A stretch of DNA of 64,000 bases from Mariniphaga anaerophila (GTDB lineage: Bacteria; Bacteroidota; Bacteroidia; Bacteroidales; Prolixibacteraceae), in contig NZ_FQUM01000006.1 of the NCBI RefSeq assembly GCF_900129025.1, forward strand, positions 310,001 to 374,000, given 5' to 3'. The position numbers and the translations under genes were made by a program. Numbering within the stretch: the first letter of the stretch is position 1; each line of letters starts with the position of its first letter. Shown here in pieces: positions 1-64,000 of this stretch. The notes under the pieces were generated by a model. The model made no database searches. It was not told the origin of the DNA and saw only the letters and a program-made list of their open reading frames with translations.

Positions 1-813
1 CACCACTGCCCCACCGGCCATGTCGCACTTCATATAATCCATCGATTTTGCCGTTGGTTTCAGGCTCAGTCCTCCGGTATCGAAAACCACTCCTTTACCA
101 ACCAGAACAACCGGTTTGTCGTTCACTGCATTTTCGGGATTCCACTCCAGAATACTAAATGTGGGCGGATCGATACTCCCTTTGTTTACCGCCAGCAGAC
201 CCCCCATCCGCAGCGCTTCAATTTTTTTCTTATTGAACACTTCCACCGTAAAGCCGGCTTCGTTTCCCAGCTTTTCCATTTCTTCGGAAAACCGGGTAGC
301 AGTAAGGAACGAAAGCGGTTCGTTTACCAAATCACGTGCACGAAAAACCGAATCTACAACATTTTTCAGCTCAACAATTTGCTGGTCACTTACCTGTTGG
401 TCAACAACAAAAATATGAGAAAGGGCAAACCCGTCTTTTTCTTTTTTGTATTTTGAAAAGGAGTACCCCGAAAGCAACATCCCCTCCAAAAAAGAAAGCG
501 TTGCACTGTTTTCGGAATTACCAACTATTTGCAATGTGGTGATTTTCTCGCTTTTCAGCACATCAAAAAATTTAGAACCTGCCTGACGCGCTGCCTCTGC
601 GCGGTTGCACAACTCTTCATCTTCCGCGGCTTTATGAAAAAAATACACTGCGGGCTGTTTATAAATTGTCCATTCGGTTTCTTCCGATAATTTTTCCTTC
701 AAGTACCCGGAGTCAATTTCCGGAGAAAGGGAAAGTGAATCAAAACTTTGAAACAAAACAGCGGTTGAGATATGTTGTTTTTGTGCTGAGATCTTCTCTA
801 TTTGTGGTAGCAT
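1..813 (-). CDS. pepA: Leucyl aminopeptidase (M17), N-terminal part
   Basis: The reading frame is open for 271 codons from the ATG at 813 to the window edge, so the C-terminal part is missing. The start of the M17 catalytic domain is present: an ARDLVNEP stretch, then a VGKGVVFDTGGLSLKP block and MKCDMAGGA, which contain the metal-binding Lys and Asp residues of this family. M17 enzymes are cytoplasmic two-metal exopeptidases that remove N-terminal residues, often Leu, from peptides. No signal peptide is visible. The gene is divergent from the operon to its right. The family assignment is secure; the exact specificity is not. Confidence 0.9.
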   Translation of the reverse strand, partial: MLPQIEKISAQKQHISTAVLFQSFDSLSLSPEIDSGYLKEKLSEETEWTIYKQPAVYFFHKAAEDEELCNRAEAARQAGSKFFDVLKSEKITTLQIVGNSENSATLSFLEGMLLSGYSFSKYKKEKDGFALSHIFVVDQQVSDQQIVELKNVVDSVFRARDLVNEPLSFLTATRFSEEMEKLGNEAGFTVEVFNKKKIEALRMGGLLAVNKGSIDPPTFSILEWNPENAVNDKPVVLVGKGVVFDTGGLSLKPTAKSMDYMKCDMAGGAVV

Positions 814-930
814 AACTCTTAAATTTTGCCAAAAATACGATAAAACTTACTTTTTTGAAATCAATTGAAGCCATTGAGATAAATCAACAAAAAAAAGACC
901 TGCCTAGTTTTTAAAGACAAAGGTTTATCC

Positions 931-938
931 TATTTTTG
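931..938 (+). promoter_or_regulatory. Putative -7 element (TATTTTTG)
   Basis: It matches the Bacteroidota sigma-ABfr -7 consensus TAnnTTTG and lies 31 bases before the ATG at 970. No convincing -33 TTG was seen. It would drive the small gene and perhaps the whole receptor/haem operon. Confidence 0.45.
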
Positions 939-969
939 TGCATTCAAAAACCTGAAGAACAAGAGCAGC

Positions 970-1308
970 ATGTTTACAATTGGTATATTTACAACACACA
1001 TCCCTTATATTGCTTTTGTGTGTTTCTATGCTTTTTTCTTCTTGTTCGACTATCAAAAGAATTTTGACGAAGAGGCCGCAATCGGCGAAAAAAACATCCG
1101 GCACGAAGTAGCGTTATCTGCTAACACCCAACACGGAAGCGACTGCGAAAACTTTGATTTTAACAAGCAACATTCAAGTATCTCGCCCAAATTGGAGCAG
1201 ATATTTTACATGGATCGGAAAACAAAAATTCTGATTCCGGTAAACGAACCGCTTTTTTCAATTAATATTGCTTTTTCGTATTTCTCCCGACCTCCCCCGG
1301 CTGCCTGA
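970..1308 (+). CDS. Small membrane-anchored hypothetical protein
   Basis: A 112-residue protein that I do not recognise. It starts with a hydrophobic, aromatic-rich stretch (about residues 3-27) that looks like one membrane helix or an uncleaved signal anchor, followed by a polar, His- and Cys-containing domain. A -7 promoter element lies just upstream, and the gene is co-directional with the TonB receptor that follows after 88 bases. A terminator-like hairpin separates the two. It may be an accessory of the uptake system, but only position suggests this. It is not antisense to any known gene, which supports it being real. Confidence 0.5.
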   Translation: MFTIGIFTTHIPYIAFVCFYAFFFLFDYQKNFDEEAAIGEKNIRHEVALSANTQHGSDCENFDFNKQHSSISPKLEQIFYMDRKTKILIPVNEPLFSINIAFSYFSRPPPAA

Positions 1309-1344
1309 TTTTTCATTGTATTCTATTTAAAATGTAAATGTTAC

Positions 1345-1368
1345 CGGGCAACACGGTGCCTGTTTTTT
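1345..1368 (+). terminator. Terminator-like hairpin before TonB receptor
   Basis: CGGGCA and TGCCTG pair around a six-base loop (one G-T pair) and are followed by six T. The structure ends 28 bases before the receptor start. It could end the small upstream transcript or act as an attenuator for the operon. Confidence 0.4.
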
Positions 1369-1396
1369 ACATTATCTGCTTTTCATAAAAATTATC

Positions 1397-3493
1397 ATGA
1401 AGAAATTATTATTACTAATTCTTACCATATCTTTTTTTCAGGTAAATACTTTTGCCCGGGAAACAGAACAAGACAGCATCAAAAAATATAAACTGGACGA
1501 AATTGTTATTCAGTCGCCCAAATACAACCGGAATGTTTTTGAAATTCCGGCAGCGGCATCAATGATTCCGGAGCGTTTAATTGAAAATAACCGGGTGGAA
1601 AGCCTAACGGATATTTCGACCCTGATTCCCAACTTTTTTATGCCCGATTACGGATCAAAACTTACTTCGCCGGTGTACATCCGCGGTGTTGGGAATCGTA
1701 TTAACACGCCTTCGGTTGGATTGTATGTCGACGAAATTCCCTATTTCGAAAAAGCGGCTTTCAATTTTGACTTTTATAACGTGGAACGCATTGAAGTTTT
1801 GCGTGGCCCGCAGGGAACTCTTTACGGGCGCAACACCATGGGCGGACTAATAAACGTAATCACCAATAAACCACGAGACAAACGGGCTACAACCGTGTCG
1901 GTAGATTATGGAAATTACAACCAGATTCGATCTAACATCACCCACAATCAACCAATCGGAAAAAAAGTTGCACTACAGGGAAGCCTGAATCAACGGCACA
2001 ACGACGGGTTTTACAACAACACTTTTTCAAATACCGAAGTAGATAAAATAAACAGCTACTCGGGGCAGTTGAAAGCGCTGTTTACGCCTTCGAAAAAATT
2101 TAACGCACTGGCAAATATCCAATACGAAGACAGCAGGCAGGGCGGATACCCTTACGCATTGTTCGACGAAGAAAAAATGACAGCCGGCGAAATTTCGTAC
2201 GACAAAGAGAGTTTATACAACCGCAAACTTTTATCGGCCGGGTTAAACCTGAAATACACAGCCACTGATTTTTCGGTGCGGGCGGTAAGCAGTTTCCAGT
2301 CGCTGGACGATTTTCAGGAGATCGACCAGGATTTCACTCCCGAATCGCTGTTTTTCGTGGTACAAGATCAGCAGTTGCAAATGCTGGCACAGGAAATAAA
2401 TATTGAGTCGAACCAAAATGGAAATTACAACTGGCTGTTCGGAGCATTTGGGTTCAAACAACTGCTTGACAAAGCGGTTACCGTGGAATACGGAGAAGAC
2501 GGCCTGGTAAAATACAAAATTCCTTTATCGGAATATTATTACACAAAAACCTACAACAACTCCAATTCGGGAGTTGCGTTCTTTCACCAGTCCACTCTCG
2601 ATTTGGGCGGATTTACATTTTCTGCAGGCATTCGCGCCGACTACGAAAAAGCAACCCTCGATTATGCAGACGACCGTGTTAGAAACGGAAATTCAACCCG
2701 GGCAGAAGAGTTTGACAGCGATATGGATTTCTTTGAAATTCTTCCGAAAGTGGCGCTAAAATACAGCATTAACGAGTACCTGGTTCCTTATGTTACTGTT
2801 GCAAAAGGGTACAATTCAGGCGGGTTTAATTCCACTTTCGAAGATGACGAAAACCGCACTTTCGATCCGGAGCAATCGTGGAATTACGAAGCCGGATTAA
2901 AAGCCAAATGGCTACAACAGCGAATTTATGCCAACCTGGCTTTTTTCTACATAGACTGGACCAACCAGCAGGTTTACCAAACTGTTCCCAGCGGAACCGG
3001 CTCGATGCTTACCAATGCAGGAAAATCGGAAAGCAAAGGTGTTGAACTGGAGTTGAAAGCACTGCCTGCCCAAAACTTCGAAACGTGGCTGACTTTTGGG
3101 TACAACGAAGCAAAATTTATTGATTACGTAAAAAACGAAAATCAGGATTACAGCGGAAATTACTTACCTTATGTCCCCAAATATTCGTTTAATGTAGGAG
3201 GTAATTACATGGTAAATGTCAGGGCAAAATGGCTCGACCGAGTTCGGTTCAACCTTTCATACAACGGTTTTGGAAAGCATTACTGGCACGAGTCGAACGA
3301 AGCTTACCAAAATTTTTACGGATTGCTGAACCATCGCATAAACTTCGAAAAAAACAATGTTGTTTTTTCATTTTGGGGAAAGAATATTTTAAATGCCGAC
3401 TATAACTCGTTTTACTTTCAGGCATTGGGAAATTCCTATGCTCAAATAGGAAAACCGGCTACATTTGGTGTTAATCTGAAAGTTACGTTTTAG
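1397..3493 (+). CDS. TonB-dependent outer-membrane receptor (iron chelate or porphyrin type)
   Basis: A 698-residue protein with a signal peptide (about residues 1-20), a plug domain (about 33-160, with IRGVGNRINTPSVGLYVDEI and the ERIEVLRGPQGTLYGRNTMGG signature) and a 22-strand-type barrel ending in aromatic Phe. It lacks the N-terminal carboxypeptidase-like domain of SusC proteins and resembles the siderophore/haem receptor branch. It would bind a ligand at the cell surface and bring it to the periplasm using TonB energy. Five bases separate it from a permease gene, and haem genes follow, so the ligand is probably an iron chelate, haem or porphyrin; which one cannot be read from the sequence. 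Confidence 0.88.
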   Translation: MKKLLLLILTISFFQVNTFARETEQDSIKKYKLDEIVIQSPKYNRNVFEIPAAASMIPERLIENNRVESLTDISTLIPNFFMPDYGSKLTSPVYIRGVGNRINTPSVGLYVDEIPYFEKAAFNFDFYNVERIEVLRGPQGTLYGRNTMGGLINVITNKPRDKRATTVSVDYGNYNQIRSNITHNQPIGKKVALQGSLNQRHNDGFYNNTFSNTEVDKINSYSGQLKALFTPSKKFNALANIQYEDSRQGGYPYALFDEEKMTAGEISYDKESLYNRKLLSAGLNLKYTATDFSVRAVSSFQSLDDFQEIDQDFTPESLFFVVQDQQLQMLAQEINIESNQNGNYNWLFGAFGFKQLLDKAVTVEYGEDGLVKYKIPLSEYYYTKTYNNSNSGVAFFHQSTLDLGGFTFSAGIRADYEKATLDYADDRVRNGNSTRAEEFDSDMDFFEILPKVALKYSINEYLVPYVTVAKGYNSGGFNSTFEDDENRTFDPEQSWNYEAGLKAKWLQQRIYANLAFFYIDWTNQQVYQTVPSGTGSMLTNAGKSESKGVELELKALPAQNFETWLTFGYNEAKFIDYVKNENQDYSGNYLPYVPKYSFNVGGNYMVNVRAKWLDRVRFNLSYNGFGKHYWHESNEAYQNFYGLLNHRINFEKNNVVFSFWGKNILNADYNSFYFQALGNSYAQIGKPATFGVNLKVTF

Positions 3494-3498
3494 CAAAA

Positions 3499-4716
3499 AT
3501 GAAAAAGCAAGAAGCAAATAAGTATTTCACGCTGCTGAGCCTCTACCTGGCACAGTCTATTCCCATGAGCTTTTTTTCAACAGTAGTGCCTGTTATCATG
3601 CGAATGGAGAACTATTCGCTGGAATCCATCGGGTATTTGCAATTGATAAAGTTGCCATGGATACTGAAATTTTTGTGGGCGCCAATGGTAGACAGAAATT
3701 GTAGCAGTACAAAACAGTACAGGCGTTGGATTCTGGCTTCGGAAACATTTTATGCAGTAGTAATTTTTTCCATTGGCTTTTTAGATCTCGAAACAAGTTT
3801 CTCTACCATCATAATATTAATGGTAATTGCATTTACGGCCTCGGCAACCCACGACATTGCCACCGATGCATTTGCCATTCTCGTTCTAAAAGAGCGGGAA
3901 CGCAGCCTCGGAAACAGCATGCAGTCGGCCGGAAATTTTATAGGAACCCTGATGGGCAGTGGTGTCCTGCTTGTAATTTACCATTACTGGGGCTGGCAAT
4001 CGCTCCTTTTTTCACTGGCGGCCTTTGTACTCATCGTTTTAATTCCCATTTCAATATACCCGGCAAAGGAGAAAAAGCAATTGGACAAATCGAGGAAAAA
4101 CATTTCGCCTCTGGAGTTCGTCTACTTTTTCAGACAGAAAAAAATCGGAGGCCATTTGCTCTTGCTGTTTCTTTTTTACTCCGGGCTGATTGCCATTTTA
4201 ACCATGGTAAAACCCTACCTGGTTGACCTGGGCTACGACGTAAAACAAATCGGGTTCATTTCCGGAATATTCGGCACAGCATGCGGAGCGTTAATGACGA
4301 TTCCCGCCGGAATATTCATCCGAAAAGTCGGGCTGAACAAAGCAGTCTGGGTTTTTCCTGCCATTAATGTGTTGGTGGCAATCTTCTTTTTCGGGCTCAC
4401 ATTTACCGGTCATCCGTTATACCTTATATATATAGGTGTCGCATTATTATGGAGCGCCTACGCCATGTCGTCGGTTTTTGTGTACACACTGGCCATGAAA
4501 ATTGTTCGCAAAGGAAGAGAAGGAACCGACTTTACCATTCAAATTGTAATTACACACCTGAGCAGCCTCATTATTGCGGTAATGAGCGGAAAGGTAGCAG
4601 ACACCATTACATATCGCGGGCTTTTTGGCATTGAAGTTGGCATCGGATTGCTTATCTTTATGCTCATCCCGTTCATTTTTAAGAATAACTTTTACAATCG
4701 TTATGAAAATTCCTGA
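3499..4716 (+). CDS. PAT-family (AmpG/RhtX-like) MFS permease
   Basis: A 405-residue integral membrane protein with about twelve hydrophobic segments. The HDIATDAFA motif in the fourth helix region and a REGTDFT motif near the end are typical of peptide/acetyl-CoA/drug (PAT) transporters, the family that includes AmpG and the siderophore permeases RhtX and FptX. Located between a TonB receptor and haem-synthesis genes, it is a good candidate for the inner-membrane step of the same uptake route. Its last 14 bases overlap the start of hemN, which implies translational coupling. The substrate is inferred only from context. Confidence 0.8.
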   Translation: MKKQEANKYFTLLSLYLAQSIPMSFFSTVVPVIMRMENYSLESIGYLQLIKLPWILKFLWAPMVDRNCSSTKQYRRWILASETFYAVVIFSIGFLDLETSFSTIIILMVIAFTASATHDIATDAFAILVLKERERSLGNSMQSAGNFIGTLMGSGVLLVIYHYWGWQSLLFSLAAFVLIVLIPISIYPAKEKKQLDKSRKNISPLEFVYFFRQKKIGGHLLLLFLFYSGLIAILTMVKPYLVDLGYDVKQIGFISGIFGTACGALMTIPAGIFIRKVGLNKAVWVFPAINVLVAIFFFGLTFTGHPLYLIYIGVALLWSAYAMSSVFVYTLAMKIVRKGREGTDFTIQIVITHLSSLIIAVMSGKVADTITYRGLFGIEVGIGLLIFMLIPFIFKNNFYNRYENS

Positions 4717-6082
4717 AAACCTCATTCAAAAATATAACGTTCCGGTACCACGGTACACCAGTTACCCGCCTGCAAATTTTTTTCACGAAAATTTTAGAGC
4801 CGACGAGTACGTAAGTGCAATTGAGAAATCCAATCACGAGTGGCCCGAAAACATTTCGTTGTATATCCACATTCCGTTTTGCTCTAAAATGTGCCATTTC
4901 TGCGGATGCAACACACAATACACCCGCGACAAAGAAAAAATGGGCCGGTATGTAGAAGCAGTGAAAAAAGAGATAAAAATGGTGAAGAAACTGCTTGACC
5001 CCTCGCGTAAAGTATCGCAGGTGCATTGGGGAGGCGGAACACCAAATTCATTGCCCATTGAAATGATTCGCGGAATAATGGAACTTATTCACGAAAACTT
5101 TCAATTCATCGAAAAGCCTGAAATTGCCATTGAATGCCACCCGGCCATGCTGGATGAAAACTATACCGGCCAACTTGTTTTGGCAGGATTCAACCGGTTC
5201 AGCCTGGGAATTCAGGACTTTAAACAGGAGGTGCTGGACAACGTAAACCGGGACGCACCAAATGTACCGGTTAAAGAAATTGTAAGCTGGATTAGAGGTT
5301 TTGAAAACACATCGGTAAACCTCGATTTTATTTACGGCCTTCCGTTTCAAAGCGAAAAATCGTTTTCGGAAACCATTGAAAAGGCCGTGGACATTTCGCC
5401 CGACAGATTGGTAACATTTTCGTATGCCCATGTTCCGTGGATAAAAAAAGCCCAAAAAATTCTTGAAGTACGGGGCCTCCCGGAAGCACAAGAAAAGCTT
5501 TCCATGTTTGAAGCCGGCTTTAAAATACTCACCGGAAACGGCTACACCCCCATCGGGCTGGATCACTACGCCAAACACACCGACGATTTGAGCATTGCCC
5601 TGAAAAACCGCAAGCTTCACCGGAATTTCCAGGGATATTGCACACGCGAAACCACCGGGCAAGTATATGCTTTTGGAGCAACAGGAATAAGCCAGCTGGA
5701 AAGTGTATATGCCCAAAACGATAAAAACCCCGAGAGCTATGTTGAATTAATCAACAAAGGGCAGTTTACCATTGAAAAGGGATACCATCTGAACCGGCAG
5801 GAAAAAATAATACGGCACGTAATTAACGAAATGATGTGCAATGAATACCTGTCGTTTAAAGAAGCCGCTGAAAAATTCAACACTTCGGCAGAAGAGATTA
5901 AAAATGCACTGAATTTCGATAGAAAACTGTTTAATGGTTTTGTAGCAGATCAACTTCTGGAGATTGACGAAGAGGAAAATTTTCAGGTTACACCAACCGG
6001 CAGATTTTTCATTCGAAACATTGCGGCCCAATTCGACCCGAACCTTCAGAAAGAAACCAAAAGATTTTCAAAAGCGTTGTAA
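4703..6082 (+). CDS. hemN: Oxygen-independent coproporphyrinogen III oxidase
   Basis: A 459-residue radical-SAM enzyme that decarboxylates coproporphyrinogen III to protoporphyrinogen IX without oxygen. The cluster motif is C60-x3-C64-x2-C67, and the extra C69 (HFCGCN) is the mark of true HemN as opposed to HemW/haem chaperones. WGGGTPN and the C-terminal HemN domain (about 360-450) are present. The ATG at 4703 was chosen over an in-frame upstream ATG at 4625 because that extension lies inside the permease gene and the family starts near MKIPENLIQKY. It overlaps the permease gene by 14 bases. Confidence 0.93.
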   Translation: MKIPENLIQKYNVPVPRYTSYPPANFFHENFRADEYVSAIEKSNHEWPENISLYIHIPFCSKMCHFCGCNTQYTRDKEKMGRYVEAVKKEIKMVKKLLDPSRKVSQVHWGGGTPNSLPIEMIRGIMELIHENFQFIEKPEIAIECHPAMLDENYTGQLVLAGFNRFSLGIQDFKQEVLDNVNRDAPNVPVKEIVSWIRGFENTSVNLDFIYGLPFQSEKSFSETIEKAVDISPDRLVTFSYAHVPWIKKAQKILEVRGLPEAQEKLSMFEAGFKILTGNGYTPIGLDHYAKHTDDLSIALKNRKLHRNFQGYCTRETTGQVYAFGATGISQLESVYAQNDKNPESYVELINKGQFTIEKGYHLNRQEKIIRHVINEMMCNEYLSFKEAAEKFNTSAEEIKNALNFDRKLFNGFVADQLLEIDEEENFQVTPTGRFFIRNIAAQFDPNLQKETKRFSKAL

Positions 6083-6093
6083 ACATCATACAA

Positions 6094-7461
6094 ATGGAAG
6101 ACAAGGAAAACATTAGGGTTGCTATTGCCGGCGCCGGACTAACCGGGCTAACTACTGCATTCTACCTGAAAAAAGCAGGAATTCCGTTCGTGGTTTTCGA
6201 AAAAGAAGATCGCCCCGGAGGTGTCATTCAAACCCATCACGAAAACGGATTCACATTTGAAAGCGGGCCAAACTCCGGAATCCTTTCAAAACCGGAAGTG
6301 GTGGAGTTGCTGGAAGAATTGCAACACGAATGTACCCTCGAAGTGGCCGACGATGCTGCAGAAGCCCGGTGGATATGGAAAAATAATCGTTGGGTGCCAC
6401 TTCCTTCCGGACTGGTTTCTGGCATTTCCACGCCCCTGTTTTCTTTTCCTGACAAACTGAGACTGCTGGGCGAGCCCTTCCGAAAAAAAGGAACTAACCC
6501 GAACGAATCTTTGGCACAGCTGGTTTTGCGCCGCATGGGAAAAAGCTTTCTCAATTACGCTATAGATCCGTTTATTCTTGGCATTTATTCTGGCGACCCC
6601 GGGCGGCTGGTTACACAATATGCTTTTCCGAAACTATACAACCTGGAACAAAATTACGGCAGCTTTATTGGAGGCGCTCTCAAAAAGGCCAAAGAGCCCA
6701 AAAGCGAACGTGACAAGAAAGCCACAAAAGAAATTTTCTCCGTTAAAGGAGGCCTGAGCAACATGATTCATGCATTGGCGACAAACGTTGGAGAAGAAAA
6801 CATACGGCTGAACAGCAACAATCTTTCATTTGCTCAAAAGGGAAGCAAATTTTTGTGCTCGCAGTCGAGCGAAGAGTTTTCTCACGTAATATCCACAACC
6901 GGAGGATATGCGTTGCCGGAACTTTTCCCCTTTCTCGAAAAAGAAAAACTGGGTTCCATTACCCAAATGGAATATTCAAAAGTAATACAGGTTTCTGTCG
7001 GATTCAACAACTGGCACGGCATTCCGCTTAATGCGTTTGGCGGGCTGGTTCCTTTTATTGAACAAAGAAAAATTTTAGGAGCGCTGTTTCTCTCTTCATT
7101 TTTCAAGGATAAAGCCCCCGAAAAAGGCGCGTTACTGTCTGTATTTCTGGGCGGAATACGCAGGCCCGAAATTGCAGAACTTTCTGATGAAAAGATTGTT
7201 GAAATTGTCAGAACAGAGTTAACAGAAATGTTTCATTTGAAAAAATTCGAACCCGATTTGTTGAAAATATTCCGATACAGCCATGCGATTCCGCAATATG
7301 GATTTGAATCAGAAGAAAAACTGAAAACTATCGAAACCCTGGAGAAACAACACCCGGGGCTGATACTTGCAGGAAATATTCGCGATGGAATTGGCATTGC
7401 CGACCGCATTAATCAGGGGAGAACTGTTGCTGCAAAAATTGCAAACATAGAGCATGAATAA
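6094..7461 (+). CDS. hemG: Protoporphyrinogen (coproporphyrinogen) oxidase, HemY type
   Basis: A 455-residue FAD-dependent oxidase. The N-terminal dinucleotide-binding motif GAGLTG followed by a FEKEDRPGG stretch, and the C-terminal AGNIRDGIGIADRINQG FAD-contact segment, are typical of HemY-type oxidases. It converts protoporphyrinogen IX to protoporphyrin IX (or coproporphyrinogen to coproporphyrin in some lineages); because the neighbour is HemN, the protoporphyrin route is expected. It starts 11 bases after hemN and its end overlaps hemH by 8 bases. Flavin oxidases of this class usually use oxygen, which is odd next to the anaerobic HemN, so another electron acceptor is possible. Confidence 0.9.
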   Translation: MEDKENIRVAIAGAGLTGLTTAFYLKKAGIPFVVFEKEDRPGGVIQTHHENGFTFESGPNSGILSKPEVVELLEELQHECTLEVADDAAEARWIWKNNRWVPLPSGLVSGISTPLFSFPDKLRLLGEPFRKKGTNPNESLAQLVLRRMGKSFLNYAIDPFILGIYSGDPGRLVTQYAFPKLYNLEQNYGSFIGGALKKAKEPKSERDKKATKEIFSVKGGLSNMIHALATNVGEENIRLNSNNLSFAQKGSKFLCSQSSEEFSHVISTTGGYALPELFPFLEKEKLGSITQMEYSKVIQVSVGFNNWHGIPLNAFGGLVPFIEQRKILGALFLSSFFKDKAPEKGALLSVFLGGIRRPEIAELSDEKIVEIVRTELTEMFHLKKFEPDLLKIFRYSHAIPQYGFESEEKLKTIETLEKQHPGLILAGNIRDGIGIADRINQGRTVAAKIANIEHE

Positions 7462-8482
7462 CGACAAAACAGCCGTTTTACTAATGAATGTAGGTAGCCC
7501 CGACGAGCCAGAAATAGGTGCAGTCTGGAGGTATCTCACCGAATTTTTAAACGACAAGCGGGTAATTGATCTGCCCTGGCTGCTTCGCAAATTTCTGGTA
7601 AATTTCATCATCATTCCGTTTAGGGTAAAAAATTCAACGCGGCTATACAAATTACTTTGGACAGAAAAGGGTTCACCCCTCATTTTTCATTCTTTTGAAA
7701 TGAAGCAGAAACTCCAGATTAAACTCGAAGACAAGTTTGAAGTGTTTGTTGCCATGCGCTATCAAAACCCCGACTACAAACGAATAATCTGCCAAATAAG
7801 AGAGCAGGGATTCAAAAAGCTAATTCTTTTTCCCCTTTATCCGCAGTACGCTCAATCAACCACAGAAACTACCGTTGTTGCCGTTAAACAGGAATTAGAA
7901 CGGCAAAACTCCAACATCGAACTAAAGGTTATTAACCAGTTTTACGACAATCCGCAGTTTATTCAGGCATTTGCAGAACAAGGGCGTAAATACAACCTTG
8001 CTGATTACGACCACGTTATTTTTTCGTACCACGGCCTGCCCAACCGCCATCTCGAAAACAGCCACCCCGACATAAAAGCCACACAGTGCTCGTGCCAAAA
8101 CTCCATTCCCGAATACGGCAAAAACTGCTATCGGGCAACATGCTATGCCACAACAAGACTTCTGGCAAAAGAGCTGGGCCTGAAAAAGGAAAATTACACC
8201 GTGTCGTTTCAATCGAGGCTCGACAAAAACTGGATGGAACCATTTACCGACAATGTGATGCTGCAGAAACTTCAAGAAGGGAAAAAGCGCATCCTTGTTT
8301 TTGCTCCGGCATTTGTTACCGACTGCCTGGAAACCATTATCGAAATTGGCGATGAATACCGGGAAATATTCTTAGAAAACGGCGGAGAGAAATTACAGCT
8401 TGTAGAAAGCCTCAATGCAGAGCCGGCATGGATTGATACAATGGCAACCCTGGTCTTAGAAGAGGCAAATAAAAGCTTCTGA
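7454..8482 (+). CDS. hemH: Ferrochelatase
   Basis: A 342-residue protein that inserts Fe(II) into protoporphyrin IX. The N-terminal LLMNVGSPDEP, the catalytic His in SYHGLPNRH and the acidic FVTDCLETIIEIGDE segment mark the family. A cysteine-rich insert, QCSC...NCYRATC at about residues 215-235, could hold an iron-sulfur cluster as described for some ferrochelatases; this is inference. The gene closes the receptor-permease-haem operon and overlaps hemG by 8 bases. Confidence 0.94.
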   Translation: MNNDKTAVLLMNVGSPDEPEIGAVWRYLTEFLNDKRVIDLPWLLRKFLVNFIIIPFRVKNSTRLYKLLWTEKGSPLIFHSFEMKQKLQIKLEDKFEVFVAMRYQNPDYKRIICQIREQGFKKLILFPLYPQYAQSTTETTVVAVKQELERQNSNIELKVINQFYDNPQFIQAFAEQGRKYNLADYDHVIFSYHGLPNRHLENSHPDIKATQCSCQNSIPEYGKNCYRATCYATTRLLAKELGLKKENYTVSFQSRLDKNWMEPFTDNVMLQKLQEGKKRILVFAPAFVTDCLETIIEIGDEYREIFLENGGEKLQLVESLNAEPAWIDTMATLVLEEANKSF

Positions 8483-8567
8483 CATTCAAAGATATGCACA
8501 TATGTAAGAAACTAAATTTTAATTCAATTTTGTATTAAAAGACATTTTTTTCATAAACTTATTTTAT

Positions 8568-8575
8568 TAGATTTG
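8568..8575 (+). promoter_or_regulatory. Putative -7 element (TAGATTTG)
   Basis: It matches TAnnTTTG and lies 49 bases before the Fnr-like regulator start, in an AT-rich gap after hemH. It suggests the regulator is transcribed separately from the haem operon. Confidence 0.4.
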
Positions 8576-8623
8576 AGTTTTCGCTTACTACATATAGAAA
8601 CAGGCTAAATACCCAACAAACAA

Positions 8624-9397
8624 ATGATTTTGAAAGAGGGAATAGTGTTAAAAGAAATAAATTTTGAATGCTTCAGATGTGAAAAGCACAATGACAACTG
8701 TGAAAAAACACTGAATTGTTGTTGCAAAAATTGCTTTAAAAGCGACGACACCAACCTCCTCAAACATTTGGAAAATAATGAGCTTGATTCTATTGTAGAA
8801 GGGAAACAACAAATCAGGTACAAACCCGGAGAAACCATTATTAAACAGAACACCTCGTCAACCTACGTTATTTGCGTTAGAGACGGGTTGGCCAAGGTTT
8901 ATGTTGAAGGCATTAAAGGAAAAAGCCTGGTGGTTCGCCTGATAAAAAAACTCGATTTTGTTACCGGCGGCGATTTATTCAATGGGAATGTACAACGATT
9001 CACCATCTCTGCCGTTACTCCGGTAACTTGTTGCTTAATAAATACCACAAAGCTTTCGCAACTGTTCTCGGAAAATAACCGGTTTGCGGTTGAATTGCTC
9101 AGGCACCACGCCAAACAGAACAATGCATTGCTGGACAAGCTGGTGGTATTAACCCAGAAATACATGCCCGGCCGCGTAGCAGACACACTGCTCTATCTGA
9201 AAAACGACATTTTCAAAACCAATCCTTTTTCAGTTCCATTAACACGACAGGATTTGGCAGACATGTCGAACATGACCAAAGAAAGCCTGGTGCGGATTCT
9301 TCAACAATTCAAATCTTCTAATCTCATAAAAACAGATGGAAATACAATTGAAATACTTAATGAAGAAGCCCTGCAAGAAATTAGCAAAAACGGATAA
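8624..9397 (+). CDS. Crp/Fnr-family regulator with cysteine-rich N-terminus
   Basis: A 257-residue regulator with a cyclic-nucleotide-type sensor domain (about 50-165) and a C-terminal winged helix whose recognition segment is TRQDLADMSNMTKESLVRIL (about 212-231). Ahead of the sensor domain lie seven cysteines in 22 residues (C16, C19, C26, C32, C33, C34, C37), compatible with an oxygen- or redox-sensing iron-sulfur cluster as in FNR, though the spacing differs from E. coli FNR. A perfect FNR palindrome begins at the base after its stop codon and precedes a cytochrome operon, so an anaerobic activator role is likely. The sensor ligand is inferred. Confidence 0.88.
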   Translation: MILKEGIVLKEINFECFRCEKHNDNCEKTLNCCCKNCFKSDDTNLLKHLENNELDSIVEGKQQIRYKPGETIIKQNTSSTYVICVRDGLAKVYVEGIKGKSLVVRLIKKLDFVTGGDLFNGNVQRFTISAVTPVTCCLINTTKLSQLFSENNRFAVELLRHHAKQNNALLDKLVVLTQKYMPGRVADTLLYLKNDIFKTNPFSVPLTRQDLADMSNMTKESLVRILQQFKSSNLIKTDGNTIEILNEEALQEISKNG

Positions 9398-9411
9398 TTG
9401 ATATATATCAA
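9398..9411. promoter_or_regulatory. Perfect FNR-type operator TTGAT-N4-ATCAA
   Basis: TTGAT, four bases ATAT, ATCAA: an exact match to the FNR/CRP-family consensus palindrome. It begins immediately after the stop codon of the Fnr-like gene and lies 140 bases before the hexahaem cytochrome gene, so it most likely controls the cytochrome operon. Confidence 0.7.
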
Positions 9412-9443
9412 TAAATGCTGTAGATTTTATCAATAGCAACCAA

Positions 9444-9457
9444 TTGATATATCATTA
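9444..9457. promoter_or_regulatory. Second, imperfect FNR-type site
   Basis: TTGAT-ATAT-CATTA has one perfect half-site and repeats the spacer of the perfect site 46 bases upstream. A TAATTTTA element at 9489-9496, one mismatch from the -7 consensus, would place this site near -45 to -50. That promoter assignment is tentative. Confidence 0.4.
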
Positions 9458-9550
9458 GTTGTCCCTTCGGGGCTACATGTTTCCATGCTAATTTTACGCT
9501 ATAAAGTATTTAAACGATTTTATAGTACAAATTACTAAACTGGTCATGTT

Positions 9551-10600
9551 ATGAAATACGTATCTTTTTTAAAACTTATTTGTTTGGGTTTTGTGTTCGC
9601 ACTTCTGGCCACCTCATGTGTAAAGGAAGGCCCCATGGGACCTGCCGGAGCTGACGGCTCCGACGGACAAGACGGGATGGATGGAGAAGACGGGAATGTT
9701 ACATGTTTGGTATGCCACTCGGGAACCAACATGGAGCAGAAGCAGGGACAATTTGCAATGTCAGCCCACAGTGCCGGTGCAATAGCCGTTGATTATGCCG
9801 GAGCACAAGCCCGATGCGCACCCTGTCATTCTCACGAACAATTTGTTCAAACGATGACGCTTGGCAGCGTTGCCGGAAACATAACCAACCCCAGTGCATG
9901 GAAATGCAGTACATGCCACGGCATCCACAAAACATTCGAAGGGGTGGATTACGCCTTACGTGCATCCGACCCGGTAACTGCCAACTTCAATTCTTCTGTA
10001 ACACTGGACATGAAAGGGAACAGTAACCTTTGTGCAGTTTGTCACCAAACCCGCACAGCAGGACCATCTATTACCAACCCTGATTCAGAAACGTTCAGAA
10101 TTACAAACACTCACTGGGGACCACACCACGGACCACAAGCCAATGTTTTAGCCGGCGTTGGGTTTGAAGAGATTCCCGGCTCGGTTCCTTATCCGGACGC
10201 AGGCACTGCCGCACATTTAACACAGGCTTCGTGCACAGGTTGCCACATGGGCGATTTTAACACCGGCCAGGGCGGTCACTCGTTCATTCCGAGTTTAAAA
10301 GCTTGTAACGATTGCCACGGAACTTCTCTCGACGACTACAACTACGGAGGTAAACAAACCCAGGTTCACGGCTTACTTGTTAGTTTAAGAGACAAACTAA
10401 TTGACCTAAGTGTGGTTGCAGGAAGCGACGAAGAAGGTTATCATCCGGTACCGGGGACTTACCCGACACTTTATGCACAGGCTTATTTCAACTGGATTGG
10501 ATTGGAAGAAGATCGCAGCCAGGGAGCACACAATCCAAAATACGTAGTGGCTCTTTTGATGAACACCATCGAAGCTCTTAACAACTACCAGGCAAACTAA
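9551..10600 (+). CDS. Hexahaem c-type cytochrome lipoprotein with collagen-like stalk
   Basis: A 349-residue protein with a lipobox ending at C23 (LLATSC), then seven Gly-x-y triplets at residues 27-47 (GPMGPAGADGSDGQDGMDGE), then six CxxCH haem sites at C52, C89, C119, C161, C228 and C252. It is therefore an outer-membrane or surface lipoprotein whose haem domain is held off the membrane by a short collagen-like linker. Many extra His residues could serve as distal ligands. As first gene of the cytochrome block and behind an FNR site, it is the best candidate for the surface end of an electron chain. I cannot name a closer family. Confidence 0.88.
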   Translation: MKYVSFLKLICLGFVFALLATSCVKEGPMGPAGADGSDGQDGMDGEDGNVTCLVCHSGTNMEQKQGQFAMSAHSAGAIAVDYAGAQARCAPCHSHEQFVQTMTLGSVAGNITNPSAWKCSTCHGIHKTFEGVDYALRASDPVTANFNSSVTLDMKGNSNLCAVCHQTRTAGPSITNPDSETFRITNTHWGPHHGPQANVLAGVGFEEIPGSVPYPDAGTAAHLTQASCTGCHMGDFNTGQGGHSFIPSLKACNDCHGTSLDDYNYGGKQTQVHGLLVSLRDKLIDLSVVAGSDEEGYHPVPGTYPTLYAQAYFNWIGLEEDRSQGAHNPKYVVALLMNTIEALNNYQAN

Positions 10601-10672
10601 AACGCACGCCAACATCGCTTGTTGTAGTTTGCAGAGACCGGTATATGAATGAAAATTCTATAAAAGATAAAG

Positions 10673-11056
10673 ATGAAATTAAAAACATTGTTGTTGATTG
10701 TTGTGGTGGCCATGGCATTTGCAGGATGTAAATACGATTGGATAGTTCCGGAAGAGATTCCTGTTATTGACCCGGATGACCCGTCGCAGACAGTAAGTTT
10801 TTCGGAAGACATACTGCCAATTTTCACCAGTGGAAATAACTGCACGGCCTGCCATAGCGGAAATCAGATGCCCGACTTAAGGGCTGAAAACGCTTACACA
10901 TCGCTCAACAGTACAAGATATATAGACAAAACCACGCCCGAAAACAGCAGAATTTACAATGTTCCCCGCCCCGACGGAAGTCATTACAAAAAACTGACTG
11001 CTGCACAGGCAGCTTTGCTCCTGGCGTGGATACAAAAGGGCGCCGAGAATAACTAA
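10673..11056 (+). CDS. Monohaem c-type cytochrome lipoprotein
   Basis: A 127-residue protein with a lipobox (AFAGC, C19) and one haem site CTACH after a VSFSEDILPIFT segment, a layout common in Bacteroidota haem lipoproteins. The C-terminal AALLLAWIQKGAENN segment is the usual last helix of a small class I cytochrome, but the distal Met ligand is not obvious (a candidate is in GNQMPDL just after the haem site). It lies 72 bases after the hexahaem gene and 11 bases before the barrel gene, so all three are probably co-transcribed. It probably shuttles electrons at a membrane face. Confidence 0.85.
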   Translation: MKLKTLLLIVVVAMAFAGCKYDWIVPEEIPVIDPDDPSQTVSFSEDILPIFTSGNNCTACHSGNQMPDLRAENAYTSLNSTRYIDKTTPENSRIYNVPRPDGSHYKKLTAAQAALLLAWIQKGAENN

Positions 11057-11067
11057 TCGCAATTAAA

Positions 11068-11982
11068 ATGCTAAAGATGAAGAACTACATATTAATGCTG
11101 CTACTTACGGTGATGCCATTTTCCGGAATTTTTGCCCAGGAAGAAGAGGTAAAAGACAAGCCGGTACGAGCACCGTTTGCCAGCGGTTATTTAATAGATA
11201 ACCAAACAACCATGATTCCCATTAAAGGGACATTGGAGTTTGCCATACAGCATAAATTTGGAACCATCGAAAATGGAAAGTCCGACTTCTTCGGAATTTA
11301 TGCACCGGCGGCTAACATCAGACTTGCACTTGACTACGTATTTTTCAAAAATTTTCAGGCAGGGATTGGATTAAGCAAAGAAAGAATGTACACCGACCTG
11401 AATGCCAAATGGACAATTCTGGAGCAAACCCGGGAAAACACCATTCCGGTTGCAGTTGCTTTATACGGAGTAGTTGCCATTGACGGAAGAAACGAAAGTG
11501 CATTTGGCACCGGAAAAACATGGCACTCCGGCGAAGGAAAAACAGAATTCGATTTCAACTTTCCAGACCGGTTATCTTACTTTTCGCAGTTAATTATCGG
11601 CCGGAAATTTAACCACTGGCTTTCGTTGCAAACCGGGGTAAGTTTTACCCACTACAACCTGGTTGACCCTGAGTTTGACCACGACAAAATCGGACTTCAT
11701 TTCAACGGAAGGATAAATTTCTCGCCACAGTCTTCTTTCATATTCAACTACGACGCTCCGCTAAAAATACAACAGATTTCGGAGCAACTGGAAGTGCCGC
11801 CACATCACCAGTCCAACGTTTCTTTTGGTGTTGAAATTGCCACAAGCACCCACGCATTTCAAATATACATGGGCAACTCCAAAGGAATTATTCCACAGGA
11901 TATAATGATGTGGAATTCCAACAAATTCAGTTGGGAAAATTTGGCATTTGGCTTTACAATAACCAGAATCTGGAACTTTTAA
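11068..11982 (+). CDS. DUF5777-like outer-membrane beta-barrel protein
   Basis: A 304-residue protein with a signal peptide (cleavage near FAQEEE, about residue 24) followed by alternating amphipathic strands and a C-terminal aromatic ending (TRIWNF), as expected of an outer-membrane barrel. The sequence resembles the Bacteroidota DUF5777 family, whose members accompany cytochromes and electron-transfer genes; this family call is from memory. It sits between lipoprotein cytochromes and periplasmic ones, the position a pore would take in a porin-cytochrome conduit. An alternative ATG lies three codons downstream. Function is inferred from context. Confidence 0.7.
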   Translation: MLKMKNYILMLLLTVMPFSGIFAQEEEVKDKPVRAPFASGYLIDNQTTMIPIKGTLEFAIQHKFGTIENGKSDFFGIYAPAANIRLALDYVFFKNFQAGIGLSKERMYTDLNAKWTILEQTRENTIPVAVALYGVVAIDGRNESAFGTGKTWHSGEGKTEFDFNFPDRLSYFSQLIIGRKFNHWLSLQTGVSFTHYNLVDPEFDHDKIGLHFNGRINFSPQSSFIFNYDAPLKIQQISEQLEVPPHHQSNVSFGVEIATSTHAFQIYMGNSKGIIPQDIMMWNSNKFSWENLAFGFTITRIWNF

Positions 11983-12007
11983 TGTTTAATCATAAAATTA
12001 ATTTATC

Positions 12008-12436
12008 ATGAAAAAAGGTAAAATTAAATTCTTAACATATCCGCTAGTTGTACTCTTTTCCGGGATTCTCCTGGCTGCTTTTGTTTCGCCGACAGAAAGC
12101 ACCGAAACGCTCGACAACTGGGATATACCGGCGAAGTACAAGGAAATGAAAAACCCGCATGCCGGCGACAAATCGCTTGACCGGGTAGGTAAAATGCTTT
12201 ACGCAAAGCACTGTAAATCGTGCCACGGGAATGTTGGTTTGGGCGATGGTCCAAAAGCAGCCAGCATGACTGCCCACATGATCCCGTTTAACGATGCCAA
12301 ATTCCAGGCGCAAACCGACGGAGAAATTTACTACCAATCGATTATTGGCATGGACGAAATGCCTAATTTCGAGAAAAAAATTCCGGATGAAGAAGATCGT
12401 TGGGCTTTAATAAACTTTGTGAGGTCTTTAAAATAG
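12008..12436 (+). CDS. Periplasmic monohaem cytochrome c
   Basis: A 142-residue class I cytochrome with an N-terminal hydrophobic segment (residues 7-26) that acts as signal or anchor, a haem site in AKHCKSCHG (about 68-76) and a likely distal Met in GMDEMPNF. The C-terminal DRWALINFVRSLK helix is typical of the family. It would carry electrons in the periplasm between the inner-membrane heptahaem/cytochrome b pair downstream and the outer-membrane cytochromes upstream. It lies 25 bases after the barrel gene and is followed by a strong intrinsic terminator. Confidence 0.88.
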   Translation: MKKGKIKFLTYPLVVLFSGILLAAFVSPTESTETLDNWDIPAKYKEMKNPHAGDKSLDRVGKMLYAKHCKSCHGNVGLGDGPKAASMTAHMIPFNDAKFQAQTDGEIYYQSIIGMDEMPNFEKKIPDEEDRWALINFVRSLK

Positions 12437-12452
12437 GTTATAAAATCGAATT

Positions 12453-12485
12453 CTGCTCCGGGAAAGATCTTCCGGGGCAGTTTTT
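12453..12485 (+). terminator. Intrinsic terminator inside cytochrome cluster
   Basis: An 11-bp stem with two G-T pairs (CTGCTCCGGGA with TTCCGGGGCAG), a six-base loop and five T. It ends 15 bases before the heptahaem gene, leaving no room for a separate promoter, so it probably gives partial read-through between the outer and inner modules. Confidence 0.7.
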
Positions 12486-12500
12486 ATAATTCCCTGTGCC

Positions 12501-13481
12501 ATGAGGTTTTTCGTTCGCACACTTTTTTTGCTTTGTTTTTCGGTCATCTTTTGTGCAATCAGTTCACCGGGGCAAAACACTACCGAGCAGAACCAAACCT
12601 GCCTGAAATGCCATGCTTCGCAAACGTACACCCTTTACAACGATTGGACAGAAAAAGAGGAAAAACGGTTGATGAACCCTTTTTATATTCTCGATACTGT
12701 TCAGCTGGCTGGAGGGGTGCATCATGCATTCAACTGCATCGACTGCCACTCAATGGATTACGAAACTTATCCCCACGACAGTGAGTTAAAACTCGAACCC
12801 ATGATGACATGCATTGATTGCCACGGCGGAGACCCAACATACCAGGATTGGCAGTTCGACAGAATTGAAGAAGAATTTCACAAAAGTGTTCACTACGAAA
12901 CTCACGGAGATCAGTTTTCCTGTTCAAAATGTCACAATCAGCATTATTACCGCCCCACTGCCCGAAACAGCAACAGCATCAGGGAAATTGTTAACTACAG
13001 CAACGAAATGTGCCTTTCGTGCCACGATAACATGACAATGTACCAATTGGTTTCTGACAGCACCAAGCCAAAACTGGTAGACGTACACAGCTGGTTGCCC
13101 AATCAGGAGTTGCACTTTAAACGGGTGCGTTGTATCGAATGCCACACAGAGGTGCAGGATTCGTTAATGGTTTCGCATAATATATTAAAGAAAGAACTCG
13201 CCACCAGGAATTGTGTTGAATGTCATTCATCCAATTCAATATTGCAAGCGTCGTTGTATAAATACCAAAACCTGAAAACGCGGTCCGAAGACGGGGAGAA
13301 TTCCCAAAAATCAATATTAGGGCTTTTTACCATTAACCGTTCCAACAAAAATCTCTCAAATACTTACTATGTAATCGGGGCTTCGCGTGTTCCATATCTG
13401 AACACCATATTTGCCATAATTTTCTTTGCGGCTGTTGGAGGAATTGCCGTGCACACAATTTTAAGGATTCTAAAAAAATAG
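12501..13481 (+). CDS. Membrane-anchored heptahaem cytochrome c
   Basis: A 326-residue protein with a signal peptide (about 1-25), seven CxxCH sites at C34, C79, C104, C141, C171, C211 and C238, and one C-terminal transmembrane helix (about 298-323). It resembles cytochrome c3/NapC-like multihaem electron carriers. The cytochrome b gene follows after only 4 bases, so the two probably form a quinol-oxidising membrane complex that passes electrons to the periplasm. No catalytic reductase motif was seen. The exact partner and family are not certain. Confidence 0.88.
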   Translation: MRFFVRTLFLLCFSVIFCAISSPGQNTTEQNQTCLKCHASQTYTLYNDWTEKEEKRLMNPFYILDTVQLAGGVHHAFNCIDCHSMDYETYPHDSELKLEPMMTCIDCHGGDPTYQDWQFDRIEEEFHKSVHYETHGDQFSCSKCHNQHYYRPTARNSNSIREIVNYSNEMCLSCHDNMTMYQLVSDSTKPKLVDVHSWLPNQELHFKRVRCIECHTEVQDSLMVSHNILKKELATRNCVECHSSNSILQASLYKYQNLKTRSEDGENSQKSILGLFTINRSNKNLSNTYYVIGASRVPYLNTIFAIIFFAAVGGIAVHTILRILKK

Positions 13482-13485
13482 TGTT

Positions 13486-14103
13486 ATGGAGAACGGGAAA
13501 AAACTTTATCTGTATCCTTTATGGTTGAGAATATGGCACGGAATCAATGCCCTGGGAATTCTTGTGTTAATCTTTTCAGGCATCAGTTTACACTATTCGA
13601 CAAGAGGAGCTCTCTTGCTGAGATTCGACATTGCCATTGCAGTTCATAACATTGCTGGAGTTATTATAACATTCAATTATTTCATTTTTATTTTGGGAAA
13701 CATTCTCACGAAAAACGGGCAACACTACCGTGTTAAAGTACAGGGATTGCCCAAAAGGTTAATGAAACAAATTTTGTACTACACCTCCGGAATGTTTAAA
13801 GGAGAAAGTTCGCCCTACCCGGTTACCGAAAAAAGAAAGTTTAATCCGCTTCAGAAATACTCCTACATTTTTGTGATGTACATTTTTTTACCGGCTCTTA
13901 TTGTTACCGGAATTGCACTGCTTTTCCCCGAAATGATAATTGAAAAGGTGTTTCGAATTAGCGGAGTTATGATAACAGCTGTACTACACGGAATATTAGG
14001 ATTCTTCGTTTTTCTCTTTTTACTGATTCACCTGTACGTTGCATCCATGGGAAAACCACCGGGGAAAAATTACAAGAGCATTCTTACCGGCTGGCACTCC
14101 TGA
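13486..14103 (+). CDS. Cytochrome b561-type membrane subunit
   Basis: A 205-residue protein with four hydrophobic helices. The first contains WLRIWHGINALGILVLIFSG, close to the cytochrome b561/thiosulfate-reductase and Ni-Fe hydrogenase cytochrome b pattern, and further His residues occur in HYSTRG, VHNIAG, LHGILG and LIHLY, enough to ligate two haems b. It would take electrons from (or give them to) the quinone pool and exchange them with the heptahaem protein encoded just upstream. It is the last gene of the inner-membrane module. Confidence 0.85.
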   Translation: MENGKKLYLYPLWLRIWHGINALGILVLIFSGISLHYSTRGALLLRFDIAIAVHNIAGVIITFNYFIFILGNILTKNGQHYRVKVQGLPKRLMKQILYYTSGMFKGESSPYPVTEKRKFNPLQKYSYIFVMYIFLPALIVTGIALLFPEMIIEKVFRISGVMITAVLHGILGFFVFLFLLIHLYVASMGKPPGKNYKSILTGWHS

Positions 14104-14271
14104 AAAGGCACAGCAAAACCACACGCTGTTCTTCAGGCATTTTCTAAAGAAAAGCAATCGTTTTTGGAAATCACCCACCCAAAAGCTTTTATCAGCACAT
14201 CTTTATCGACTTTGCCAATTGCTAATCACTACTTTTTACCACAATTTTTCTTCCCGCTTTCCAATCTTGGT

Positions 14272-14279
14272 TATTTTTG
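14272..14279 (+). promoter_or_regulatory. Putative -7 element (TATTTTTG)
   Basis: It lies in the 284-base gap between the cytochrome b gene and the ResB-CcsA gene, 109 bases before the chosen start. Two open frames in this gap have no coding look, so the gap appears to be regulatory and leader sequence. Confidence 0.35.
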
Positions 14280-14387
14280 GAAAGCCGTTTTTCAAATTAT
14301 GATACGAGCATTGCGATATTTGACGAAAACAGATGAACAAAACACTCGTTTCATACGGCACCGTTGAAAACAAATAATCTTAATCAA

Positions 14388-17300
14388 ATGAAAAAATTTG
14401 TCTCTTTTTTGTTCTCCATGCTTTTCACCGGAATTCTGGTAATAATCTTTGCAATAGCCATTGGTTACGCCACATTTATCGAAAACGACTACGGTACGCT
14501 CACCGCCAAAATATTAGTTTACAATTCCCGATGGTTCGAAATACTTTTGGCAATTATTTGCATCAACCTCATCGGAAGCGTATTCGAGAACAAGCTTTTT
14601 AGCCGAAAACGCTGGCCCGGATTTCTGTTCCACATCGCTTTTGTTTTTATTATTATCGGCGCCGGCGTTACCCGTTATTTCGGGTACGAAGGCACCATGC
14701 ACATTCGCGAAGGAGAATCTGCCAGCTTTATAGTTTCCGAAGAAACATACGTTAAAATAACGGCTGACAACGGACAATCAAACGCAGAAAAGGAGGTTGA
14801 GGTAAAATTCTCGCCTTACACTGCAAACCATTTTTCAGAAGAAATAGAGTTGAACGGAAAAGCCATTCGCGTAAAAAATTTGCAGTATGTTCCTTCAGCA
14901 GCCGAAACCGTGGTTCCCGATCCCAACGGAGAGCCAATTGTCTCGCTCATGGCCGTGGGGCAAGGAATGCAGCGGACAGATTTCAATCTAAAAAGCGGAG
15001 ACAACAAAACAGCATTTGGAAAAATCATTGGCTTTAACATGCCGGACAACGCCACGGACATCAACTTAAAAATTGAACAGGGGAACTTATATTTTGTCGC
15101 TTCTGATTCAGTTTTTATAATGGGCATGAATGGCGAAAAAGCAGCATCCATCCCTCCGGAAACTGAACACCAAATGAACACACAAACCGTGTACTCAAGC
15201 GGCAACATGCACTTTGCCGTAAAACAGTTTTTTCAGCACGCAACTACCCGGCTGGCCTACTCGCCTCCGCAACAAGGAGGTTCAACCAGCGACGCCATTC
15301 AAACTGAAATTACAGTAGGAAACCAATCAAAAACACTGGCAGTTTACGGCACAAAAGGAGTAGTTGGGAAAAGCTACACTACTACTATTAACGGCACAGA
15401 AGTAACTGTTTCTTTCGGCTCAAAAAAAATTGAGCTTCCGTTTTCCATTTATTTAACCGATTTTCAATTGGAAAGATATCCGGGGTCCAACAGCCCGTCG
15501 TCTTACGCCAGCGAAGTTGTACTAAAAGACGGTGCCACGAAAAAGCCCTTCCGCATATTCATGAACAATATATTGAAATACCAGGGTTATCGTTTTTTCC
15601 AGTCATCGTACGACACCGATGAAAAAGGCACAATTCTCTCAGTAAACAGCGACGCCTGGGGAACGTCAATAACCTATTTCGGCTACCTGATTATGGCCAT
15701 TGGAATGATTCTCACGCTGTTCAACAAAAACAGCCGTTTTATGAAACTCATCAGAGCATCTGCCAGGCTAAGCAACGAGCGGAAAAAACTGTTTGCGGTT
15801 ATTATTTTCGGAGTTCTTTTTTCGTCGGTAAATGCAGATGCGCAAAACATAATACCACTTAATAAGAAGCATGTTTCGGAATTTGAAGAGTTGTTGCTGC
15901 AAAGCACCAAAGGGCGGACTGAGCCAACAGCAACACTGGCTTCGGAAATTCTGCGCAAAGTGGCCAAAAAGAATAAATGGGAACGTATGTCGGCATCAGA
16001 AGTATTCCTTTCGATGCAATCCAATCCGGAGCAGTGGAAAAGTGTCGCCATAATAAAAGTTGCCAATCCGGAATTAAAGAAAATGCTGGATGTTACGGGA
16101 GACTACACATCATTTAACAACATTGTTTTACCGCGCGAAAAAGGAGGATACCGGCTGAATGCAGCGGTTTCAAAAGCATTTTCAAAGAAAAGCAGTGAGC
16201 GCGACAAACTCGACAAGGAAATTATTAATGTGGACGAACGCGTAAACATTCTTTTCAATGTTTTCTCGGGAAACTTTTTTACCGTTTTTCCGGTACCGAA
16301 TCACGAGAATCAAAAATGGGTGACTGCAAACGATGCTGAAGCGCTTGAAGAAAATGCGGTTTTTGCAGCACAGGCCACCCGGAATTACCTGGGCGCTGTT
16401 GCTGCCTACGACTGGGGAACAGCCTCACAGATTCTGGACCAAATAAAAGACTACCAACAAAAAGAGGGCGCCCGGATCATTCCTTCATCATCAAAAATCA
16501 AACTCGAAATTCTGTACCATAAATGGGATGTTTTCGGGAAGCTTTCGAAAATATTATTAACGGCCGGCCTGGTTTTACTACTACTACAACTTTACACCAT
16601 TTTCAACCCAAGAACGAAAATGGCAACACTAAAAAAAGTTGGCTTCATTTTTATACTGCTGCTGTTCGCTGTTGAGACGGCAGGATTGGCTGTGCGCTGG
16701 TACATTTCGGGACACGCCCCGTGGAGTAATGGTTACGAGTCGATGGTATTTGTAAGCTGGGCCACTTTATTGTCGGGGATTATTTTTGTGCGCCGCTCCG
16801 AAATAACACTGTCGCTGACGACTCTGCTTGCCGGGCTAACACTATTAGTTGCCGGCTTTAGCTGGATGAGTCCGGAAATAACCAACCTTGTACCGGTTTT
16901 AAAGTCGTACTGGCTCATTGTTCACGTTGCTATTATTATGGCCAGTTATGGTTTTCTGGGAATTGGTGCGATGCTTGGCTTGCTGAACCTGTTGCTGATA
17001 ATTTTCAGAAACAAAAAAAATAAGAAACGGGTGAATCACACAATTAAAGAGTTGGTGGTAATCATTCATATTTCGCTTATTCTCGGCATTTTTATGTTAA
17101 CGGCCGGCTCGTTTATCGGAGGTATCTGGGCTAACGAAAGCTGGGGTCGTTACTGGGGATGGGATCCGAAAGAGACTTGGGCAATGGTTACCATACTGGC
17201 TTACACATTTATTGTTCATATGCACAAAATACCCGGGTTTAAAGGGAGCTATGCCGTTAGCGCTGCATCGCTGGTTGGCTTTGGCTCTGTTCTAATGACC

Positions 17301-17465
17301 TATTTTGGTGTAAACTACTACCTCTCCGGACTGCACTCCTATGCGCAGGGCGAGCCTGCTCCAATTCCTGCAGGAGTGTACGTTGCCATAGTAGCGGTAA
17401 TAATGTTGGTAATAATTGCTTTCGTATCAGACAAAAAAGAAAAGCAAGAAGAAATTGTAATATAA
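14388..17465 (+). CDS. Cytochrome c biogenesis ResB-CcsA fusion
   Basis: A 1025-residue membrane protein that delivers haem across the inner membrane and attaches it to CxxCH apocytochromes (system II). The N-terminal part is ResB-like, with paired helices near residues 1-110 and a large periplasmic domain; the C-terminal part is CcsA-like, with the haem-handling WWD signature as WGRYWGWDPKETWAM (about residues 921-935) and conserved His in HVAIIM and GLHSYAQG. I start at the ATG at 14388 rather than the upstream TTG at 14364, because MKKFVSFLFSMLFTG begins directly at the first helix. It serves the 15 haem sites encoded next to it. Confidence 0.92.
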   Translation: MKKFVSFLFSMLFTGILVIIFAIAIGYATFIENDYGTLTAKILVYNSRWFEILLAIICINLIGSVFENKLFSRKRWPGFLFHIAFVFIIIGAGVTRYFGYEGTMHIREGESASFIVSEETYVKITADNGQSNAEKEVEVKFSPYTANHFSEEIELNGKAIRVKNLQYVPSAAETVVPDPNGEPIVSLMAVGQGMQRTDFNLKSGDNKTAFGKIIGFNMPDNATDINLKIEQGNLYFVASDSVFIMGMNGEKAASIPPETEHQMNTQTVYSSGNMHFAVKQFFQHATTRLAYSPPQQGGSTSDAIQTEITVGNQSKTLAVYGTKGVVGKSYTTTINGTEVTVSFGSKKIELPFSIYLTDFQLERYPGSNSPSSYASEVVLKDGATKKPFRIFMNNILKYQGYRFFQSSYDTDEKGTILSVNSDAWGTSITYFGYLIMAIGMILTLFNKNSRFMKLIRASARLSNERKKLFAVIIFGVLFSSVNADAQNIIPLNKKHVSEFEELLLQSTKGRTEPTATLASEILRKVAKKNKWERMSASEVFLSMQSNPEQWKSVAIIKVANPELKKMLDVTGDYTSFNNIVLPREKGGYRLNAAVSKAFSKKSSERDKLDKEIINVDERVNILFNVFSGNFFTVFPVPNHENQKWVTANDAEALEENAVFAAQATRNYLGAVAAYDWGTASQILDQIKDYQQKEGARIIPSSSKIKLEILYHKWDVFGKLSKILLTAGLVLLLLQLYTIFNPRTKMATLKKVGFIFILLLFAVETAGLAVRWYISGHAPWSNGYESMVFVSWATLLSGIIFVRRSEITLSLTTLLAGLTLLVAGFSWMSPEITNLVPVLKSYWLIVHVAIIMASYGFLGIGAMLGLLNLLLIIFRNKKNKKRVNHTIKELVVIIHISLILGIFMLTAGSFIGGIWANESWGRYWGWDPKETWAMVTILAYTFIVHMHKIPGFKGSYAVSAASLVGFGSVLMTYFGVNYYLSGLHSYAQGEPAPIPAGVYVAIVAVIMLVIIAFVSDKKEKQEEIVI

Positions 17466-17529
17466 AACATAATTTGGGAACAAGTCTGGCAATTACAAGC
17501 AACCGGGTAAATCTGAAAAAACAAAAAGA

Positions 17530-18009
17530 ATGAAGCTGATCAAAAATTATGTTATTGAATCTTCCACCGGAATAAACGCGGCTCCCGACAAAATCTGGAA
17601 GTTTTTTCACAATCTTGAAAGCAACTATAAAACATGGGCTCCGGAAGAGCATCACTATTTCCGCTGGACAAAAGGAGAACCATTAACCCGGGGTGCGAAG
17701 TTCGACTCGCTGGAGATTGTTGACGGGCATAAAACAAGAATTAAAGGAGCATGCATAGAAAGCGTAAAAAATAAAAAAATTACATTTAAGCCTGCATGGC
17801 CAACGTCAATCATGTGTACGAAGCTCGAATGGATTATTAAACCGCGGGAAGAGAAAACTCTTTTTGTTGCAAAAACGCATTATAAATTCGGCAAGCTTTT
17901 TCTGGTATTGAGAAAAGGCACCGTCAAAAAAATTTTTGAGACGACCCAAAAACACATGAATAGAGAAGGCCTCAATCTGAAAAAGATAATGGAGCCGAAT
18001 TATACATGA
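17530..18009 (+). CDS. SRPBCC (START-like) domain protein
   Basis: A 159-residue soluble protein with the helix-grip pattern of the polyketide-cyclase/START superfamily: an opening INAAPDKIWKFFHNLESNYKTWAPEEH segment typical of these folds, a central run of beta strands and a closing helix. Such proteins bind hydrophobic ligands in a cavity, but no ligand can be read from the sequence. It lies 64 bases after the cytochrome biogenesis gene on the same strand; a functional link is not shown. It is followed by 257 bases in which I see no gene. Confidence 0.75.
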   Translation: MKLIKNYVIESSTGINAAPDKIWKFFHNLESNYKTWAPEEHHYFRWTKGEPLTRGAKFDSLEIVDGHKTRIKGACIESVKNKKITFKPAWPTSIMCTKLEWIIKPREEKTLFVAKTHYKFGKLFLVLRKGTVKKIFETTQKHMNREGLNLKKIMEPNYT

Positions 18010-18266
18010 CTTAGCTGAACTTTTAAAACGCAGACGGGCATTTTCAATCCAGGTTCTTTACACAGAAAACACACTTATTCTTTTGTCCATATCCGCTATT
18101 TAAATTCAGGTCTTCCTACCAAAATATCCCTTCGTGAATGCGATGATAATGCTCTCGTTGTTTGAAACCGGGAAACCACAGAAAGTGCTGCTACTATTGC
18201 ATTTCGGGTTAAAATTCTTAAATTTAATGAGTTAATCATAAATTAGTCGAAACAAAACCCATTCCC

Positions 18267-19805
18267 ATGTTAGTAAAAGCATACGGCAGCGCAGTTTTCG
18301 GAATCGATGCCACAACCATCACCATTGAAGTTGACGTTACACAGGGCATCAAATTTTTGTTGGTTGGCCTGCCCGACAGTGCTGTAAAAGAGAGTCAGCA
18401 ACGCATTGAATCTGCACTTCGGCTAAATGGGTTCAAATGGCCCCGTTACAAAATTATCATCAACATGGCTCCTGCCGATATTCGAAAAGAAGGCTCGGCA
18501 TACGATCTGCCACTGGCAGCAGCTATTCTGGCGGCTTCAGAACAAATCAGTTCAGAGAAGCTGGGCAAATACATTTTGATGGGCGAATTGTCGCTCGACG
18601 GCACATTACAGCCAATAAAAGGAGTTTTACCCATTGCCATTAACGCCAGAAAAGAGGGGTTCGACGGAATTATACTTCCCAAACAAAATGCCCGCGAAGC
18701 AGCTGTAGTTGATAAGCTGAAAGTTTTTGGCGCAGAAAACCTGCACGAGGTAACGGGCTTCCTCAACGGCAAACAAGAATTGGAGCAAACCATTGTTGAC
18801 ACCCGCGCAGAATTTTATGCGCAAATCAACAACAATCCTCTGGATTTTTCCGATGTTAAAGGCCAGGAAAATGTGAAGCGGGCGCTGGAGATTGCAGCAG
18901 CCGGCAGTCACAATATCCTTTTAATTGGACCTCCGGGCTCAGGAAAAACAATGCTGGCCAAACGGATTCCCACAATACTGCCCCCGTTTACACTAAAAGA
19001 AGCACTTGAGACAACAAAAATTCATTCGGTGGTCGGAAAAATTGGAAAAGACACATCGTTGATGACACAGCGGCCGTTCCGCAGTCCGCATCACACTATT
19101 TCGGACGTAGCATTAGTTGGCGGAGGAACATACCCGCAACCCGGAGAAATTTCGCTGGCACACAACGGGGTTTTATTCCTCGACGAGCTACCAGAATTCA
19201 AACGAACAGTGCTGGAAGTAATGCGACAGCCGCTTGAAGACCGGCTGATTACCATTTCGAGGGCAAAATTCTCAGTAGAATATCCCAGCAGTTTTATGCT
19301 GGTAGCTTCTATGAATCCCTGCCCGTGCGGGTACTACAACCATCCGGCAAAAGATTGTGTGTGCGCGCCTGGCGTTGTACAAAAGTACCTCAACAAAATC
19401 TCCGGGCCGCTGCTCGACCGAATAGACATTCATTTGGAAGTGGTTCCCGTGCCATTCAAAAAGCTGTCGGAAATGGAAGCCTCGGAAAATAGTGAAACCG
19501 TGCGCCAGCGGGTAATTGTGGCGCGTAAAATACAGGACGAACGGTTTGCTGAACACAAGGGGATTTATTCCAATGCACAAATGAATTCGAAGCTAATTCG
19601 CAAATATATACAACTGGACGAAGCAGGAAACGAACTCATAAAAAATGCCATGGATAAACTGGGACTTTCGGCACGTGCTTACGACCGCATTTTAAAAGTT
19701 GCGCGCACGGTTGCTGATTTGGAGAACGAAAAAAATGTGCTGCCACACCACCTCTCTGAAGCAATTCATTACAGAAGTCTGGATCGTGAAAACTGGGGTG
19801 GTTAA
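18267..19805 (+). CDS. comM: ComM/YifB-family Mg-chelatase-like AAA ATPase
   Basis: A 512-residue cytoplasmic protein with the N-terminal ChlI domain (about 20-140), an AAA core with Walker A GPPGSGKT (about 220) and Walker B VLFLDELPE, a cysteine motif (NPCPCGYYNHPAKDCVCAP) that probably binds zinc, and a C-terminal Mg-chelatase domain with a RAYDRILKVARTVADLE segment. ComM is a branch-migration helicase in natural transformation of several bacteria. Length and motifs fit the family throughout. No competence gene is adjacent, so its role here is the family role only. Confidence 0.93.
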   Translation: MLVKAYGSAVFGIDATTITIEVDVTQGIKFLLVGLPDSAVKESQQRIESALRLNGFKWPRYKIIINMAPADIRKEGSAYDLPLAAAILAASEQISSEKLGKYILMGELSLDGTLQPIKGVLPIAINARKEGFDGIILPKQNAREAAVVDKLKVFGAENLHEVTGFLNGKQELEQTIVDTRAEFYAQINNNPLDFSDVKGQENVKRALEIAAAGSHNILLIGPPGSGKTMLAKRIPTILPPFTLKEALETTKIHSVVGKIGKDTSLMTQRPFRSPHHTISDVALVGGGTYPQPGEISLAHNGVLFLDELPEFKRTVLEVMRQPLEDRLITISRAKFSVEYPSSFMLVASMNPCPCGYYNHPAKDCVCAPGVVQKYLNKISGPLLDRIDIHLEVVPVPFKKLSEMEASENSETVRQRVIVARKIQDERFAEHKGIYSNAQMNSKLIRKYIQLDEAGNELIKNAMDKLGLSARAYDRILKVARTVADLENEKNVLPHHLSEAIHYRSLDRENWGG

Positions 19806-19887
19806 ATAAAAACACTGCTCTTGGTATTGTCCGATTGAATCTAAAATTTCTATAGAAGTTGGGATAAAATTCTGTTTCTATCTTCAC

Positions 19888-20994
19888 TTACCTGCCAGGC
19901 TCTGCATGTATTTCATATTTTAAAACACCGGCATTTTCATCGTATTTCTTTATCAACGCCATATTCGATTTAGGGGTTATCCAAATATATTCCGGCGTTA
20001 CCCCGGTGCCTGTATTTCTGAATAACTGATTGTAGATTTCAGAAAGCGAGTTGTCCACGTCGAAACTATAGGTTGGCGCCGAATACAAAGAGTTGATATA
20101 ATTGAGAAGAACCTGTCTACTTTTCTGAGCAAAGGCAACTCCATCGCCACTATTTGTTTGAAACAGGAACAGATGAAGCGAAGAGCCGTTGTCGGTAACT
20201 ACAGAGCGGGTGGCAAAATCATATCCTTTTATAAAAGCATTCTGATAGCCAGTGCTAACAGTACTTGTATTTACCACATCGCTCCAGTTGTAGCCAAGAA
20301 AATCTTTGTCGTTTACAATGCTTACCGAAACAGTGTCGGCCGATATTACCCGGTTGTTTTTGTACCCCAGCAAACAGGTTTCGTATTCCGCCGGCAAAAA
20401 GAAGCAATTTGACCACTTCGAAATAAAACGACTGCCATGGCCGGAGGATTCCAAAATTTGAAGCCGTTGATTCGTATTTGTGCAAACCCACACAACCGAA
20501 TCGTATATTTCAATTAAATTCTGCGATGTAAATTCTTCTTCTGAGTACATATTGAATTCCATTAGGTCGAATATATTTCCCTGAGTTCTGGTGGCTTTCA
20601 ACTTGAGTGAACGGTCAATTATCTGCACATTAAGCAAATAAGAATTACCACTGCCATCGCTAATTGTAACAACAACCTCGCCAGGGGCAAGGGGTGTAAG
20701 CTCAAGGTTGCCTTCGTCATCACTAATACTTAGCTTGGTATTGTCGGAGTTGCTTATCGAATAATCCTCATCACCTCCGAGTATCACAAATTCTGTTTTT
20801 TCTTCGGTTGGGAAATTAATGGCAACCGAATTGTTTATTACAAAATTAGTCTGTCCATTCATAGCCAAATAAATTAATCGGATGGACTGAGAAAAATCTT
20901 CATTTTTGTTGCATGACGACCAAACTAATGCACTTACGAACAACATCAAAAATCCAAAAACTCTAATTCTTTTTTGCCTTGTTTTAATACTCAT
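19888..20994 (-). CDS. Lipoprotein with Ig-like GSGDYS repeat, third of three
   Basis: A 368-residue lipoprotein with the lipobox ending at C28 (VWSSC). After a spacer it has an Ig-like domain containing GGDEDYSI (about 73-80) and a LTPLAPGEVVVTISDGSG stretch that aligns with the other two proteins encoded upstream. The remaining 230 residues, with several aromatic and Cys residues, match nothing I recognise. It is the last gene of a cluster of a Crp-type regulator and three lipoproteins, and ends tail-to-tail with comM. It is probably exposed on the outer membrane. Confidence 0.75.
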   Translation of the reverse strand: MSIKTRQKRIRVFGFLMLFVSALVWSSCNKNEDFSQSIRLIYLAMNGQTNFVINNSVAINFPTEEKTEFVILGGDEDYSISNSDNTKLSISDDEGNLELTPLAPGEVVVTISDGSGNSYLLNVQIIDRSLKLKATRTQGNIFDLMEFNMYSEEEFTSQNLIEIYDSVVWVCTNTNQRLQILESSGHGSRFISKWSNCFFLPAEYETCLLGYKNNRVISADTVSVSIVNDKDFLGYNWSDVVNTSTVSTGYQNAFIKGYDFATRSVVTDNGSSLHLFLFQTNSGDGVAFAQKSRQVLLNYINSLYSAPTYSFDVDNSLSEIYNQLFRNTGTGVTPEYIWITPKSNMALIKKYDENAGVLKYEIHAEPGR

Positions 20995-21064
20995 ACGTCA
21001 ATTCAATATTACTATCTTCTGAAACAAAAATCTTATGCTCTTCGGGAGTGACAATCCCCTTTTT

Positions 21065-21895
21065 TCAATTTAATACCCCTACCGGAATTTCAACCTCTTC
21101 CAGTTTGCCCTCAAGTTTACAACCGGATTCAACCTCTTCCATGGTTATGGCCAGGCCAACCTCATCGTCAGAATAATCTTTGGCAATGGTTTCCCATCCC
21201 AGGTTCAGGTACTCATCCAGCCGATGCAGAAAAAATTCGCTGCATTGCGTAATTTGAAACTTATGAGGAGTTGAAACAGCTAAAGTAGCATCGGTCAATT
21301 GTCCGTTTTCATCTGCCGGATATATCAATGTCAGGTAGGGTTTGCCATCCTCCATTGCAAAAGAATAATTTCCTTTTCCCTGTATTTTTAGACCATTGCT
21401 TGTGATTGTTTTCTCTCCATTATCGTCAGCAAAATACACGTCCCGCGAATTGTTGTTGACCAAAAATAAAAACGGTGCCTTGCTTAAAACCGGATGTTCG
21501 CTTTTTATCATCGTGGAACCATTCCAGTATAGGTCAGACACCCGAAGAACCTCGTAATTGTCGGTTACCTTTATTGTTAAGCTTATTGTTTCTCCGGTTT
21601 GGTTATCCGTAACAGCAAGTGTTGATTCCCCCGTTAGCAGCCCCCGCACCAAAATCATCCCCGCCGGGTTTGACCACCCTTCTTCTTTCGAGGCCGAGAA
21701 CAAACCAGAATTTCCTGACAGAATGGAATAGTCGCCACTTCCGCTTTTAACGCCAATATAACGCGTGCCGTGTATTGGAATTTCATAAGCCTTTTCATAA
21801 AAACTCAGTGGAGTGTTTTCCTCATCACTGCAACCTCCTGAAATTATTGTAAAAACCGACAAAAGTAACAATCCTAGAAAATAATTTCTTTTCAT
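21065..21895 (-). CDS. Lipoprotein with Ig-like GSGDYS repeat, second of three
   Basis: A 276-residue lipoprotein with the lipobox at C22 (ISGGC). An Ig-like segment begins with GSGDYSILSGNSGLFS (about residues 52-67) and ends with GESTLAVTDNQTGETISLTIKV, which matches the repeats in its two neighbours. The C-terminal half (about 120-276) is unrecognised. It starts 26 bases after the first lipoprotein gene and so is very likely co-transcribed. No enzyme motif is visible; a surface-binding or adhesion role is only a guess. Confidence 0.75.
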   Translation of the reverse strand: MKRNYFLGLLLLSVFTIISGGCSDEENTPLSFYEKAYEIPIHGTRYIGVKSGSGDYSILSGNSGLFSASKEEGWSNPAGMILVRGLLTGESTLAVTDNQTGETISLTIKVTDNYEVLRVSDLYWNGSTMIKSEHPVLSKAPFLFLVNNNSRDVYFADDNGEKTITSNGLKIQGKGNYSFAMEDGKPYLTLIYPADENGQLTDATLAVSTPHKFQITQCSEFFLHRLDEYLNLGWETIAKDYSDDEVGLAITMEEVESGCKLEGKLEEVEIPVGVLN

Positions 21896-21921
21896 GACCT
21901 TATTATAACTTTTAATTCTGA

Positions 21922-22809
21922 TTATTCTTCAACAACAATTTCAACATCGCTGGTTTGCCCGGTAATGGTATCTGTAACAATTAATTTGGTTATACCTGCT
22001 TTTAACGGGGTTACCCTGACCACGGCAGAATTATTCATGTTGTTAAAAAAATCTTTCCCGGGAGTCACTGACTTCACCTCTGCAACTGTCTCGTCAATAA
22101 TCCGGGCAGAATAATTGCCGCTGCCCCTCCAGATTGAAATGCCGTTTACCCCATAGGTAAATGGAAGTTTGAATGTAAGCCGGTCATCCGAAGGCGGAAC
22201 GAACAAATCGTACTCATCCACCACATAAACATGAACCGAATAAAGCTCCACTTTCCCTTTTAGTACATGAAACAAAATATTGCCGGCAGTCTTTCCTTCT
22301 ACACGGAAATTACTGCCCGTTTCGGCACTGGCCGTAAAGGTAGCCGCGCCTTCGGTGTCAACAACAGCACTGCCATCGGCAACTACACTGTAATTTTTGT
22401 CAAACGTAAAAGGCAGCTCGAAAACCCTGCTTTCTCCTTTTTTAATATATATTCCTTCTCCGGCAAAAAACTGGTAACTGATTGGTTCGCTCACACGAAC
22501 ATCGATTATTCTAGTGGTTTCGGAACCGACATCATTCGAAATATTGACCGTAACGGTAGCATTCCCTATGCTATGCCCGATGATGTAAAAAATATTCTCG
22601 TTATCGGTATAAAGAATTCTCGCAATATCAGGGTCAGACGAAGTAATACTCAGAAAACCTTCATCCCTTTCAATTTGTATTTCTGCATAACTGGTTTCAT
22701 TGTTCAGAACACAGGATTCTGTACTCAAACGAAGTTTTATAGTGTCATCATTTTTCTCGCAGGCAAATAAAGCAATTGCCAACACTAAGTAGAATAATGT
22801 TCGTTTCAT
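21922..22809 (-). CDS. Lipoprotein with three Ig-like repeats, first of three
   Basis: A 295-residue lipoprotein with the lipobox at C17 (ALFAC). Three consecutive beta-rich units follow: one ending near VDVRVSEP (about 25-109), one around KNYSVVADGSAVVDTEG (about 110-203) and one with GSGNYSARIIDETVAEV at 229-245 and an AGITKLIVTDTITGQTSDVEI ending. The last unit matches the domains in the two following proteins. It begins 67 bases after the Crp-type regulator on the same strand. Family members are common in Bacteroidota lipoproteins with Big-2-like folds; function unknown. Confidence 0.76.
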   Translation of the reverse strand: MKRTLFYLVLAIALFACEKNDDTIKLRLSTESCVLNNETSYAEIQIERDEGFLSITSSDPDIARILYTDNENIFYIIGHSIGNATVTVNISNDVGSETTRIIDVRVSEPISYQFFAGEGIYIKKGESRVFELPFTFDKNYSVVADGSAVVDTEGAATFTASAETGSNFRVEGKTAGNILFHVLKGKVELYSVHVYVVDEYDLFVPPSDDRLTFKLPFTYGVNGISIWRGSGNYSARIIDETVAEVKSVTPGKDFFNNMNNSAVVRVTPLKAGITKLIVTDTITGQTSDVEIVVEE

Positions 22810-22876
22810 TGTTTCTGTTTTCGTAAAAATAATCTGTAAAAATAGCCAGCTTAAAAATTAAAGTTCTTGATTTGAA

Positions 22877-23452
22877 TCAAGAGTTCTGCCCGTGCGAGAG
22901 TTTCGTCCGGATTCGGCTGAGTGTTTCGGGAGTAGTTTTTACAAGTGAAGCAATTTCTTTTAAGCTCACCTGATTCAGAATGTCTGGATACCGCCCGATG
23001 ATTTTCAAATAGCGCTCTTCGGGCGTGTTGCAGTACAACGAAAGCATGCGCCCGTATATATCCTGAAGCAAAGTTTCAGCCACTTTACTCCTGATATTTG
23101 TGGTAGAAAATTCGTTGGAATATCGGTTAAACTCATCAATAGAGAGCACCAAAACAGTACTGTTTTTTATGGCCTGTCCGCTTATTACAGCGGGGGTTTG
23201 AGATAAAAAAGCGGAGTAATCAACTACAAAATCGTTTTCGAAACTGTAACCCACAATCTGCTCTTTTAAGGCAGAAGTGTATCCTAAATACCGGAACCCT
23301 CCTTTTACTATGCACCCGATATATTTCTGCATTTCCCCCTGTTGCATGAAAAAATCATCCTTCTGATATTCTTTTTGAATACCGACTTCAAGAAAATAAT
23401 TCCGTATCCCCGCAATCTCTTCAAGCTCCAGGTATTTATTGAAAACGAACAT
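22877..23452 (-). CDS. Crp/Fnr-family regulator, cysteine-poor
   Basis: A 191-residue regulator with a cyclic-nucleotide-binding-like sensor half (about 10-110) and a C-terminal winged helix with QVSLKEIASLVKTTPETLSRIRTKL (about 161-185). The sensor half lacks the Cys cluster of the regulator at 8.6 kb, and I see no obvious cAMP-contact residues, so the ligand is unknown. It is shorter than most Crp proteins. It heads a co-directional cluster with three lipoprotein genes and may control them. Similar short regulators in Bacteroidota often act as stress sensors. Confidence 0.82.
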   Translation of the reverse strand: MFVFNKYLELEEIAGIRNYFLEVGIQKEYQKDDFFMQQGEMQKYIGCIVKGGFRYLGYTSALKEQIVGYSFENDFVVDYSAFLSQTPAVISGQAIKNSTVLVLSIDEFNRYSNEFSTTNIRSKVAETLLQDIYGRMLSLYCNTPEERYLKIIGRYPDILNQVSLKEIASLVKTTPETLSRIRTKLSHGQNS

Positions 23453-23678
23453 TGTAATTCTACATAATGATTAACACTGCAATAACAAACTTCTGGCAAC
23501 TATTGATTTCCCTTCTGTAATCGACAGTACATTAATTATCGCGTACAAATCTGCAAAAGAAAAGGCAAAAAATACGGCCGCCCAACAGAAACGGACAACC
23601 GTATTAACCTTAAAATCGTATGAGCAGAACAGTCAAAGACTTACCACGCCGGCTAAATAATCACGGAACACCCAGAAA

Positions 23679-24662
23679 TCATTTCAGCACCGCTTCAATT
23701 TTCTGTAATTCCTCTTTACTGAAAGCTCTGTTTCTGAGCATTTCCACATTATTGTCAATCTGATTTACCGAACTTGCTCCAATTAAAACCGAAGTAATCC
23801 TTTTATCTTTCAGAATCCAGGCCAGTGCCATTTGTGCCAGCGACTGTCCCCGGCTTTGTGCAATTTCGTTCAGCGTAACAATTTTATCGTGGGCAGAATC
23901 CACGTCTTTCTTCTTCAGAAAAACTTCGCGGGTAGCACGCGAACCTTCCGGAATACCTTTCAAATATTTCCCGGTAAGCAGCCCCTGTGCCAACGGCGAA
24001 AACGGAATGCAACCAATGCCTTCTTCTTCCAACACATCCAGCAATCCACCTTCAACCCAACGTTCAAACATCGAATATTTGGGCTGATGAATGAGACACG
24101 GTGTTCCCAGCTCTTTTAATATTTCAGCGGCTTTTTTCGTCATATCAGCGGGATAATTCGACAAGCCAACATAAAGTGCTTTCCCGGAACGTACTGCCCT
24201 ATCCAGCGCCATCATGGTTTCCTCCAGCGGGGTGTCAGGGTCGGGACGGTGAGAGTAAAAAATATCTACATATTCAAGCCCCATTCGCTTTAAGCTCTGA
24301 TCGAGACTGGCCAGCATGTATTTGCGGCTACCCCACTCGCCGTAGGGCCCGGGCCACATAAGATAGCCGGCTTTTGACGAAATAATCAACTCATCGCGAT
24401 ACGCCTTGAAATCCTGCTTCAGAATTCTCCCGAAATTCTCTTCTGCAGACCCCGGAGGCGGTCCATAGTTATTGGCCAAATCGAAGTGGGTAATTCCCAA
24501 ATCAAAAGCACGGTGCAACATTGCACGCCCGTTTTCAAGGGTATCAATTCCTCCGAAATTATGCCATAAACCCAGCGACACAGCAGGCAGTTTCAGTCCC
24601 CATTTCCCGCAACGGTTATAGGTCATTTCGTCGTAACGCGATTCTTTTGGAATGTATGTCAT
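23679..24662 (-). CDS. Aldo/keto reductase, YghZ/Gpr-like
   Basis: A 327-residue (beta/alpha)8 oxidoreductase using NADPH. The catalytic Asp-Tyr-Lys-His set is visible: FDLANNYG, SSKAGY and FYSHRPDP, and the NADP-binding tail is VLIGASSVNQIDNNVE. The insertion PGPYGEWGSRKYMLASLDQSLKRMG is typical of YghZ-type enzymes, described as L-glyceraldehyde 3-phosphate reductases or methylglyoxal reductases. It begins 18 bases after the M81 gene on the same strand and shares its promoter, which suggests a common carbohydrate or aldehyde detoxification job. The natural substrate is inferred from family. Confidence 0.88.
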   Translation of the reverse strand: MTYIPKESRYDEMTYNRCGKWGLKLPAVSLGLWHNFGGIDTLENGRAMLHRAFDLGITHFDLANNYGPPPGSAEENFGRILKQDFKAYRDELIISSKAGYLMWPGPYGEWGSRKYMLASLDQSLKRMGLEYVDIFYSHRPDPDTPLEETMMALDRAVRSGKALYVGLSNYPADMTKKAAEILKELGTPCLIHQPKYSMFERWVEGGLLDVLEEEGIGCIPFSPLAQGLLTGKYLKGIPEGSRATREVFLKKKDVDSAHDKIVTLNEIAQSRGQSLAQMALAWILKDKRITSVLIGASSVNQIDNNVEMLRNRAFSKEELQKIEAVLK

Positions 24663-24680
24663 ATCATCAAAATTTTGTTG

Positions 24681-26249
24681 TTAATTTTCATCAGAAGCAG
24701 CTATTAAGCGGGCAGACAAATCCGGGTTGGGCATGTCTTTGTCCAGCGGAAACATGGGACGGACGATGCGTTTGTAGCCCAGTCGCTCCAGATCCTGATC
24801 CACGCCACCCGGCGTAAGTGCCATTATCCAGTCGGCCCGCATATTATATAGTTCGGGAACCAGGTATCCTATTTTTACCACCAGAATATCTTCTACGCGG
24901 GGATTCAACCCCAGCCGGGTAAAATCTTTCTCATAATGGTAGGGTTTGCGCTTTTTCGTAACAATCACCTTCACGCTTCCAACCTGCGCCACAACAGCAG
25001 TTCCGGCGGTGGCATCCTCTGTATCGATGGCCAGAATCGTTCCTGAAAGTTTAATCGGAGGTGCATAACGATTATCAACAATTGCCCCGGCAAATCCTTC
25101 TGCTTTATTCCCCACGCCTGCAGCCACAGCTTTCTCCACAAAATCGGGCCCGGGGAGAGAAGCATAAATCAACGAAGTCCCGTTTTCTTTCTGAAATTCG
25201 GGTCGGTTAAGAATTTGCTGCAGCGTCCAGGTCACGTCACCTGCTCCTCCGGCAGTAGGGTTATCGCCCATATCGCTAATTATGAATGGGTGTTTTTCGC
25301 TGGCAACAGCCATGTCCAGACATTCGTCCAACTGTGCCACAGGTGCTACAAATTCAAATTCATTTCGAACATCCCAAAAACTCTGAGCGAGAAACTCGGC
25401 GCCCTCTGAAACCTTTTCCCTGTCGTCGCCGGTAACCACTACAACGCCACGATTCCGCGGCTCGTCTGCCCAGGCATATCCAATCCAAATTGCCGCATCA
25501 ATTACTCCTTCCTGATCGGCTATTCCCGGAACTTTGGCGTACAAACTTTTTCCGGGTTCAATACGAGTGCTTGTTTTTTCTCCGGGCAACAAAATCGGCA
25601 CCGGAATCCACGCTTTATACTTTGGTTTCCCTTTCCCGCTTTCCAAACGGTCGAGCAAATTTTCCAACGCACGCTGTTTCGATTCCAGCGCATCTTCGTG
25701 TGGCGCCATGCGGTAACAGGTAATCAGATCGGTGTGTCTGGCCAGTTTTTCGGTAACATTTCCATGCAAATCCATCGATGTGGAAATAACCGGCTCCTTC
25801 CCCACCACCTCACGTATTTTTGCAATTAAATCCCCTTCGGGGTCATCCAGCCCGACAACACTCATGGCGCCATGAATGTCAAAAAATACTCCGTCGTAAG
25901 GAAGATTTTCTTTTAACATGGCAAGAGTTTCGTTCACCAAAGAATCATAAGCAGCACGGGCTACAATACCTCCGGGAATCGCATGTCCGCGTAATGTAGG
26001 AAACCATTCTGCCCGTTTCCGGTCTTCCGAATCATCTGACAAAAAAGGGTAATATGAAAAAATATCGCTGCCCCTCCGAATCCGGAAATCCGCCGTGTGC
26101 GTTACTGCCGGAGAAAAAGTGCTCGACTCGATGGCTAAACCGCAAATAGCCACCCTTGGCAAATCTGAACTACTTTTTTTTGTACCCGTTGTACATGAAT
26201 ATCCCAGCGCCACAAGCGCGAAAAACAGAACAAATGCTAGCTTTTTCAT
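24681..26249 (-). CDS. M81-family (MlrC-like) metallopeptidase, lipoprotein
   Basis: A 522-residue protein of the M81 family, named after the microcystin-degrading enzyme MlrC. Motifs ESSTFSP (about 40-48), FFDIHGAM, STSMDLHGN and ISDMGDNPTAGGAGD fit the zinc site of the family. The N-terminus carries a lipobox (ALGYSC, C19), so the protein is exported and lipid-anchored, which is unusual since most described members are cytoplasmic or merely soluble. It is co-transcribed with the downstream aldo/keto reductase (18-base gap). The physiological substrate is unknown; a D-amino acid or cyclic peptide is possible. Confidence 0.83.
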   Translation of the reverse strand: MKKLAFVLFFALVALGYSCTTGTKKSSSDLPRVAICGLAIESSTFSPAVTHTADFRIRRGSDIFSYYPFLSDDSEDRKRAEWFPTLRGHAIPGGIVARAAYDSLVNETLAMLKENLPYDGVFFDIHGAMSVVGLDDPEGDLIAKIREVVGKEPVISTSMDLHGNVTEKLARHTDLITCYRMAPHEDALESKQRALENLLDRLESGKGKPKYKAWIPVPILLPGEKTSTRIEPGKSLYAKVPGIADQEGVIDAAIWIGYAWADEPRNRGVVVVTGDDREKVSEGAEFLAQSFWDVRNEFEFVAPVAQLDECLDMAVASEKHPFIISDMGDNPTAGGAGDVTWTLQQILNRPEFQKENGTSLIYASLPGPDFVEKAVAAGVGNKAEGFAGAIVDNRYAPPIKLSGTILAIDTEDATAGTAVVAQVGSVKVIVTKKRKPYHYEKDFTRLGLNPRVEDILVVKIGYLVPELYNMRADWIMALTPGGVDQDLERLGYKRIVRPMFPLDKDMPNPDLSARLIAASDEN

Positions 26250-26284
26250 ATCGTTTTTTAGTTTGAATCATTAACCTGCAAAAA

Positions 26285-26292
26285 CAAAGATA
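26285..26292 (-). promoter_or_regulatory. Putative -7 element (TATCTTTG, minus strand)
   Basis: Minus-strand TATCTTTG, matching TAnnTTTG, lies 36 bases before the M81 start codon and would drive the M81/aldo-keto reductase pair. Confidence 0.45.
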
Positions 26293-26330
26293 CAAATGAT
26301 CTCCTGCGGCACACCGCCTTCATCATAATA

Positions 26331-26362
26331 AAAACAGAAGAAACCGCAGCTTCTTCTGTTTT
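26331..26362 (-). terminator. Hairpin terminator after small lipoprotein gene
   Basis: A perfect 12-bp stem AAAACAGAAGAA/TTCTTCTGTTTT with an eight-base loop ACCGCAGC. It lies between the M81 gene and the end of the small lipoprotein gene and can act in both directions; the stem itself supplies the T tract. Confidence 0.6.
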
Positions 26363-26420
26363 ATTTCAAAATTCTTATTGTTCAGCAGGAACAAAAAGTC
26401 AATTGGTTAGCAATATTCCA

Positions 26421-26750
26421 TCAACACTCCATATCGTCCAGGCTTTCCTGCGCATCGTCGATGGCATTTTGCCACACCACACGATCCTGCCCGGTCAACA
26501 ACGTACAATCTCCGTATGGCCTTAGTGCATTTAAATAAGCCTGAGCCGCCTGTTTGTAAGCATTGCAATTAGCGGAAGTAGGGTTAGTAGCAAACGTCTG
26601 AGCGGCTGCCGCCATTGCGTTTAATTCATCACTCAGTTCGGTAGCCCATGCAACAGAGCAGGGCGTTTCTTTTTCTTCACTTTTTTTGCAGGAAGAAATC
26701 CCTGCGACAAGAAACATCAAAAGAAATAGAGACAAAATTTTGTTTTTCAT
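26421..26750 (-). CDS. Small cysteine-containing lipoprotein
   Basis: The longer frame reaches 26852, but the ATG at 26750 begins exactly at a lipoprotein signal, MKNKILSLFLLMFLVAGISSC, giving 109 residues. After the anchor Cys there are four more (PCSV, NCNA, DCTL and a C-terminal MEC), which could form two disulfides. The sequence is Ala-rich and helical (LNAMAAAAQTF, YKQAAQAYLNAL). It is not recognisable as a known family. It is followed by a bidirectional hairpin terminator. Confidence 0.65.
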   Translation of the reverse strand: MKNKILSLFLLMFLVAGISSCKKSEEKETPCSVAWATELSDELNAMAAAAQTFATNPTSANCNAYKQAAQAYLNALRPYGDCTLLTGQDRVVWQNAIDDAQESLDDMEC

Positions 26751-26948
26751 GCTATTGTATATTTGTGCTAGAAAAGTTACGGCAATAAACATTTCTATCC
26801 AAATTATGCTAATCGAAGACAAAAAAAATCTACTCAACCCGATAACAAACACATCAAATTCAGCCTATCTTGAATATACATTTAGCTAGAACCTACCGGA
26901 GCATAAACTGTCCAGATTTTACATTAAAAAAAATAAAGCAAGACGAAT

Positions 26949-28619
26949 TCAGTCAATTACAACAAACTTGCCTTGCGCCGCTTGACCTGCAGAATTTGTT
27001 AACCTTAAAAAATATGTTCCGGCTTCAAATCCACTTCGGGATATTTCTACGTGCTGTTTCCCGGCGGAAAAAGAACCAAGTTTTCTTTTAGATAATTGCT
27101 TCCCGGTAATGTCAAATACTTCCAACAAATAATCTTCGCCTTCGTTTGCAACAAAACGAATTCGGGCATCCCGCGAAAAAGGATTGGGAAAAACCGCAAC
27201 CTCCGAAAATGATGAGCGGGAAGCAGGAACCAAAATTCCTGAGTTTACAACCGACAAACGCAAATCAACGGTATTTAGAGAGCGGGGCAACACCTGAAGC
27301 AAAGTATCCTTTAAATAATCAAAAGTTACAAAGCTACTATTCTCATTTGTAGAATAAGTAGTTGCTTCATTTATCCTAAAATCCGGGACCTGAAGCCGAA
27401 TGTTAAATGTATCGTGCTCCGAACGATTGATGGCGATGAATGCTGCCGAATCGCCGGTTGAACTAATAAAAGCTGCGGTTTTCAATTGCTCGTTGTCTCC
27501 GGTTGTGCCGATTCGTTTCCACCCCGGATGAATAAACCGCGAGTAATGTTTGAACACGTAAAAATCTTTGGTGCAGTGATAACCGTAGGCGTTGGTCCAT
27601 CGGGATCTGTCCCAGGGAAAATGCAGGGCAACAAGTCCCCCGTTCTCCCAAATCAAATCCCAGTAGAGAAATGCAGTTACACTCTCCTGCACAAGCGATT
27701 GGTAAATCATTCCGGCCAGGGGAAACCAGCCGGTGCGGGAATATTCAGTTTGAAAATGAGGAATATTGGGACGAAAATTACCTACTTTAGCATAGTTTGA
27801 CGATGTAAACGGATCGTCCTCCACAGTTCCGCTTTCCGCGCCGTGGTACAAATGATGCCCTATTCCGTAGAGCTTTGATAAATCCAGTGCATTAACGTAG
27901 TTTTCCACAGCATTGTATCCAATCCCGATGCATTCCGGTCCTAAAAAAAAGGGACGGTCTGCGCGCTTCTGCACAGTATCGTAAACAGCATCGAGCGCCT
28001 TATTGTAACCTGCCAGGGTATCTGCTGCATTCACCACTTCAGAAGGCCGCAGCAGACAACTCTCGTAACCGGCCGCCCAATCAGGCTCATTCTGAATGCT
28101 GATATATTTCGGGAAAATTCCGTTGGCGTTGTAATCATCCAAAGAAGCATTCCACCATTGGGCAAACCCGGCATAATCGAACTCCACTACCCCGTCGTTA
28201 ACAGTATATTTTAACGTTCCCCCGTTATCTTTGTCATTGTTACTTTTCAGGTAACCGGGAGGCCCCCAGGAAGTAACCATAACATCTACAGGATGCCCCA
28301 ACGAACTCTCCGCGGCAGAAACGAATTGCTTCACGTGGTTAATCATCTCGTTATCGTAACCAAACGTATTTCTCACCCGCAAAATATCCAGGCTCAGTTC
28401 TTTAAAAATCACATCGTAAATCTCAGCCCGGTTGGGATGGGCAGTCAGCCAGTTTTCGTAATATGCCAGCGAAGCACCAAATCCGGTAATGGCTTGATTT
28501 TCCTCATCTACATTCATCTGAATGGATTGAACAGATCCTGACTGTGCACATACTTTTTGCGGGATTCCAATCACCATAAAAAATAAAAAAATTGCAATCG
28601 GGCAATAATTCAACTTCAT
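26949..28619 (-). CDS. GH30-family glycoside hydrolase with T9SS sorting domain
   Basis: A 556-residue secreted enzyme. A signal peptide ends near VCAQS (residue 26). The GH30-type TIM barrel contains the acid/base Glu178 in SIQNEPDW and the nucleophile candidate Glu292 in HFQTEYSRTG. A beta domain at about 380-455 completes the catalytic half. The C-terminal 80 residues begin VFPNPFSRDARIRF and end GKFVVID, the type A sorting domain of type IX secretion, so the enzyme is exported and surface-bound or released. GH30 members attack xylan, glucuronoxylan, fucoside or beta-glucosidic links; which subfamily this is cannot be settled by eye. Confidence 0.87.
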   Translation of the reverse strand: MKLNYCPIAIFLFFMVIGIPQKVCAQSGSVQSIQMNVDEENQAITGFGASLAYYENWLTAHPNRAEIYDVIFKELSLDILRVRNTFGYDNEMINHVKQFVSAAESSLGHPVDVMVTSWGPPGYLKSNNDKDNGGTLKYTVNDGVVEFDYAGFAQWWNASLDDYNANGIFPKYISIQNEPDWAAGYESCLLRPSEVVNAADTLAGYNKALDAVYDTVQKRADRPFFLGPECIGIGYNAVENYVNALDLSKLYGIGHHLYHGAESGTVEDDPFTSSNYAKVGNFRPNIPHFQTEYSRTGWFPLAGMIYQSLVQESVTAFLYWDLIWENGGLVALHFPWDRSRWTNAYGYHCTKDFYVFKHYSRFIHPGWKRIGTTGDNEQLKTAAFISSTGDSAAFIAINRSEHDTFNIRLQVPDFRINEATTYSTNENSSFVTFDYLKDTLLQVLPRSLNTVDLRLSVVNSGILVPASRSSFSEVAVFPNPFSRDARIRFVANEGEDYLLEVFDITGKQLSKRKLGSFSAGKQHVEISRSGFEAGTYFLRLTNSAGQAAQGKFVVID

Positions 28620-28797
28620 CGATTTTATTTAGTTTTTGGTTTAAACTACATATTTACCAACAAGTTAATAAAATAAACCCTTCGGGTTATTGTGGTTAAT
28701 ACATTTTATAAAATTTTATGTTTTTAAATAGCGTTTTTTCAACTAACCCGAAAAACAAAAGCAATGGAAACAACGAAACACATCCCCAATCATTCAT

Positions 28798-28805
28798 TAT
28801 ATTTG
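28798..28805 (+). promoter_or_regulatory. Putative -7 element (TATATTTG)
   Basis: It matches TAnnTTTG and lies 25 bases before the first ATG of the small gene at 28831, supporting that gene as real. Confidence 0.5.
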
Positions 28806-28830
28806 TTTCAGCGAAATGCGTTAACAACAA

Positions 28831-29097
28831 ATGAATTGCCATATGAAACCGGAAAAAGAGCAAAATCTGGAGAAAAAAGAAGAAGTGGTTCAGAGCAAAA
28901 AAGAAGGATGGATTGACAAAGCAGAAAAGATTATTGACGAAACGTCGGAAAAAATCCACAACAGCGACGCGTACCGAAAAGCTGACCAGTCGATGGAAAA
29001 GGCGACCAAAAAAATTTTCAGACAGGCCGGGAAATGGTGGGGCAAATCGGAACGATATTTTAAAAACCTGGCCGAAAACGAGGAAAATACTAAATAG
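28831..29097 (+). CDS. Small charged helical hypothetical protein
   Basis: An 88-residue protein rich in Lys and Glu, almost entirely predicted helical (KAEKIIDETSEKIHNSDAYRKADQSMEKATKKI), with a basic, tryptophan-containing end (AGKWWGKSERYFKNLAEN). A possible start at 28843 (MKPEKEQN) fits the local sequence as well as 28831. No signal peptide or membrane segment. It lies on the opposite strand to its neighbours with its own -7 element. Similar lysine-rich small proteins are common in Bacteroidota; function unknown. Confidence 0.55.
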   Translation: MNCHMKPEKEQNLEKKEEVVQSKKEGWIDKAEKIIDETSEKIHNSDAYRKADQSMEKATKKIFRQAGKWWGKSERYFKNLAENEENTK

Positions 29098-29191
29098 CAA
29101 ATGCAGATAATTCTCAAACCAACCTGCCCTGCCATCCTATTTGCAAAAAGCCTCACGAATTTCCAATAGCATTTCCCTGGAAATTACACCT

Positions 29192-29881
29192 TTAAAAGCA
29201 CTCTGCCTTTATTGAATTGTAGTAAACAGTGGTGGTAGCTCCAAATCCTGAATCAATTCCAACAATGAGCCACAGATTCCCGTCTTCATCTGTTGCCGCA
29301 CCAAACGGCGATCCGTTAGAAACAGTTTTCAGTGTGTAAGTTTCAGAATCGGTGCCGTTAGCAAAATCACTCACTGCCACCATATTTTCCCCGCCTTCAG
29401 TTTGCTGTCCTTTGTCAATATTCATCCGGTAAAAGTTCTCGCTGTCCTTTTCCTTTTTGGGCTCAGCAGTAGTTGCCCCCACCTTTACACACACCGATTC
29501 GCCCGGACTTCCGCCAACGCCTTCCAGCCCGTTGGGAACATCGGTAGCAAATTCAACCGTAAATGTGATGTAATATACCGTGTTGGGTTCCAATCCGGAA
29601 ACTTTTCGTTTAGCAAACATAAAAAGATCCTCGCTGCGATTATTCCCCGATTGTTTAATTGCCATTTGACTTCTGTCAAGCGGTTCAGGCAACGTATCGT
29701 ACTCAAACACCAGCTCATAATTTGATTCTTCCCCCACAGGGTAATCAGCAAAATCGCCACTCCACCCGTCGGTACCCTCGGCAAAATCAAAGAAAAAATC
29801 TACGGGATCGGGTTGGTTAAGATTTTTGTCGCTACACGAGAACAAAACAAGCAAAGCGGCAACAACTGCAATTTTCTTCAT
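29192..29881 (-). CDS. Hypothetical lipoprotein, beta-rich
   Basis: The ATG at 29881 starts a lipoprotein signal, MKKIAVVAALLVLFSC, giving 229 residues; the frame upstream to 29953 has no signal-like content. The mature part is acidic and beta-rich, with FDFAEGTDGWSGDFADYP and a C-terminal DEDGNLWLIVGIDSGFGATT region that resembles carbohydrate-binding jelly-roll or sugar-sensing folds. No catalytic residues were identified. It may be surface-exposed. It has no clear operon partner; queD lies 18 bases before its 3' side in the opposite direction of reading only by position. Confidence 0.7.
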   Translation of the reverse strand: MKKIAVVAALLVLFSCSDKNLNQPDPVDFFFDFAEGTDGWSGDFADYPVGEESNYELVFEYDTLPEPLDRSQMAIKQSGNNRSEDLFMFAKRKVSGLEPNTVYYITFTVEFATDVPNGLEGVGGSPGESVCVKVGATTAEPKKEKDSENFYRMNIDKGQQTEGGENMVAVSDFANGTDSETYTLKTVSNGSPFGAATDEDGNLWLIVGIDSGFGATTTVYYNSIKAECF

Positions 29882-29971
29882 AATTACGGTTTTAAACATT
29901 ATTTCTTCCTGTACCGGTGAAAAAAAACGAGGCGCAGAATCGGCTGCCATCAAATTTAAAAAAATTTAGGT

Positions 29972-30424
29972 TTATTCCGCATTATCGGCGGCAAACCATT
30001 CGGCAAACGAAGTGGCTGTTTCGTAAAGACGAATGCTAAACAATTCAATTTCTTCGGGTAACTGCTGTTTAAGAATCTCCGCAATAAAAGTTGCAATATT
30101 TTCCGTTGTGGGCTGAAAGTCAACTACAAAAATACGTTCAGAAATTTTCTTCAACATGGCAACCTGTTCTTCCGGAACGAGCCTGTTCACCATCATGACA
30201 TGATCGAAACGGCTGACTACATTTTCTTTTACCATGTTTTTCAACTCCCCAAAATCCATTACCATCCCGTCCTTAGGATGCCCGGGCCGATTCAGAGGCT
30301 CTCCTTTCAGGGTTACTTCCAGTTTATAAGAATGCCCGTGAATATTACGGCACACCCCGTCGTATTGATACAACGCATGAGCCATTTCGAAATGAAACCG
30401 TTTTGTTACCCTGATTTTCGGCAT
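29972..30424 (-). CDS. queD: 6-carboxytetrahydropterin synthase / PTPS family
   Basis: A 150-residue protein that converts dihydroneopterin triphosphate into a tetrahydropterin on the queuosine (preQ0) route or the biopterin route. Conserved zinc ligands are His in FEMAHAL and the two in NIHGHSYKL; the catalytic RFDHVMMV segment, with the catalytic His, and PTTENIA near the end match the family. I start at the ATG at 30424 (MPKIRVTKRF) rather than 30460, because the upstream extension is unlike any family member. A minus-strand -7 element lies upstream. Confidence 0.92.
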   Translation of the reverse strand: MPKIRVTKRFHFEMAHALYQYDGVCRNIHGHSYKLEVTLKGEPLNRPGHPKDGMVMDFGELKNMVKENVVSRFDHVMMVNRLVPEEQVAMLKKISERIFVVDFQPTTENIATFIAEILKQQLPEEIELFSIRLYETATSFAEWFAADNAE

Positions 30425-30449
30425 AATGATATTTTCAAATTTGAAAAAG

Positions 30450-30457
30450 CAAAAATA
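30450..30457 (-). promoter_or_regulatory. Putative -7 element (TATTTTTG, minus strand)
   Basis: Minus-strand TATTTTTG, 26 bases before the queD start. It favours the shorter start codon for that gene. Confidence 0.5.
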
Positions 30458-30555
30458 CACATTTTACCCAACTCAAATCGTTTAAGCCAATCGTATCATT
30501 TGGGTTTGTTTTGCTGGTAATGACTGTAAAGTACTGAATTCATTCACATTTTTTC

Positions 30556-30563
30556 TATTTTTG
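30556..30563 (+). promoter_or_regulatory. Putative -7 element (TATTTTTG)
   Basis: It matches TAnnTTTG and lies 28 bases before the trpS start, giving a short leader. Confidence 0.5.
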
Positions 30564-30591
30564 TGGGCTGAAAAATTCAGATTCAATTAAG

Positions 30592-31596
30592 ATGACAAAG
30601 AAACCGACAGTTCTTAGCGGGATACGACCAACAGGCTATCTGCACCTCGGAAACTATTTCGGGGCGGTGCGCAATTTTTTACGGATGCAGGACGATTTTA
30701 ACTGCTTCTTTTTTATTGCCGACATACATTCTCTTACAACTCACCCCACGCCCGACAATCTTCAGGCAGGAGTAAAACAGGTACTGGCAGAATATTTAGC
30801 TTGCGGGATTGACCCCGAAAAAGCTACTATTTACATCCAAAGCGATGTGCCGGAAGTTACCGAATTGTATACTATTTTAAACATGAATGCGTACCTGGGA
30901 GAACTGGAACGCACAACTTCGTTTAAAGACAAGGCGCGCAAGCAACCCGACAACGTAAACGCCGGACTGCTTACCTACCCGGTGCTGATGGCTTCCGATA
31001 TTATTATCCACAGAGCCAACTTTGTACCGGTGGGAAAAGACCAGGAACAGAACCTGGAAATGGCCCGGAAATTTGCAAAACGCTTTAACCGGATGTACAA
31101 AAAAGAGGTATTTCCTATTCCTCAGTCTTACACTTTTGACGGGAAAGACATGATAAAAGTGCCCGGACTGGACGGAAGCGGTAAAATGGGTAAATCAGAA
31201 GGAAACGCCATTAACCTTTACGAAGATCCGAAATCCATCCGCAAAAAAGTAATGAGGGCAGTAACCGATGCCGGCCCGACAGAAATGAACCAGGAAAAAC
31301 CGGAAACCGTGCAAAACCTGTTTACGCTGATGGAAATTGTTTCGAAACCGGAAACAGTTGCTCATTTTGACGAGCTGTACAACAACTGCGAAATTAGGTA
31401 CGGCGACATGAAAAAGCAACTGGCAGAGGATATTATATCATATACTTCGCCAATACGCGACCGGATTATTGATATATTGAAAAATGATGAGTACCTTGCA
31501 AAGGTTGCAAAAATGGGTGCTGAAAAAGCACGAGAATCAGCTTCAAAAACCCTGGCTGAGGTAAAAAAGGTAGTCGGATTTAAAAGGTTGTTTTAA
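30592..31596 (+). CDS. trpS: Tryptophanyl-tRNA synthetase
   Basis: A 334-residue class I synthetase that charges tRNA-Trp. The HIGH motif is PTGYLHLGNYFGA (about 13-25) and the KMSKS motif is the variant KMGKS (about 200), preceded by the Trp-binding Rossmann core (FIADIHSLTTHP). Length and motif order are standard. It stands alone with its own promoter element and is followed by a strong terminator. Confidence 0.97.
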   Translation: MTKKPTVLSGIRPTGYLHLGNYFGAVRNFLRMQDDFNCFFFIADIHSLTTHPTPDNLQAGVKQVLAEYLACGIDPEKATIYIQSDVPEVTELYTILNMNAYLGELERTTSFKDKARKQPDNVNAGLLTYPVLMASDIIIHRANFVPVGKDQEQNLEMARKFAKRFNRMYKKEVFPIPQSYTFDGKDMIKVPGLDGSGKMGKSEGNAINLYEDPKSIRKKVMRAVTDAGPTEMNQEKPETVQNLFTLMEIVSKPETVAHFDELYNNCEIRYGDMKKQLAEDIISYTSPIRDRIIDILKNDEYLAKVAKMGAEKARESASKTLAEVKKVVGFKRLF

Positions 31597-31626
31597 AACA
31601 ACACATATACCCTGGGTAACATTTAT

Positions 31627-31655
31627 GCCGGGCTGTTGCCCGGCTTTTCATTTTC
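31627..31655 (+). terminator. Intrinsic terminator of trpS
   Basis: A perfect GCCGGGC/GCCCGGC stem with a four-base TGTT loop, followed by TTTTCATTTT. It lies 31 bases after the trpS stop codon. Confidence 0.88.
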
Positions 31656-31797
31656 CTGATTCTTTTATGCATTCAGGGATATTATTAAACCAGAGTGTGA
31701 TCCAAACAACAAAAGTGGGTTGCTCACATCACCATCCGGAACCGATAAATGGTAACGGGATTGAAAGAAACAAAAAACACGGGCAAAATCAGCCACT

Positions 31798-32004
31798 TTA
31801 ACTGGCATATTTGTGCCGGTAATTTTTCAGGCATTCTTCGTGCTTGCAGATAATATCTCTCATTTCCACAGAGCTCATGTTTGTTGTCTTTTCGATCAAC
31901 TCTGCTACAGACATTTTGCTGAACTCTTTCAACGCGCACTCATCAAAACAAAGGTCGAAATGACCTTCCAGCAAAAGTTTATAAAAATAATTTTTCTCTT
32001 CCAT
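31798..32004 (-). CDS. Small hypothetical protein
   Basis: A frame of 77 residues from 32031; I prefer the internal ATG at 32004 (MEEKNYFYKLL), giving 68 residues. It is polar and helical, with four Cys (LCFDECAL and IICKHEECLKN) arranged as two pairs that could bind a metal. No signal peptide or membrane helix. It is not recognised. A competing overlapping frame exists but has no better coding look. Followed upstream by a stretch without genes. Confidence 0.4.
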   Translation of the reverse strand: MEEKNYFYKLLLEGHFDLCFDECALKEFSKMSVAELIEKTTNMSSVEMRDIICKHEECLKNYRHKYAS

Positions 32005-32569
32005 CTTGTGTTTTTTTAACGGCTTGTACATGTCAAAAGTATCTAGTTTTGTTAAACAAACGGTCAGAAAAAACGCTGAAAGTAAATTCTCAAAATGCCT
32101 AATTTTTTATCCAAAAAGCTGATACCACTTTCTTTACTAATGCATTACCGGAAATCATTCACATCAACTCGTCAACGATGCACTGCTTCTGACTTTTATT
32201 GCCGACAACATAAAAAGAAGCCCCATCTAAACAACCTATAAACACCTGAATATCTACACTTAGCGAAAACAAAATTGTAGCGATAACAAAACTGACTTTC
32301 GAAGAGCAACGCACTTCAATCCACCCCAACAAAACCTCCTTCGTACTTGTGGTCAAAGCAAAAAAAGCAAGACATTTATCAGGATCTCTCCACGGATGAA
32401 AAGCTGATACAATTTATCAGCAAAACGGACAGACACCCCGCAGATATTCATTATCTTTCGAACTGAAAACAATAAAGAAGTATGCCCACAGCCAGAAGCA
32501 ACAACATGGAAATATAACGTTTAAAAAAGCTGTTACTGAGTATTTATTGAAAACCAAATAATAACCATC
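32005..32569. other. 565-base stretch without an intact gene
   Basis: Stop codons occur in every frame. On the plus strand, a frame reading DIYQDLSTDEKLIQFISK (about 32345-32400) and another ending NITFKKAVTEYLLKTK just before the first sulfatase look protein-like but are separated by stops and frame changes, so a decayed gene is possible. No tRNA, repeat or strong promoter was recognised. Confidence 0.35.
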
Positions 32570-34021
32570 GTGAACAAATCAACCATTCTTATTCTGATTT
32601 CATTCCTGTTTTTTACAGCATGTACCTCCCAAAAAAAACAAAGCAAAGAGCCAACAAAACCCAACATTGTATACATTTTAGCCGATGATTTGGGCTACGG
32701 CGATTTAAGCTGCTACGGACAAAAACTATTTCAAACCCCCAATATCGACAAACTGGCCCAAGCCGGGCTGAAATTTACGCAACACTATTCCGGCTCCACA
32801 GTTTGCGCCCCGTCGCGCTCGTCGTTAATGACCGGCCAGCACACCGGGCACACATTTATTAGGGGGAACAAAGAATGGAAACCCGAAGGCCAATATCCGA
32901 TGGAAGCTAAAGCGTTTACGCTGGCCGAAGCGCTGCAGGAGGCCGGTTACACCACCGGAGCTTTCGGCAAATGGGGTCTTGGATATCCGGGTTCCGAAGG
33001 AGACCCAAACAACCAGGGATTCTCCGAATTTTACGGATATAATTGCCAACGGCTGGCACACAATTATTACCCCTCCCATTTGTGGGAAAATCAGCAAAAA
33101 GTGCCTCTAGAGGAAAACAGCGGCCAGCAATTCGCAGTTTATGCACCCGAGCTGATTCACCAAAAAGCGCTGCAATTCATCGAAAAAAATAAGGAAAAAC
33201 CTTTTTTCATGTTTTACCCCAACGTAATTCCCCATGCAGAGCTGCTTTTGCCGGAAGAAAACCTGGCCGAATTCAGAGGCAAGCTCCTGCCCGAAAATGA
33301 ATTTAAAGGAGCCGAGCCGGGCGATCCCAACTTTCGCGAAGGCGCGTACGGAACGCAACCCGAAAGCCACGCAGCCTTTGCCGCAATGGTTACTCTGCTC
33401 GACAAACAGGTGGGCGACATTGTTGCCAAACTAAAAGAACTGGGCATTTATGAAAATACGGTCATCATGTTCACGTCAGACAATGGCCCACACATGGAAG
33501 GTGGAGCCGACCCCGACTTTTTTAACTCGAACGGGATTTTTAAAGGGTACAAACGCGATCTTTATGAAGGGGGAATCCGGGTTCCGATGATTGCCGTCTG
33601 GGACGAAAGAATTGCCGCAGGAACAGAAACCGGCCATCCTTCTGCATTTTGGGATGTTTTTCCAACCGTTGCCGAAATTGCCGGCATCTCCGCTCCTGAA
33701 AATACTGATGGCGTGTCATTTTTACCTACCCTTCTGGGAAAAACAAACGAGCAAAAGCCCCACGATTACCTTTACTGGGAATTTCACGAGAGAGGAGGGA
33801 GAAAGGCATTGCGAAAAGGCGATTGGAAACTGATAAATTACAACGTTTTCAACCCGGAAAAAACCACCACAGAATTATACAATATTGCTGACGATCCGGG
33901 CGAGCAGAACAATGTGGCAGAAGCACATCCAGAGATTGTTGAAGAGCTGAAAAAGCTAATGAATTCAGCACGTACAGAGTCTGAAGTTTTCACTTTCGAA
34001 TCCAAAACCATTATTCAATAA
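32570..34021 (+). CDS. S1-family sulfatase, lipoprotein
   Basis: A 483-residue sulfatase with a lipobox at C18 (FFTAC), so anchored in the periplasm or at the surface. The N-terminal metal-binding ILADDLGYGD and the formylglycine signature C79-A-P-S-R-S-S-L-M-T-G are intact, and the late metal ligands lie in FTSDNGPHMEGG. It needs conversion of Cys79 by a separate maturase, not seen here. The start is GTG at 32570; no better ATG precedes it. It is followed 28 bases later by a second sulfatase and then a GH26 enzyme, so it likely removes sulfate from a marine polysaccharide. Confidence 0.92.
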   Translation: MNKSTILILISFLFFTACTSQKKQSKEPTKPNIVYILADDLGYGDLSCYGQKLFQTPNIDKLAQAGLKFTQHYSGSTVCAPSRSSLMTGQHTGHTFIRGNKEWKPEGQYPMEAKAFTLAEALQEAGYTTGAFGKWGLGYPGSEGDPNNQGFSEFYGYNCQRLAHNYYPSHLWENQQKVPLEENSGQQFAVYAPELIHQKALQFIEKNKEKPFFMFYPNVIPHAELLLPEENLAEFRGKLLPENEFKGAEPGDPNFREGAYGTQPESHAAFAAMVTLLDKQVGDIVAKLKELGIYENTVIMFTSDNGPHMEGGADPDFFNSNGIFKGYKRDLYEGGIRVPMIAVWDERIAAGTETGHPSAFWDVFPTVAEIAGISAPENTDGVSFLPTLLGKTNEQKPHDYLYWEFHERGGRKALRKGDWKLINYNVFNPEKTTTELYNIADDPGEQNNVAEAHPEIVEELKKLMNSARTESEVFTFESKTIIQ

Positions 34022-34049
34022 TTTCCTCCCCGGAAAAAAAAGCTACTCC

Positions 34050-35633
34050 ATGTTCAAAACTATTTCAATGCTGGCCTCTGTTTTCTTTTTATTAACCGCA
34101 TGCCAGAGCAATCGCAAAGAAGAACCCGGGCAACAAAAACCCAATATTCTTTTTATTCTGGCCGATGATTTCGGGTACTACGACACGGGCGTTACCGGGA
34201 GCAATTTTTACGAAACACCTAACATCGACCGGATTGCCAACGAAGGGATGACTTTTACCTATGGATACGCTGCGTGCCAGGTATGCAGTCCGTCGAGGGC
34301 AAGCATCATGACCGGAAAATTTCCTGCAAGGCATGGAATCACCGACTGGATTGGCGCCCCCGTTGGAGAAGCATGGAGAAAGGCCGGAAGGTTTAACAAG
34401 TTACTTCCTCCAGACTACGTTCACAACCTTCCGCACGAATATGTAACACTACCCGAAGCCTTGAAAGAAGCGGGTTACAAAACATTCTTTGCCGGAAAAT
34501 GGCACCTGGGAAGCGAGGGCTCCTGGCCCGAAAATCACGGATTCGACATCAATAAAGGCGGCTGGGATAAAGGCAGTCCTAAAGGTGGTTTTTATGCGCC
34601 CTGGGAAAACCCGAGACTGCCCAACGGGCCCAACGGAGAAAGCCTCACCATGCGGCTGGCTCACGAAACGGCAAAATTTATGAAAGAGCACAAAGACACC
34701 TCCTTTTTCGCTTTTCTTTCGTTTTATGCGGTTCATGCGCCCCTGCAAACCACGCACGAAAAGTGGGAAAAATACAGGCAAAAAGCAGAACACATGGGAA
34801 TCGCAGAAACAGGGTTTGAAATGGGGCATTTTCTTCCAATCAGGCAGGTGCAGGACAACCCCGTTTATGCCGGCCTGGTAGAAACCATGGACGATGCCGT
34901 TGGTGTGGTTTTAAATGCACTCGACGAACTGGGACTTGCAGAAAATACCATCGTTATTTTCACTTCGGACAACGGAGGAGTAGCTGCCGGCGATGCGTTT
35001 GCAACATCTAACAAGCCACTGCGGGCAGGAAAAGGATACCAGTTTGAAGGAGGAATCCGCGAACCCTATTTTATTAAAATTCCATGGCTCAACATTGCCG
35101 GAGAAAAGACAAATGTTCCTGTTTCCGGCACCGACTTCTACCCCACCCTCCTGGAACTTGCCGGTGCCAATCTGAAGCCGGAACAGCACAGTGACGGACT
35201 CAGCCTCGTTCCCCTACTCAACGGCAAAACACTGCCCGAACGGCCGCTTATCTGGCACTATCCGCATTACGGTAACCAGGGAGGCGAGCCCTCTTCAATC
35301 ATCAGGCTGGGAGAGTGGAAACTTATTCATTATTACGAAGACGGCCGTAAAGAATTGTACAATTTGAAAACCGATTTGGCCGAGACAAACGACGTTTCTG
35401 CCAAACACCCGGAGCTGACCCGCCAGTTAAGCGAACAGCTCTTTTCGTACCTGAACGAAGTAGGCGCCCGTTTCCCTGAAAAAGATCCGGAATACAACGA
35501 AAAACTGGAACGAGCACACCTGGAAAAAGTAAAAAACAAACGCCTGCCACAACTCGAAAAGCAACGCCTTCAACTCCTCTCCAAAGACTTCGACCCGGGA
35601 AACAACTGGTGGGGAAGTATGGTGTACGACTGA
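34050..35633 (+). CDS. S1-family sulfatase, lipoprotein, paralogue
   Basis: A 527-residue sulfatase, also a lipoprotein (LLTAC, C18), with the formylglycine site C79-S-P-S-R-A-S-I-M-T-G at the same residue as the first sulfatase. FILADDFGYYDTG and FTSDNGG supply further metal ligands. Compared with its neighbour it has an extra central region (about 95-140) and a C-terminal tail of charged helices (KEDPEY-like, KNKRLPQLEKQRLQLL). Tandem paralogues of this sort usually cut different sulfate positions on one glycan. The substrate is not readable from the sequence. Confidence 0.92.
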   Translation: MFKTISMLASVFFLLTACQSNRKEEPGQQKPNILFILADDFGYYDTGVTGSNFYETPNIDRIANEGMTFTYGYAACQVCSPSRASIMTGKFPARHGITDWIGAPVGEAWRKAGRFNKLLPPDYVHNLPHEYVTLPEALKEAGYKTFFAGKWHLGSEGSWPENHGFDINKGGWDKGSPKGGFYAPWENPRLPNGPNGESLTMRLAHETAKFMKEHKDTSFFAFLSFYAVHAPLQTTHEKWEKYRQKAEHMGIAETGFEMGHFLPIRQVQDNPVYAGLVETMDDAVGVVLNALDELGLAENTIVIFTSDNGGVAAGDAFATSNKPLRAGKGYQFEGGIREPYFIKIPWLNIAGEKTNVPVSGTDFYPTLLELAGANLKPEQHSDGLSLVPLLNGKTLPERPLIWHYPHYGNQGGEPSSIIRLGEWKLIHYYEDGRKELYNLKTDLAETNDVSAKHPELTRQLSEQLFSYLNEVGARFPEKDPEYNEKLERAHLEKVKNKRLPQLEKQRLQLLSKDFDPGNNWWGSMVYD

Positions 35634-35675
35634 ATCTAAACAGAAATAAAAAACGTTATCAAAAATTCCACAAGT

Positions 35676-35683
35676 TATATTTG
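35676..35683 (+). promoter_or_regulatory. Putative -7 element (TATATTTG)
   Basis: It matches TAnnTTTG and lies about 150 bases before the GH26 start. A later TATTTTAG at 35744 is a weaker alternative. It would give a long leader, so the assignment is weak. Confidence 0.3.
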
Positions 35684-35832
35684 AGCTTCATTGGTGTTTC
35701 ACAAAGAAATGCAGATTTCGTTTTAGTACTGCCACAAAATTTGTATTTTAGTACAAAATACAATAACCTGAAAAGCGATTTATTTCAAGGCACTTATAAA
35801 CGAAATATTAAACCTTGTAAAACCGATGAACC

Positions 35833-36930
35833 ATGAAAAAATTACTCGTAATTTCATTTCTAATTTTAGGAATTGCTGCTTTTGCACAAAAACCTCACCC
35901 TGCAGATTCGCAGGCAACGCCCGAAACCGTTAATCTTTACCGGAACTTACTGAAGCTGCAACACGAGGGAATAATGTTCGGCCACCAGGATGATTTGGCC
36001 TACGGCGAAGGCTGGGTTTACGAAGAAGGCCGGTCGGACGTGAAAGATGTGTGCAGCGATTACCCGGCAGTTTATGGCTGGGAATTGGGACACCTCGAGC
36101 TGGGAGATGCCTACAGCTTAGACTCGGTGCATTTCGACAAAATTCAGGGCTGGATAAAAACCGTTTACAAAAGGGGAGGAGTGAATACCATAAGCTGGCA
36201 CTTACGCAACCCGCTCACAGGAGGAACATCGTGGGATACGTCTTCAAAAGAGGCTGTAAAATCGATTCTTCCGGGCGGGGAAAAACACGAGCTCTTTAAA
36301 CAATATCTTAACCGACTGGCGAATTTTATGCTCGGGCTAAAAACCGCTGACGGAACTTATATTCCTGTTCTTTTTCGGCCGTTCCATGAACATACAGGGA
36401 GCTGGTTTTGGTGGGGGAAAGACCTTTGTTCTGTAAACGAATACACTGCATTGTGGCGTTTTACGGCGAATTACCTCCAGCAAAAGAAGGGCATTCACCA
36501 TATTTTGTACGCCTATTCTACCGACCGTTTTCAATCTGAAAGTGAATATCTGGAACGCTACCCGGGCGACGACGTTGTTGACATGCTGGGCTTTGATTTG
36601 TACGATCGTGGCTCGGAATACCTGCCCACCCTGAAGAACTGCGCTACCTTTTTAACCAAGCTGGCAAAAGAGAAAGGAAAAATTGCCGCAGTTTCCGAAA
36701 CCGGAGGACCCATCGCCGTCAATCACCAGTGGTGGACTCAACTGCTGGAAACGCTGAGACCGTTCGATTTGGCCTACGTTTTGGTGTGGAGAAACCCGTG
36801 GCATCCGGCCGGACACGGCGCTTTTGCGCCCTACAAAAGCAGTCCTGATTCCGAAAATTTTATCAAATTTTACAACGACAAAAAAACGCTGTTTCAAAAA
36901 GATGTAACCCCAAAAAAACTGTACAAGTAA
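35833..36930 (+). CDS. GH26-family beta-mannanase-like hydrolase
   Basis: A 365-residue secreted enzyme with signal peptide MKKLLVISFLILGIAAFAQ. The GH26 acid/base Glu186 lies in LFRPFHEHTGSWFWWG and the nucleophile Glu289 in AVSETGG, matching clan GH-A. The family cleaves beta-mannan, and some members act on mixed glucans or mannosyl glycerate. A lipobox is absent and a T9SS domain too, so it is probably periplasmic. Together with the sulfatases upstream it forms a small polysaccharide-degradation set. It ends tail-to-tail with the class II aldolase gene. Confidence 0.93.
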   Translation: MKKLLVISFLILGIAAFAQKPHPADSQATPETVNLYRNLLKLQHEGIMFGHQDDLAYGEGWVYEEGRSDVKDVCSDYPAVYGWELGHLELGDAYSLDSVHFDKIQGWIKTVYKRGGVNTISWHLRNPLTGGTSWDTSSKEAVKSILPGGEKHELFKQYLNRLANFMLGLKTADGTYIPVLFRPFHEHTGSWFWWGKDLCSVNEYTALWRFTANYLQQKKGIHHILYAYSTDRFQSESEYLERYPGDDVVDMLGFDLYDRGSEYLPTLKNCATFLTKLAKEKGKIAAVSETGGPIAVNHQWWTQLLETLRPFDLAYVLVWRNPWHPAGHGAFAPYKSSPDSENFIKFYNDKKTLFQKDVTPKKLYK

Positions 36931-36934
36931 ATCA

Positions 36935-36982
36935 ACCACGAGGTTGCACCTAAAATGCAAATCAAATCGCGCAACCCGTGGT
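36935..36982. terminator. Bidirectional hairpin between convergent genes
   Basis: ACCACG-A-GGTTGC pairs with GCAACC-CGTGGT (one bulged A) across a 23-base loop. It lies between the GH26 and aldolase stop codons. The loop is large, so the strength is uncertain. Confidence 0.45.
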
Positions 36983-36993
36983 CAACTGTTTTC

Positions 36994-38289
36994 CTAACCT
37001 AAAAACTTCTTACGAAGCGCTTCTACCTGGTTGTCGTTAATTGGGATTAGCTTACCCAAAGAAGCGCCCATGGTAAGTGACTGCGCGCTGAATTCAGCCA
37101 CTTCAAGCCGGTCGAAAGTTCCAAGCAGTTTATCTCCGGTAACCAATACAGAATCGTTGTTAATTATCACTGCCGGAGTATCTTTTGAAATCAGTTTCAG
37201 GATGGTTTCTTCTCCCGCAAAGTGAGAGCCAAAAGGAACATTGGGCACGTCCTGCAGAAAGATCCAACTTTCCGGGATGGTTCGTACATTCAGCTTTTCG
37301 TGAGTCACACTGTAAGCCATCAGGTGAGGACTTTGAGTCAAAATAATGGAGTTCACTTCCGGATTACGCCTATATATTTCCTGGTGCAGCCAGGTAGCCC
37401 GGCTGGGTAATTTACCCGGCTCACGTTTCCCGTTTTTTATCTGCACAATGTCTTCGTTTTGAATATTCCAGCGAGCCACATCGGTTGGTGTAATCAAAAA
37501 GTCGTTTCCCCGCCAGCGCACCGAAACCGTTCCGTAAGAGCTTATCATCAACCCCTGATCGCAGGCGCGGTGAACAATCCGTTTAATCTCTTCGCGGATA
37601 GCCCTTTCATCAGAAGGGTGCTCCACCTGTTCCATTTCAGGCAACAGGCGTGGTATCTGGTTCTCGAATTCTTCGATCTGCTCGTGGGCGAGATAATTGG
37701 GAGTGCCAATCGTGTTTCCGTAAATGATTGTCCGTCCGCAAAACTCAAGCGTTTCAAACCGCTGAAAAGCATCCAGCAAGTCACTTCCCCCAACAACAGT
37801 TCCGTGGTTTTCCATAATTACAGCACTGAACCCTTTGTCAAACTCGCGGGCAATTACCTTACCCAGTTCATTGCTTCCGGGAACTTCATAGGTAGCGTAA
37901 CCAATGTCGCCACAAATGTGTTTTGCCTGAGGAATAATGTTCGTATCGGGAATTTGCCGCACAATACTGAACGACACCAGGGCCGGCGGATGAGCATGTA
38001 TAATTGCTTTTATTTCGGGCCGACTTTCGTAAATTGCACGGTGAAAAGGATATTCTGAAGAAGGTTTATGACGGCCTTCAATGGTGCCGTCTTTTCTGAC
38101 CACCATAATGTCTGACGCGCGCAAAGATCCTTTATCAACGGCCGATGGAGTTACCCAGATGTCTCCGTTTTCGTCAATAATGGAAACATTTCCTCCGGAT
38201 GTTGTAGTTAACCCGCTCCGGTAGATTTTATCGATTATCATGGTAATCTGGTCGCGCGGGTGCATAAGGCTGGTGTCTAACTTCTTCAT
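36994..38289 (-). CDS. Tandem-domain class II aldolase/adducin protein
   Basis: A 431-residue protein with two class II aldolase domains. The first (about 10-215) has the zinc set Glu79 (SSEYPFH), His98 and His100 (IIHAHPPA) and His162 (MENHGTVVGG), so it should be active, perhaps on a fuculose-phosphate or ribulose-phosphate type sugar. The second (about 228-425) keeps the fold but has lost all matching ligands: PSRATWLHQ, LTQSPHLMAYS and NNDSVLVTG replace them. Such a fused degenerate copy is probably structural or regulatory. It is convergent with the GH26 gene. Confidence 0.85.
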   Translation of the reverse strand: MKKLDTSLMHPRDQITMIIDKIYRSGLTTTSGGNVSIIDENGDIWVTPSAVDKGSLRASDIMVVRKDGTIEGRHKPSSEYPFHRAIYESRPEIKAIIHAHPPALVSFSIVRQIPDTNIIPQAKHICGDIGYATYEVPGSNELGKVIAREFDKGFSAVIMENHGTVVGGSDLLDAFQRFETLEFCGRTIIYGNTIGTPNYLAHEQIEEFENQIPRLLPEMEQVEHPSDERAIREEIKRIVHRACDQGLMISSYGTVSVRWRGNDFLITPTDVARWNIQNEDIVQIKNGKREPGKLPSRATWLHQEIYRRNPEVNSIILTQSPHLMAYSVTHEKLNVRTIPESWIFLQDVPNVPFGSHFAGEETILKLISKDTPAVIINNDSVLVTGDKLLGTFDRLEVAEFSAQSLTMGASLGKLIPINDNQVEALRKKFLG

Positions 38290-38420
38290 TGCTATATTTT
38301 TGGTTATGAATGGCTAAAATTACGAAAGTTCGGGGAAGAAGATCTTCACTTCCTCCCAAAAGGCTTCAATTTAACCAATAGAAAAGATTATGGTAAAATA
38401 ACACAACGTACCTGCAAAAG

Positions 38421-38446
38421 AGGAAAGGTCAATTGCGACCTCCCCT
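38421..38446 (-). terminator. Possible terminator hairpin of gltX
   Basis: AGGAAAGGTC and GACCTCCCCT pair around AATTGC with an interrupted stem; on the minus strand it is followed by a short T run. It overlaps the gltX stop codon, so the assignment is tentative. Confidence 0.35.
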
Positions 38447-39971
38447 AAATTTTTTCTATTGCCGTTTTAATACGCTGAATGGTTTCTGCTTTTCCCAGAA
38501 TTTCACAAATTTTGAACAGATCCGGTCCCATGTTTCCACCAACCAGGCAAAGGCGCAGTGGATTCATAATTGCTCCAAAGCCCCAACCTTTTTCGTTCAT
38601 AAATGCAGAAAATGTTTCTTTCATGCTTTCAGCATCCCACTGTTCAATCTTTTCGAAAAGAGACACAACGGCCGAAAGTTGTTCAGGTGTATTTTCTTTC
38701 CAACGTTTTTTTACCGTTTTTTCGTCGTACGATTCCGGGGCAACAAAAAAGAAACTTCCCTGTTCCCAAAGATCGGATGCAAATTCGCAGCGTTCCTTAA
38801 TTTCGCCAACTACTTCAACTATTTTTTCGTTGGTTGCAGAAATGCCTTTTTCCTGTAAAACTGGTTTAAAAAGTTCGGCTAATTCCTCAGCATTTTTTTG
38901 CTGAAAATAGTGCCTGTTAAACCACTTCGCCTTTTCAGGATCGAAACGCGACCCGGACTTAACAACACGTTCAAGACTAAAAACTTCAGTCAGTTCTTTC
39001 AGCGAAAAGAACTCCTGCTCAGTTCCCGGGTTCCAGCCCAGCAGCGCCAGCAGGTTAATAAATGCTTCCGGGAAATAGCCGTCTTCGCGGTATCCGTGAA
39101 AAGCTTCTCCAGACACAGGATCTGTCCATTCAAGCGGAAAAACAGGAAATCCCATTTTATCGCCATCCCGTTTGCTGAGTTTTCCTTTTCCGTGAGGTTT
39201 CAGAATTAGCGGCAGGTGGGCAAACTCGGGTCTGGTTTCTTCCCAGCCCAAAGCACGGTACAACAAAACGTGCAACGGCATGGACGACAACCATTCTTCG
39301 CCACGTATCACATGCGTAATTTCCATCAGATGATCATCAACCACATTGGCCAGGTGATAAGTAGGCATTCCGTCTGACTTAAACAGCACTTTGTCGTCAA
39401 GACTTTTAGTGGTATTAAACGTTACTTCGCCCCGAATAATATCATGCTCGGTCACATCCAAATCTGCAGGCATTTTAAAACGTACCACATGCTGTTCTCC
39501 GGCATCAATTTTCCGCTGTACTTCTTCTGCTGAGAGGTTCAGCGAATTATTCAGCCGTTCGCGGGTTCCAATACCGTATGAAAAAGTTTCTTTGTTTGCT
39601 TCAGCTTCTTTCCTCAGTTGTTCAATCTCCTCCGGAGTATCAAACGCGATGTATGCCCAGCCCGATTCCACAAGCTGATCTGCATACTGTTTATACAGTG
39701 CTTTCCGTTCGCTTTGCCGATATGGCCCGTAATTGCCGCCAATACCCGGCCCTTCATCAGGAATCAGCCCGCACCAACGCAGGCTTTCCATTATATATTC
39801 ACTTGCGCCGGGCACAAACCGATTCTGGTCTGTGTCTTCGATGCGTAAAAGAAAATCACCACCTTGTTTTTTTGCAAAAAGATAGTTGAACAAAGCAGTA
39901 CGAACACCACCCATGTGGAGCGGCCCCGTAGGACTTGGGGCAAAACGCACCCGAACTTTCCGGTTACTCAT
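38445..39971 (-). CDS. gltX: Glutamyl-tRNA synthetase
   Basis: A 508-residue class I synthetase that charges tRNA-Glu. The HIGH-type motif is [20 protein letters not shown] (about 10-29) and the KMSKS-type motif is KLSKRDG (about 264-270). The catalytic core carries LLRIEDTD and IRGEEWLSS. The length is a little above the E. coli enzyme. It is followed by a weak hairpin and preceded by a minus-strand -7 element shared in a divergent gap with the U32 gene. Confidence 0.97.
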
Positions 39972-39994
39972 TGCTTATTTTTTGAAATTTTGTG

Positions 39995-40002
39995 CAAAGA
40001 TA
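39995..40002 (-). promoter_or_regulatory. Putative -7 element (TATCTTTG, minus strand)
   Basis: Minus-strand TATCTTTG lies 24 bases before the gltX start and matches TAnnTTTG. Confidence 0.5.
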
Positions 40003-40131
40003 AGATTTCGCCATCAAATGAAAGAGCGCCGAACAAAATGATTGTTTTCAGAATTATTCTGTTCCCATAAAAATATGCCGTGTTTTTAGCTCGCACTGAA
40101 CGGGAAAGGCTGTTTCCTCTTTTAAATATTT

Positions 40132-40139
40132 TACCTTTG
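40132..40139 (+). promoter_or_regulatory. Putative -7 element (TACCTTTG)
   Basis: It matches TAnnTTTG and lies 20 bases before the U32 gene start, in the divergent gap with gltX. Confidence 0.5.
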
Positions 40140-40158
40140 TCCGGAAATTTTTACAAGA

Positions 40159-41418
40159 ATGGAAGGAAGAGAAATTGAAATAATGGCTCCAGTTGGTTCA
40201 TACGAATCATTAATGGCAGCAATTCAGGGCGGTGCCGGATCTGTTTATTTTGGCGTTGAACATTTGAACATGCGGTCGCGGTCGGCCAATAATTTCACTC
40301 TCGACGACCTGAAAAAAATTGTTGAAACAGCCACCTCACACGGCGTTAAAACATATTTAACACTCAACGTTGAAATTTTTGACAACGAAGCGGAACAGAT
40401 GCACGCCGTTCTCGATGCAGCAAAAGCAGCAGGAGTTTCTGCAGTAATTGCTGCCGACATTTCTGTAATTATGTACGCCCGCTCCATCGGTCTGGAAGTT
40501 CACATTTCCACACAGGTAAACATTACCAATATTGATGCAGTGAAATTCTATTCTGCATTTGCCGATGTAATGGTACTGGCCCGTGAAATGAACCTCGGAC
40601 GCGTTTGGGAAATCAGCAATCAGATAAAAGAGCAACAAATAAAAGGGCCGTCTGGAAATCTGGTGCGTCTCGAAATGTTTGTGCATGGTGCACTGTGCAT
40701 GGCCATCAGCGGAAAATGTTACCTGAGTCTTCAGGAAATGAACTCATCGGCCAACCGCGGTTCGTGCCTGCAAACCTGCAGGCGTGCTTACACGGTAACC
40801 GACAAAGAAACCGGAGCAGAACTGGAGATCGACAATGAATACATCATGTCGCCCAAAGACCTTAAAACAATTCATTTTCTGAATAAAGTTCTGGACGCCG
40901 GAGTTTCGGTACTCAAAATTGAAGGACGCGCACGGTCTCCCGAATATGTAAAAACAACCGCAGAGTGCTACCATGAAGCTGTGCAAGCCTACTTAGAAGG
41001 TACATTTACAGAAGAAAAAATAGAAAACTGGAATGAGCGGCTGGCGGCAGTTTTCAATCGTGGGTTCTGGAATGGTTATTACCTCGGACAGCGGCTGGGA
41101 GAATGGAGCGCCAATTACGGTTCGCGAGCTACCAAACGAAAAATATACATTGGCAAGTGCACCAACTATTTTTCCAACATTAAAGTAGCTGAGTTTAAAC
41201 TGGAAACGCTAAATCTGAAAACCGGCGACGAAATTATTATTACCGGCCCCACTACCGGAGTTGTTCAAACCCAGGTGAAAGAAATCCGTTTCGAATTAAA
41301 ACCTGTTGAAGAGGGGTTGAAAGGGCAACATATTTCAGTACCGATTGACACAAAACTCAGACGTTCAGACAAACTTTTTAAGGTGGTTGATGCCAAAGAA
41401 GTAAAAGAAAGGCGGTAG
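40159..41418 (+). CDS. U32-family peptidase (TrhP/RlhA-like)
   Basis: A 419-residue protein of peptidase family U32. The signature ERMFVHGALCMAISGKCYLS-like block is present as EMFVHGALCMAISGKCYLS (about 174-192), with further cysteines in RGSCLQTCRRAY that fit the family's iron-sulfur cluster. Members of this branch (YegQ/TrhP, RlhA) work as prephenate-dependent hydroxylases of tRNA or rRNA rather than as classical proteases; which target applies cannot be told. The start ATG lies just behind a promoter element. A barrel protein follows on the same strand. Confidence 0.87.
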   Translation: MEGREIEIMAPVGSYESLMAAIQGGAGSVYFGVEHLNMRSRSANNFTLDDLKKIVETATSHGVKTYLTLNVEIFDNEAEQMHAVLDAAKAAGVSAVIAADISVIMYARSIGLEVHISTQVNITNIDAVKFYSAFADVMVLAREMNLGRVWEISNQIKEQQIKGPSGNLVRLEMFVHGALCMAISGKCYLSLQEMNSSANRGSCLQTCRRAYTVTDKETGAELEIDNEYIMSPKDLKTIHFLNKVLDAGVSVLKIEGRARSPEYVKTTAECYHEAVQAYLEGTFTEEKIENWNERLAAVFNRGFWNGYYLGQRLGEWSANYGSRATKRKIYIGKCTNYFSNIKVAEFKLETLNLKTGDEIIITGPTTGVVQTQVKEIRFELKPVEEGLKGQHISVPIDTKLRRSDKLFKVVDAKEVKERR

Positions 41419-41489
41419 TTTTTTGCCTGCAGGCTTGGATTTTAGGCGAAGAAAATCATATATTGACAGCTGAAATTTAACCTATTATT

Positions 41490-42389
41490 ATGAAGCCTCA
41501 TGTCGTTCTTCTTTTCCTGCTTTTTCTGATCTGCCAGACTTCATCCGGACAAATTTTCAGATACCGACTGAGTGCAAACGCCGGTGCTTTTTTAGGAGAA
41601 CCCGGAAAAGCTGAAATAGACTACCCGATGAAGGATGAACTATCCAATCCCGGCAGCGAAGAGTTTTCTCCGGTTTTTAAGCCCGGCGTTGAACTGGAAA
41701 TAATGGCTCCTGTTACTCCCGATTTTGAGTTGGGCGTGCAGTTTGGCTATTTGCGCGTTTCGGGTCACACGCCGTCGCCTCCGTTGTACAACTTCTTTCT
41801 GTCCAGATACAACCCTCTTCCCAATAGCTACAAATACCCCGACAAAGCCCTGATTTTTGATACTAACCTGCTGAACATCCTGGGCACTGCCCGCTTTTAT
41901 ATTCTACCCGTAAAAAACAACGTCAACATTTTTGCAAAGGCCTTGGCGGGAGTTACATTTACCGGCACCGACTTCACCTTTCACAATCCGGTGTACCGGG
42001 TGGAATATGATGTTGGAGTACTTTATTCCAGAGGAACCAGAAACAGCGATGACCCAAAGACTGCTGCAATAACCGGTGGATTGGGGCTTGGAGCCACTTA
42101 CCGCTTATCAGACAAATTCGATATCTATTTTGACGCAACAGCTCTGCTCGTTAATTCGGACATAGTAAACGGTGTGCCCAACTACAACTACATAAACAAA
42201 AACGGGCAAACTTCCATGGAGAGAACCAACAGCCCCGCCGCTGTAGCTCAAGCCAGCATTGGCCTTGTTTATTCTGCCATCCCCGACCGCAGGTTCAATA
42301 AAAGCAATTTTACGCGCTCTTCGAGAATGAACAAAAATATTTTTCATAAAAAAAGGAAAGGAAAACCGTTTTCTAAACGCAGAAAATAA
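41490..42389 (+). CDS. Outer-membrane beta-barrel protein
   Basis: A 299-residue protein with signal peptide MKPHVVLLFLLFLICQTSSG and a series of strands (FRYRLSANAGAFLG, FELGVQFGYLRVSG, GGLGLGATYRLSDKFDIYFDATALLV) that fit a small barrel of the porin/PorP-like kind. The C-terminal tail is very basic (NKNIFHKKRKGKPFSKRRK), which is unusual for such proteins. It starts 71 bases after the U32 gene. No family was recognised with certainty. A strong terminator begins at its stop codon. Confidence 0.72.
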   Translation: MKPHVVLLFLLFLICQTSSGQIFRYRLSANAGAFLGEPGKAEIDYPMKDELSNPGSEEFSPVFKPGVELEIMAPVTPDFELGVQFGYLRVSGHTPSPPLYNFFLSRYNPLPNSYKYPDKALIFDTNLLNILGTARFYILPVKNNVNIFAKALAGVTFTGTDFTFHNPVYRVEYDVGVLYSRGTRNSDDPKTAAITGGLGLGATYRLSDKFDIYFDATALLVNSDIVNGVPNYNYINKNGQTSMERTNSPAAVAQASIGLVYSAIPDRRFNKSNFTRSSRMNKNIFHKKRKGKPFSKRRK

Positions 42390-42424
42390 AAGAAGCGGTG
42401 AAAACCGTTTTCGCCGCTTCTTTT
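42388..42424 (+). terminator. Intrinsic terminator of the barrel gene
   Basis: AAAAGAAGCGG pairs with CCGCTTCTTTT, extended inward by TGAAAA/TTTTCG around a CCG loop. The stem is near-perfect and begins at the stop codon. Confidence 0.85.
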
Positions 42425-42581
42425 AAAACAAACATTTACCTTCAACCTGCCTCGAACTAACTCAACAATCAACCTATTAAGCCCACAAAAAATTCATTCA
42501 AGACAATTTAAGACTACGAACAGAAAAAGCCATTGTTTCAATCCTGTTCTTCTTTAACAATTTTTAACCTGTTAAAATGGG

Positions 42582-43499
42582 CTATTCCAAGCTTTCAAAA
42601 ACCCTTTCCAGCAAACGTTTCGTTGCAAGAATGCCTTCTTTTTCCGACAACTCGCGACCTTCGTATTCAATTCCAACCCATCCTTTGTAACCAGAGTCTT
42701 TCACTATTTTCATCAACCTGAAGTAGTCTGAACGAGTGTCGTTTCCGTCAGCATCAAAATCATTTGATTTGGCGCTCACCCCTTTGGCATACGGCATCAG
42801 CAATTCAACCCCTTTGTAGCGGTCGAACTCTTCTCCTGTTTCGCGGTTAATAATAAAATTGCCAAAATCGGGCAATGTACCAACACGTTTGTGATCAACC
42901 ATTTTCATCACGCCTGCAAGCCATTCGCCGTGACTGGACCAGCCGCCGTGGTTTTCAACAATTATATTAATACTTTGCTGGTCGCCGTACTCACAAAGCA
43001 TACGCAAGCCATCTGCCGCCAGTTTTTGCTGCTCTTCGAAACTACCCTGGCTACCTGCATTTACCCGTATTGAATGGCATCCCAGGTATTTGGCGGCATC
43101 AATCCATTTTTTATGGTTCTCTACTGTTTTCTCACGCTCTGCTTTCTCCGGATGGCCTACCATTCCTTCGCCGTCACACATAATCAGCACGCTTTTAACG
43201 CCTTCGTTTTCACAAATCTTTTTCAGCTCGGCCAGGTATTCCATGTCTTTTGCCTTATCCTTAAAAAACTGGTTGACATACTCCAGTCCTTTAATTCCGT
43301 TTTCTGCAGCAAACCGGGGGAAATCGAGATTTGTCATTTCATTGGCAAACAAAGTTTTGTGCAACGACCACTCAGCCAGCGATATTTCAAACGGTGACCT
43401 TTTTGACGCACAACCTGCAAAAGCAGACGGTAGCAACAGTGTTCCGGCAGATACTGCCATTGTTGTTTTTAAAAATTTTCTACGAGATGTGTTGTCCAT
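42582..43499 (-). CDS. Tat-exported xylose-isomerase-like TIM-barrel protein
   Basis: A 305-residue protein beginning [19 protein letters not shown], a twin-arginine signal, with a lipobox-like AFAGC at about residue 30. The rest is a sugar phosphate isomerase/epimerase (AP endonuclease 2-type) barrel, with the metal ligands probably Glu in IIVENHGGW and WVGIEYEG and His and Asp in GTLPDFGN. Secreted members of this group are common in polysaccharide degraders. It lies 33 bases after the DUF5009 gene and shares its strand. The substrate is unknown. Confidence 0.83.
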
Positions 43500-43532
43500 T
43501 TTTATCAGATTTAAGTTAAAATTTAAGTACTT

Positions 43533-44663
43533 TCAGATTTTAAAAAATATTCTTTTCCGGTATAAATAGTAGCACAGAAGCCATTCCAGCGCCAGCACCG
43601 TAAGCGAAGTGACCAGCGCCATCAAAAACCCGGGGGCATTAAACCACCCCAAAAATCCGTTGATGAAAATTCCAACAAAACCGTTGAACCACTGCCCGCC
43701 AACTGTATTTGAAAAAAGGTAAATGAATATTGGATTCATGCCAACAATTACAAACGGAAAAATCCAGCCGTTAATTTTTTTTACGTCGATAAACCAATAA
43801 CTGAATGCCAGCACCAAAACAGACCAACCGCCCGAAGCAAGCACAAACGAAGAGGTGGAAATGCGTTTAATAATAGGCGTTACAGAAGTCCAGTGAAGCA
43901 AATATCCCGCAGCCAGAATAACCAGGCCGCCAACTAACAGCTTTTTAAGTTTTTCGGAAGCCTTTTTTTCCGACAGAAGCAATTTCCCGACAACAACACC
44001 CCAGATTGTATGAGCCGCTGTTGGAATACAATTGATAGCAACCCATCCGCCGCCCCGATTGATTTTACCCATTAAAACCATATCCATCCACGAACCGAAA
44101 TTGTGGTCTTTCACAAAAGGCTGATTGTATCCGTCCAAAGGAAAAGTGCGGTACAATATTTCGGTAAGCAACAAAAGCCCAAAAGAGACAACAAGTTGTA
44201 CCGATGGCTTATACCGCATCAAAAAATAAGCGATTATGATGGTAACAGAAAGCTGGGAAAGTACGTTCCACAGTTCCCAAACCAACTCGCGACGATACCC
44301 GCAGTGCAGGCCGACGCCAAAAGCCAGCAACAAAATACAACGCTGAATTATATGCCGCGTAATTTTCTGTTTCGAATCTCCCCTTTTGCGCCTTTTTGCA
44401 TAAGAAAACGGCATGGCCACACCAACAATAAACATAAAAAAAGGCTGCACCAAATCCCAAAAACGCAAGCCATTCCACGGGTGGTGATGAAATTGCTGAA
44501 AAAAAGGTTCCAGAAATGTTCCGGCTACAGGTTCTTTTACTAAAACACTCCACAATGCTGTTCCTTCTGCAACGAGCAAAAACATTATAATTCCCCTAAA
44601 AAAATCAAGCGACAACAAACGGTTTTCGCCTGAGCCCATGTTGGTTTTTGGTTTTGAACTCAT
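43533..44663 (-). CDS. DUF5009 / HGSNAT-like membrane acyltransferase
   Basis: A 376-residue integral membrane protein with about ten helices. It opens with RLLSLDFFRGIIMFLLVAEG and has the FWDLVQPFFMFIVGVAMPFS and GVVVGKLLLS elements of the heparan-alpha-glucosaminide N-acetyltransferase (YeiB-related, DUF5009) family, which moves acetyl groups onto sugars across the membrane. The ATG at 44663 was chosen: the longer frame needs TTG at 44672. It lies 69 bases after the acyl-CoA ligase gene and 33 bases before the TIM-barrel gene. Substrate unknown. Confidence 0.82.
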   Translation of the reverse strand: MSSKPKTNMGSGENRLLSLDFFRGIIMFLLVAEGTALWSVLVKEPVAGTFLEPFFQQFHHHPWNGLRFWDLVQPFFMFIVGVAMPFSYAKRRKRGDSKQKITRHIIQRCILLLAFGVGLHCGYRRELVWELWNVLSQLSVTIIIAYFLMRYKPSVQLVVSFGLLLLTEILYRTFPLDGYNQPFVKDHNFGSWMDMVLMGKINRGGGWVAINCIPTAAHTIWGVVVGKLLLSEKKASEKLKKLLVGGLVILAAGYLLHWTSVTPIIKRISTSSFVLASGGWSVLVLAFSYWFIDVKKINGWIFPFVIVGMNPIFIYLFSNTVGGQWFNGFVGIFINGFLGWFNAPGFLMALVTSLTVLALEWLLCYYLYRKRIFFKI

Positions 44664-44732
44664 AGGAAACAAAGGATGATTAGTTTTTATTTTCGAGAAC
44701 AGGGGCTCCCCGCTTGCAGCCCGCCGCGTTTT

Positions 44733-46373
44733 TTATACGTATTTAAAACGTTTGATGTTCCTTTTAGGTGTTTTTTCAAATTCTTCATTCACCAATTCGA
44801 AAGTGCTTATTTGCTCATAACGCGGAAGTTCTGCGTTCAGTTTTTTCCTGTTTTCTTCCATTATTGAAGGAAGATCCTCCTTCGAAACGCTGTCTGCTCC
44901 CATGGCTTCGAAGTCGGGGTAAATCATTGCTACCATTTTATTCTGGCGCTCAGCAACAACACATTCACCCACATACGGGAGGTTGCAAATTCTGGCCTCA
45001 ATCTCTTCAGGGTAAATATTTTGTCCGGAAGGCCCCAAAATCATATTTTTTGAACGCCCCCTGATAAAAATAAAATTGTCCTTATCAATTACCCCCAGGT
45101 CACCGGTTCTCAACCACCCATCTTCAGTGAAAGCTTCTTTGGTTGCCTGTTCATTTTTGAAATAGCCGGTCATTACGTTATCGCCGGTCACCTGAATTTC
45201 TCCCACCACATTATAAGGATCTTCTGAATCTATCCTCACTTTCATACGGTCTACCAACTGGCCGGCGGACGACCGCGCGGTTTTGTTCCATGCAGCGTAA
45301 CTAACAAGCGGGCCACATTCTGTCATTCCGTAACCAACAGTAAGCTCAAATTTTATACGGCGGAAAAACTCTTCAACTTCGGAGCTGAGCGGAGCACCAC
45401 CAATAACAATCTCGAAAAATCTTCCTCCAAATGTTTCGGTAAGTTTTTCCTTAATTTTTTTCAGCAAAATATTCTGAATTACCGGAGTCTTCAACAAAAC
45501 CTTCATTATAGGTTTTTCGATGGTGGGTAAAATTTTCTTTTTATAAATTTTTTCAATAATTAGCGGAACCGAAAGAATCAGGTGCGGTTTTACTTCGCTA
45601 AATACCTTTGTAATAACTGCCGGAGAAGGCATCCGACTCAAGAAGGTAATGTGGCAGCCCAAAGTAACCGGAAACAAAAAGTCGAACAACAACCCGTAAA
45701 CATGAGCCATTGGCAGAAACGAAACAAGCTGGTGTCCAGGCAGAAGCGGCATATGCTCGCGTGCATAAATAATGTTTGAAAACAAACTCCTTTCCGGAAT
45801 CTGCACCCCTTTGGTAAACCCAGATGTACCAGAAGTATAAGAGATAATACAGATTTCTTCGCGTTCCCAGTCCTCAAATTTAAAATTCTCTTTTTTTAGT
45901 TGATTTTCTTTATAGTACTGAAAGGCATCTGCCAATTTGTACTGAACATTTTCATCTTTGGCTGCATGTAACGAAAAATCTTCCAAAACCAGAACTGCCT
46001 GTAGCTTTTCTGCATTTTCGAAATCAATTTTTTCGAGCTGCGGTTTAGCTGCAAACACAAGTTTTGCCTCTGAATGGTTAATAATATGGTTGGTGTTAAC
46101 TTCGTTAAAATCGGGCAAAATAGGGACAATAACAATTCCGGAAGAAAGAGCAGACAGAAACACAGCTCCCCAGTTAGCGGAATTTCTTCCGAGCACTGCA
46201 ATTTTATCGCCACGCTGCAACCCAGAAAGTTGGTAAAACAAATGCAACGATTTTATGGTTGTTGCAATATCGCTGAATTTGAAATCGCTCCCCTCATAAT
46301 CTGAAAATACAAAACTATCCCAGTTTTTTCTGAACGATTCTGTATAAAGATTTGATAATGTTTGACTTGCCAT
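44733..46373 (-). CDS. AMP-dependent acyl-CoA/long-chain fatty-acid ligase
   Basis: A 546-residue adenylate-forming enzyme. The AMP-binding P-loop is ISYTSGTSGFTKGVQIPE (about 178-195), with VGYGMTECGPLVSY and DGWLRTGDLGVIDKDNFIFI further on, and a C-terminal Lys in the EKTPKRNIKRFKYV tail where the catalytic Lys sits. It ligates a carboxylic acid, probably a fatty acid, to CoA. It heads the same-strand run with the membrane acyltransferase and TIM-barrel genes; a metabolic link is only suggested by position. Confidence 0.9.
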   Translation of the reverse strand: MASQTLSNLYTESFRKNWDSFVFSDYEGSDFKFSDIATTIKSLHLFYQLSGLQRGDKIAVLGRNSANWGAVFLSALSSGIVIVPILPDFNEVNTNHIINHSEAKLVFAAKPQLEKIDFENAEKLQAVLVLEDFSLHAAKDENVQYKLADAFQYYKENQLKKENFKFEDWEREEICIISYTSGTSGFTKGVQIPERSLFSNIIYAREHMPLLPGHQLVSFLPMAHVYGLLFDFLFPVTLGCHITFLSRMPSPAVITKVFSEVKPHLILSVPLIIEKIYKKKILPTIEKPIMKVLLKTPVIQNILLKKIKEKLTETFGGRFFEIVIGGAPLSSEVEEFFRRIKFELTVGYGMTECGPLVSYAAWNKTARSSAGQLVDRMKVRIDSEDPYNVVGEIQVTGDNVMTGYFKNEQATKEAFTEDGWLRTGDLGVIDKDNFIFIRGRSKNMILGPSGQNIYPEEIEARICNLPYVGECVVAERQNKMVAMIYPDFEAMGADSVSKEDLPSIMEENRKKLNAELPRYEQISTFELVNEEFEKTPKRNIKRFKYV

Positions 46374-46582
46374 TGTATTAAATTTTAAAATCCGGTCAAA
46401 TGTAGAAAAAAATAGAAACTAAAACCACCATTTGAGATAGATGTTAATATGCCACCAATCTAAATATCTAAAAAAAAACACAACAAACAAAGCCTGCTCT
46501 CAAAACTGAATGCAATTTTTTAAAATTTTTTTGTGTACATCGAAATTCGGCTGCAATCGGAATAGGATCAATAATCAATTGG

Positions 46583-46590
46583 TATCTTTG
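46583..46590 (+). promoter_or_regulatory. Putative -7 element (TATCTTTG)
   Basis: It matches TAnnTTTG and ends 10 bases before the DUF4271 ATG, so the transcript would have an almost absent leader. Confidence 0.5.
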
Positions 46591-46600
46591 CCAGACAAAT

Positions 46601-47590
46601 ATGGAACAAGGATTTACATATCAGTATGACACTGTGAGGTCAACTACAACGTTGCCAATCCAACGGCCGTTAGTGCCCAAATCCGGGGAGCTCAACATTA
46701 ACCGCTCCCAGCCCGTTCCATTAGCCCCAATTCCCGAACGGGAAACTCAGACACAGAAAGTTGAGCCGGCTGCAGTCGTTAAAAAACCTGCCCCGCCAAC
46801 CCTGTCTCAACAGCGCTATTGGTGGTGGCGACAGGAGAGTAAGTTACTGGTTGGCGATTCACGCTACATGACACCACGTAACGAACTTCAACTCGTCACT
46901 ATTTCAAAAAATGAGAAAGCCGAATTTCACCTGCCTGCACGTCAGATCAACCGTGCAAGTTACGACTGGCTAACCATTTTACTTTTGATTGCTTTGGTGC
47001 TGTTTGCCTCAGTCAAAAAAACCTGGAACAAGTACATTGAAAACTTATTTCATTCGGTTGTTAATTATTCTACATCCATCAGAATGTTTCAGGAAAAAAA
47101 CACGTCGGTTTTACAAGGAGCCTTTCAACTCGATATTTTGTTTTACCTGGTTTTTTCAGCATTCGCGTTTCAACTGCTTGTTTTCTTTAGCATCGACCTG
47201 CCATTCGAAAATTTTCAGCTCTTTTTATTTAGCGCCGGACTTGTTATTGTATATTTTTTCGCAAAAAAATTAATATACAGACTGGTAGGTTTCACTATTG
47301 AAAAGACAGGAGAAACCGGCGAGTACTTGTTCAATATGAATAACTTTACCCGAATTGCCGGGGTTATTCTATTTCCGGTGGTTACTATTATTGCATTTTA
47401 CCCGTTCAACAACATTGAATTGCCGGTTACTATCGGAGTAATTTTGATTGCACTAATTTATTTTTTATTGATTATTAGAGGATTTGTAATTTTATTGAAG
47501 AAACAATTTTCAATATTTTATCTCTTTTTATACTTTTGTACCCTTGAATTTGTACCCTTGGTATTACTATACAAAATTTTAGTGTTGTAA
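46601..47590 (+). CDS. DUF4271 membrane protein
   Basis: A 329-residue protein with a soluble Pro-rich N-terminal third (about 1-115) and roughly seven transmembrane helices after LTILLLIALVLFASVKK. Its place directly before hemD and rnpA is the common Bacteroidota arrangement of the DUF4271 family, on which the name rests. No catalytic motif was seen. Function unknown. It starts close behind a promoter element and is separated from hemD by 34 bases. Confidence 0.8.
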   Translation: MEQGFTYQYDTVRSTTTLPIQRPLVPKSGELNINRSQPVPLAPIPERETQTQKVEPAAVVKKPAPPTLSQQRYWWWRQESKLLVGDSRYMTPRNELQLVTISKNEKAEFHLPARQINRASYDWLTILLLIALVLFASVKKTWNKYIENLFHSVVNYSTSIRMFQEKNTSVLQGAFQLDILFYLVFSAFAFQLLVFFSIDLPFENFQLFLFSAGLVIVYFFAKKLIYRLVGFTIEKTGETGEYLFNMNNFTRIAGVILFPVVTIIAFYPFNNIELPVTIGVILIALIYFLLIIRGFVILLKKQFSIFYLFLYFCTLEFVPLVLLYKILVL

Positions 47591-47624
47591 CCAATGGGTA
47601 TAATTAAACTAAAATAAGAGCATT

Positions 47625-48374
47625 TTGAAAGTCAGGAGCATATTGGTATCACAACCAGAACCAACAACGGCAAAATCACCCTACTTTGATCTGGCCGAAA
47701 AAAACAATATCAAGATTGATTTCAGGCCATTTATTCAAGTTGAAGGTGTTACTGCAAAAGAATTCCGGCAAACCCGTATTCACATTCTGGAACATACGGC
47801 AGTTATTTTTACCAGCCGGACCGCAATCGACCATTTTTTCAGGATTAGTCAGGATCTTCGCCTTACTATTCCTGATAGTATGAAATACTTCTGCATGTCA
47901 GAAGCAACGGCTTATTATCTTCAGAAATACATCGTGTACCGAAAACGGAAAATCTTTTTCGGAAATGGAAAATTTGCTGATTTAACCACCCTCATGAAAA
48001 AGCACAAAGATGAAAAATTCTTAGTGCCATTGTCTGATATTCACAAACAGGAAATACCTGAACTGCTCGATAAAGGCGGCTTTAAATACACCAAAGCCAT
48101 TTTATACCGTACAGTAAGCAGCGACTTGTCAGATTTACGGGATGTTAACTACGATATTTTGGTATTTTTCAGTCCATCGGGAATAAAATCGTTGTTCCAA
48201 AATTTCCCTGATTTTCAGCAAAACGACACACGAATTGCGTGCTTTGGCCCAACCACAGCACAGGCAGTCCGCGAGGCCGGGTTAAAACTGGATATTGAAG
48301 CTCCTACTGCCCAGGCTCCGTCGATGACAATGGCTCTTGAGCAATACATCAAAAAAGAAAACAAAGGCAACTAA
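47625..48374 (+). CDS. hemD: Uroporphyrinogen-III synthase-like protein
   Basis: A 249-residue protein with the two-lobed HemD fold: VRSILVSQPEPTTAKSPYFDLAEKN at the start, VIFTSRTAIDHFF in the first lobe, DILVFFSPSGIKSLF and ACFGPTTAQAVREAG in the second. The enzyme cyclises hydroxymethylbilane. The start is TTG at 47625 since no ATG lies in frame nearby. It is the middle gene of the DUF4271-hemD-rnpA set. The family is sequence-divergent, so activity is not certain. Its presence argues against a complete absence of early tetrapyrrole genes in this organism. Confidence 0.82.
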   Translation: MKVRSILVSQPEPTTAKSPYFDLAEKNNIKIDFRPFIQVEGVTAKEFRQTRIHILEHTAVIFTSRTAIDHFFRISQDLRLTIPDSMKYFCMSEATAYYLQKYIVYRKRKIFFGNGKFADLTTLMKKHKDEKFLVPLSDIHKQEIPELLDKGGFKYTKAILYRTVSSDLSDLRDVNYDILVFFSPSGIKSLFQNFPDFQQNDTRIACFGPTTAQAVREAGLKLDIEAPTAQAPSMTMALEQYIKKENKGN

Positions 48375-48387
48375 ATAGAAAAATATA

Positions 48388-48395
48388 TACCTTTG
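48388..48395 (+). promoter_or_regulatory. Putative -7 element (TACCTTTG)
   Basis: It matches TAnnTTTG; the start of transcription would fall inside the hairpin that follows, directly before rnpA. Confidence 0.4.
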
Positions 48396-48398
48396 AAA

Positions 48399-48431
48399 GG
48401 CTGTCTGCGCACAAAGCAGACGGCCTTTTTT
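48399..48431 (+). terminator. Intrinsic hairpin directly before rnpA
   Basis: GGCTGTCTGC pairs with GCAGACGGCC (one G-T) around a seven-base loop and is followed by six T. The ATG of rnpA is seven bases further on, so it can act as the hemD terminator or as a leader hairpin. Confidence 0.7.
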
Positions 48432-48438
48432 GTACTTC

Positions 48439-48855
48439 ATGGAAAATTCATCAGAGAACATACCAACTACTCCTCATTTTTCGCTGAAAAAGAAAGAGCG
48501 CCTGTGTGGCAAAAAAGAAATGGACAAACTTTTTTCAGAGGGAGAAACATTCTTATTCTACCCGCTCAAAGTTGTCCATACTGAAATTAGCTTTCAGGAA
48601 CCATTCCTTGCCAAAGTTGGTTTTGCCGTCAGCAAAAAGCTATTTAAAAGGGCAGTGCGGCGTAACTTAATAAAACGCCGCATGCGCGAAGCTTACCGAC
48701 TAAACAAGCACCTGCTGACACCAGACGAACTGTCGACAAAAAAAGCCATCTTCTTTATTTACGTCAGCAAGGAAGTTCTGAGCTTCAAAACCATTGAAAA
48801 GGCCATGAAGAAAAGCTTGTCTTCGTTGGCCGAGAGCATCAATTCGGTTCCATAA
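48439..48855 (+). CDS. rnpA: Ribonuclease P protein component
   Basis: A 138-residue basic protein that assists the RNase P RNA in trimming tRNA 5' ends. The family signature is KKLFKRAVRRNLIKRRMREAYRL (about 74-96). I begin at the ATG at 48439 (MENSSEN); the longer frame would need TTG at 48430. The N-terminus is longer than in E. coli. Its last 17 bases overlap the stop region of the convergent DAHP synthase gene. Confidence 0.92.
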   Translation: MENSSENIPTTPHFSLKKKERLCGKKEMDKLFSEGETFLFYPLKVVHTEISFQEPFLAKVGFAVSKKLFKRAVRRNLIKRRMREAYRLNKHLLTPDELSTKKAIFFIYVSKEVLSFKTIEKAMKKSLSSLAESINSVP

Positions 48856-49930
48856 TTTCGGTCTGCATCCGAACAGAATCTTCGTGAATAAGCTGAAACA
48901 GAATTTTCACAAAAGTCTCGTTCAAATCCAGCTTTGTTCCGGTTTTTACCCGGTTTTCCATTAACTGAGCCCACCGGTTTATTTGCAACGCAGTAACGTT
49001 GTTTTCCTTTTTATACTTTCCTATTTCTTTTACAATAGTCACCCTGGAAGCAAGCAACTCCAGCAATTCTGAATCAATGGCGTCAATCCGGCTTCTGAGC
49101 ATATCCAAACGATTTTCGAACTCCGGGTTATTTGCCGACTGATGTCTGATAACAAGTCGGTCGAGCAGTTTGGCCAAATCGGCCGGCGTAACCTGCTGGG
49201 CAGCATCACTCAATGCACACGACGGGTCGATATGAGACTCAAGCATGAGCCCTTCCATTCCCATGTCAAATGCTTTTTGTGCGATTTCAAAAAGCAATTC
49301 CCTTTTTCCGGCAATGTGGCTTGGGTCGCAAATAATTGGCAAATTCGGCATTAAACGACGCAACTCAATTACTGTTTTCCAATTGGGGTAGTTGCGGTAA
49401 ACCGTTTCTCTAAATGGGGTGAACCCACGATGAATGGCTACAATATTTTTTATTCCGGCCTGGTAAATACGCTCAATTGCGCCCACCCACAACTGCACAT
49501 CGGGGTTAACCGGATTTTTAATCATTACCACTGCGTTACTGCCTTTTACAACGTCTGCAATTTCCTGCACTACAAACGGACTGGCAGTTGAACGTGCTCC
49601 GATCCAAATTACATCAAGCCCGGCTTTCAAAGCCTCTTCGGTGTGTTGCGCATTAGCAACTTCGGTACCAACAGGCAATCCGGTTTCCTGTTTTACGGTT
49701 TGTAACCATTTCAGCCCGATTGAACCAACTCCTTCGAATGAACCCGGACGCGTACGAGGTTTCCACACACCTCCCCGATAAACAAATACACGCGGATCTT
49801 TAGCCAGCAATCTGGCTGTATCAAGAGCTTGTTTTTCAGATTCGAGGCTGCACGGTCCGGAAATAAGGAGTGGGTTGTTAATGTGGGGCAACCACTCTTT
49901 TATCGGATTAATTTCAAATTTTGTACTCAT
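48839..49930 (-). CDS. Bifunctional DAHP synthase / chorismate mutase type II
   Basis: A 363-residue protein with two catalytic parts: a type I-beta-like DAHP synthase (about 1-265) with ISGPCSLES, YRGGVWKPRTRPGSFEG, ICDPSHIAGKRELL and the metal and phosphate contacts in them, joined to a C-terminal chorismate mutase of the AroQ class (about 275-355) with LDMLRSRIDAIDSELLELLASR. It makes the first shikimate precursor and turns chorismate into prephenate. Its ATG overlaps the tyrA stop by four bases, so both form one operon controlled by the upstream attenuator. Confidence 0.93.
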   Translation of the reverse strand: MSTKFEINPIKEWLPHINNPLLISGPCSLESEKQALDTARLLAKDPRVFVYRGGVWKPRTRPGSFEGVGSIGLKWLQTVKQETGLPVGTEVANAQHTEEALKAGLDVIWIGARSTASPFVVQEIADVVKGSNAVVMIKNPVNPDVQLWVGAIERIYQAGIKNIVAIHRGFTPFRETVYRNYPNWKTVIELRRLMPNLPIICDPSHIAGKRELLFEIAQKAFDMGMEGLMLESHIDPSCALSDAAQQVTPADLAKLLDRLVIRHQSANNPEFENRLDMLRSRIDAIDSELLELLASRVTIVKEIGKYKKENNVTALQINRWAQLMENRVKTGTKLDLNETFVKILFQLIHEDSVRMQTEIMEPN

Positions 49931-50829
49931 TGTTCTTTTGTATAAAGTTTTACAATTTTTTCTTCGTTTTTAATAAAATGTTGATTTCCTCCATCGAGAA
50001 TAGTTCTGATTTTATTGGCATTCAGAATAAGCTTTTCCAGCTCATCAAACTGATTGTTTTTCAGACAGTCGCGAAACTGCTGCAGGTGCTGAATATAAAC
50101 ATCCAGAGAATTAACCACATAGTTTCTGTTTTGTTCAAAAATTGGCTTCCACATTGAGCAGGAGCTTTTAGCTAATCTTACTGTAGAGCGAAAACCTCCG
50201 CTGGCGAGATCGAAAATGATGTTGCGATCTTCTTTAAACTGAACGGCATTGGCAAGTGCAAAAGCCGCTGCATGAGGCAAATGCGACACAAAAGCAGTAC
50301 TGTGATCCTGCTCGTCGGAAGTCATATAAGCAATGTTCATCCCAAGCACCTGAAACATTTTTTCAATTAGCGCAAGATGCTGCGGGCCTGAATCTTCCTG
50401 GTCGCAAACAATGGCAATTTTTCCCTTAAACAGCTCATCGATTGCTGCTGTTGGCCCTGAGTTTTCGGTTCCGGACATGGGATGAGAAGGAATAAATTGT
50501 TTCCTTTTAGGATGGTCTTTAACCAAATCTGCAATTAATTTTTTGGTTGATCCCATATCAATTACCGTTGTATTGCGATCCACGCCGTCGAGCACAGCCG
50601 GAAGCACTTCCAGCTCCTTGTCTACGGGAACTGCAACAATAATTAAATCGGCATCTTTAATTCCTGTTTCAAGCGGAACAACTTTATCAACCAGGCCCAG
50701 CTTCAGCGCTTCGCGGGCGTTTTCCTCACTGGCTTCAACACCCGTGAGTTCGGTTGCAAATTTTGTCCGCCTCAAATCTTTTGCAAGCGAACCACCAATT
50801 AATCCTAATCCAATAATTGTTATTTTCAT
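49927..50829 (-). CDS. tyrA: Prephenate dehydrogenase
   Basis: A 300-residue NAD(P)-dependent enzyme that makes 4-hydroxyphenylpyruvate for tyrosine. The nucleotide site is GLGLIGGSLAKDL (about 8-20), and the catalytic His is in FIPSHPMSGTENSGP. The long frame begins at TTG 50844, but the ATG at 50829 (MKITIIGLGLIGG) is the natural start. It overlaps the downstream DAHP synthase/chorismate mutase by four bases. Together with that gene it is switched by an attenuator with an aromatic leader peptide. Confidence 0.93.
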   Translation of the reverse strand: MKITIIGLGLIGGSLAKDLRRTKFATELTGVEASEENAREALKLGLVDKVVPLETGIKDADLIIVAVPVDKELEVLPAVLDGVDRNTTVIDMGSTKKLIADLVKDHPKRKQFIPSHPMSGTENSGPTAAIDELFKGKIAIVCDQEDSGPQHLALIEKMFQVLGMNIAYMTSDEQDHSTAFVSHLPHAAAFALANAVQFKEDRNIIFDLASGGFRSTVRLAKSSCSMWKPIFEQNRNYVVNSLDVYIQHLQQFRDCLKNNQFDELEKLILNANKIRTILDGGNQHFIKNEEKIVKLYTKEQ

Positions 50830-50842
50830 TTCAATTTTTTTC

Positions 50843-50872
50843 AAAAAAAAAGGCCCCGGAAACTCCGGGACC
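50843..50872 (-). terminator. Attenuator terminator of the tyrA operon
   Basis: Minus-strand hairpin: the strands 50864-50872 and 50852-50860 pair through eight base pairs with one mismatch around a three-base loop, followed by nine T, then tyrA. An alternative pairing of 50913-50919 with 50866-50872 (seven pairs, one G-U) excludes the terminator. Confidence 0.85.
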
Positions 50873-50903
50873 TTAGCAAAATATGTTTACGTATAACAAT
50901 ACC

Positions 50904-50978
50904 CTACTGGTTGATCCCGTTTTCAGAACCAAAATAAAAATACCAGTAATAAAATGTATTGTTAATTGTCGAATTCAT
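50904..50978 (-). CDS. Aromatic-rich leader peptide of the tyrA attenuator
   Basis: A 24-codon frame with ATG at 50978 and stop TAG at 50906-50904: MNSTINNTFYYWYFYFGSEN then GINQ. Codons 9-16 encode eight aromatic residues without interruption: three Phe, four Tyr and one Trp. Such a run in front of a Phe/Tyr synthesis operon, followed by mutually exclusive hairpins, is the hallmark of ribosome-mediated attenuation: stalling at these codons frees the antiterminator arm. A short protector hairpin (50927-50931 with 50908-50912) sequesters that arm otherwise. It begins about 19 bases after a -7 element. Confidence 0.9.
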   Translation of the reverse strand: MNSTINNTFYYWYFYFGSENGINQ

Positions 50979-50996
50979 TTTCTTTCAATTTGGAAG

Positions 50997-51004
50997 CAAA
51001 GATA
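50997..51004 (-). promoter_or_regulatory. Promoter -7 element of the tyrA operon (TATCTTTG)
   Basis: Minus-strand TATCTTTG matches TAnnTTTG, 18 bases before the leader peptide ATG. A TTG lies 22 bases further upstream, at 51027-51029, inside the end of the metalloprotease gene, roughly at the expected -33 place. Confidence 0.6.
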
Positions 51005-51014
51005 GCCATTAATT

Positions 51015-53486
51015 TTAATTACGAATCAATTTCTTTGCAAAAACCTGTTTTCCGTTTTCTTTCACCACCAGCAAATACAAACCTCCCGGGCCGTTATCAA
51101 TTTCAATTTCTTCTGAAATTGTTCCCAATACATTTTTATAGTTCACCTCTTTTATTTTCTGCCCGTAAACATTAAATAATTCAACCTGAATTTTTTCCAC
51201 CTGCTTTTTTATCCGGACACTCAGATGAAACGAACCTGAAAAAGGATTTGGATATGCAGTAAAATCACCGGGAGAAAGCACTGTCGGCAAAGCCGAAAGC
51301 GGCGATTGTATCTGTAAATTATCAATGGCCCATCCCCATCCGTGGGCGTAGGGATCGGAATACAACCTGAACCTGAACAAAACAGTATCCCGGGGAGAAA
51401 AATTCCCGTTTTCAAAAATATTTATCTGCTTGTTTACAAAAAGGTTCGGATTACCGGAAGCCAACGAATTACCATCTACAACAAAATCGTTATACTTCAC
51501 TTCCCAAGATTCACTTTCTCTCGCATCGTAGCCATCGGTTACCGGAAGCCACGTTTCTCCAAAGTCTTTGCTGCCCTCTACAATCACATAGTCCCAAAAC
51601 TCAAAATCTCCATAAGCTGTATCATCAGAACCCGGCTCAACAAGCACAATCTCGTCGAAACTCATTTGGGCTTCGCTGCTAAGCACAATCGGATATTTCA
51701 GGTTGCAAATAAAATTAAACTCTGCATCATCTAATCCCGGGCTGGGGTAGGGGTGAAGACTGTGCAATGCTCCACTTTCAAATCCCTTTTCTGTATATAT
51801 ATCAAAATCGAAAAGAATAAAATCAGTTGTCGGATTGTCAAAACTATTCTGATAATCTGCCACCGGTTCAAACATTTTCTCAACCCGAAAAGAAAAGCTG
51901 TTTTCTGACGGGAGTCTTGTTGTATTTTTCGATACAGATACATCCTTTGCCACCACAGAATATTCAATCAGGTCGCCCTCGTTCAGCAAATCCGAAACCA
52001 GCGGAAATACCGATGAGTAGTGCATTCCCAAGCCATGTGAAAGCCCAAATGGCGGTTGTGGCTGCCCATTAATCGAATACTCTACATAAACGGTATCAAT
52101 ACCCAAATTATCATCTGCGCGAACACTAATTTCAAGACTTTTCCCGGTGGCAAAAAAGTAAGGAATCGAATCGTGCTCAACTTCCGGCAAAATATCATCC
52201 GGGCCAAAATTCACTTCAAAAAACTCTTCCGGAGCGTCAAAAGGATTTGTAAAAACCCTCCCTTTTTGATCTTTGGCAGTTAAGTAATACTGAACTTTTG
52301 GGTTTTCTGCATCGGGGGTCCACTGTGCTTCGAAATAACCATTTTCGTTAAATGTCAGAGGAATTGAGTCTACCTGAACATTAAATGTATCCGAAGAAAC
52401 AACCACAAATAATTCAGCAGTATCCAGTGGCAAATCGCTAACAATCTCAACGTTGAAATCAAGCGGTTTTACTTGCTCCTGATCTTTAATGGGCGTAAAC
52501 TCCAGCAGAGTGGTTTTCCAGCCCAAGTCTCCAAAAATGCCCATTGCGAGCGGCCCCGGATTATGAATTGCCTCACCTCTGCTGAGTGCTGGCGTCATTA
52601 ACGAATTAATATTTCCAGCGGGATAACTCACCTCATTCAGATGATAAATACTAGACCCGTCATCCCAGGAAGAGGGAGCATAAAGGCGGGGAAGTTTGGT
52701 CGATCCTTCTTCAACAGCAACCGGGCTGTTTGCATACAACAAACCCGACTCCAGGGTATTTTTCAATAAAACAGAAGGATTTGCAAAAACAGCAGCATCG
52801 ATAAGTTTTGTGCCATCAAATTTTTCTACCAATCTGTCGAAAGACGTTATCTCTCCATCTGACCAGCCATAACCACCAACCTGACCCTCAACATAAAAGA
52901 AACCGGTAAAACCCAGACCGTGACACATTTCGTGCAACACAACTGAAACCAAATCGTACTGAAGAGCAGGAGTGTCTCCGTCAGTTCCAAAATACCAGTT
53001 AATATCCTGATTGAAATTGGCAAGAATATCCGGACGACCTGAGCCGGTTAGCTCTTTCCTTGAAATTTTCTCGGCGAGTGCTATCGGGTAGTAAACATTC
53101 TTTTGTGGCGCTTCTTCAAAATTCCTTTTGTAATCAGACGGACCACAATTTCCCAACACATTTTTTCCGAGAGAACTCCAATTGGCGTCGACATAAACAG
53201 GAACAGAAGATTCGAACAACTGTTCCAGAATGCTTATGGCATAGCTAAAAGCCTGTTGCGCTTCCGGAGAAAAATTATTGTACGTCACTATAAAATCAGA
53301 TTTCTGCTCGGCTGATTTTAGCGCACTCATTACTTCGGCAGGCGGCGGAATAAATCCTTTTTCAACCTTATCGGATGCATAACAAACCTGAGGCACCGGA
53401 GTAATTCCCCGCTTCTGCCACAATTTCTGTCCGGTGGCCGAAAATGCAACCGCCAGCATAAAAAACACAACAAGCCCTTTTTGCAT
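51015..53486 (-). CDS. T9SS-exported HExxH metalloprotease, first copy
   Basis: An 823-residue secreted protein: signal peptide (about 1-19), a metalloprotease domain (about 60-330) with the zinc motif HEMCHGLGFTG (185-195), a likely Met-turn NSLMTPALSRGEAIHNPG (about 293-310), then beta-rich Ig-like and jelly-roll regions (about 330-735), and a type IX sorting domain beginning AYPNPFSGSFHLSV and ending VFAKKLIRN. The third zinc ligand of classic metzincins is not obvious. It is a paralogue of the gene beginning 260 bases upstream; the substrates are unknown. Its last few codons carry the -33 region of the tyrA promoter. Confidence 0.85.
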   Translation of the reverse strand: MQKGLVVFFMLAVAFSATGQKLWQKRGITPVPQVCYASDKVEKGFIPPPAEVMSALKSAEQKSDFIVTYNNFSPEAQQAFSYAISILEQLFESSVPVYVDANWSSLGKNVLGNCGPSDYKRNFEEAPQKNVYYPIALAEKISRKELTGSGRPDILANFNQDINWYFGTDGDTPALQYDLVSVVLHEMCHGLGFTGFFYVEGQVGGYGWSDGEITSFDRLVEKFDGTKLIDAAVFANPSVLLKNTLESGLLYANSPVAVEEGSTKLPRLYAPSSWDDGSSIYHLNEVSYPAGNINSLMTPALSRGEAIHNPGPLAMGIFGDLGWKTTLLEFTPIKDQEQVKPLDFNVEIVSDLPLDTAELFVVVSSDTFNVQVDSIPLTFNENGYFEAQWTPDAENPKVQYYLTAKDQKGRVFTNPFDAPEEFFEVNFGPDDILPEVEHDSIPYFFATGKSLEISVRADDNLGIDTVYVEYSINGQPQPPFGLSHGLGMHYSSVFPLVSDLLNEGDLIEYSVVAKDVSVSKNTTRLPSENSFSFRVEKMFEPVADYQNSFDNPTTDFILFDFDIYTEKGFESGALHSLHPYPSPGLDDAEFNFICNLKYPIVLSSEAQMSFDEIVLVEPGSDDTAYGDFEFWDYVIVEGSKDFGETWLPVTDGYDARESESWEVKYNDFVVDGNSLASGNPNLFVNKQINIFENGNFSPRDTVLFRFRLYSDPYAHGWGWAIDNLQIQSPLSALPTVLSPGDFTAYPNPFSGSFHLSVRIKKQVEKIQVELFNVYGQKIKEVNYKNVLGTISEEIEIDNGPGGLYLLVVKENGKQVFAKKLIRN

Positions 53487-53597
53487 GATAAATTCTATTT
53501 CAAGCCTCTAAGTAAACTAAACAGCCTGAAAATAAAATAAGTTTACCAATTTAGGTCATACGACCTCAAAAAAATAATATGGTCTAAGGAATGTTGG

Positions 53598-53699
53598 CTA
53601 TCGTCCTCTCTTTGAAGTTAAAATCTTGTACATTACAATAGATGAAGTAACTAAACCTGCAAACGACGCTCCGAAAATTACAATTAATAAAGTTCCCAT
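53598..53699 (-). CDS. Candidate 33-residue membrane microprotein
   Basis: ATG at 53699 and stop TAG at 53600-53598 enclose 33 codons whose product is one hydrophobic helix (GTLLIVIFGASFAGLVTSSI) with a short basic end (KILTSKRGR), the profile of an inner-membrane microprotein with a positive cytoplasmic tail. A GAGAAAA stretch precedes the ATG. It lies in the gap between the two metalloprotease genes, on their strand. Short frames occur by chance, so this is a candidate only. Confidence 0.4.
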   Translation of the reverse strand: MGTLLIVIFGASFAGLVTSSIVMYKILTSKRGR

Positions 53700-53745
53700 T
53701 TTTTCTCAATTTTTATGATTAATAATTCTTATATATTCTCTCTCT

Positions 53746-56196
53746 CTAGTTTTTTACTATTTTGTTGGTAGCCACAATCTGGTTTCCACTGGTTATGTTT
53801 ACCATATAGATTCCCGGACTGACTCCCGATAAATCAATCTGTGCCCTCGACGAATAAAAAGGTTCAATACCTGTTTCACGACGAATAATTTTACCGTACA
53901 AATCAGACAGAACAATTTCTATCGGGGAATTTTGATCGGCCTCAAACCATTCTACATACAAATGGTTTTTTGCCGGATTAGGATAAACCTGGAAACTGCC
54001 TTCGGCAAACAGTTCTTCTGTGGCAGTCGTCATCTCCTGAATTTTTAGATTGTCGATAGCCCATCCAAAACCAACTACTGAATTATCGGAAGCCATTCTG
54101 AAACGAATTAATACCGTATCACCAGCTTCCAAACTTGTGCTTTGGGTAAGGTTAATTGTACGATTTACAAACAAACTTTCATGAGGTTGAGCTTCAGATG
54201 TGTTATTAGAAAAACCACTTTTGAAGGCAGTATACCAGGTATCATTTATTCCGGAATCGTACTCGTCGGTTAAAGGCAACCAACTGATTCCATTATCTTT
54301 ACTCGCTTCAATAACTACAAAGTCGCACAATTGTTGTTCCACTTCGCGGCTTCCAGGCTCTACCAAAACAACCTCGTCAAAAGAGAGCTGTCCGTTAGAC
54401 TGAACAACAACCGGATACTTAAGCTGAGCTACCAGGTTGAATTTCTCTTTTTCAAGAGCAGAAACCGGGTAGGGATTTTTTGTGTGCAAGAGGTTTCCTT
54501 CTATCCCGTTGAGCGATGAAATGCCAAAGTCCGAAACAATGAAGTCATTCTCTGCTCCATCAAAGTTGGTGGCATATCCGGAAACAGGTTCGTATATCGA
54601 GCCAACTTCTACCTTCTGAAAACCCATTGCAGGAAACATCCTTTTATTTCCCCTCGAAGAATTGTCAATGGCAATTATGCGGTACTCCAGCCTGTCTGTT
54701 GTTTCCATTTTATTCTGAAACTGTAATTTGCCTGTGTAGAGTCCACTCTGCTCTGTTTCGAGAGAAAAAGGCTCCTGCAAAACGCCATTAATTTTATATT
54801 CAACAGTTACCGATTTGATTCCCACATTATCTTTGGCTTCAGCACTCAATTCTACTTCAGAAACCGTTCCGGCAACAGCTTTTACCGGATTGTGAAACAG
54901 GTCAGGCACATAATAATCAGGGCCAATTCGCAACGTAAATTTCCGGGACGGAGCATCAGCCGGATTTCTAAATACGCGCCCTTCGTTTGTTTTTACTTCG
55001 ATGTAATAGTCAACTTTGCCGGTTGCGTAGTTAAGCTGCAATTTCCCTTCGAAATCAGACGCGCTTCCGGCTTGCGTTAAAACTGCCGCATTGGCTGTCG
55101 AAAAATTATCAGAAGAGTAAACTACTCTCACCGTTGAAAAATCTTCGTCAGAATCAGAAACCAAGCCCATTTCTACAGGAATTTCAGCAACCGCTTGTTC
55201 GATATCTTTTAACGGTTCAAATTCAAACTTAACAGAGCTCCATCCCAACTCAGCCAGAATTTGAATAGTAACTTCGCCCGGATTATGAATCGCCTCTCCT
55301 TTTCTTGCGGAAGGCGTCATCAGACTGTTTTCTTCGCCATACTGATAACCTTTGAGGTGATATATACTGGAGCCTTCATTCCAAACTTCCGGAGCAAATA
55401 TCCAGTCAATTGTGTTGTACTGTTCAGCAGAGCCGGTCTGGCAAAATTTCAGATTGTCTGAGGTAAGCTGCTTGTGCAAATCGTACGACGGGCTTTCAAA
55501 CAATGATTTGTCTGCAATTTTCTGGTTCTGATAATTAAAAATATAGTGGTCGTAAATGCTGGGCAAATTGCTTTCGCTATAGAAAAACCCTTTACCGCCT
55601 GAATCTTTCAAAAATCCGGAAAATCCAAGTCCATGTGTAACTTCATGAAGAACTGAGCTCACAAAATCGTACTTGTTAGATGGCGTATTTCCATCAGTTC
55701 CAAAATACCAATTTATCTTATTATTAAACTGACAAATAATATCCGCTTCACTGCCATTTAGATCTTTACCCGTAAGTTTTTCAGCCAAAGCAACCGGATA
55801 AAAAGTATCGCGCAACGGCGCACCGCTAAAATTCCGGTAAAAAACAGAAGGCCTGCCTTCTGCCAATACATTTACGCCCATATCTTCCCAGTATGCATCC
55901 AACTGAATGGAAACCGAAGAAACAAGCAGTGATTCCCAAATGGAAATGGCATATTGAAAAGCTTGTTTTGCTTCTTCCGGAAAATTATGATAGGTAACCT
56001 TAATGGATGATTGCGATACTTTTGATGATTTCAGTTGCCTGAACTCTTGCGGAGGGGCAACATATATTTTGTTAACTTCTTCCAGTGCAATATTAATAAG
56101 GCTTTCGCTTTGGGCTGTAGTTCCTTTAAAGCTTCCCTGTGCCCAAGTATTGCCTGTCACAAAAACCAAAAAAGCTATTTGAATTAACCACCGCAT
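53746..56196 (-). CDS. T9SS-exported HExxH metalloprotease, second copy
   Basis: An 816-residue paralogue of the gene at 51.0 kb: signal peptide (about 1-19), zinc motif HEVTHGLGFSG (184-194), Met-turn-like LMTPSARKGEAIHNPGEV, the same Ig-like middle (EVELSAEAKDNVGIKSVTVEYKING), a jelly-roll region, and a sorting domain from VYPNPAKNHLYVEWFEADQN to ATNKIVKN. Both copies share the YAISI and GTDG(N/D)TP segments, so they arose by duplication. They are exported by the type IX system and probably digest protein. A histidine kinase is divergent on its 5' side. Confidence 0.85.
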   Translation of the reverse strand: MRWLIQIAFLVFVTGNTWAQGSFKGTTAQSESLINIALEEVNKIYVAPPQEFRQLKSSKVSQSSIKVTYHNFPEEAKQAFQYAISIWESLLVSSVSIQLDAYWEDMGVNVLAEGRPSVFYRNFSGAPLRDTFYPVALAEKLTGKDLNGSEADIICQFNNKINWYFGTDGNTPSNKYDFVSSVLHEVTHGLGFSGFLKDSGGKGFFYSESNLPSIYDHYIFNYQNQKIADKSLFESPSYDLHKQLTSDNLKFCQTGSAEQYNTIDWIFAPEVWNEGSSIYHLKGYQYGEENSLMTPSARKGEAIHNPGEVTIQILAELGWSSVKFEFEPLKDIEQAVAEIPVEMGLVSDSDEDFSTVRVVYSSDNFSTANAAVLTQAGSASDFEGKLQLNYATGKVDYYIEVKTNEGRVFRNPADAPSRKFTLRIGPDYYVPDLFHNPVKAVAGTVSEVELSAEAKDNVGIKSVTVEYKINGVLQEPFSLETEQSGLYTGKLQFQNKMETTDRLEYRIIAIDNSSRGNKRMFPAMGFQKVEVGSIYEPVSGYATNFDGAENDFIVSDFGISSLNGIEGNLLHTKNPYPVSALEKEKFNLVAQLKYPVVVQSNGQLSFDEVVLVEPGSREVEQQLCDFVVIEASKDNGISWLPLTDEYDSGINDTWYTAFKSGFSNNTSEAQPHESLFVNRTINLTQSTSLEAGDTVLIRFRMASDNSVVGFGWAIDNLKIQEMTTATEELFAEGSFQVYPNPAKNHLYVEWFEADQNSPIEIVLSDLYGKIIRRETGIEPFYSSRAQIDLSGVSPGIYMVNITSGNQIVATNKIVKN

Positions 56197-56507
56197 TGTA
56201 CTGATATTTAGTTTTACAAATCATGAGCTAAAGTACAGCATGACAGGGCTACAGGCTAAAATCTATTGCTGAAATGGGACGGGGCGATTTGCTGAAAATG
56301 CGTAGGAATTTTACTGACTGCAAGTCAGCTTAAGTTACTGATTGCGAGTTAATGCTTATCCAGCCGCAACTTTTATTCTACTTTTTATACTTTTATATTC
56401 AATCTATCACAAAAAAAGTGATACTTTTGTGTAAGTTGAAGTTATTAGTAATCAACAGGTTTTATTAGTGTATTTCCAAAACATTAAATCAGTTCGGAGG
56501 ATGCCCA
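56197..56507. promoter_or_regulatory. Divergent regulatory region before the two-component pair
   Basis: A 311-base gap with no gene. It holds a direct repeat, TTACTGACTGCAAGTCA at 56311-56327 and TTACTGATTGCGAGTTA at 56335-56351 (period 24, 14 of 17 identical), the first containing the perfect palindrome CTGACT-GCA-AGTCAG (56314-56328). A second palindrome, TATCAC-A7-GTGATA (56405-56423), abuts a -7 element TACTTTTG at 56422-56429. An unusually good Shine-Dalgarno, GGAGG at 56496-56500, precedes the kinase ATG. Confidence 0.5.
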
Positions 56508-58028
56508 ATGAAAAAAATCCTTGCAATAGACGACAATGAGATAAATTTGGTACTGTTAAACCAAATCATAAAACTGTATTACTCTGATTATGTTTTTTTG
56601 CAGGCAACCTCGGGGAAAGAAGGTATTGATATAGCAGTTAAAGAAAAGCCCGAAATCGTTTTGCTTGACATTTTAATGCCAGAGATGGACGGATATGAGG
56701 TTTGTGCACGGTTAAAAAACAACACCGTTACCCAACATATTCCCATATTAATGATTTCGGCCCTGGGGCAAAATCCCATTGAGCGTACGAAGGGATTAAA
56801 TGCCGGTGCCGATGCCTTCATTTCAAAGCCTTTCAGCCAGGATGAACTTCGCGCACAAATAGACGTGGTTCTGCGTATAAAAAAAGCAGAAGACCTGCTT
56901 CGTAAGCGAAACGAAAGCCTCGAAGTGCTGATTAAAGACCAGACTACAAAATACCTGCAGAGCGAGGAGCGATATTTGCAAATTTCAGAACATGCGCTGG
57001 AGTTTTACTGGGAGGTCGATTCCAAAGGTATATTCTCATACGTAAGCCCGGTTATCGAAAAAATACTTGGCCAGAAGCCCGATGATATTATTGAAAAGAT
57101 AGATTATAAAACACTTTTTCAGCTCAAATCCGACAAAGAAAAAGTTTCTGCCATTGAAGAAAGCTTTCACAACCAATCCGGATTCAACGATTATGAAATT
57201 GAACTCGAAGCAAACGGGAAAGACAAACTGTGGCTATCTGTAAGTGGTTTTTCAATTTTCAATAAAAAGGACGAATTCTACGGAGTTCGCGGAGTTTGTT
57301 ACGACATAACAACACGCAAGCAAGCCGAAATTGCATTAAAAAAGAGCTTAAAAAAAATAAAGAATTACCAAAAAAAGCTGAAGAAGCTGAACACCGAACT
57401 CACTCTTGTTGAAGAAAAAGAGCGCCGAAGAATTGCAGAAAACCTGCACGACAGCCTCGGGCAAACTCTTTCTCTCGCATTCATAAAACTCTCTTCCATT
57501 GCAAACGAGGAACTTCCTCCCCAGGCAGAAAAAGTTTTCAATGAAATATCAGGACTTCTAAATAAAGCCATTTCCGAATCACGCACGTTAACTTACGACC
57601 TCAGCCCGCCTATTCTATACGAACTGGGACTAGTCCCGGCTTTTAAATGGAAACTGGAAGAAGTTGAGGACAAGCAAGGACTAAAAACTGTATTAATCGG
57701 CGAAGATCAAAAAATTGAGATAAAAAAGGAATACAACATTTTCCTGTACCGGATTGTTACCGAGTTACTCAACAACGTAATCAAGCACTCTCAGGCAGAT
57801 TTGGTTGAGCTGGAAATAAAAAAAGAGAAAAAATATTATTATATTACAGTTCGAGACAATGGTGTTGGTTTTAAAAAACAGCTGAACAAGAAAGCAAGCC
57901 TCGAAGGAGGTTTCGGCCTTTTAAGCATTACTGAACGGCTCGACAGCATAAAAGGACATTTGGAAATAGATTCAGCCATTGGAAAAGGAACCAGCGCAAC
58001 AGTAATTATACCAACGAGCGAAGGTTAA
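56508..58028 (+). CDS. Hybrid REC-PAS-HisKA_3 sensor histidine kinase
   Basis: A 506-residue cytoplasmic kinase with an N-terminal receiver domain (phospho-Asp54 in LLDILMPEMDG, about 1-125), a PAS domain (about 150-270), a short coiled coil, and a HisKA_3 domain with phospho-His314 in RRRIAENLHDSLGQT, followed by the HATPase domain (NVIKHS, DNGVGF, GFGLLSITERL). No membrane helix is visible, so the signal is intracellular or passed through the receiver domain. The NarL-type regulator lies 5 bases downstream and is the expected partner. A receiver domain in front of the kinase suggests a relay input. Confidence 0.9.
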   Translation: MKKILAIDDNEINLVLLNQIIKLYYSDYVFLQATSGKEGIDIAVKEKPEIVLLDILMPEMDGYEVCARLKNNTVTQHIPILMISALGQNPIERTKGLNAGADAFISKPFSQDELRAQIDVVLRIKKAEDLLRKRNESLEVLIKDQTTKYLQSEERYLQISEHALEFYWEVDSKGIFSYVSPVIEKILGQKPDDIIEKIDYKTLFQLKSDKEKVSAIEESFHNQSGFNDYEIELEANGKDKLWLSVSGFSIFNKKDEFYGVRGVCYDITTRKQAEIALKKSLKKIKNYQKKLKKLNTELTLVEEKERRRIAENLHDSLGQTLSLAFIKLSSIANEELPPQAEKVFNEISGLLNKAISESRTLTYDLSPPILYELGLVPAFKWKLEEVEDKQGLKTVLIGEDQKIEIKKEYNIFLYRIVTELLNNVIKHSQADLVELEIKKEKKYYYITVRDNGVGFKKQLNKKASLEGGFGLLSITERLDSIKGHLEIDSAIGKGTSATVIIPTSEG

Positions 58029-58033
58029 AAAAT

Positions 58034-58681
58034 ATGGCAACAACAGTACTAATTGCAGACGACCACCAACTTTTCAGAGAAGGGTTGGTAAACTTAATTT
58101 CTTCGGCTCCGGATATTGAAGTAATAGCCGAGGCCAAAGATGGCAAAGAAGCAACAGAAAGAGCAAAAAAAATTAACCCCGAAGTAGTTCTAATCGATAT
58201 CGGAATGCCTGTAATGAACGGTATTGAGGCAACCCGAATCATCAAAAAAGATAATCCAAAAATAAAGGTCATTGCGGTTTCCATGCACTCTGACCGGCAA
58301 TTTGTGAAAGGTGCACTCGAGGCAGGAGCTGACGGATACCTGCTAAAAAACTGCACATACAGACAACTTATCGATGCCATCCAATCCGTAATATCAGGAA
58401 AAAAATACCTGAGTGACGATATCACAGAAATGGTTATTCAGGGATACCTCGACCCGGAAGACGATACTCCCGAAGGACAGGTAGATCTCTCGGAAAGAGA
58501 ACTGGAAGTACTTAAGCTTTATGCCGAAGGAAAATCAACCCGGGAAATTTCCGAAAAACTTTTCATCAGTGTAAAAACAGTTGGAACACATAAACAACAC
58601 ATTTTCGAAAAACTCGGATTAAGCAGCAATGCCGACATGGTTAAATACGCCATAAAAGAAGGCCTGATACAACTGCATTAA
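58034..58681 (+). CDS. NarL/LuxR-family response regulator
   Basis: A 215-residue regulator: a receiver domain with phospho-Asp55 in VVLIDIGMPVMNG and Lys in LLKNCTYRQL, and a C-terminal LuxR helix-turn-helix (about 150-210) with LSERELEVLKLYAEGKSTREIS and KTVGTHKQHIFEKLG. It is translated 5 bases after the kinase gene, so phosphotransfer from His314 is expected. The target genes are unknown; the operator-like repeats upstream of the kinase could be its own binding sites. It faces the M28 peptidase gene tail-to-tail. Confidence 0.93.
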   Translation: MATTVLIADDHQLFREGLVNLISSAPDIEVIAEAKDGKEATERAKKINPEVVLIDIGMPVMNGIEATRIIKKDNPKIKVIAVSMHSDRQFVKGALEAGADGYLLKNCTYRQLIDAIQSVISGKKYLSDDITEMVIQGYLDPEDDTPEGQVDLSERELEVLKLYAEGKSTREISEKLFISVKTVGTHKQHIFEKLGLSSNADMVKYAIKEGLIQLH

Positions 58682-58692
58682 AAATACCGGCA

Positions 58693-60162
58693 CTACAAGT
58701 TTTCATCATTGGCAACACCTAGTACGCCGAGATAAATCAACTTGGCGGCATCTTCCATAATTTCAGGAGTGAGTACATCTGTTTTATCCAACGGATGGTG
58801 ATAATACACCGGATGTACAGAATTACTAGTCCACAACGAAAAAGTTGCTATTCCCGCATTTTCAAATATTGATGCATCGGAGCGGGGACGCCCATAATTT
58901 TTTCGCTGTTCTGAAGCTTTCATTTCCCGGTGCAGGTAATTTTTATTCACCTGTTCGAAATGACGAAACAACCCAGGAAAAGTCTTCCCGTTGGAAACAA
59001 AAAAACCTGTTCCATTCCCAACCATATCAAGGTTAATCATCATTAATGTTTTATCAACCGGGAAAAGTAGATTGCTTACATAATACTTGCTCCCATACAA
59101 CCCGCACTCTTCGCCACCAAACAGAATAAACAGGACAGAACGCTTTGGTTTTACGTCGGATTGAGCCAGCGCCTTTGCTGCGCCCAAAATATCTGCTACT
59201 CCCGAGCCGTTATCCAGTGCGCCAGGAAACGTTTCACCCAAATATCCTTGTCCGTCCAGGTGACCGCCAACAATTATCACTTCGTCTTTCAAAACAGGAT
59301 CACTCCCCTCAATTACCCCAACCACATTGCAGGATTCTGCCATGGGAAAATGTTTTGTCTCTGCGGAAATTGTTACTTGCTGACCCGTATTTAAAGCAAA
59401 TGAAAACGGCTCCATCGTCCCTAGCTTCTTCTTTACTTCATCGTAATTTTTCCCTGAATCGGAGAATAGTTGCTGAACAACTTTTTTGTCGATATGCGCA
59501 TAAATAAAATTCTCAAGATGAATTGTATTTGGATTGGCTGTTTTTCCTGCATACAAAAGGCCTGCAGCGCCATGAGCCAATGCATTTTCAAGTTTATAGC
59601 GATGATAGGCATACGGCGTCCATTTTACCTGAACAGTATCGTTTTTTGTGTACGGAACACCAGATTCCAGAATTACTATTTTCCCTTTGACATCAACATT
59701 CTCATAACTATCGTACCCCAACTCCAAAGCAGTAATTCCAAAGCCTACGTAAACCAACTCACCAGTTACCGTTCCCGATGCCGAATTTGAACCCGGGAAA
59801 TAGTCATCAGGAAATGAATACTGCGTCTCCTTCGAATCAAAAGAGTAGGACAGACTTCCGGTAGAATATACTTCTGTAAAAGCGTTAGGAAAACGCTGGA
59901 AATAACTTCCTTTGTTAGCCGGAAGAATTCCCCATTCTGAAAATTTATCGGCACACCACTTTGCCGCCTCAAGATACTCGGGAGAACCCGACAAACGTCC
60001 TTTGTACTTTTCTGAACTCAACTCTTCGACAAACCCAAGTATTTCGTGACTGGAAATCGAGTGAAACCCATTGAGCAGGGCTTTATCTTGTTCAGGTTGT
60101 GCAGAAGCGGTGTACAACAGCATCAAAAAAGACAGGAACAGTATTTCTGTTTTGTATTTCAT
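58693..60162 (-). CDS. M28-family zinc aminopeptidase, secreted
   Basis: A 489-residue protein with signal peptide MKYKTEILFLSFLMLLYTASA, starting at the ATG at 60162; the upstream ATG at 60192 lacks signal-peptide character. A PA (protease-associated) insert is visible at about 130-240. The M28 catalytic set lies in IIVGGHLDGQGYLG (His, Asp), GALDNGSGVADILGAAKAL (Asp), LFGGEECGLYGSKYY (Glu, Glu) and NLDMVG (Asp), and the last His is in the HPVYYHHPLDKTD end. It removes amino acids from peptides outside the cytoplasm. Confidence 0.9.
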   Translation of the reverse strand: MKYKTEILFLSFLMLLYTASAQPEQDKALLNGFHSISSHEILGFVEELSSEKYKGRLSGSPEYLEAAKWCADKFSEWGILPANKGSYFQRFPNAFTEVYSTGSLSYSFDSKETQYSFPDDYFPGSNSASGTVTGELVYVGFGITALELGYDSYENVDVKGKIVILESGVPYTKNDTVQVKWTPYAYHRYKLENALAHGAAGLLYAGKTANPNTIHLENFIYAHIDKKVVQQLFSDSGKNYDEVKKKLGTMEPFSFALNTGQQVTISAETKHFPMAESCNVVGVIEGSDPVLKDEVIIVGGHLDGQGYLGETFPGALDNGSGVADILGAAKALAQSDVKPKRSVLFILFGGEECGLYGSKYYVSNLLFPVDKTLMMINLDMVGNGTGFFVSNGKTFPGLFRHFEQVNKNYLHREMKASEQRKNYGRPRSDASIFENAGIATFSLWTSNSVHPVYYHHPLDKTDVLTPEIMEDAAKLIYLGVLGVANDENL

Positions 60163-60505
60163 CTCATTAAAATTGTACGTTTTCAAATGCATTTATCTCA
60201 TTCTATCGTTTATCTCAAGGGTATTCGATAGAATTCGCAAGCTCATTTCGATGAAACTTCCATGATTCCAATTGTGCTTGTTTGTGAAGCATAGTTGCAT
60301 AGTCCCTTCATCTGTATATTGCTTTTCAAAAATAAAAAAGATAACCGGCTACCCCAATATTTATATAAAAGAATACTGGCATAAATCCGGCATCAAAGCA
60401 AATAAATCCCTGTTTTTATGCAAAGCGACTACAGGACAAGATAAAAAAAAGGCTGCCCTTTTTAACCGGACAGCCTTTCTTTTTAAAACTACGATTTCAA
60501 AGAAA
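60163..60505. other. Gene-free gap between M28 gene and TonB receptor
   Basis: This 343-base stretch contains no convincing gene; short open frames in it run into the receptor gene. It ends with the bidirectional hairpin described separately. No repeat or regulatory palindrome was noticed. Confidence 0.5.
60451..60475 (-). terminator. Hairpin terminator of the Oar-like gene
   Basis: GGCTG-C-CC pairs with GG-A-CAGCC across a loop of nine bases, with one mismatch. On the minus strand it is followed by eight T, 30 bases after the receptor stop codon; a T-rich run on the plus side makes it bidirectional. Confidence 0.75.
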
Positions 60506-63500
60506 TCAGAAGAAATAACGAATACCTACCTGCAGTTGCCAGCACTGGTTGTAGTTGTAGTAGGTAGAATATGTTTCTGACAAATAGCTGCCATCATCTT
60601 TTTTAACCATTGAGAAGCTGGGCACATTATTGGCGTCAACATCTTCGAACTTCAAAATCTGTCCGTTGTTAGCCGAATACATGTCTTTTTCGACACCCCA
60701 TTTGCTGTTCAACAGGTTTCCGAAGTTCAGGAAGTCGAGGCTAAACTGCAAAGTATTGGTTGTACCACCAACTTTAAAATAGTATTCACGAGAAAGGCGC
60801 AGGTCGAATTGATGAACCCAGGGAGCCCGTGCAGCATATGCTTCAGCATATTCGCCTTTGTGGTTTTTCAGGTATTTATCCTGTTCTACAAACTTAAAGA
60901 AAGCGTCTTCGTCTTCAGCGCTAACAAACTTAACTTCACCTTTTTCTTTCGGAATGTAAATCAGGTCTGTTGCATATCCGTCGTCATTCATGTCGTTCGC
61001 GTAAGTAAAACTGTAACCGCCGGCAGAATATCCGGAATAGAACAAATTAACAATTGTAGAAGATTTCATTTTGTTTGCCCAAGGAATTCTGTACGAAACA
61101 GAAGCAATTGCTTTGCTCGGCACAACATATTGCGAACGCTGAACTGCCGGCAAGTGCGGTCCGTTAACCTGAATAAGACCGTTGTATGCAGATGCTGCAT
61201 TACTTCCGGGCATGCCAGAAATTTCTTTAGACTCGGTGATGGTGTAAGCAGCCATCAGGTTCAAATCTTCAACAGGCTCGGCAGTAACTGTAATGTTACC
61301 AATTGCACCCCAGCCCTCGCTGTTGTTTGTCAACACGTAAGCATTTTTCGAGTTGTAGCTAATACCGGAAGGATAAATATACCTGTCATCCGGGCCATTA
61401 AAACGCTGCCATGTATTATCAGGTTCTTTCAGGTCGTAATTTTTCAGCATTACTCCGTTGATGTTTTTGGTGTAAATACCTTCAACGGTAACTGTCATCG
61501 GGAATGAAACTGGCACTTCGTAGTCTAAAGCCAACGAGCTCTTCCACACCTGAGGCATTTTAAAATCAGGGTCAATTGCATTAATATCACGTGGCAAAAC
61601 ACCTTGTTCCGGAGAAATGGTGTTAGGCAGATTAAGCCTTTCAATCATTTCATTAACGTCAGTTATCATCGGACCGGCCAAGCCTGCTAAAACAGCTGCA
61701 TCGGCTCCCTGGGGATTGACAACTACGTTGCCCTGTGAATCGTATTTAGTAACTGCAGCGTAACTACCCTGCACCATTCCTGAGTTAGTAGGCATATTAG
61801 TGAAGAATACCAACGGAAGCCTTCCGGCAAAAATACCTGTACCTCCACGGAGTTTCAGCGTCTGGTCACCCTTTGCATCCCATGTAAAACCAACTCTGGG
61901 TGAAAGCTGAACTTTTGCAGTTGGCCATTCGCCGGTATCAATTTTTTTACCGCCAAAGTCCAGTTCGTAAATAGCATTGTTCCGGATGATATTATCTTGA
62001 TATTTCAGGTAATCGGCCCGAATACCATATGATAATTTAAACGCAGGAGTGATGTTCCATTCATCCTGGGCATAAACTCCAATCTGGTTAAAAGCAACTT
62101 CAGCTGCCGGGTTCTTTTCCCCGTCGTAACCATAAGTAAGAGCAAAGTCTCTTGGCGCTGCCTGGTTCAGAAAATCATCGATACTTGCATAACGATAGTA
62201 TCCTGTTCCGTTTCGCATATAAGAGTTGTTGGCCATTTGGTATTCGAAACTTGCACCTGCAGTAATCTTGTGGCTACTCAGGTAGAAAGTCATGTTGTCA
62301 ATTACAGTAAACGTATTATTGTTTACCCCGTTATTCCAGGTAAACAGTTCGTAACCAGCCGAAATGTAAGGTTCAAGAATCTGACTTGCATCTTCTCTTA
62401 CTCCCGCCATAATATCAATAAACGGAAACGGAGAAGATTCAGAACCGCGCATATCTTTTATTTTAGAATATGTGGTCAAAAACTGGTTTGAAACCTTGTC
62501 GGAAATACGGCTGTTTAAATCCAAAGAGAATGAATTTACAATATTGTCCATGGAATAAATGGAGTTAGAGAAAGCCATGGAATATTGCGAAATACGATTC
62601 ATCGCTCTGTTACGGAAACCTGCATCGGTTGAATTACCATTTGTGCCGTTCCATGCCTGGTTTTTGGTGTAGTTGTAACGCAGGCTTAACTTGTTTGCGT
62701 CGTTAATATTCCAGTCGATGCGGGCCAAAAGTTTGCGGTTGCTTTCGTCAGCCGGATAGCTGTCGTATGATCCGGGATCATATCCGTAATTATCGATTAA
62801 GTGTTTTCTTACTCTTTCCATATCGGAAACACTTGCACGCGAAAGCATTTTCTTTTCATCCATAACGCCATCTTCAGACGGTCTCCAGGTTACAACCTGC
62901 CCGGGGCGCACTTCGTATTCGCCGTTAACAAAAAAGAACAATTTGTTTTTAATGATAGGGCCACCCAGGGTAGCACCGTATGTTGTCCTTGATTCTTTAT
63001 CGCGTTCGCCAAAATCCTGATCACCAATACTGTTACCCCTCATGTTCTGATTGGTAAAATAAGTGTAGGCCGAACCTTTAAATTTGTTGGTTCCCGATTT
63101 GGTAATTGCATTAATACCTCCACCAATAAAGTTAGTCTGGCGCACATCAAACGGAGCAACTACTACCTGAACTTCTTCAATGGCATCCAACGAAATTGGG
63201 TTTCCTCCACCGGGCAGCCTTGAGCTCAATCCGAAGTTGTTGTTAAAGTTTGCACCATCCACGGTAAAGTTTGTGGAACGGCCATCGCCTCCGGCAAAAC
63301 TCATCCCGTTGGCGTAGGGCGAAATCCGTGCAATGTCAGAAATACTTCTGTTGATGGTTGGCATAGCAGTCATCTGCTCATTTGAAATGTTGGTTGTTGC
63401 ACCGGTTTTATCGGTTTGAAAAGCAGAAGCTTTTCGTCCTACCACCAAAATTTCACCAACATCAACCGTACTTTCCGCCAAAGTAGCATCCAGCACAAAT

Positions 63501-63811
63501 GTTTCACCTAAATACAACCTAACATCTGTGTAGGTCTTTTTCGCATATCCTATAAACGAAATTTCAACTTTGTACGGACCACCCGGTCGCATACCCTGAA
63601 GGTTGAATTTACCTTCAGTATTGGTAATTGTACCATACTGAGTCCCAGATGGTTCATGCACCGCAACCACTGTGGCTCCGGGCAACATCTCTCCTTGGTC
63701 GCTGGAAACAAAACCGTTCATTCCTGAGGTGGTTACCTGAGAGTAAACAGCATTCCCTAAAAACAACAAAAAAGTGAGTGTTAAAGTGAATCGAAATAAC
63801 TTCATTTTCAT
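60506..63811 (-). CDS. Oar-like TonB-dependent receptor with carboxypeptidase-like domain
   Basis: A 1101-residue outer-membrane protein with signal peptide (about 1-24), an N-terminal carboxypeptidase regulatory-like domain (SGMNGFVSSDQGEMLPGATV, about 28-115), a plug domain with GGDGRSTNFTVDGANFNNNFG and VQVVVAPFDVRQTNFIGGGI, and a large barrel ending in YFF. This is the Oar branch, first described in Myxococcus development and widespread in Bacteroidota, and distinct from SusC because no SusD neighbour is present. Transport substrate unknown; a peptide or a protease-derived product would suit the neighbouring peptidases, but that is only a guess. Confidence 0.88.
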   Translation of the reverse strand: MKMKLFRFTLTLTFLLFLGNAVYSQVTTSGMNGFVSSDQGEMLPGATVVAVHEPSGTQYGTITNTEGKFNLQGMRPGGPYKVEISFIGYAKKTYTDVRLYLGETFVLDATLAESTVDVGEILVVGRKASAFQTDKTGATTNISNEQMTAMPTINRSISDIARISPYANGMSFAGGDGRSTNFTVDGANFNNNFGLSSRLPGGGNPISLDAIEEVQVVVAPFDVRQTNFIGGGINAITKSGTNKFKGSAYTYFTNQNMRGNSIGDQDFGERDKESRTTYGATLGGPIIKNKLFFFVNGEYEVRPGQVVTWRPSEDGVMDEKKMLSRASVSDMERVRKHLIDNYGYDPGSYDSYPADESNRKLLARIDWNINDANKLSLRYNYTKNQAWNGTNGNSTDAGFRNRAMNRISQYSMAFSNSIYSMDNIVNSFSLDLNSRISDKVSNQFLTTYSKIKDMRGSESSPFPFIDIMAGVREDASQILEPYISAGYELFTWNNGVNNNTFTVIDNMTFYLSSHKITAGASFEYQMANNSYMRNGTGYYRYASIDDFLNQAAPRDFALTYGYDGEKNPAAEVAFNQIGVYAQDEWNITPAFKLSYGIRADYLKYQDNIIRNNAIYELDFGGKKIDTGEWPTAKVQLSPRVGFTWDAKGDQTLKLRGGTGIFAGRLPLVFFTNMPTNSGMVQGSYAAVTKYDSQGNVVVNPQGADAAVLAGLAGPMITDVNEMIERLNLPNTISPEQGVLPRDINAIDPDFKMPQVWKSSLALDYEVPVSFPMTVTVEGIYTKNINGVMLKNYDLKEPDNTWQRFNGPDDRYIYPSGISYNSKNAYVLTNNSEGWGAIGNITVTAEPVEDLNLMAAYTITESKEISGMPGSNAASAYNGLIQVNGPHLPAVQRSQYVVPSKAIASVSYRIPWANKMKSSTIVNLFYSGYSAGGYSFTYANDMNDDGYATDLIYIPKEKGEVKFVSAEDEDAFFKFVEQDKYLKNHKGEYAEAYAARAPWVHQFDLRLSREYYFKVGGTTNTLQFSLDFLNFGNLLNSKWGVEKDMYSANNGQILKFEDVDANNVPSFSMVKKDDGSYLSETYSTYYNYNQCWQLQVGIRYFF

Positions 63812-63836
63812 TTTGAATAGTTTTTAAAAATTGGTA

Positions 63837-63844
63837 CAAAATTA
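63837..63844 (-). promoter_or_regulatory. Putative -7 element of the Oar-like gene (TAATTTTG)
   Basis: Minus-strand TAATTTTG matches TAnnTTTG and lies 26 bases before the start codon. The remaining bases to the window edge are very AT-rich and hold no gene. Confidence 0.5.
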
Positions 63845-64000
63845 GTTTTATATCTATTTGTATGTTTAGATTATTATTAATCAATGTTGAATTTTAGATT
63901 AAATTATGAATAGATTTTTGCTAATTCCAAAAATTAATTTTTGCTTTTGTGTCGACATCACAATAACCACAGTATAAAAATACAATATTTTAGGCGGTTA

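Follow-up and report, generated by a model that had tools for sequence, protein, structure and literature searches.

The locus in front of tyrA in Mariniphaga anaerophila raises the question of how this gene and its downstream neighbour, a fused DAHP synthase/chorismate mutase gene, are switched, and which amino acids the switch reads. The stretch of 64,000 nt analysed here is referred to as the window. Judged from sequence comparison and folding models, the locus is very probably (about 93%) a ribosome-mediated transcription attenuator that senses the aromatic amino acid pool.

Results

The leader region upstream of tyrA

The features of the locus are listed in Table 1. The run of eight Phe, Tyr or Trp codons is unique in the six frames of the 64-kb window, where the next longest has six. 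A WFYYYY run at +16570 was rejected as a leader, as it lies in an alternate frame within coding-looking sequence. The region 50985-50845 folds with a z-score of -5.0, and none of 200 shuffles was equally stable. The ATG at 50829 is most likely the start of tyrA, 20 nt after the end of the terminator.

A sequence-only reading of this DNA had placed a promoter motif, a 24-codon leader with FYYWYFYF and a T-tailed terminator before tyrA and the DAHP synthase/chorismate mutase gene, and all three are present there. The antiterminator that it drew between 50913-50919 and 50866-50872 is exact, with CGGGATC complementing GGTCCCG, and its two mutually exclusive pairings indeed have segment 3 in common. 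The protector hairpin that it described is found again as the inner hairpin of the minimum-energy fold, and is refined by P1, a longer-range stem beside it that encloses the aromatic run, is conserved and covaries.

The leader is preceded by a gene on the same strand, 51015-53486 (-), which ends 36 nt from the leader ATG. This gene and the adjacent 53746-56196 (-) look alike, code for 823 and 816 aa, respectively, with HExxHGLGF metalloprotease-like motifs recognised by eye, and are probably tandem paralogues.

Table 1. Features of the attenuator locus in the window, listed in the direction of transcription except for the paired strands of P1.
Feature	Position	Strand	Evidence
Promoter motif TATCTTTG (TAnnTTTG, Bacteroidota-type -7 motif)	50997..51004	-	sequence
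Putative leader ORF MNSTINNTFYYWYFYFGSENGINQ, 24 codons + stop	50904..50978	-	ORF reading, family loci
Protector stem P1, 5' strand AACAATAC (segment 1)	50956..50963	-	covariation
Protector stem P1, 3' strand GTATTGTT	50895..50902	-	covariation
Aromatic control codons F Y Y W Y F Y F, codons 9-16 (n = 8)	50931..50954	-	
Inner protector hairpin hiding CGGGATC, 50931-50924 with 50919-50912	50912..50931	-	minimum-energy fold only
Antiterminator 5' strand CGGGATC (segment 2)	50913..50919	-	pairs with 50872-50866
Segment 3 GGTCCCG, antiterminator 3' strand and part of terminator 5' arm	50866..50872	-	
Predicted intrinsic terminator hairpin AAGGTCCCGGAGTTTCCGGGGCCTT, 11 pairs, then T tract	50850..50874	-	fold, covariation
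tyrA, prephenate dehydrogenase, first regulated gene	49927..50829	-	PDH_N, PDH_C
DAHP synthase/chorismate mutase fusion, second regulated gene	48839..49930	-	DAHP_synth_1, CM_2

Conservation in Prolixibacteraceae

Of 60 genomes, own included, 47 gave a TyrA match, some of these matches being weak. The closest TyrA relatives among titled records are from Mariniphaga, followed by Tangfeifania, Draconibacterium and other Prolixibacteraceae. At 30 family loci, own included, an aromatic-rich short ORF lies upstream of tyrA in every case, and a terminator is present at all of them (27 recognised by script and three, L009, L010 and L018, by eye). The promoter motif occurs in the 80 nt preceding the leader ATG at 27/30 loci; of 5000 stretches of this length drawn at random from the window, 3.4% contain it. 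Phe and Tyr exchange freely at most positions of the run, while Trp is kept at run position 4 in 25/30 loci.

A covariance model built from the alignment of these loci (A1, 30 sequences) matches 126/140 genomes of the family and all 23 genera, with one match in the own genome. Among good-quality genomes (completeness of 90% or more, contamination of 5% or less), 100/103 have a match; 11 of the 14 genomes without one are outside this class.

The sequence-only reading had pointed to relatives as the place where aromatic codons and compensatory changes should be kept, and both are found there. In A1, 224/240 aligned positions of the eight-codon run are aromatic. In the larger alignment A2, with 65 distinct sequences counted, 97.6% of antiterminator cells are paired and three of the seven pairs have changed on both sides; for the protector stem P1 and the terminator taken together, the paired share is 92.2%.

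Covariation of the alternative pairings

When all column pairs of A1 were scanned for helices, the longest found were the antiterminator (seven pairs) and the terminator (nine pairs), with P1 as a six-pair stem round the run; further helices of 4-5 pairs were also present. A scan of A2 (66 sequences) recovered the antiterminator and terminator again. P1 was not seen there as an unbroken run of at least five pairs under an 80% rule per pair, since just 75% of sequences have one of its pairs. On A1, 90.2% of cells of P1 and the terminator are paired and 11/17 pairs have changes on both sides; for the antiterminator, 97.1% of cells are paired, with such changes in 3/7 pairs.

A2 was fitted to P1 and the terminator, not to the antiterminator. 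Covariation in the protector, antiterminator and terminator exceeds that in shuffles. For the antiterminator on A2, 13 double-changed cells were counted vs 2.8 in shuffles, and its number of pairs changed on both sides was equalled in 18/500 shuffles; its number of further pair types was equalled in 112/500. Antiterminators slid out of register pair in 15-64% of cells, and the control slid by +2 has 17 double-changed cells vs 13 observed, though just 32.1% of its cells pair. The antiterminator covariation in these alignments is real but modest. In two loci, L019 and L030, the leader stop precedes GGGATC and GGGATC is retained, so that the segment is conserved as RNA and not as peptide.

Proposed mechanism and ribosome-occupancy model

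The sequences show the elements of the switch, that these are conserved and covary, and that codon content follows the operon; from this we infer where transcription starts, that the leader is translated, how stalling and termination itself would come about, and the physiology. RNA polymerase would start just below TATCTTTG, and a ribosome would translate the leader. A shortage of charged aromatic tRNAs would make the ribosome wait in the eight Phe/Tyr/Trp codons and cover segment 1, AACAATAC, so that the protector is blocked. Segment 2 could then pair with segment 3, no terminator would form, and tyrA and the DAHP synthase/chorismate mutase gene would be transcribed. With ample aromatic amino acids, the ribosome would reach the stop codon and cover segment 2, and the terminator (segment 3 with its partner, segment 4) would end transcription.

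This course of events was modelled by folding the RNA as far as the loop of the terminator while a ribosome block was set on each codon in turn; its footprint was assumed to extend 16 nt upstream and 13 nt downstream of the A-site codon's first base. The modelled antiterminator probability is 0.95-0.99 for each of the eight aromatic codons (9-16) in the A site; it falls to 0.22 at codon 17 and is 0.00 from codon 18. Codons preceding the run give 0.65-0.99 and thus permit the antiterminator too; only on its downstream side is the run sharply bounded in the model. Under two alternative footprints the pattern is unchanged and the downstream edge shifts by about one codon; the exact match to the eight codons therefore partly reflects the choice of footprint. 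Without a ribosome, P1/protector has a probability of 0.78 and the antiterminator 0.20. The antiterminator and terminator hairpins of the window are near each other in stability (-17.3 and -18.6 kcal/mol, respectively).

For the 30 leaders of the family (own included), the mean antiterminator probability is 0.84-0.90 along the run and 0.00 at the stop. Values averaging above 0.5 in the run were obtained for 28/30 leaders, and above 0.5 at the stop for none of the 30. L009 and L010 score zero because they are without an in-register 7-bp antiterminator. The ribosome-free antiterminator has a mean of 0.44 in the family (above 0.5 in 14/30, at most 0.5 in 16/30), and the rule that no translation means termination is therefore not general, though it is true of the window. 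In a wider set of 105 leaders from the survey described below, mean capture of the terminator arm is 0.74 when the ribosome sits on aromatic codons, falls to 0.40 when it is at the stop, and is 0.63 if there is no ribosome; the predicted direction is followed by more than 0.2 in 75/105 leaders and reversed in two, compared with 27/105 for shuffled arms. The modelled position rule is thus weaker in the wider set than in the family. It comes from an equilibrium calculation applied to what would be a kinetic process.

Survey across Bacteroidia

Elsewhere in the phylum, the covariance model gave 37 non-own matches, of which 29 had loci and were read; these comprise 15 aromatic leaders before pheA, three leaders of other operons (L063, L065 and L073) and 11 chance-like terminators. 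Weak model scores alone were therefore not counted as members. In other families of the order, 23/25 loci read lie upstream of pheA or of an aminotransferase gene of such operons. Genes at the phylum and order loci were recognised by eye from the sequence, except at L065, which was searched.

As weak matches outside the family were informative, a survey independent of the model was anchored on genes. In the order, the anchor PF00800 was found in 83/179 genomes and PF02153 above cut-off in 92/179; beyond the order, anchors came from the phylum sample, in which 32 genomes of the own class but of other orders carry pheA. An aromatic leader with a terminator was found at 104/144 pheA/tyrA anchors, vs 0/720 shuffles and 5/144 reverse strands, and was not detected at the other 40/144 under this standard rule. 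A wider terminator rule made 105 anchors positive, with reverse strands again at 5/144; the leader gained before tyrA of genome G571 had been missed by the standard rule. Some anchors had limited upstream DNA: the leader of G561 was missed at the 2300-nt limit, as the operon starts beyond it, and was seen on reading more DNA; in G638, G672 and G765 the aminotransferase starts near the end of the DNA read, so that the lack of a detected leader there says little; and G041 (pheA), G651 and G676 have just 39-210 nt of upstream DNA.

Where pheA is linked to tyrA, a leader was found at 57/65 loci in the order and 18/24 in the class. Where the two genes are apart, it was found at 7/15 pheA and 7/15 tyrA loci in the order, and at 1/3 pheA and 0/3 tyrA loci in the class. 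For tyrA with no pheA found the count is 7/11, and for pheA with no tyrA found it is 2/2 (order) and 5/5 (class). The one linked pair with tyrA first had no leader (0/1), and none was found upstream of the stand-alone pheA of the own genome and two relatives. Leader peptides elsewhere in the class have little in common beyond the aromatic run. Upstream of tyrA in L200 (G742) and L288 (G762), a second aromatic leader candidate with a terminator lies near the first (MQSIHTYYWSFYYFNTK and MAIINNNYYYHYLFANRGR, respectively), and these double leaders are perhaps tandem attenuators.

Control codons and operon content

Operon content was read by tblastn, and a pheA was judged to be stand-alone over 2.0-3.0 kb from the start of the pheA match. 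Leaders of stand-alone pheA (n = 5; no aminotransferase, tyrA or DAHP synthase detected) have 29 Phe, 2 Tyr and no Trp codons. These totals are quoted for the five clean cases because the group of eight leaders before pheA with tyrA elsewhere was impure, G574, G698 and G165 also having a DAHP synthase gene. Leaders of tyrA operons without pheA (n = 14) have 42 Phe, 63 Tyr and 8 Trp codons, and those of joint pheA-tyrA operons (n = 75) have 376, 277 and 21, respectively. Seven pheA leaders with no tyrA found have 31 Phe, 26 Tyr and 3 Trp codons; DAHP synthase lies downstream in 6/7 of them, so that the mixed run is no surprise and linkage to tyrA itself is not required. Leaders with Trp codons make up 8/14 in tyrA operons vs 27/90 in pheA-first operons (p = 0.067, with genomes treated as independent and groups partly impure), and no difference is claimed.

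A pheA leader and a tyrA leader occur together in five genomes; in every one of these, the pheA leader is wholly or almost wholly Phe, and the tyrA leader is richer in Tyr. They represent three lineages, since G571/G918 and G630/G810 are same-genus pairs. A within-genome contrast is seen in G571 (L245, about 2250-2400), with FFFFFF before stand-alone pheA and YYAWSFFFFYF before tyrA. In these genomes, the control codons correspond to what the operon makes. Such tracking is expected of codon-based sensing, not of peptide-based sensing.

Alternative explanations

TnaC is a leader peptide that stalls the ribosome on binding a free aromatic compound. A nascent-peptide arrest of that kind, in place of codon starvation, would suit the hydrophobic peptide and the GSxxGI-like tail of many family members, and is nevertheless improbable. 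Phe and Tyr replace each other at most positions of the run, the tail is absent in L019 and L030 while their RNA is retained, and the codon make-up tracks operon content across the class.

It is still less probable that the hairpin is the ordinary terminator of the upstream gene 51015-53486, with the leader and the alternative pairings incidental, although that gene ends so close to the leader ATG and no other terminator-like site is listed between. By tblastn, a homologue of the upstream gene is present at 14/30 loci, own included, whereas the leader is at 30/30; a promoter motif intervenes before the leader in nearly all of them (27/30); and neither the aromatic codons nor the antiterminator would be explained.

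A functional small membrane peptide expressed from its own gene would account for the conservation of an aromatic-rich peptide of 24 residues across the family, but is very improbable, as the peptides elsewhere in the class share little beyond the aromatic run, the terminator follows the ORF directly and the alternative RNA pairings covary. Equally improbable is a riboswitch or T-box that responds to a bound metabolite or tRNA and makes no use of the ORF: a structured leader upstream of biosynthetic genes would fit it, but no match at gathering score was found in the window to any of 4227 Rfam families, leader families such as Phe_leader and Trp_leader included, and the codon content tracks the products.

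What the attenuator may sense

Two PF00793 matches were found in the own genome, one of them the window gene; the other is presumably, and most likely, a KDO-8-phosphate synthase gene, of the same Pfam family. A type II DAHP synthase was not found in this genome. The window operon thus probably carries the only DAHP synthase of the genome, the enzyme at which the synthesis of all three aromatic amino acids begins. As it probably guards this sole enzyme, the mixed run most plausibly serves as a multivalent sensor, which would account for the mix of Phe and Tyr codons with a conserved Trp codon. One switch would then sense the whole aromatic pool.

Other candidate amino acid leaders

At 9/18 loci of short-type phenylalanine hydroxylase genes (PF00351), a Tyr-run leader with a terminator was found (shuffles 0/180, reverse strands 0/18). 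The best six codons of these nine leaders total 1 Phe, 36 Tyr and 1 Trp. No leader was found at ten long-type loci, two of which, L351 and L352, are anchored inside the gene and uninformative. The set comprised 30 loci, of which 28 were scanned by script and L354 and L356 were left out. Short Tyr-run leaders with a terminator (such as YYYY, YYYYY and YYWY) are present in the 600 nt upstream of the PF00351 match in L332, L336, L337, L340, L343, L344, L346, L347 and L348, and at 1501-1633 in L065. By their sequence, the Tyr-run leaders before phenylalanine-4-hydroxylase are apparently Tyr-specific attenuators on a Tyr-making enzyme.

Three further leaders precede genes recognised by eye. At L073, 1501-1630 (-), the leader MRTILNNTWWWSNLRQTS and a terminator are followed by an anthranilate synthase-like gene, which makes it a candidate Trp attenuator. 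The leader MIFNTSIITTIIITTG at L063, 1501-1632 (-), has Thr/Ile codons and a terminator before an aspartokinase-like gene and is a possible Thr/Ile attenuator. At L153 (-), the leader MYNQFIISSIIIAGVISHSGKE with a terminator-like hairpin precedes a branched-chain aminotransferase-like gene and is possibly an Ile attenuator.

Discussion

The anatomy of the window element can be compared with that of the E. coli pheA and trp leader attenuators. It resembles them in a leader ORF with control codons, in the logic of protector, antiterminator and terminator, and in the biosynthetic operon downstream. Unlike them, it mixes Phe, Tyr and Trp codons, belongs to a host from Bacteroidota, has as segment 1 the codons just before the run and segment 2 inside the leader ORF, and gives no Rfam match at gathering score. 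The ilvGMEDA and ilvBN attenuators sense several branched-chain amino acids. The window element is like them in that a single leader would read several amino acids of one pathway family, but its leader is aromatic and not branched-chain, and it controls tyrA and DAHP synthase. A comparative study of attenuation by Vitreschak et al. from 2004 reportedly touched on Bacteroidetes. In PMC1183508, pheA, trp and others, as well as ilvGMEDA/ilvBN, are named as attenuated.

In the same phylum, structured 5' elements before pheA and hisG are reported for Flavobacterium psychrophilum and are kept in other Flavobacteriaceae, and its authors see strong signs that operons for amino acids in Flavobacterium are preceded by leader-peptide attenuators (PMC9723704). 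As attenuation before such operons was already suggested there, the window element adds to a known type. The available part of that report gives no leader peptide or model and mentions neither tyrA-first operons nor Prolixibacteraceae (PMC9723704). Leader-like sORFs in long 5' UTRs, for example BT_4401, are described from Bacteroides thetaiotaomicron, also of this phylum, in PMC7366714, the main text of which does not contain the words "aromatic" and "tryptophan". Among the matches listed from the open-licence literature, at the level of titles and starts of abstracts, neither a tyrA-first aromatic attenuator in Bacteroidota nor a Tyr leader on phenylalanine hydroxylase is described. The view of the sequence-only reading that attenuators of this kind are much less described in Bacteroidota agrees with the available parts of PMC2965389 and PMC9723704.

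As a type the switch is classic; in Bacteroidota it has been little described, yet it looks common there. The alignments make a case that classic ribosome-mediated attenuation is common for the control of aromatic synthesis in a large phylum, where, in the literature available in part, it has so far been merely hinted at. As the operons were split and joined several times, their leaders are a natural experiment on control codons tracking gene content. The covariance model is now usable to find such leaders, and a Tyr-sensing leader on phenylalanine hydroxylase is predicted.

It is somewhat more likely than not that Bacteroidia run aromatic synthesis largely by leader-peptide attenuation, with the codon set rewritten at each re-cutting of the operon: a lone pheA would have Phe codons only, phenylalanine hydroxylase Tyr codons only and joint operons a Phe/Tyr mixture, while a trivalent Phe/Tyr/Trp set with one fixed Trp would go with operons that, like the one in the window, combine tyrA with the sole DAHP synthase. 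Bacteroidota make little use of Shine-Dalgarno signals, and leaders of this kind would imply that transcription and translation are closely coupled in this phylum.
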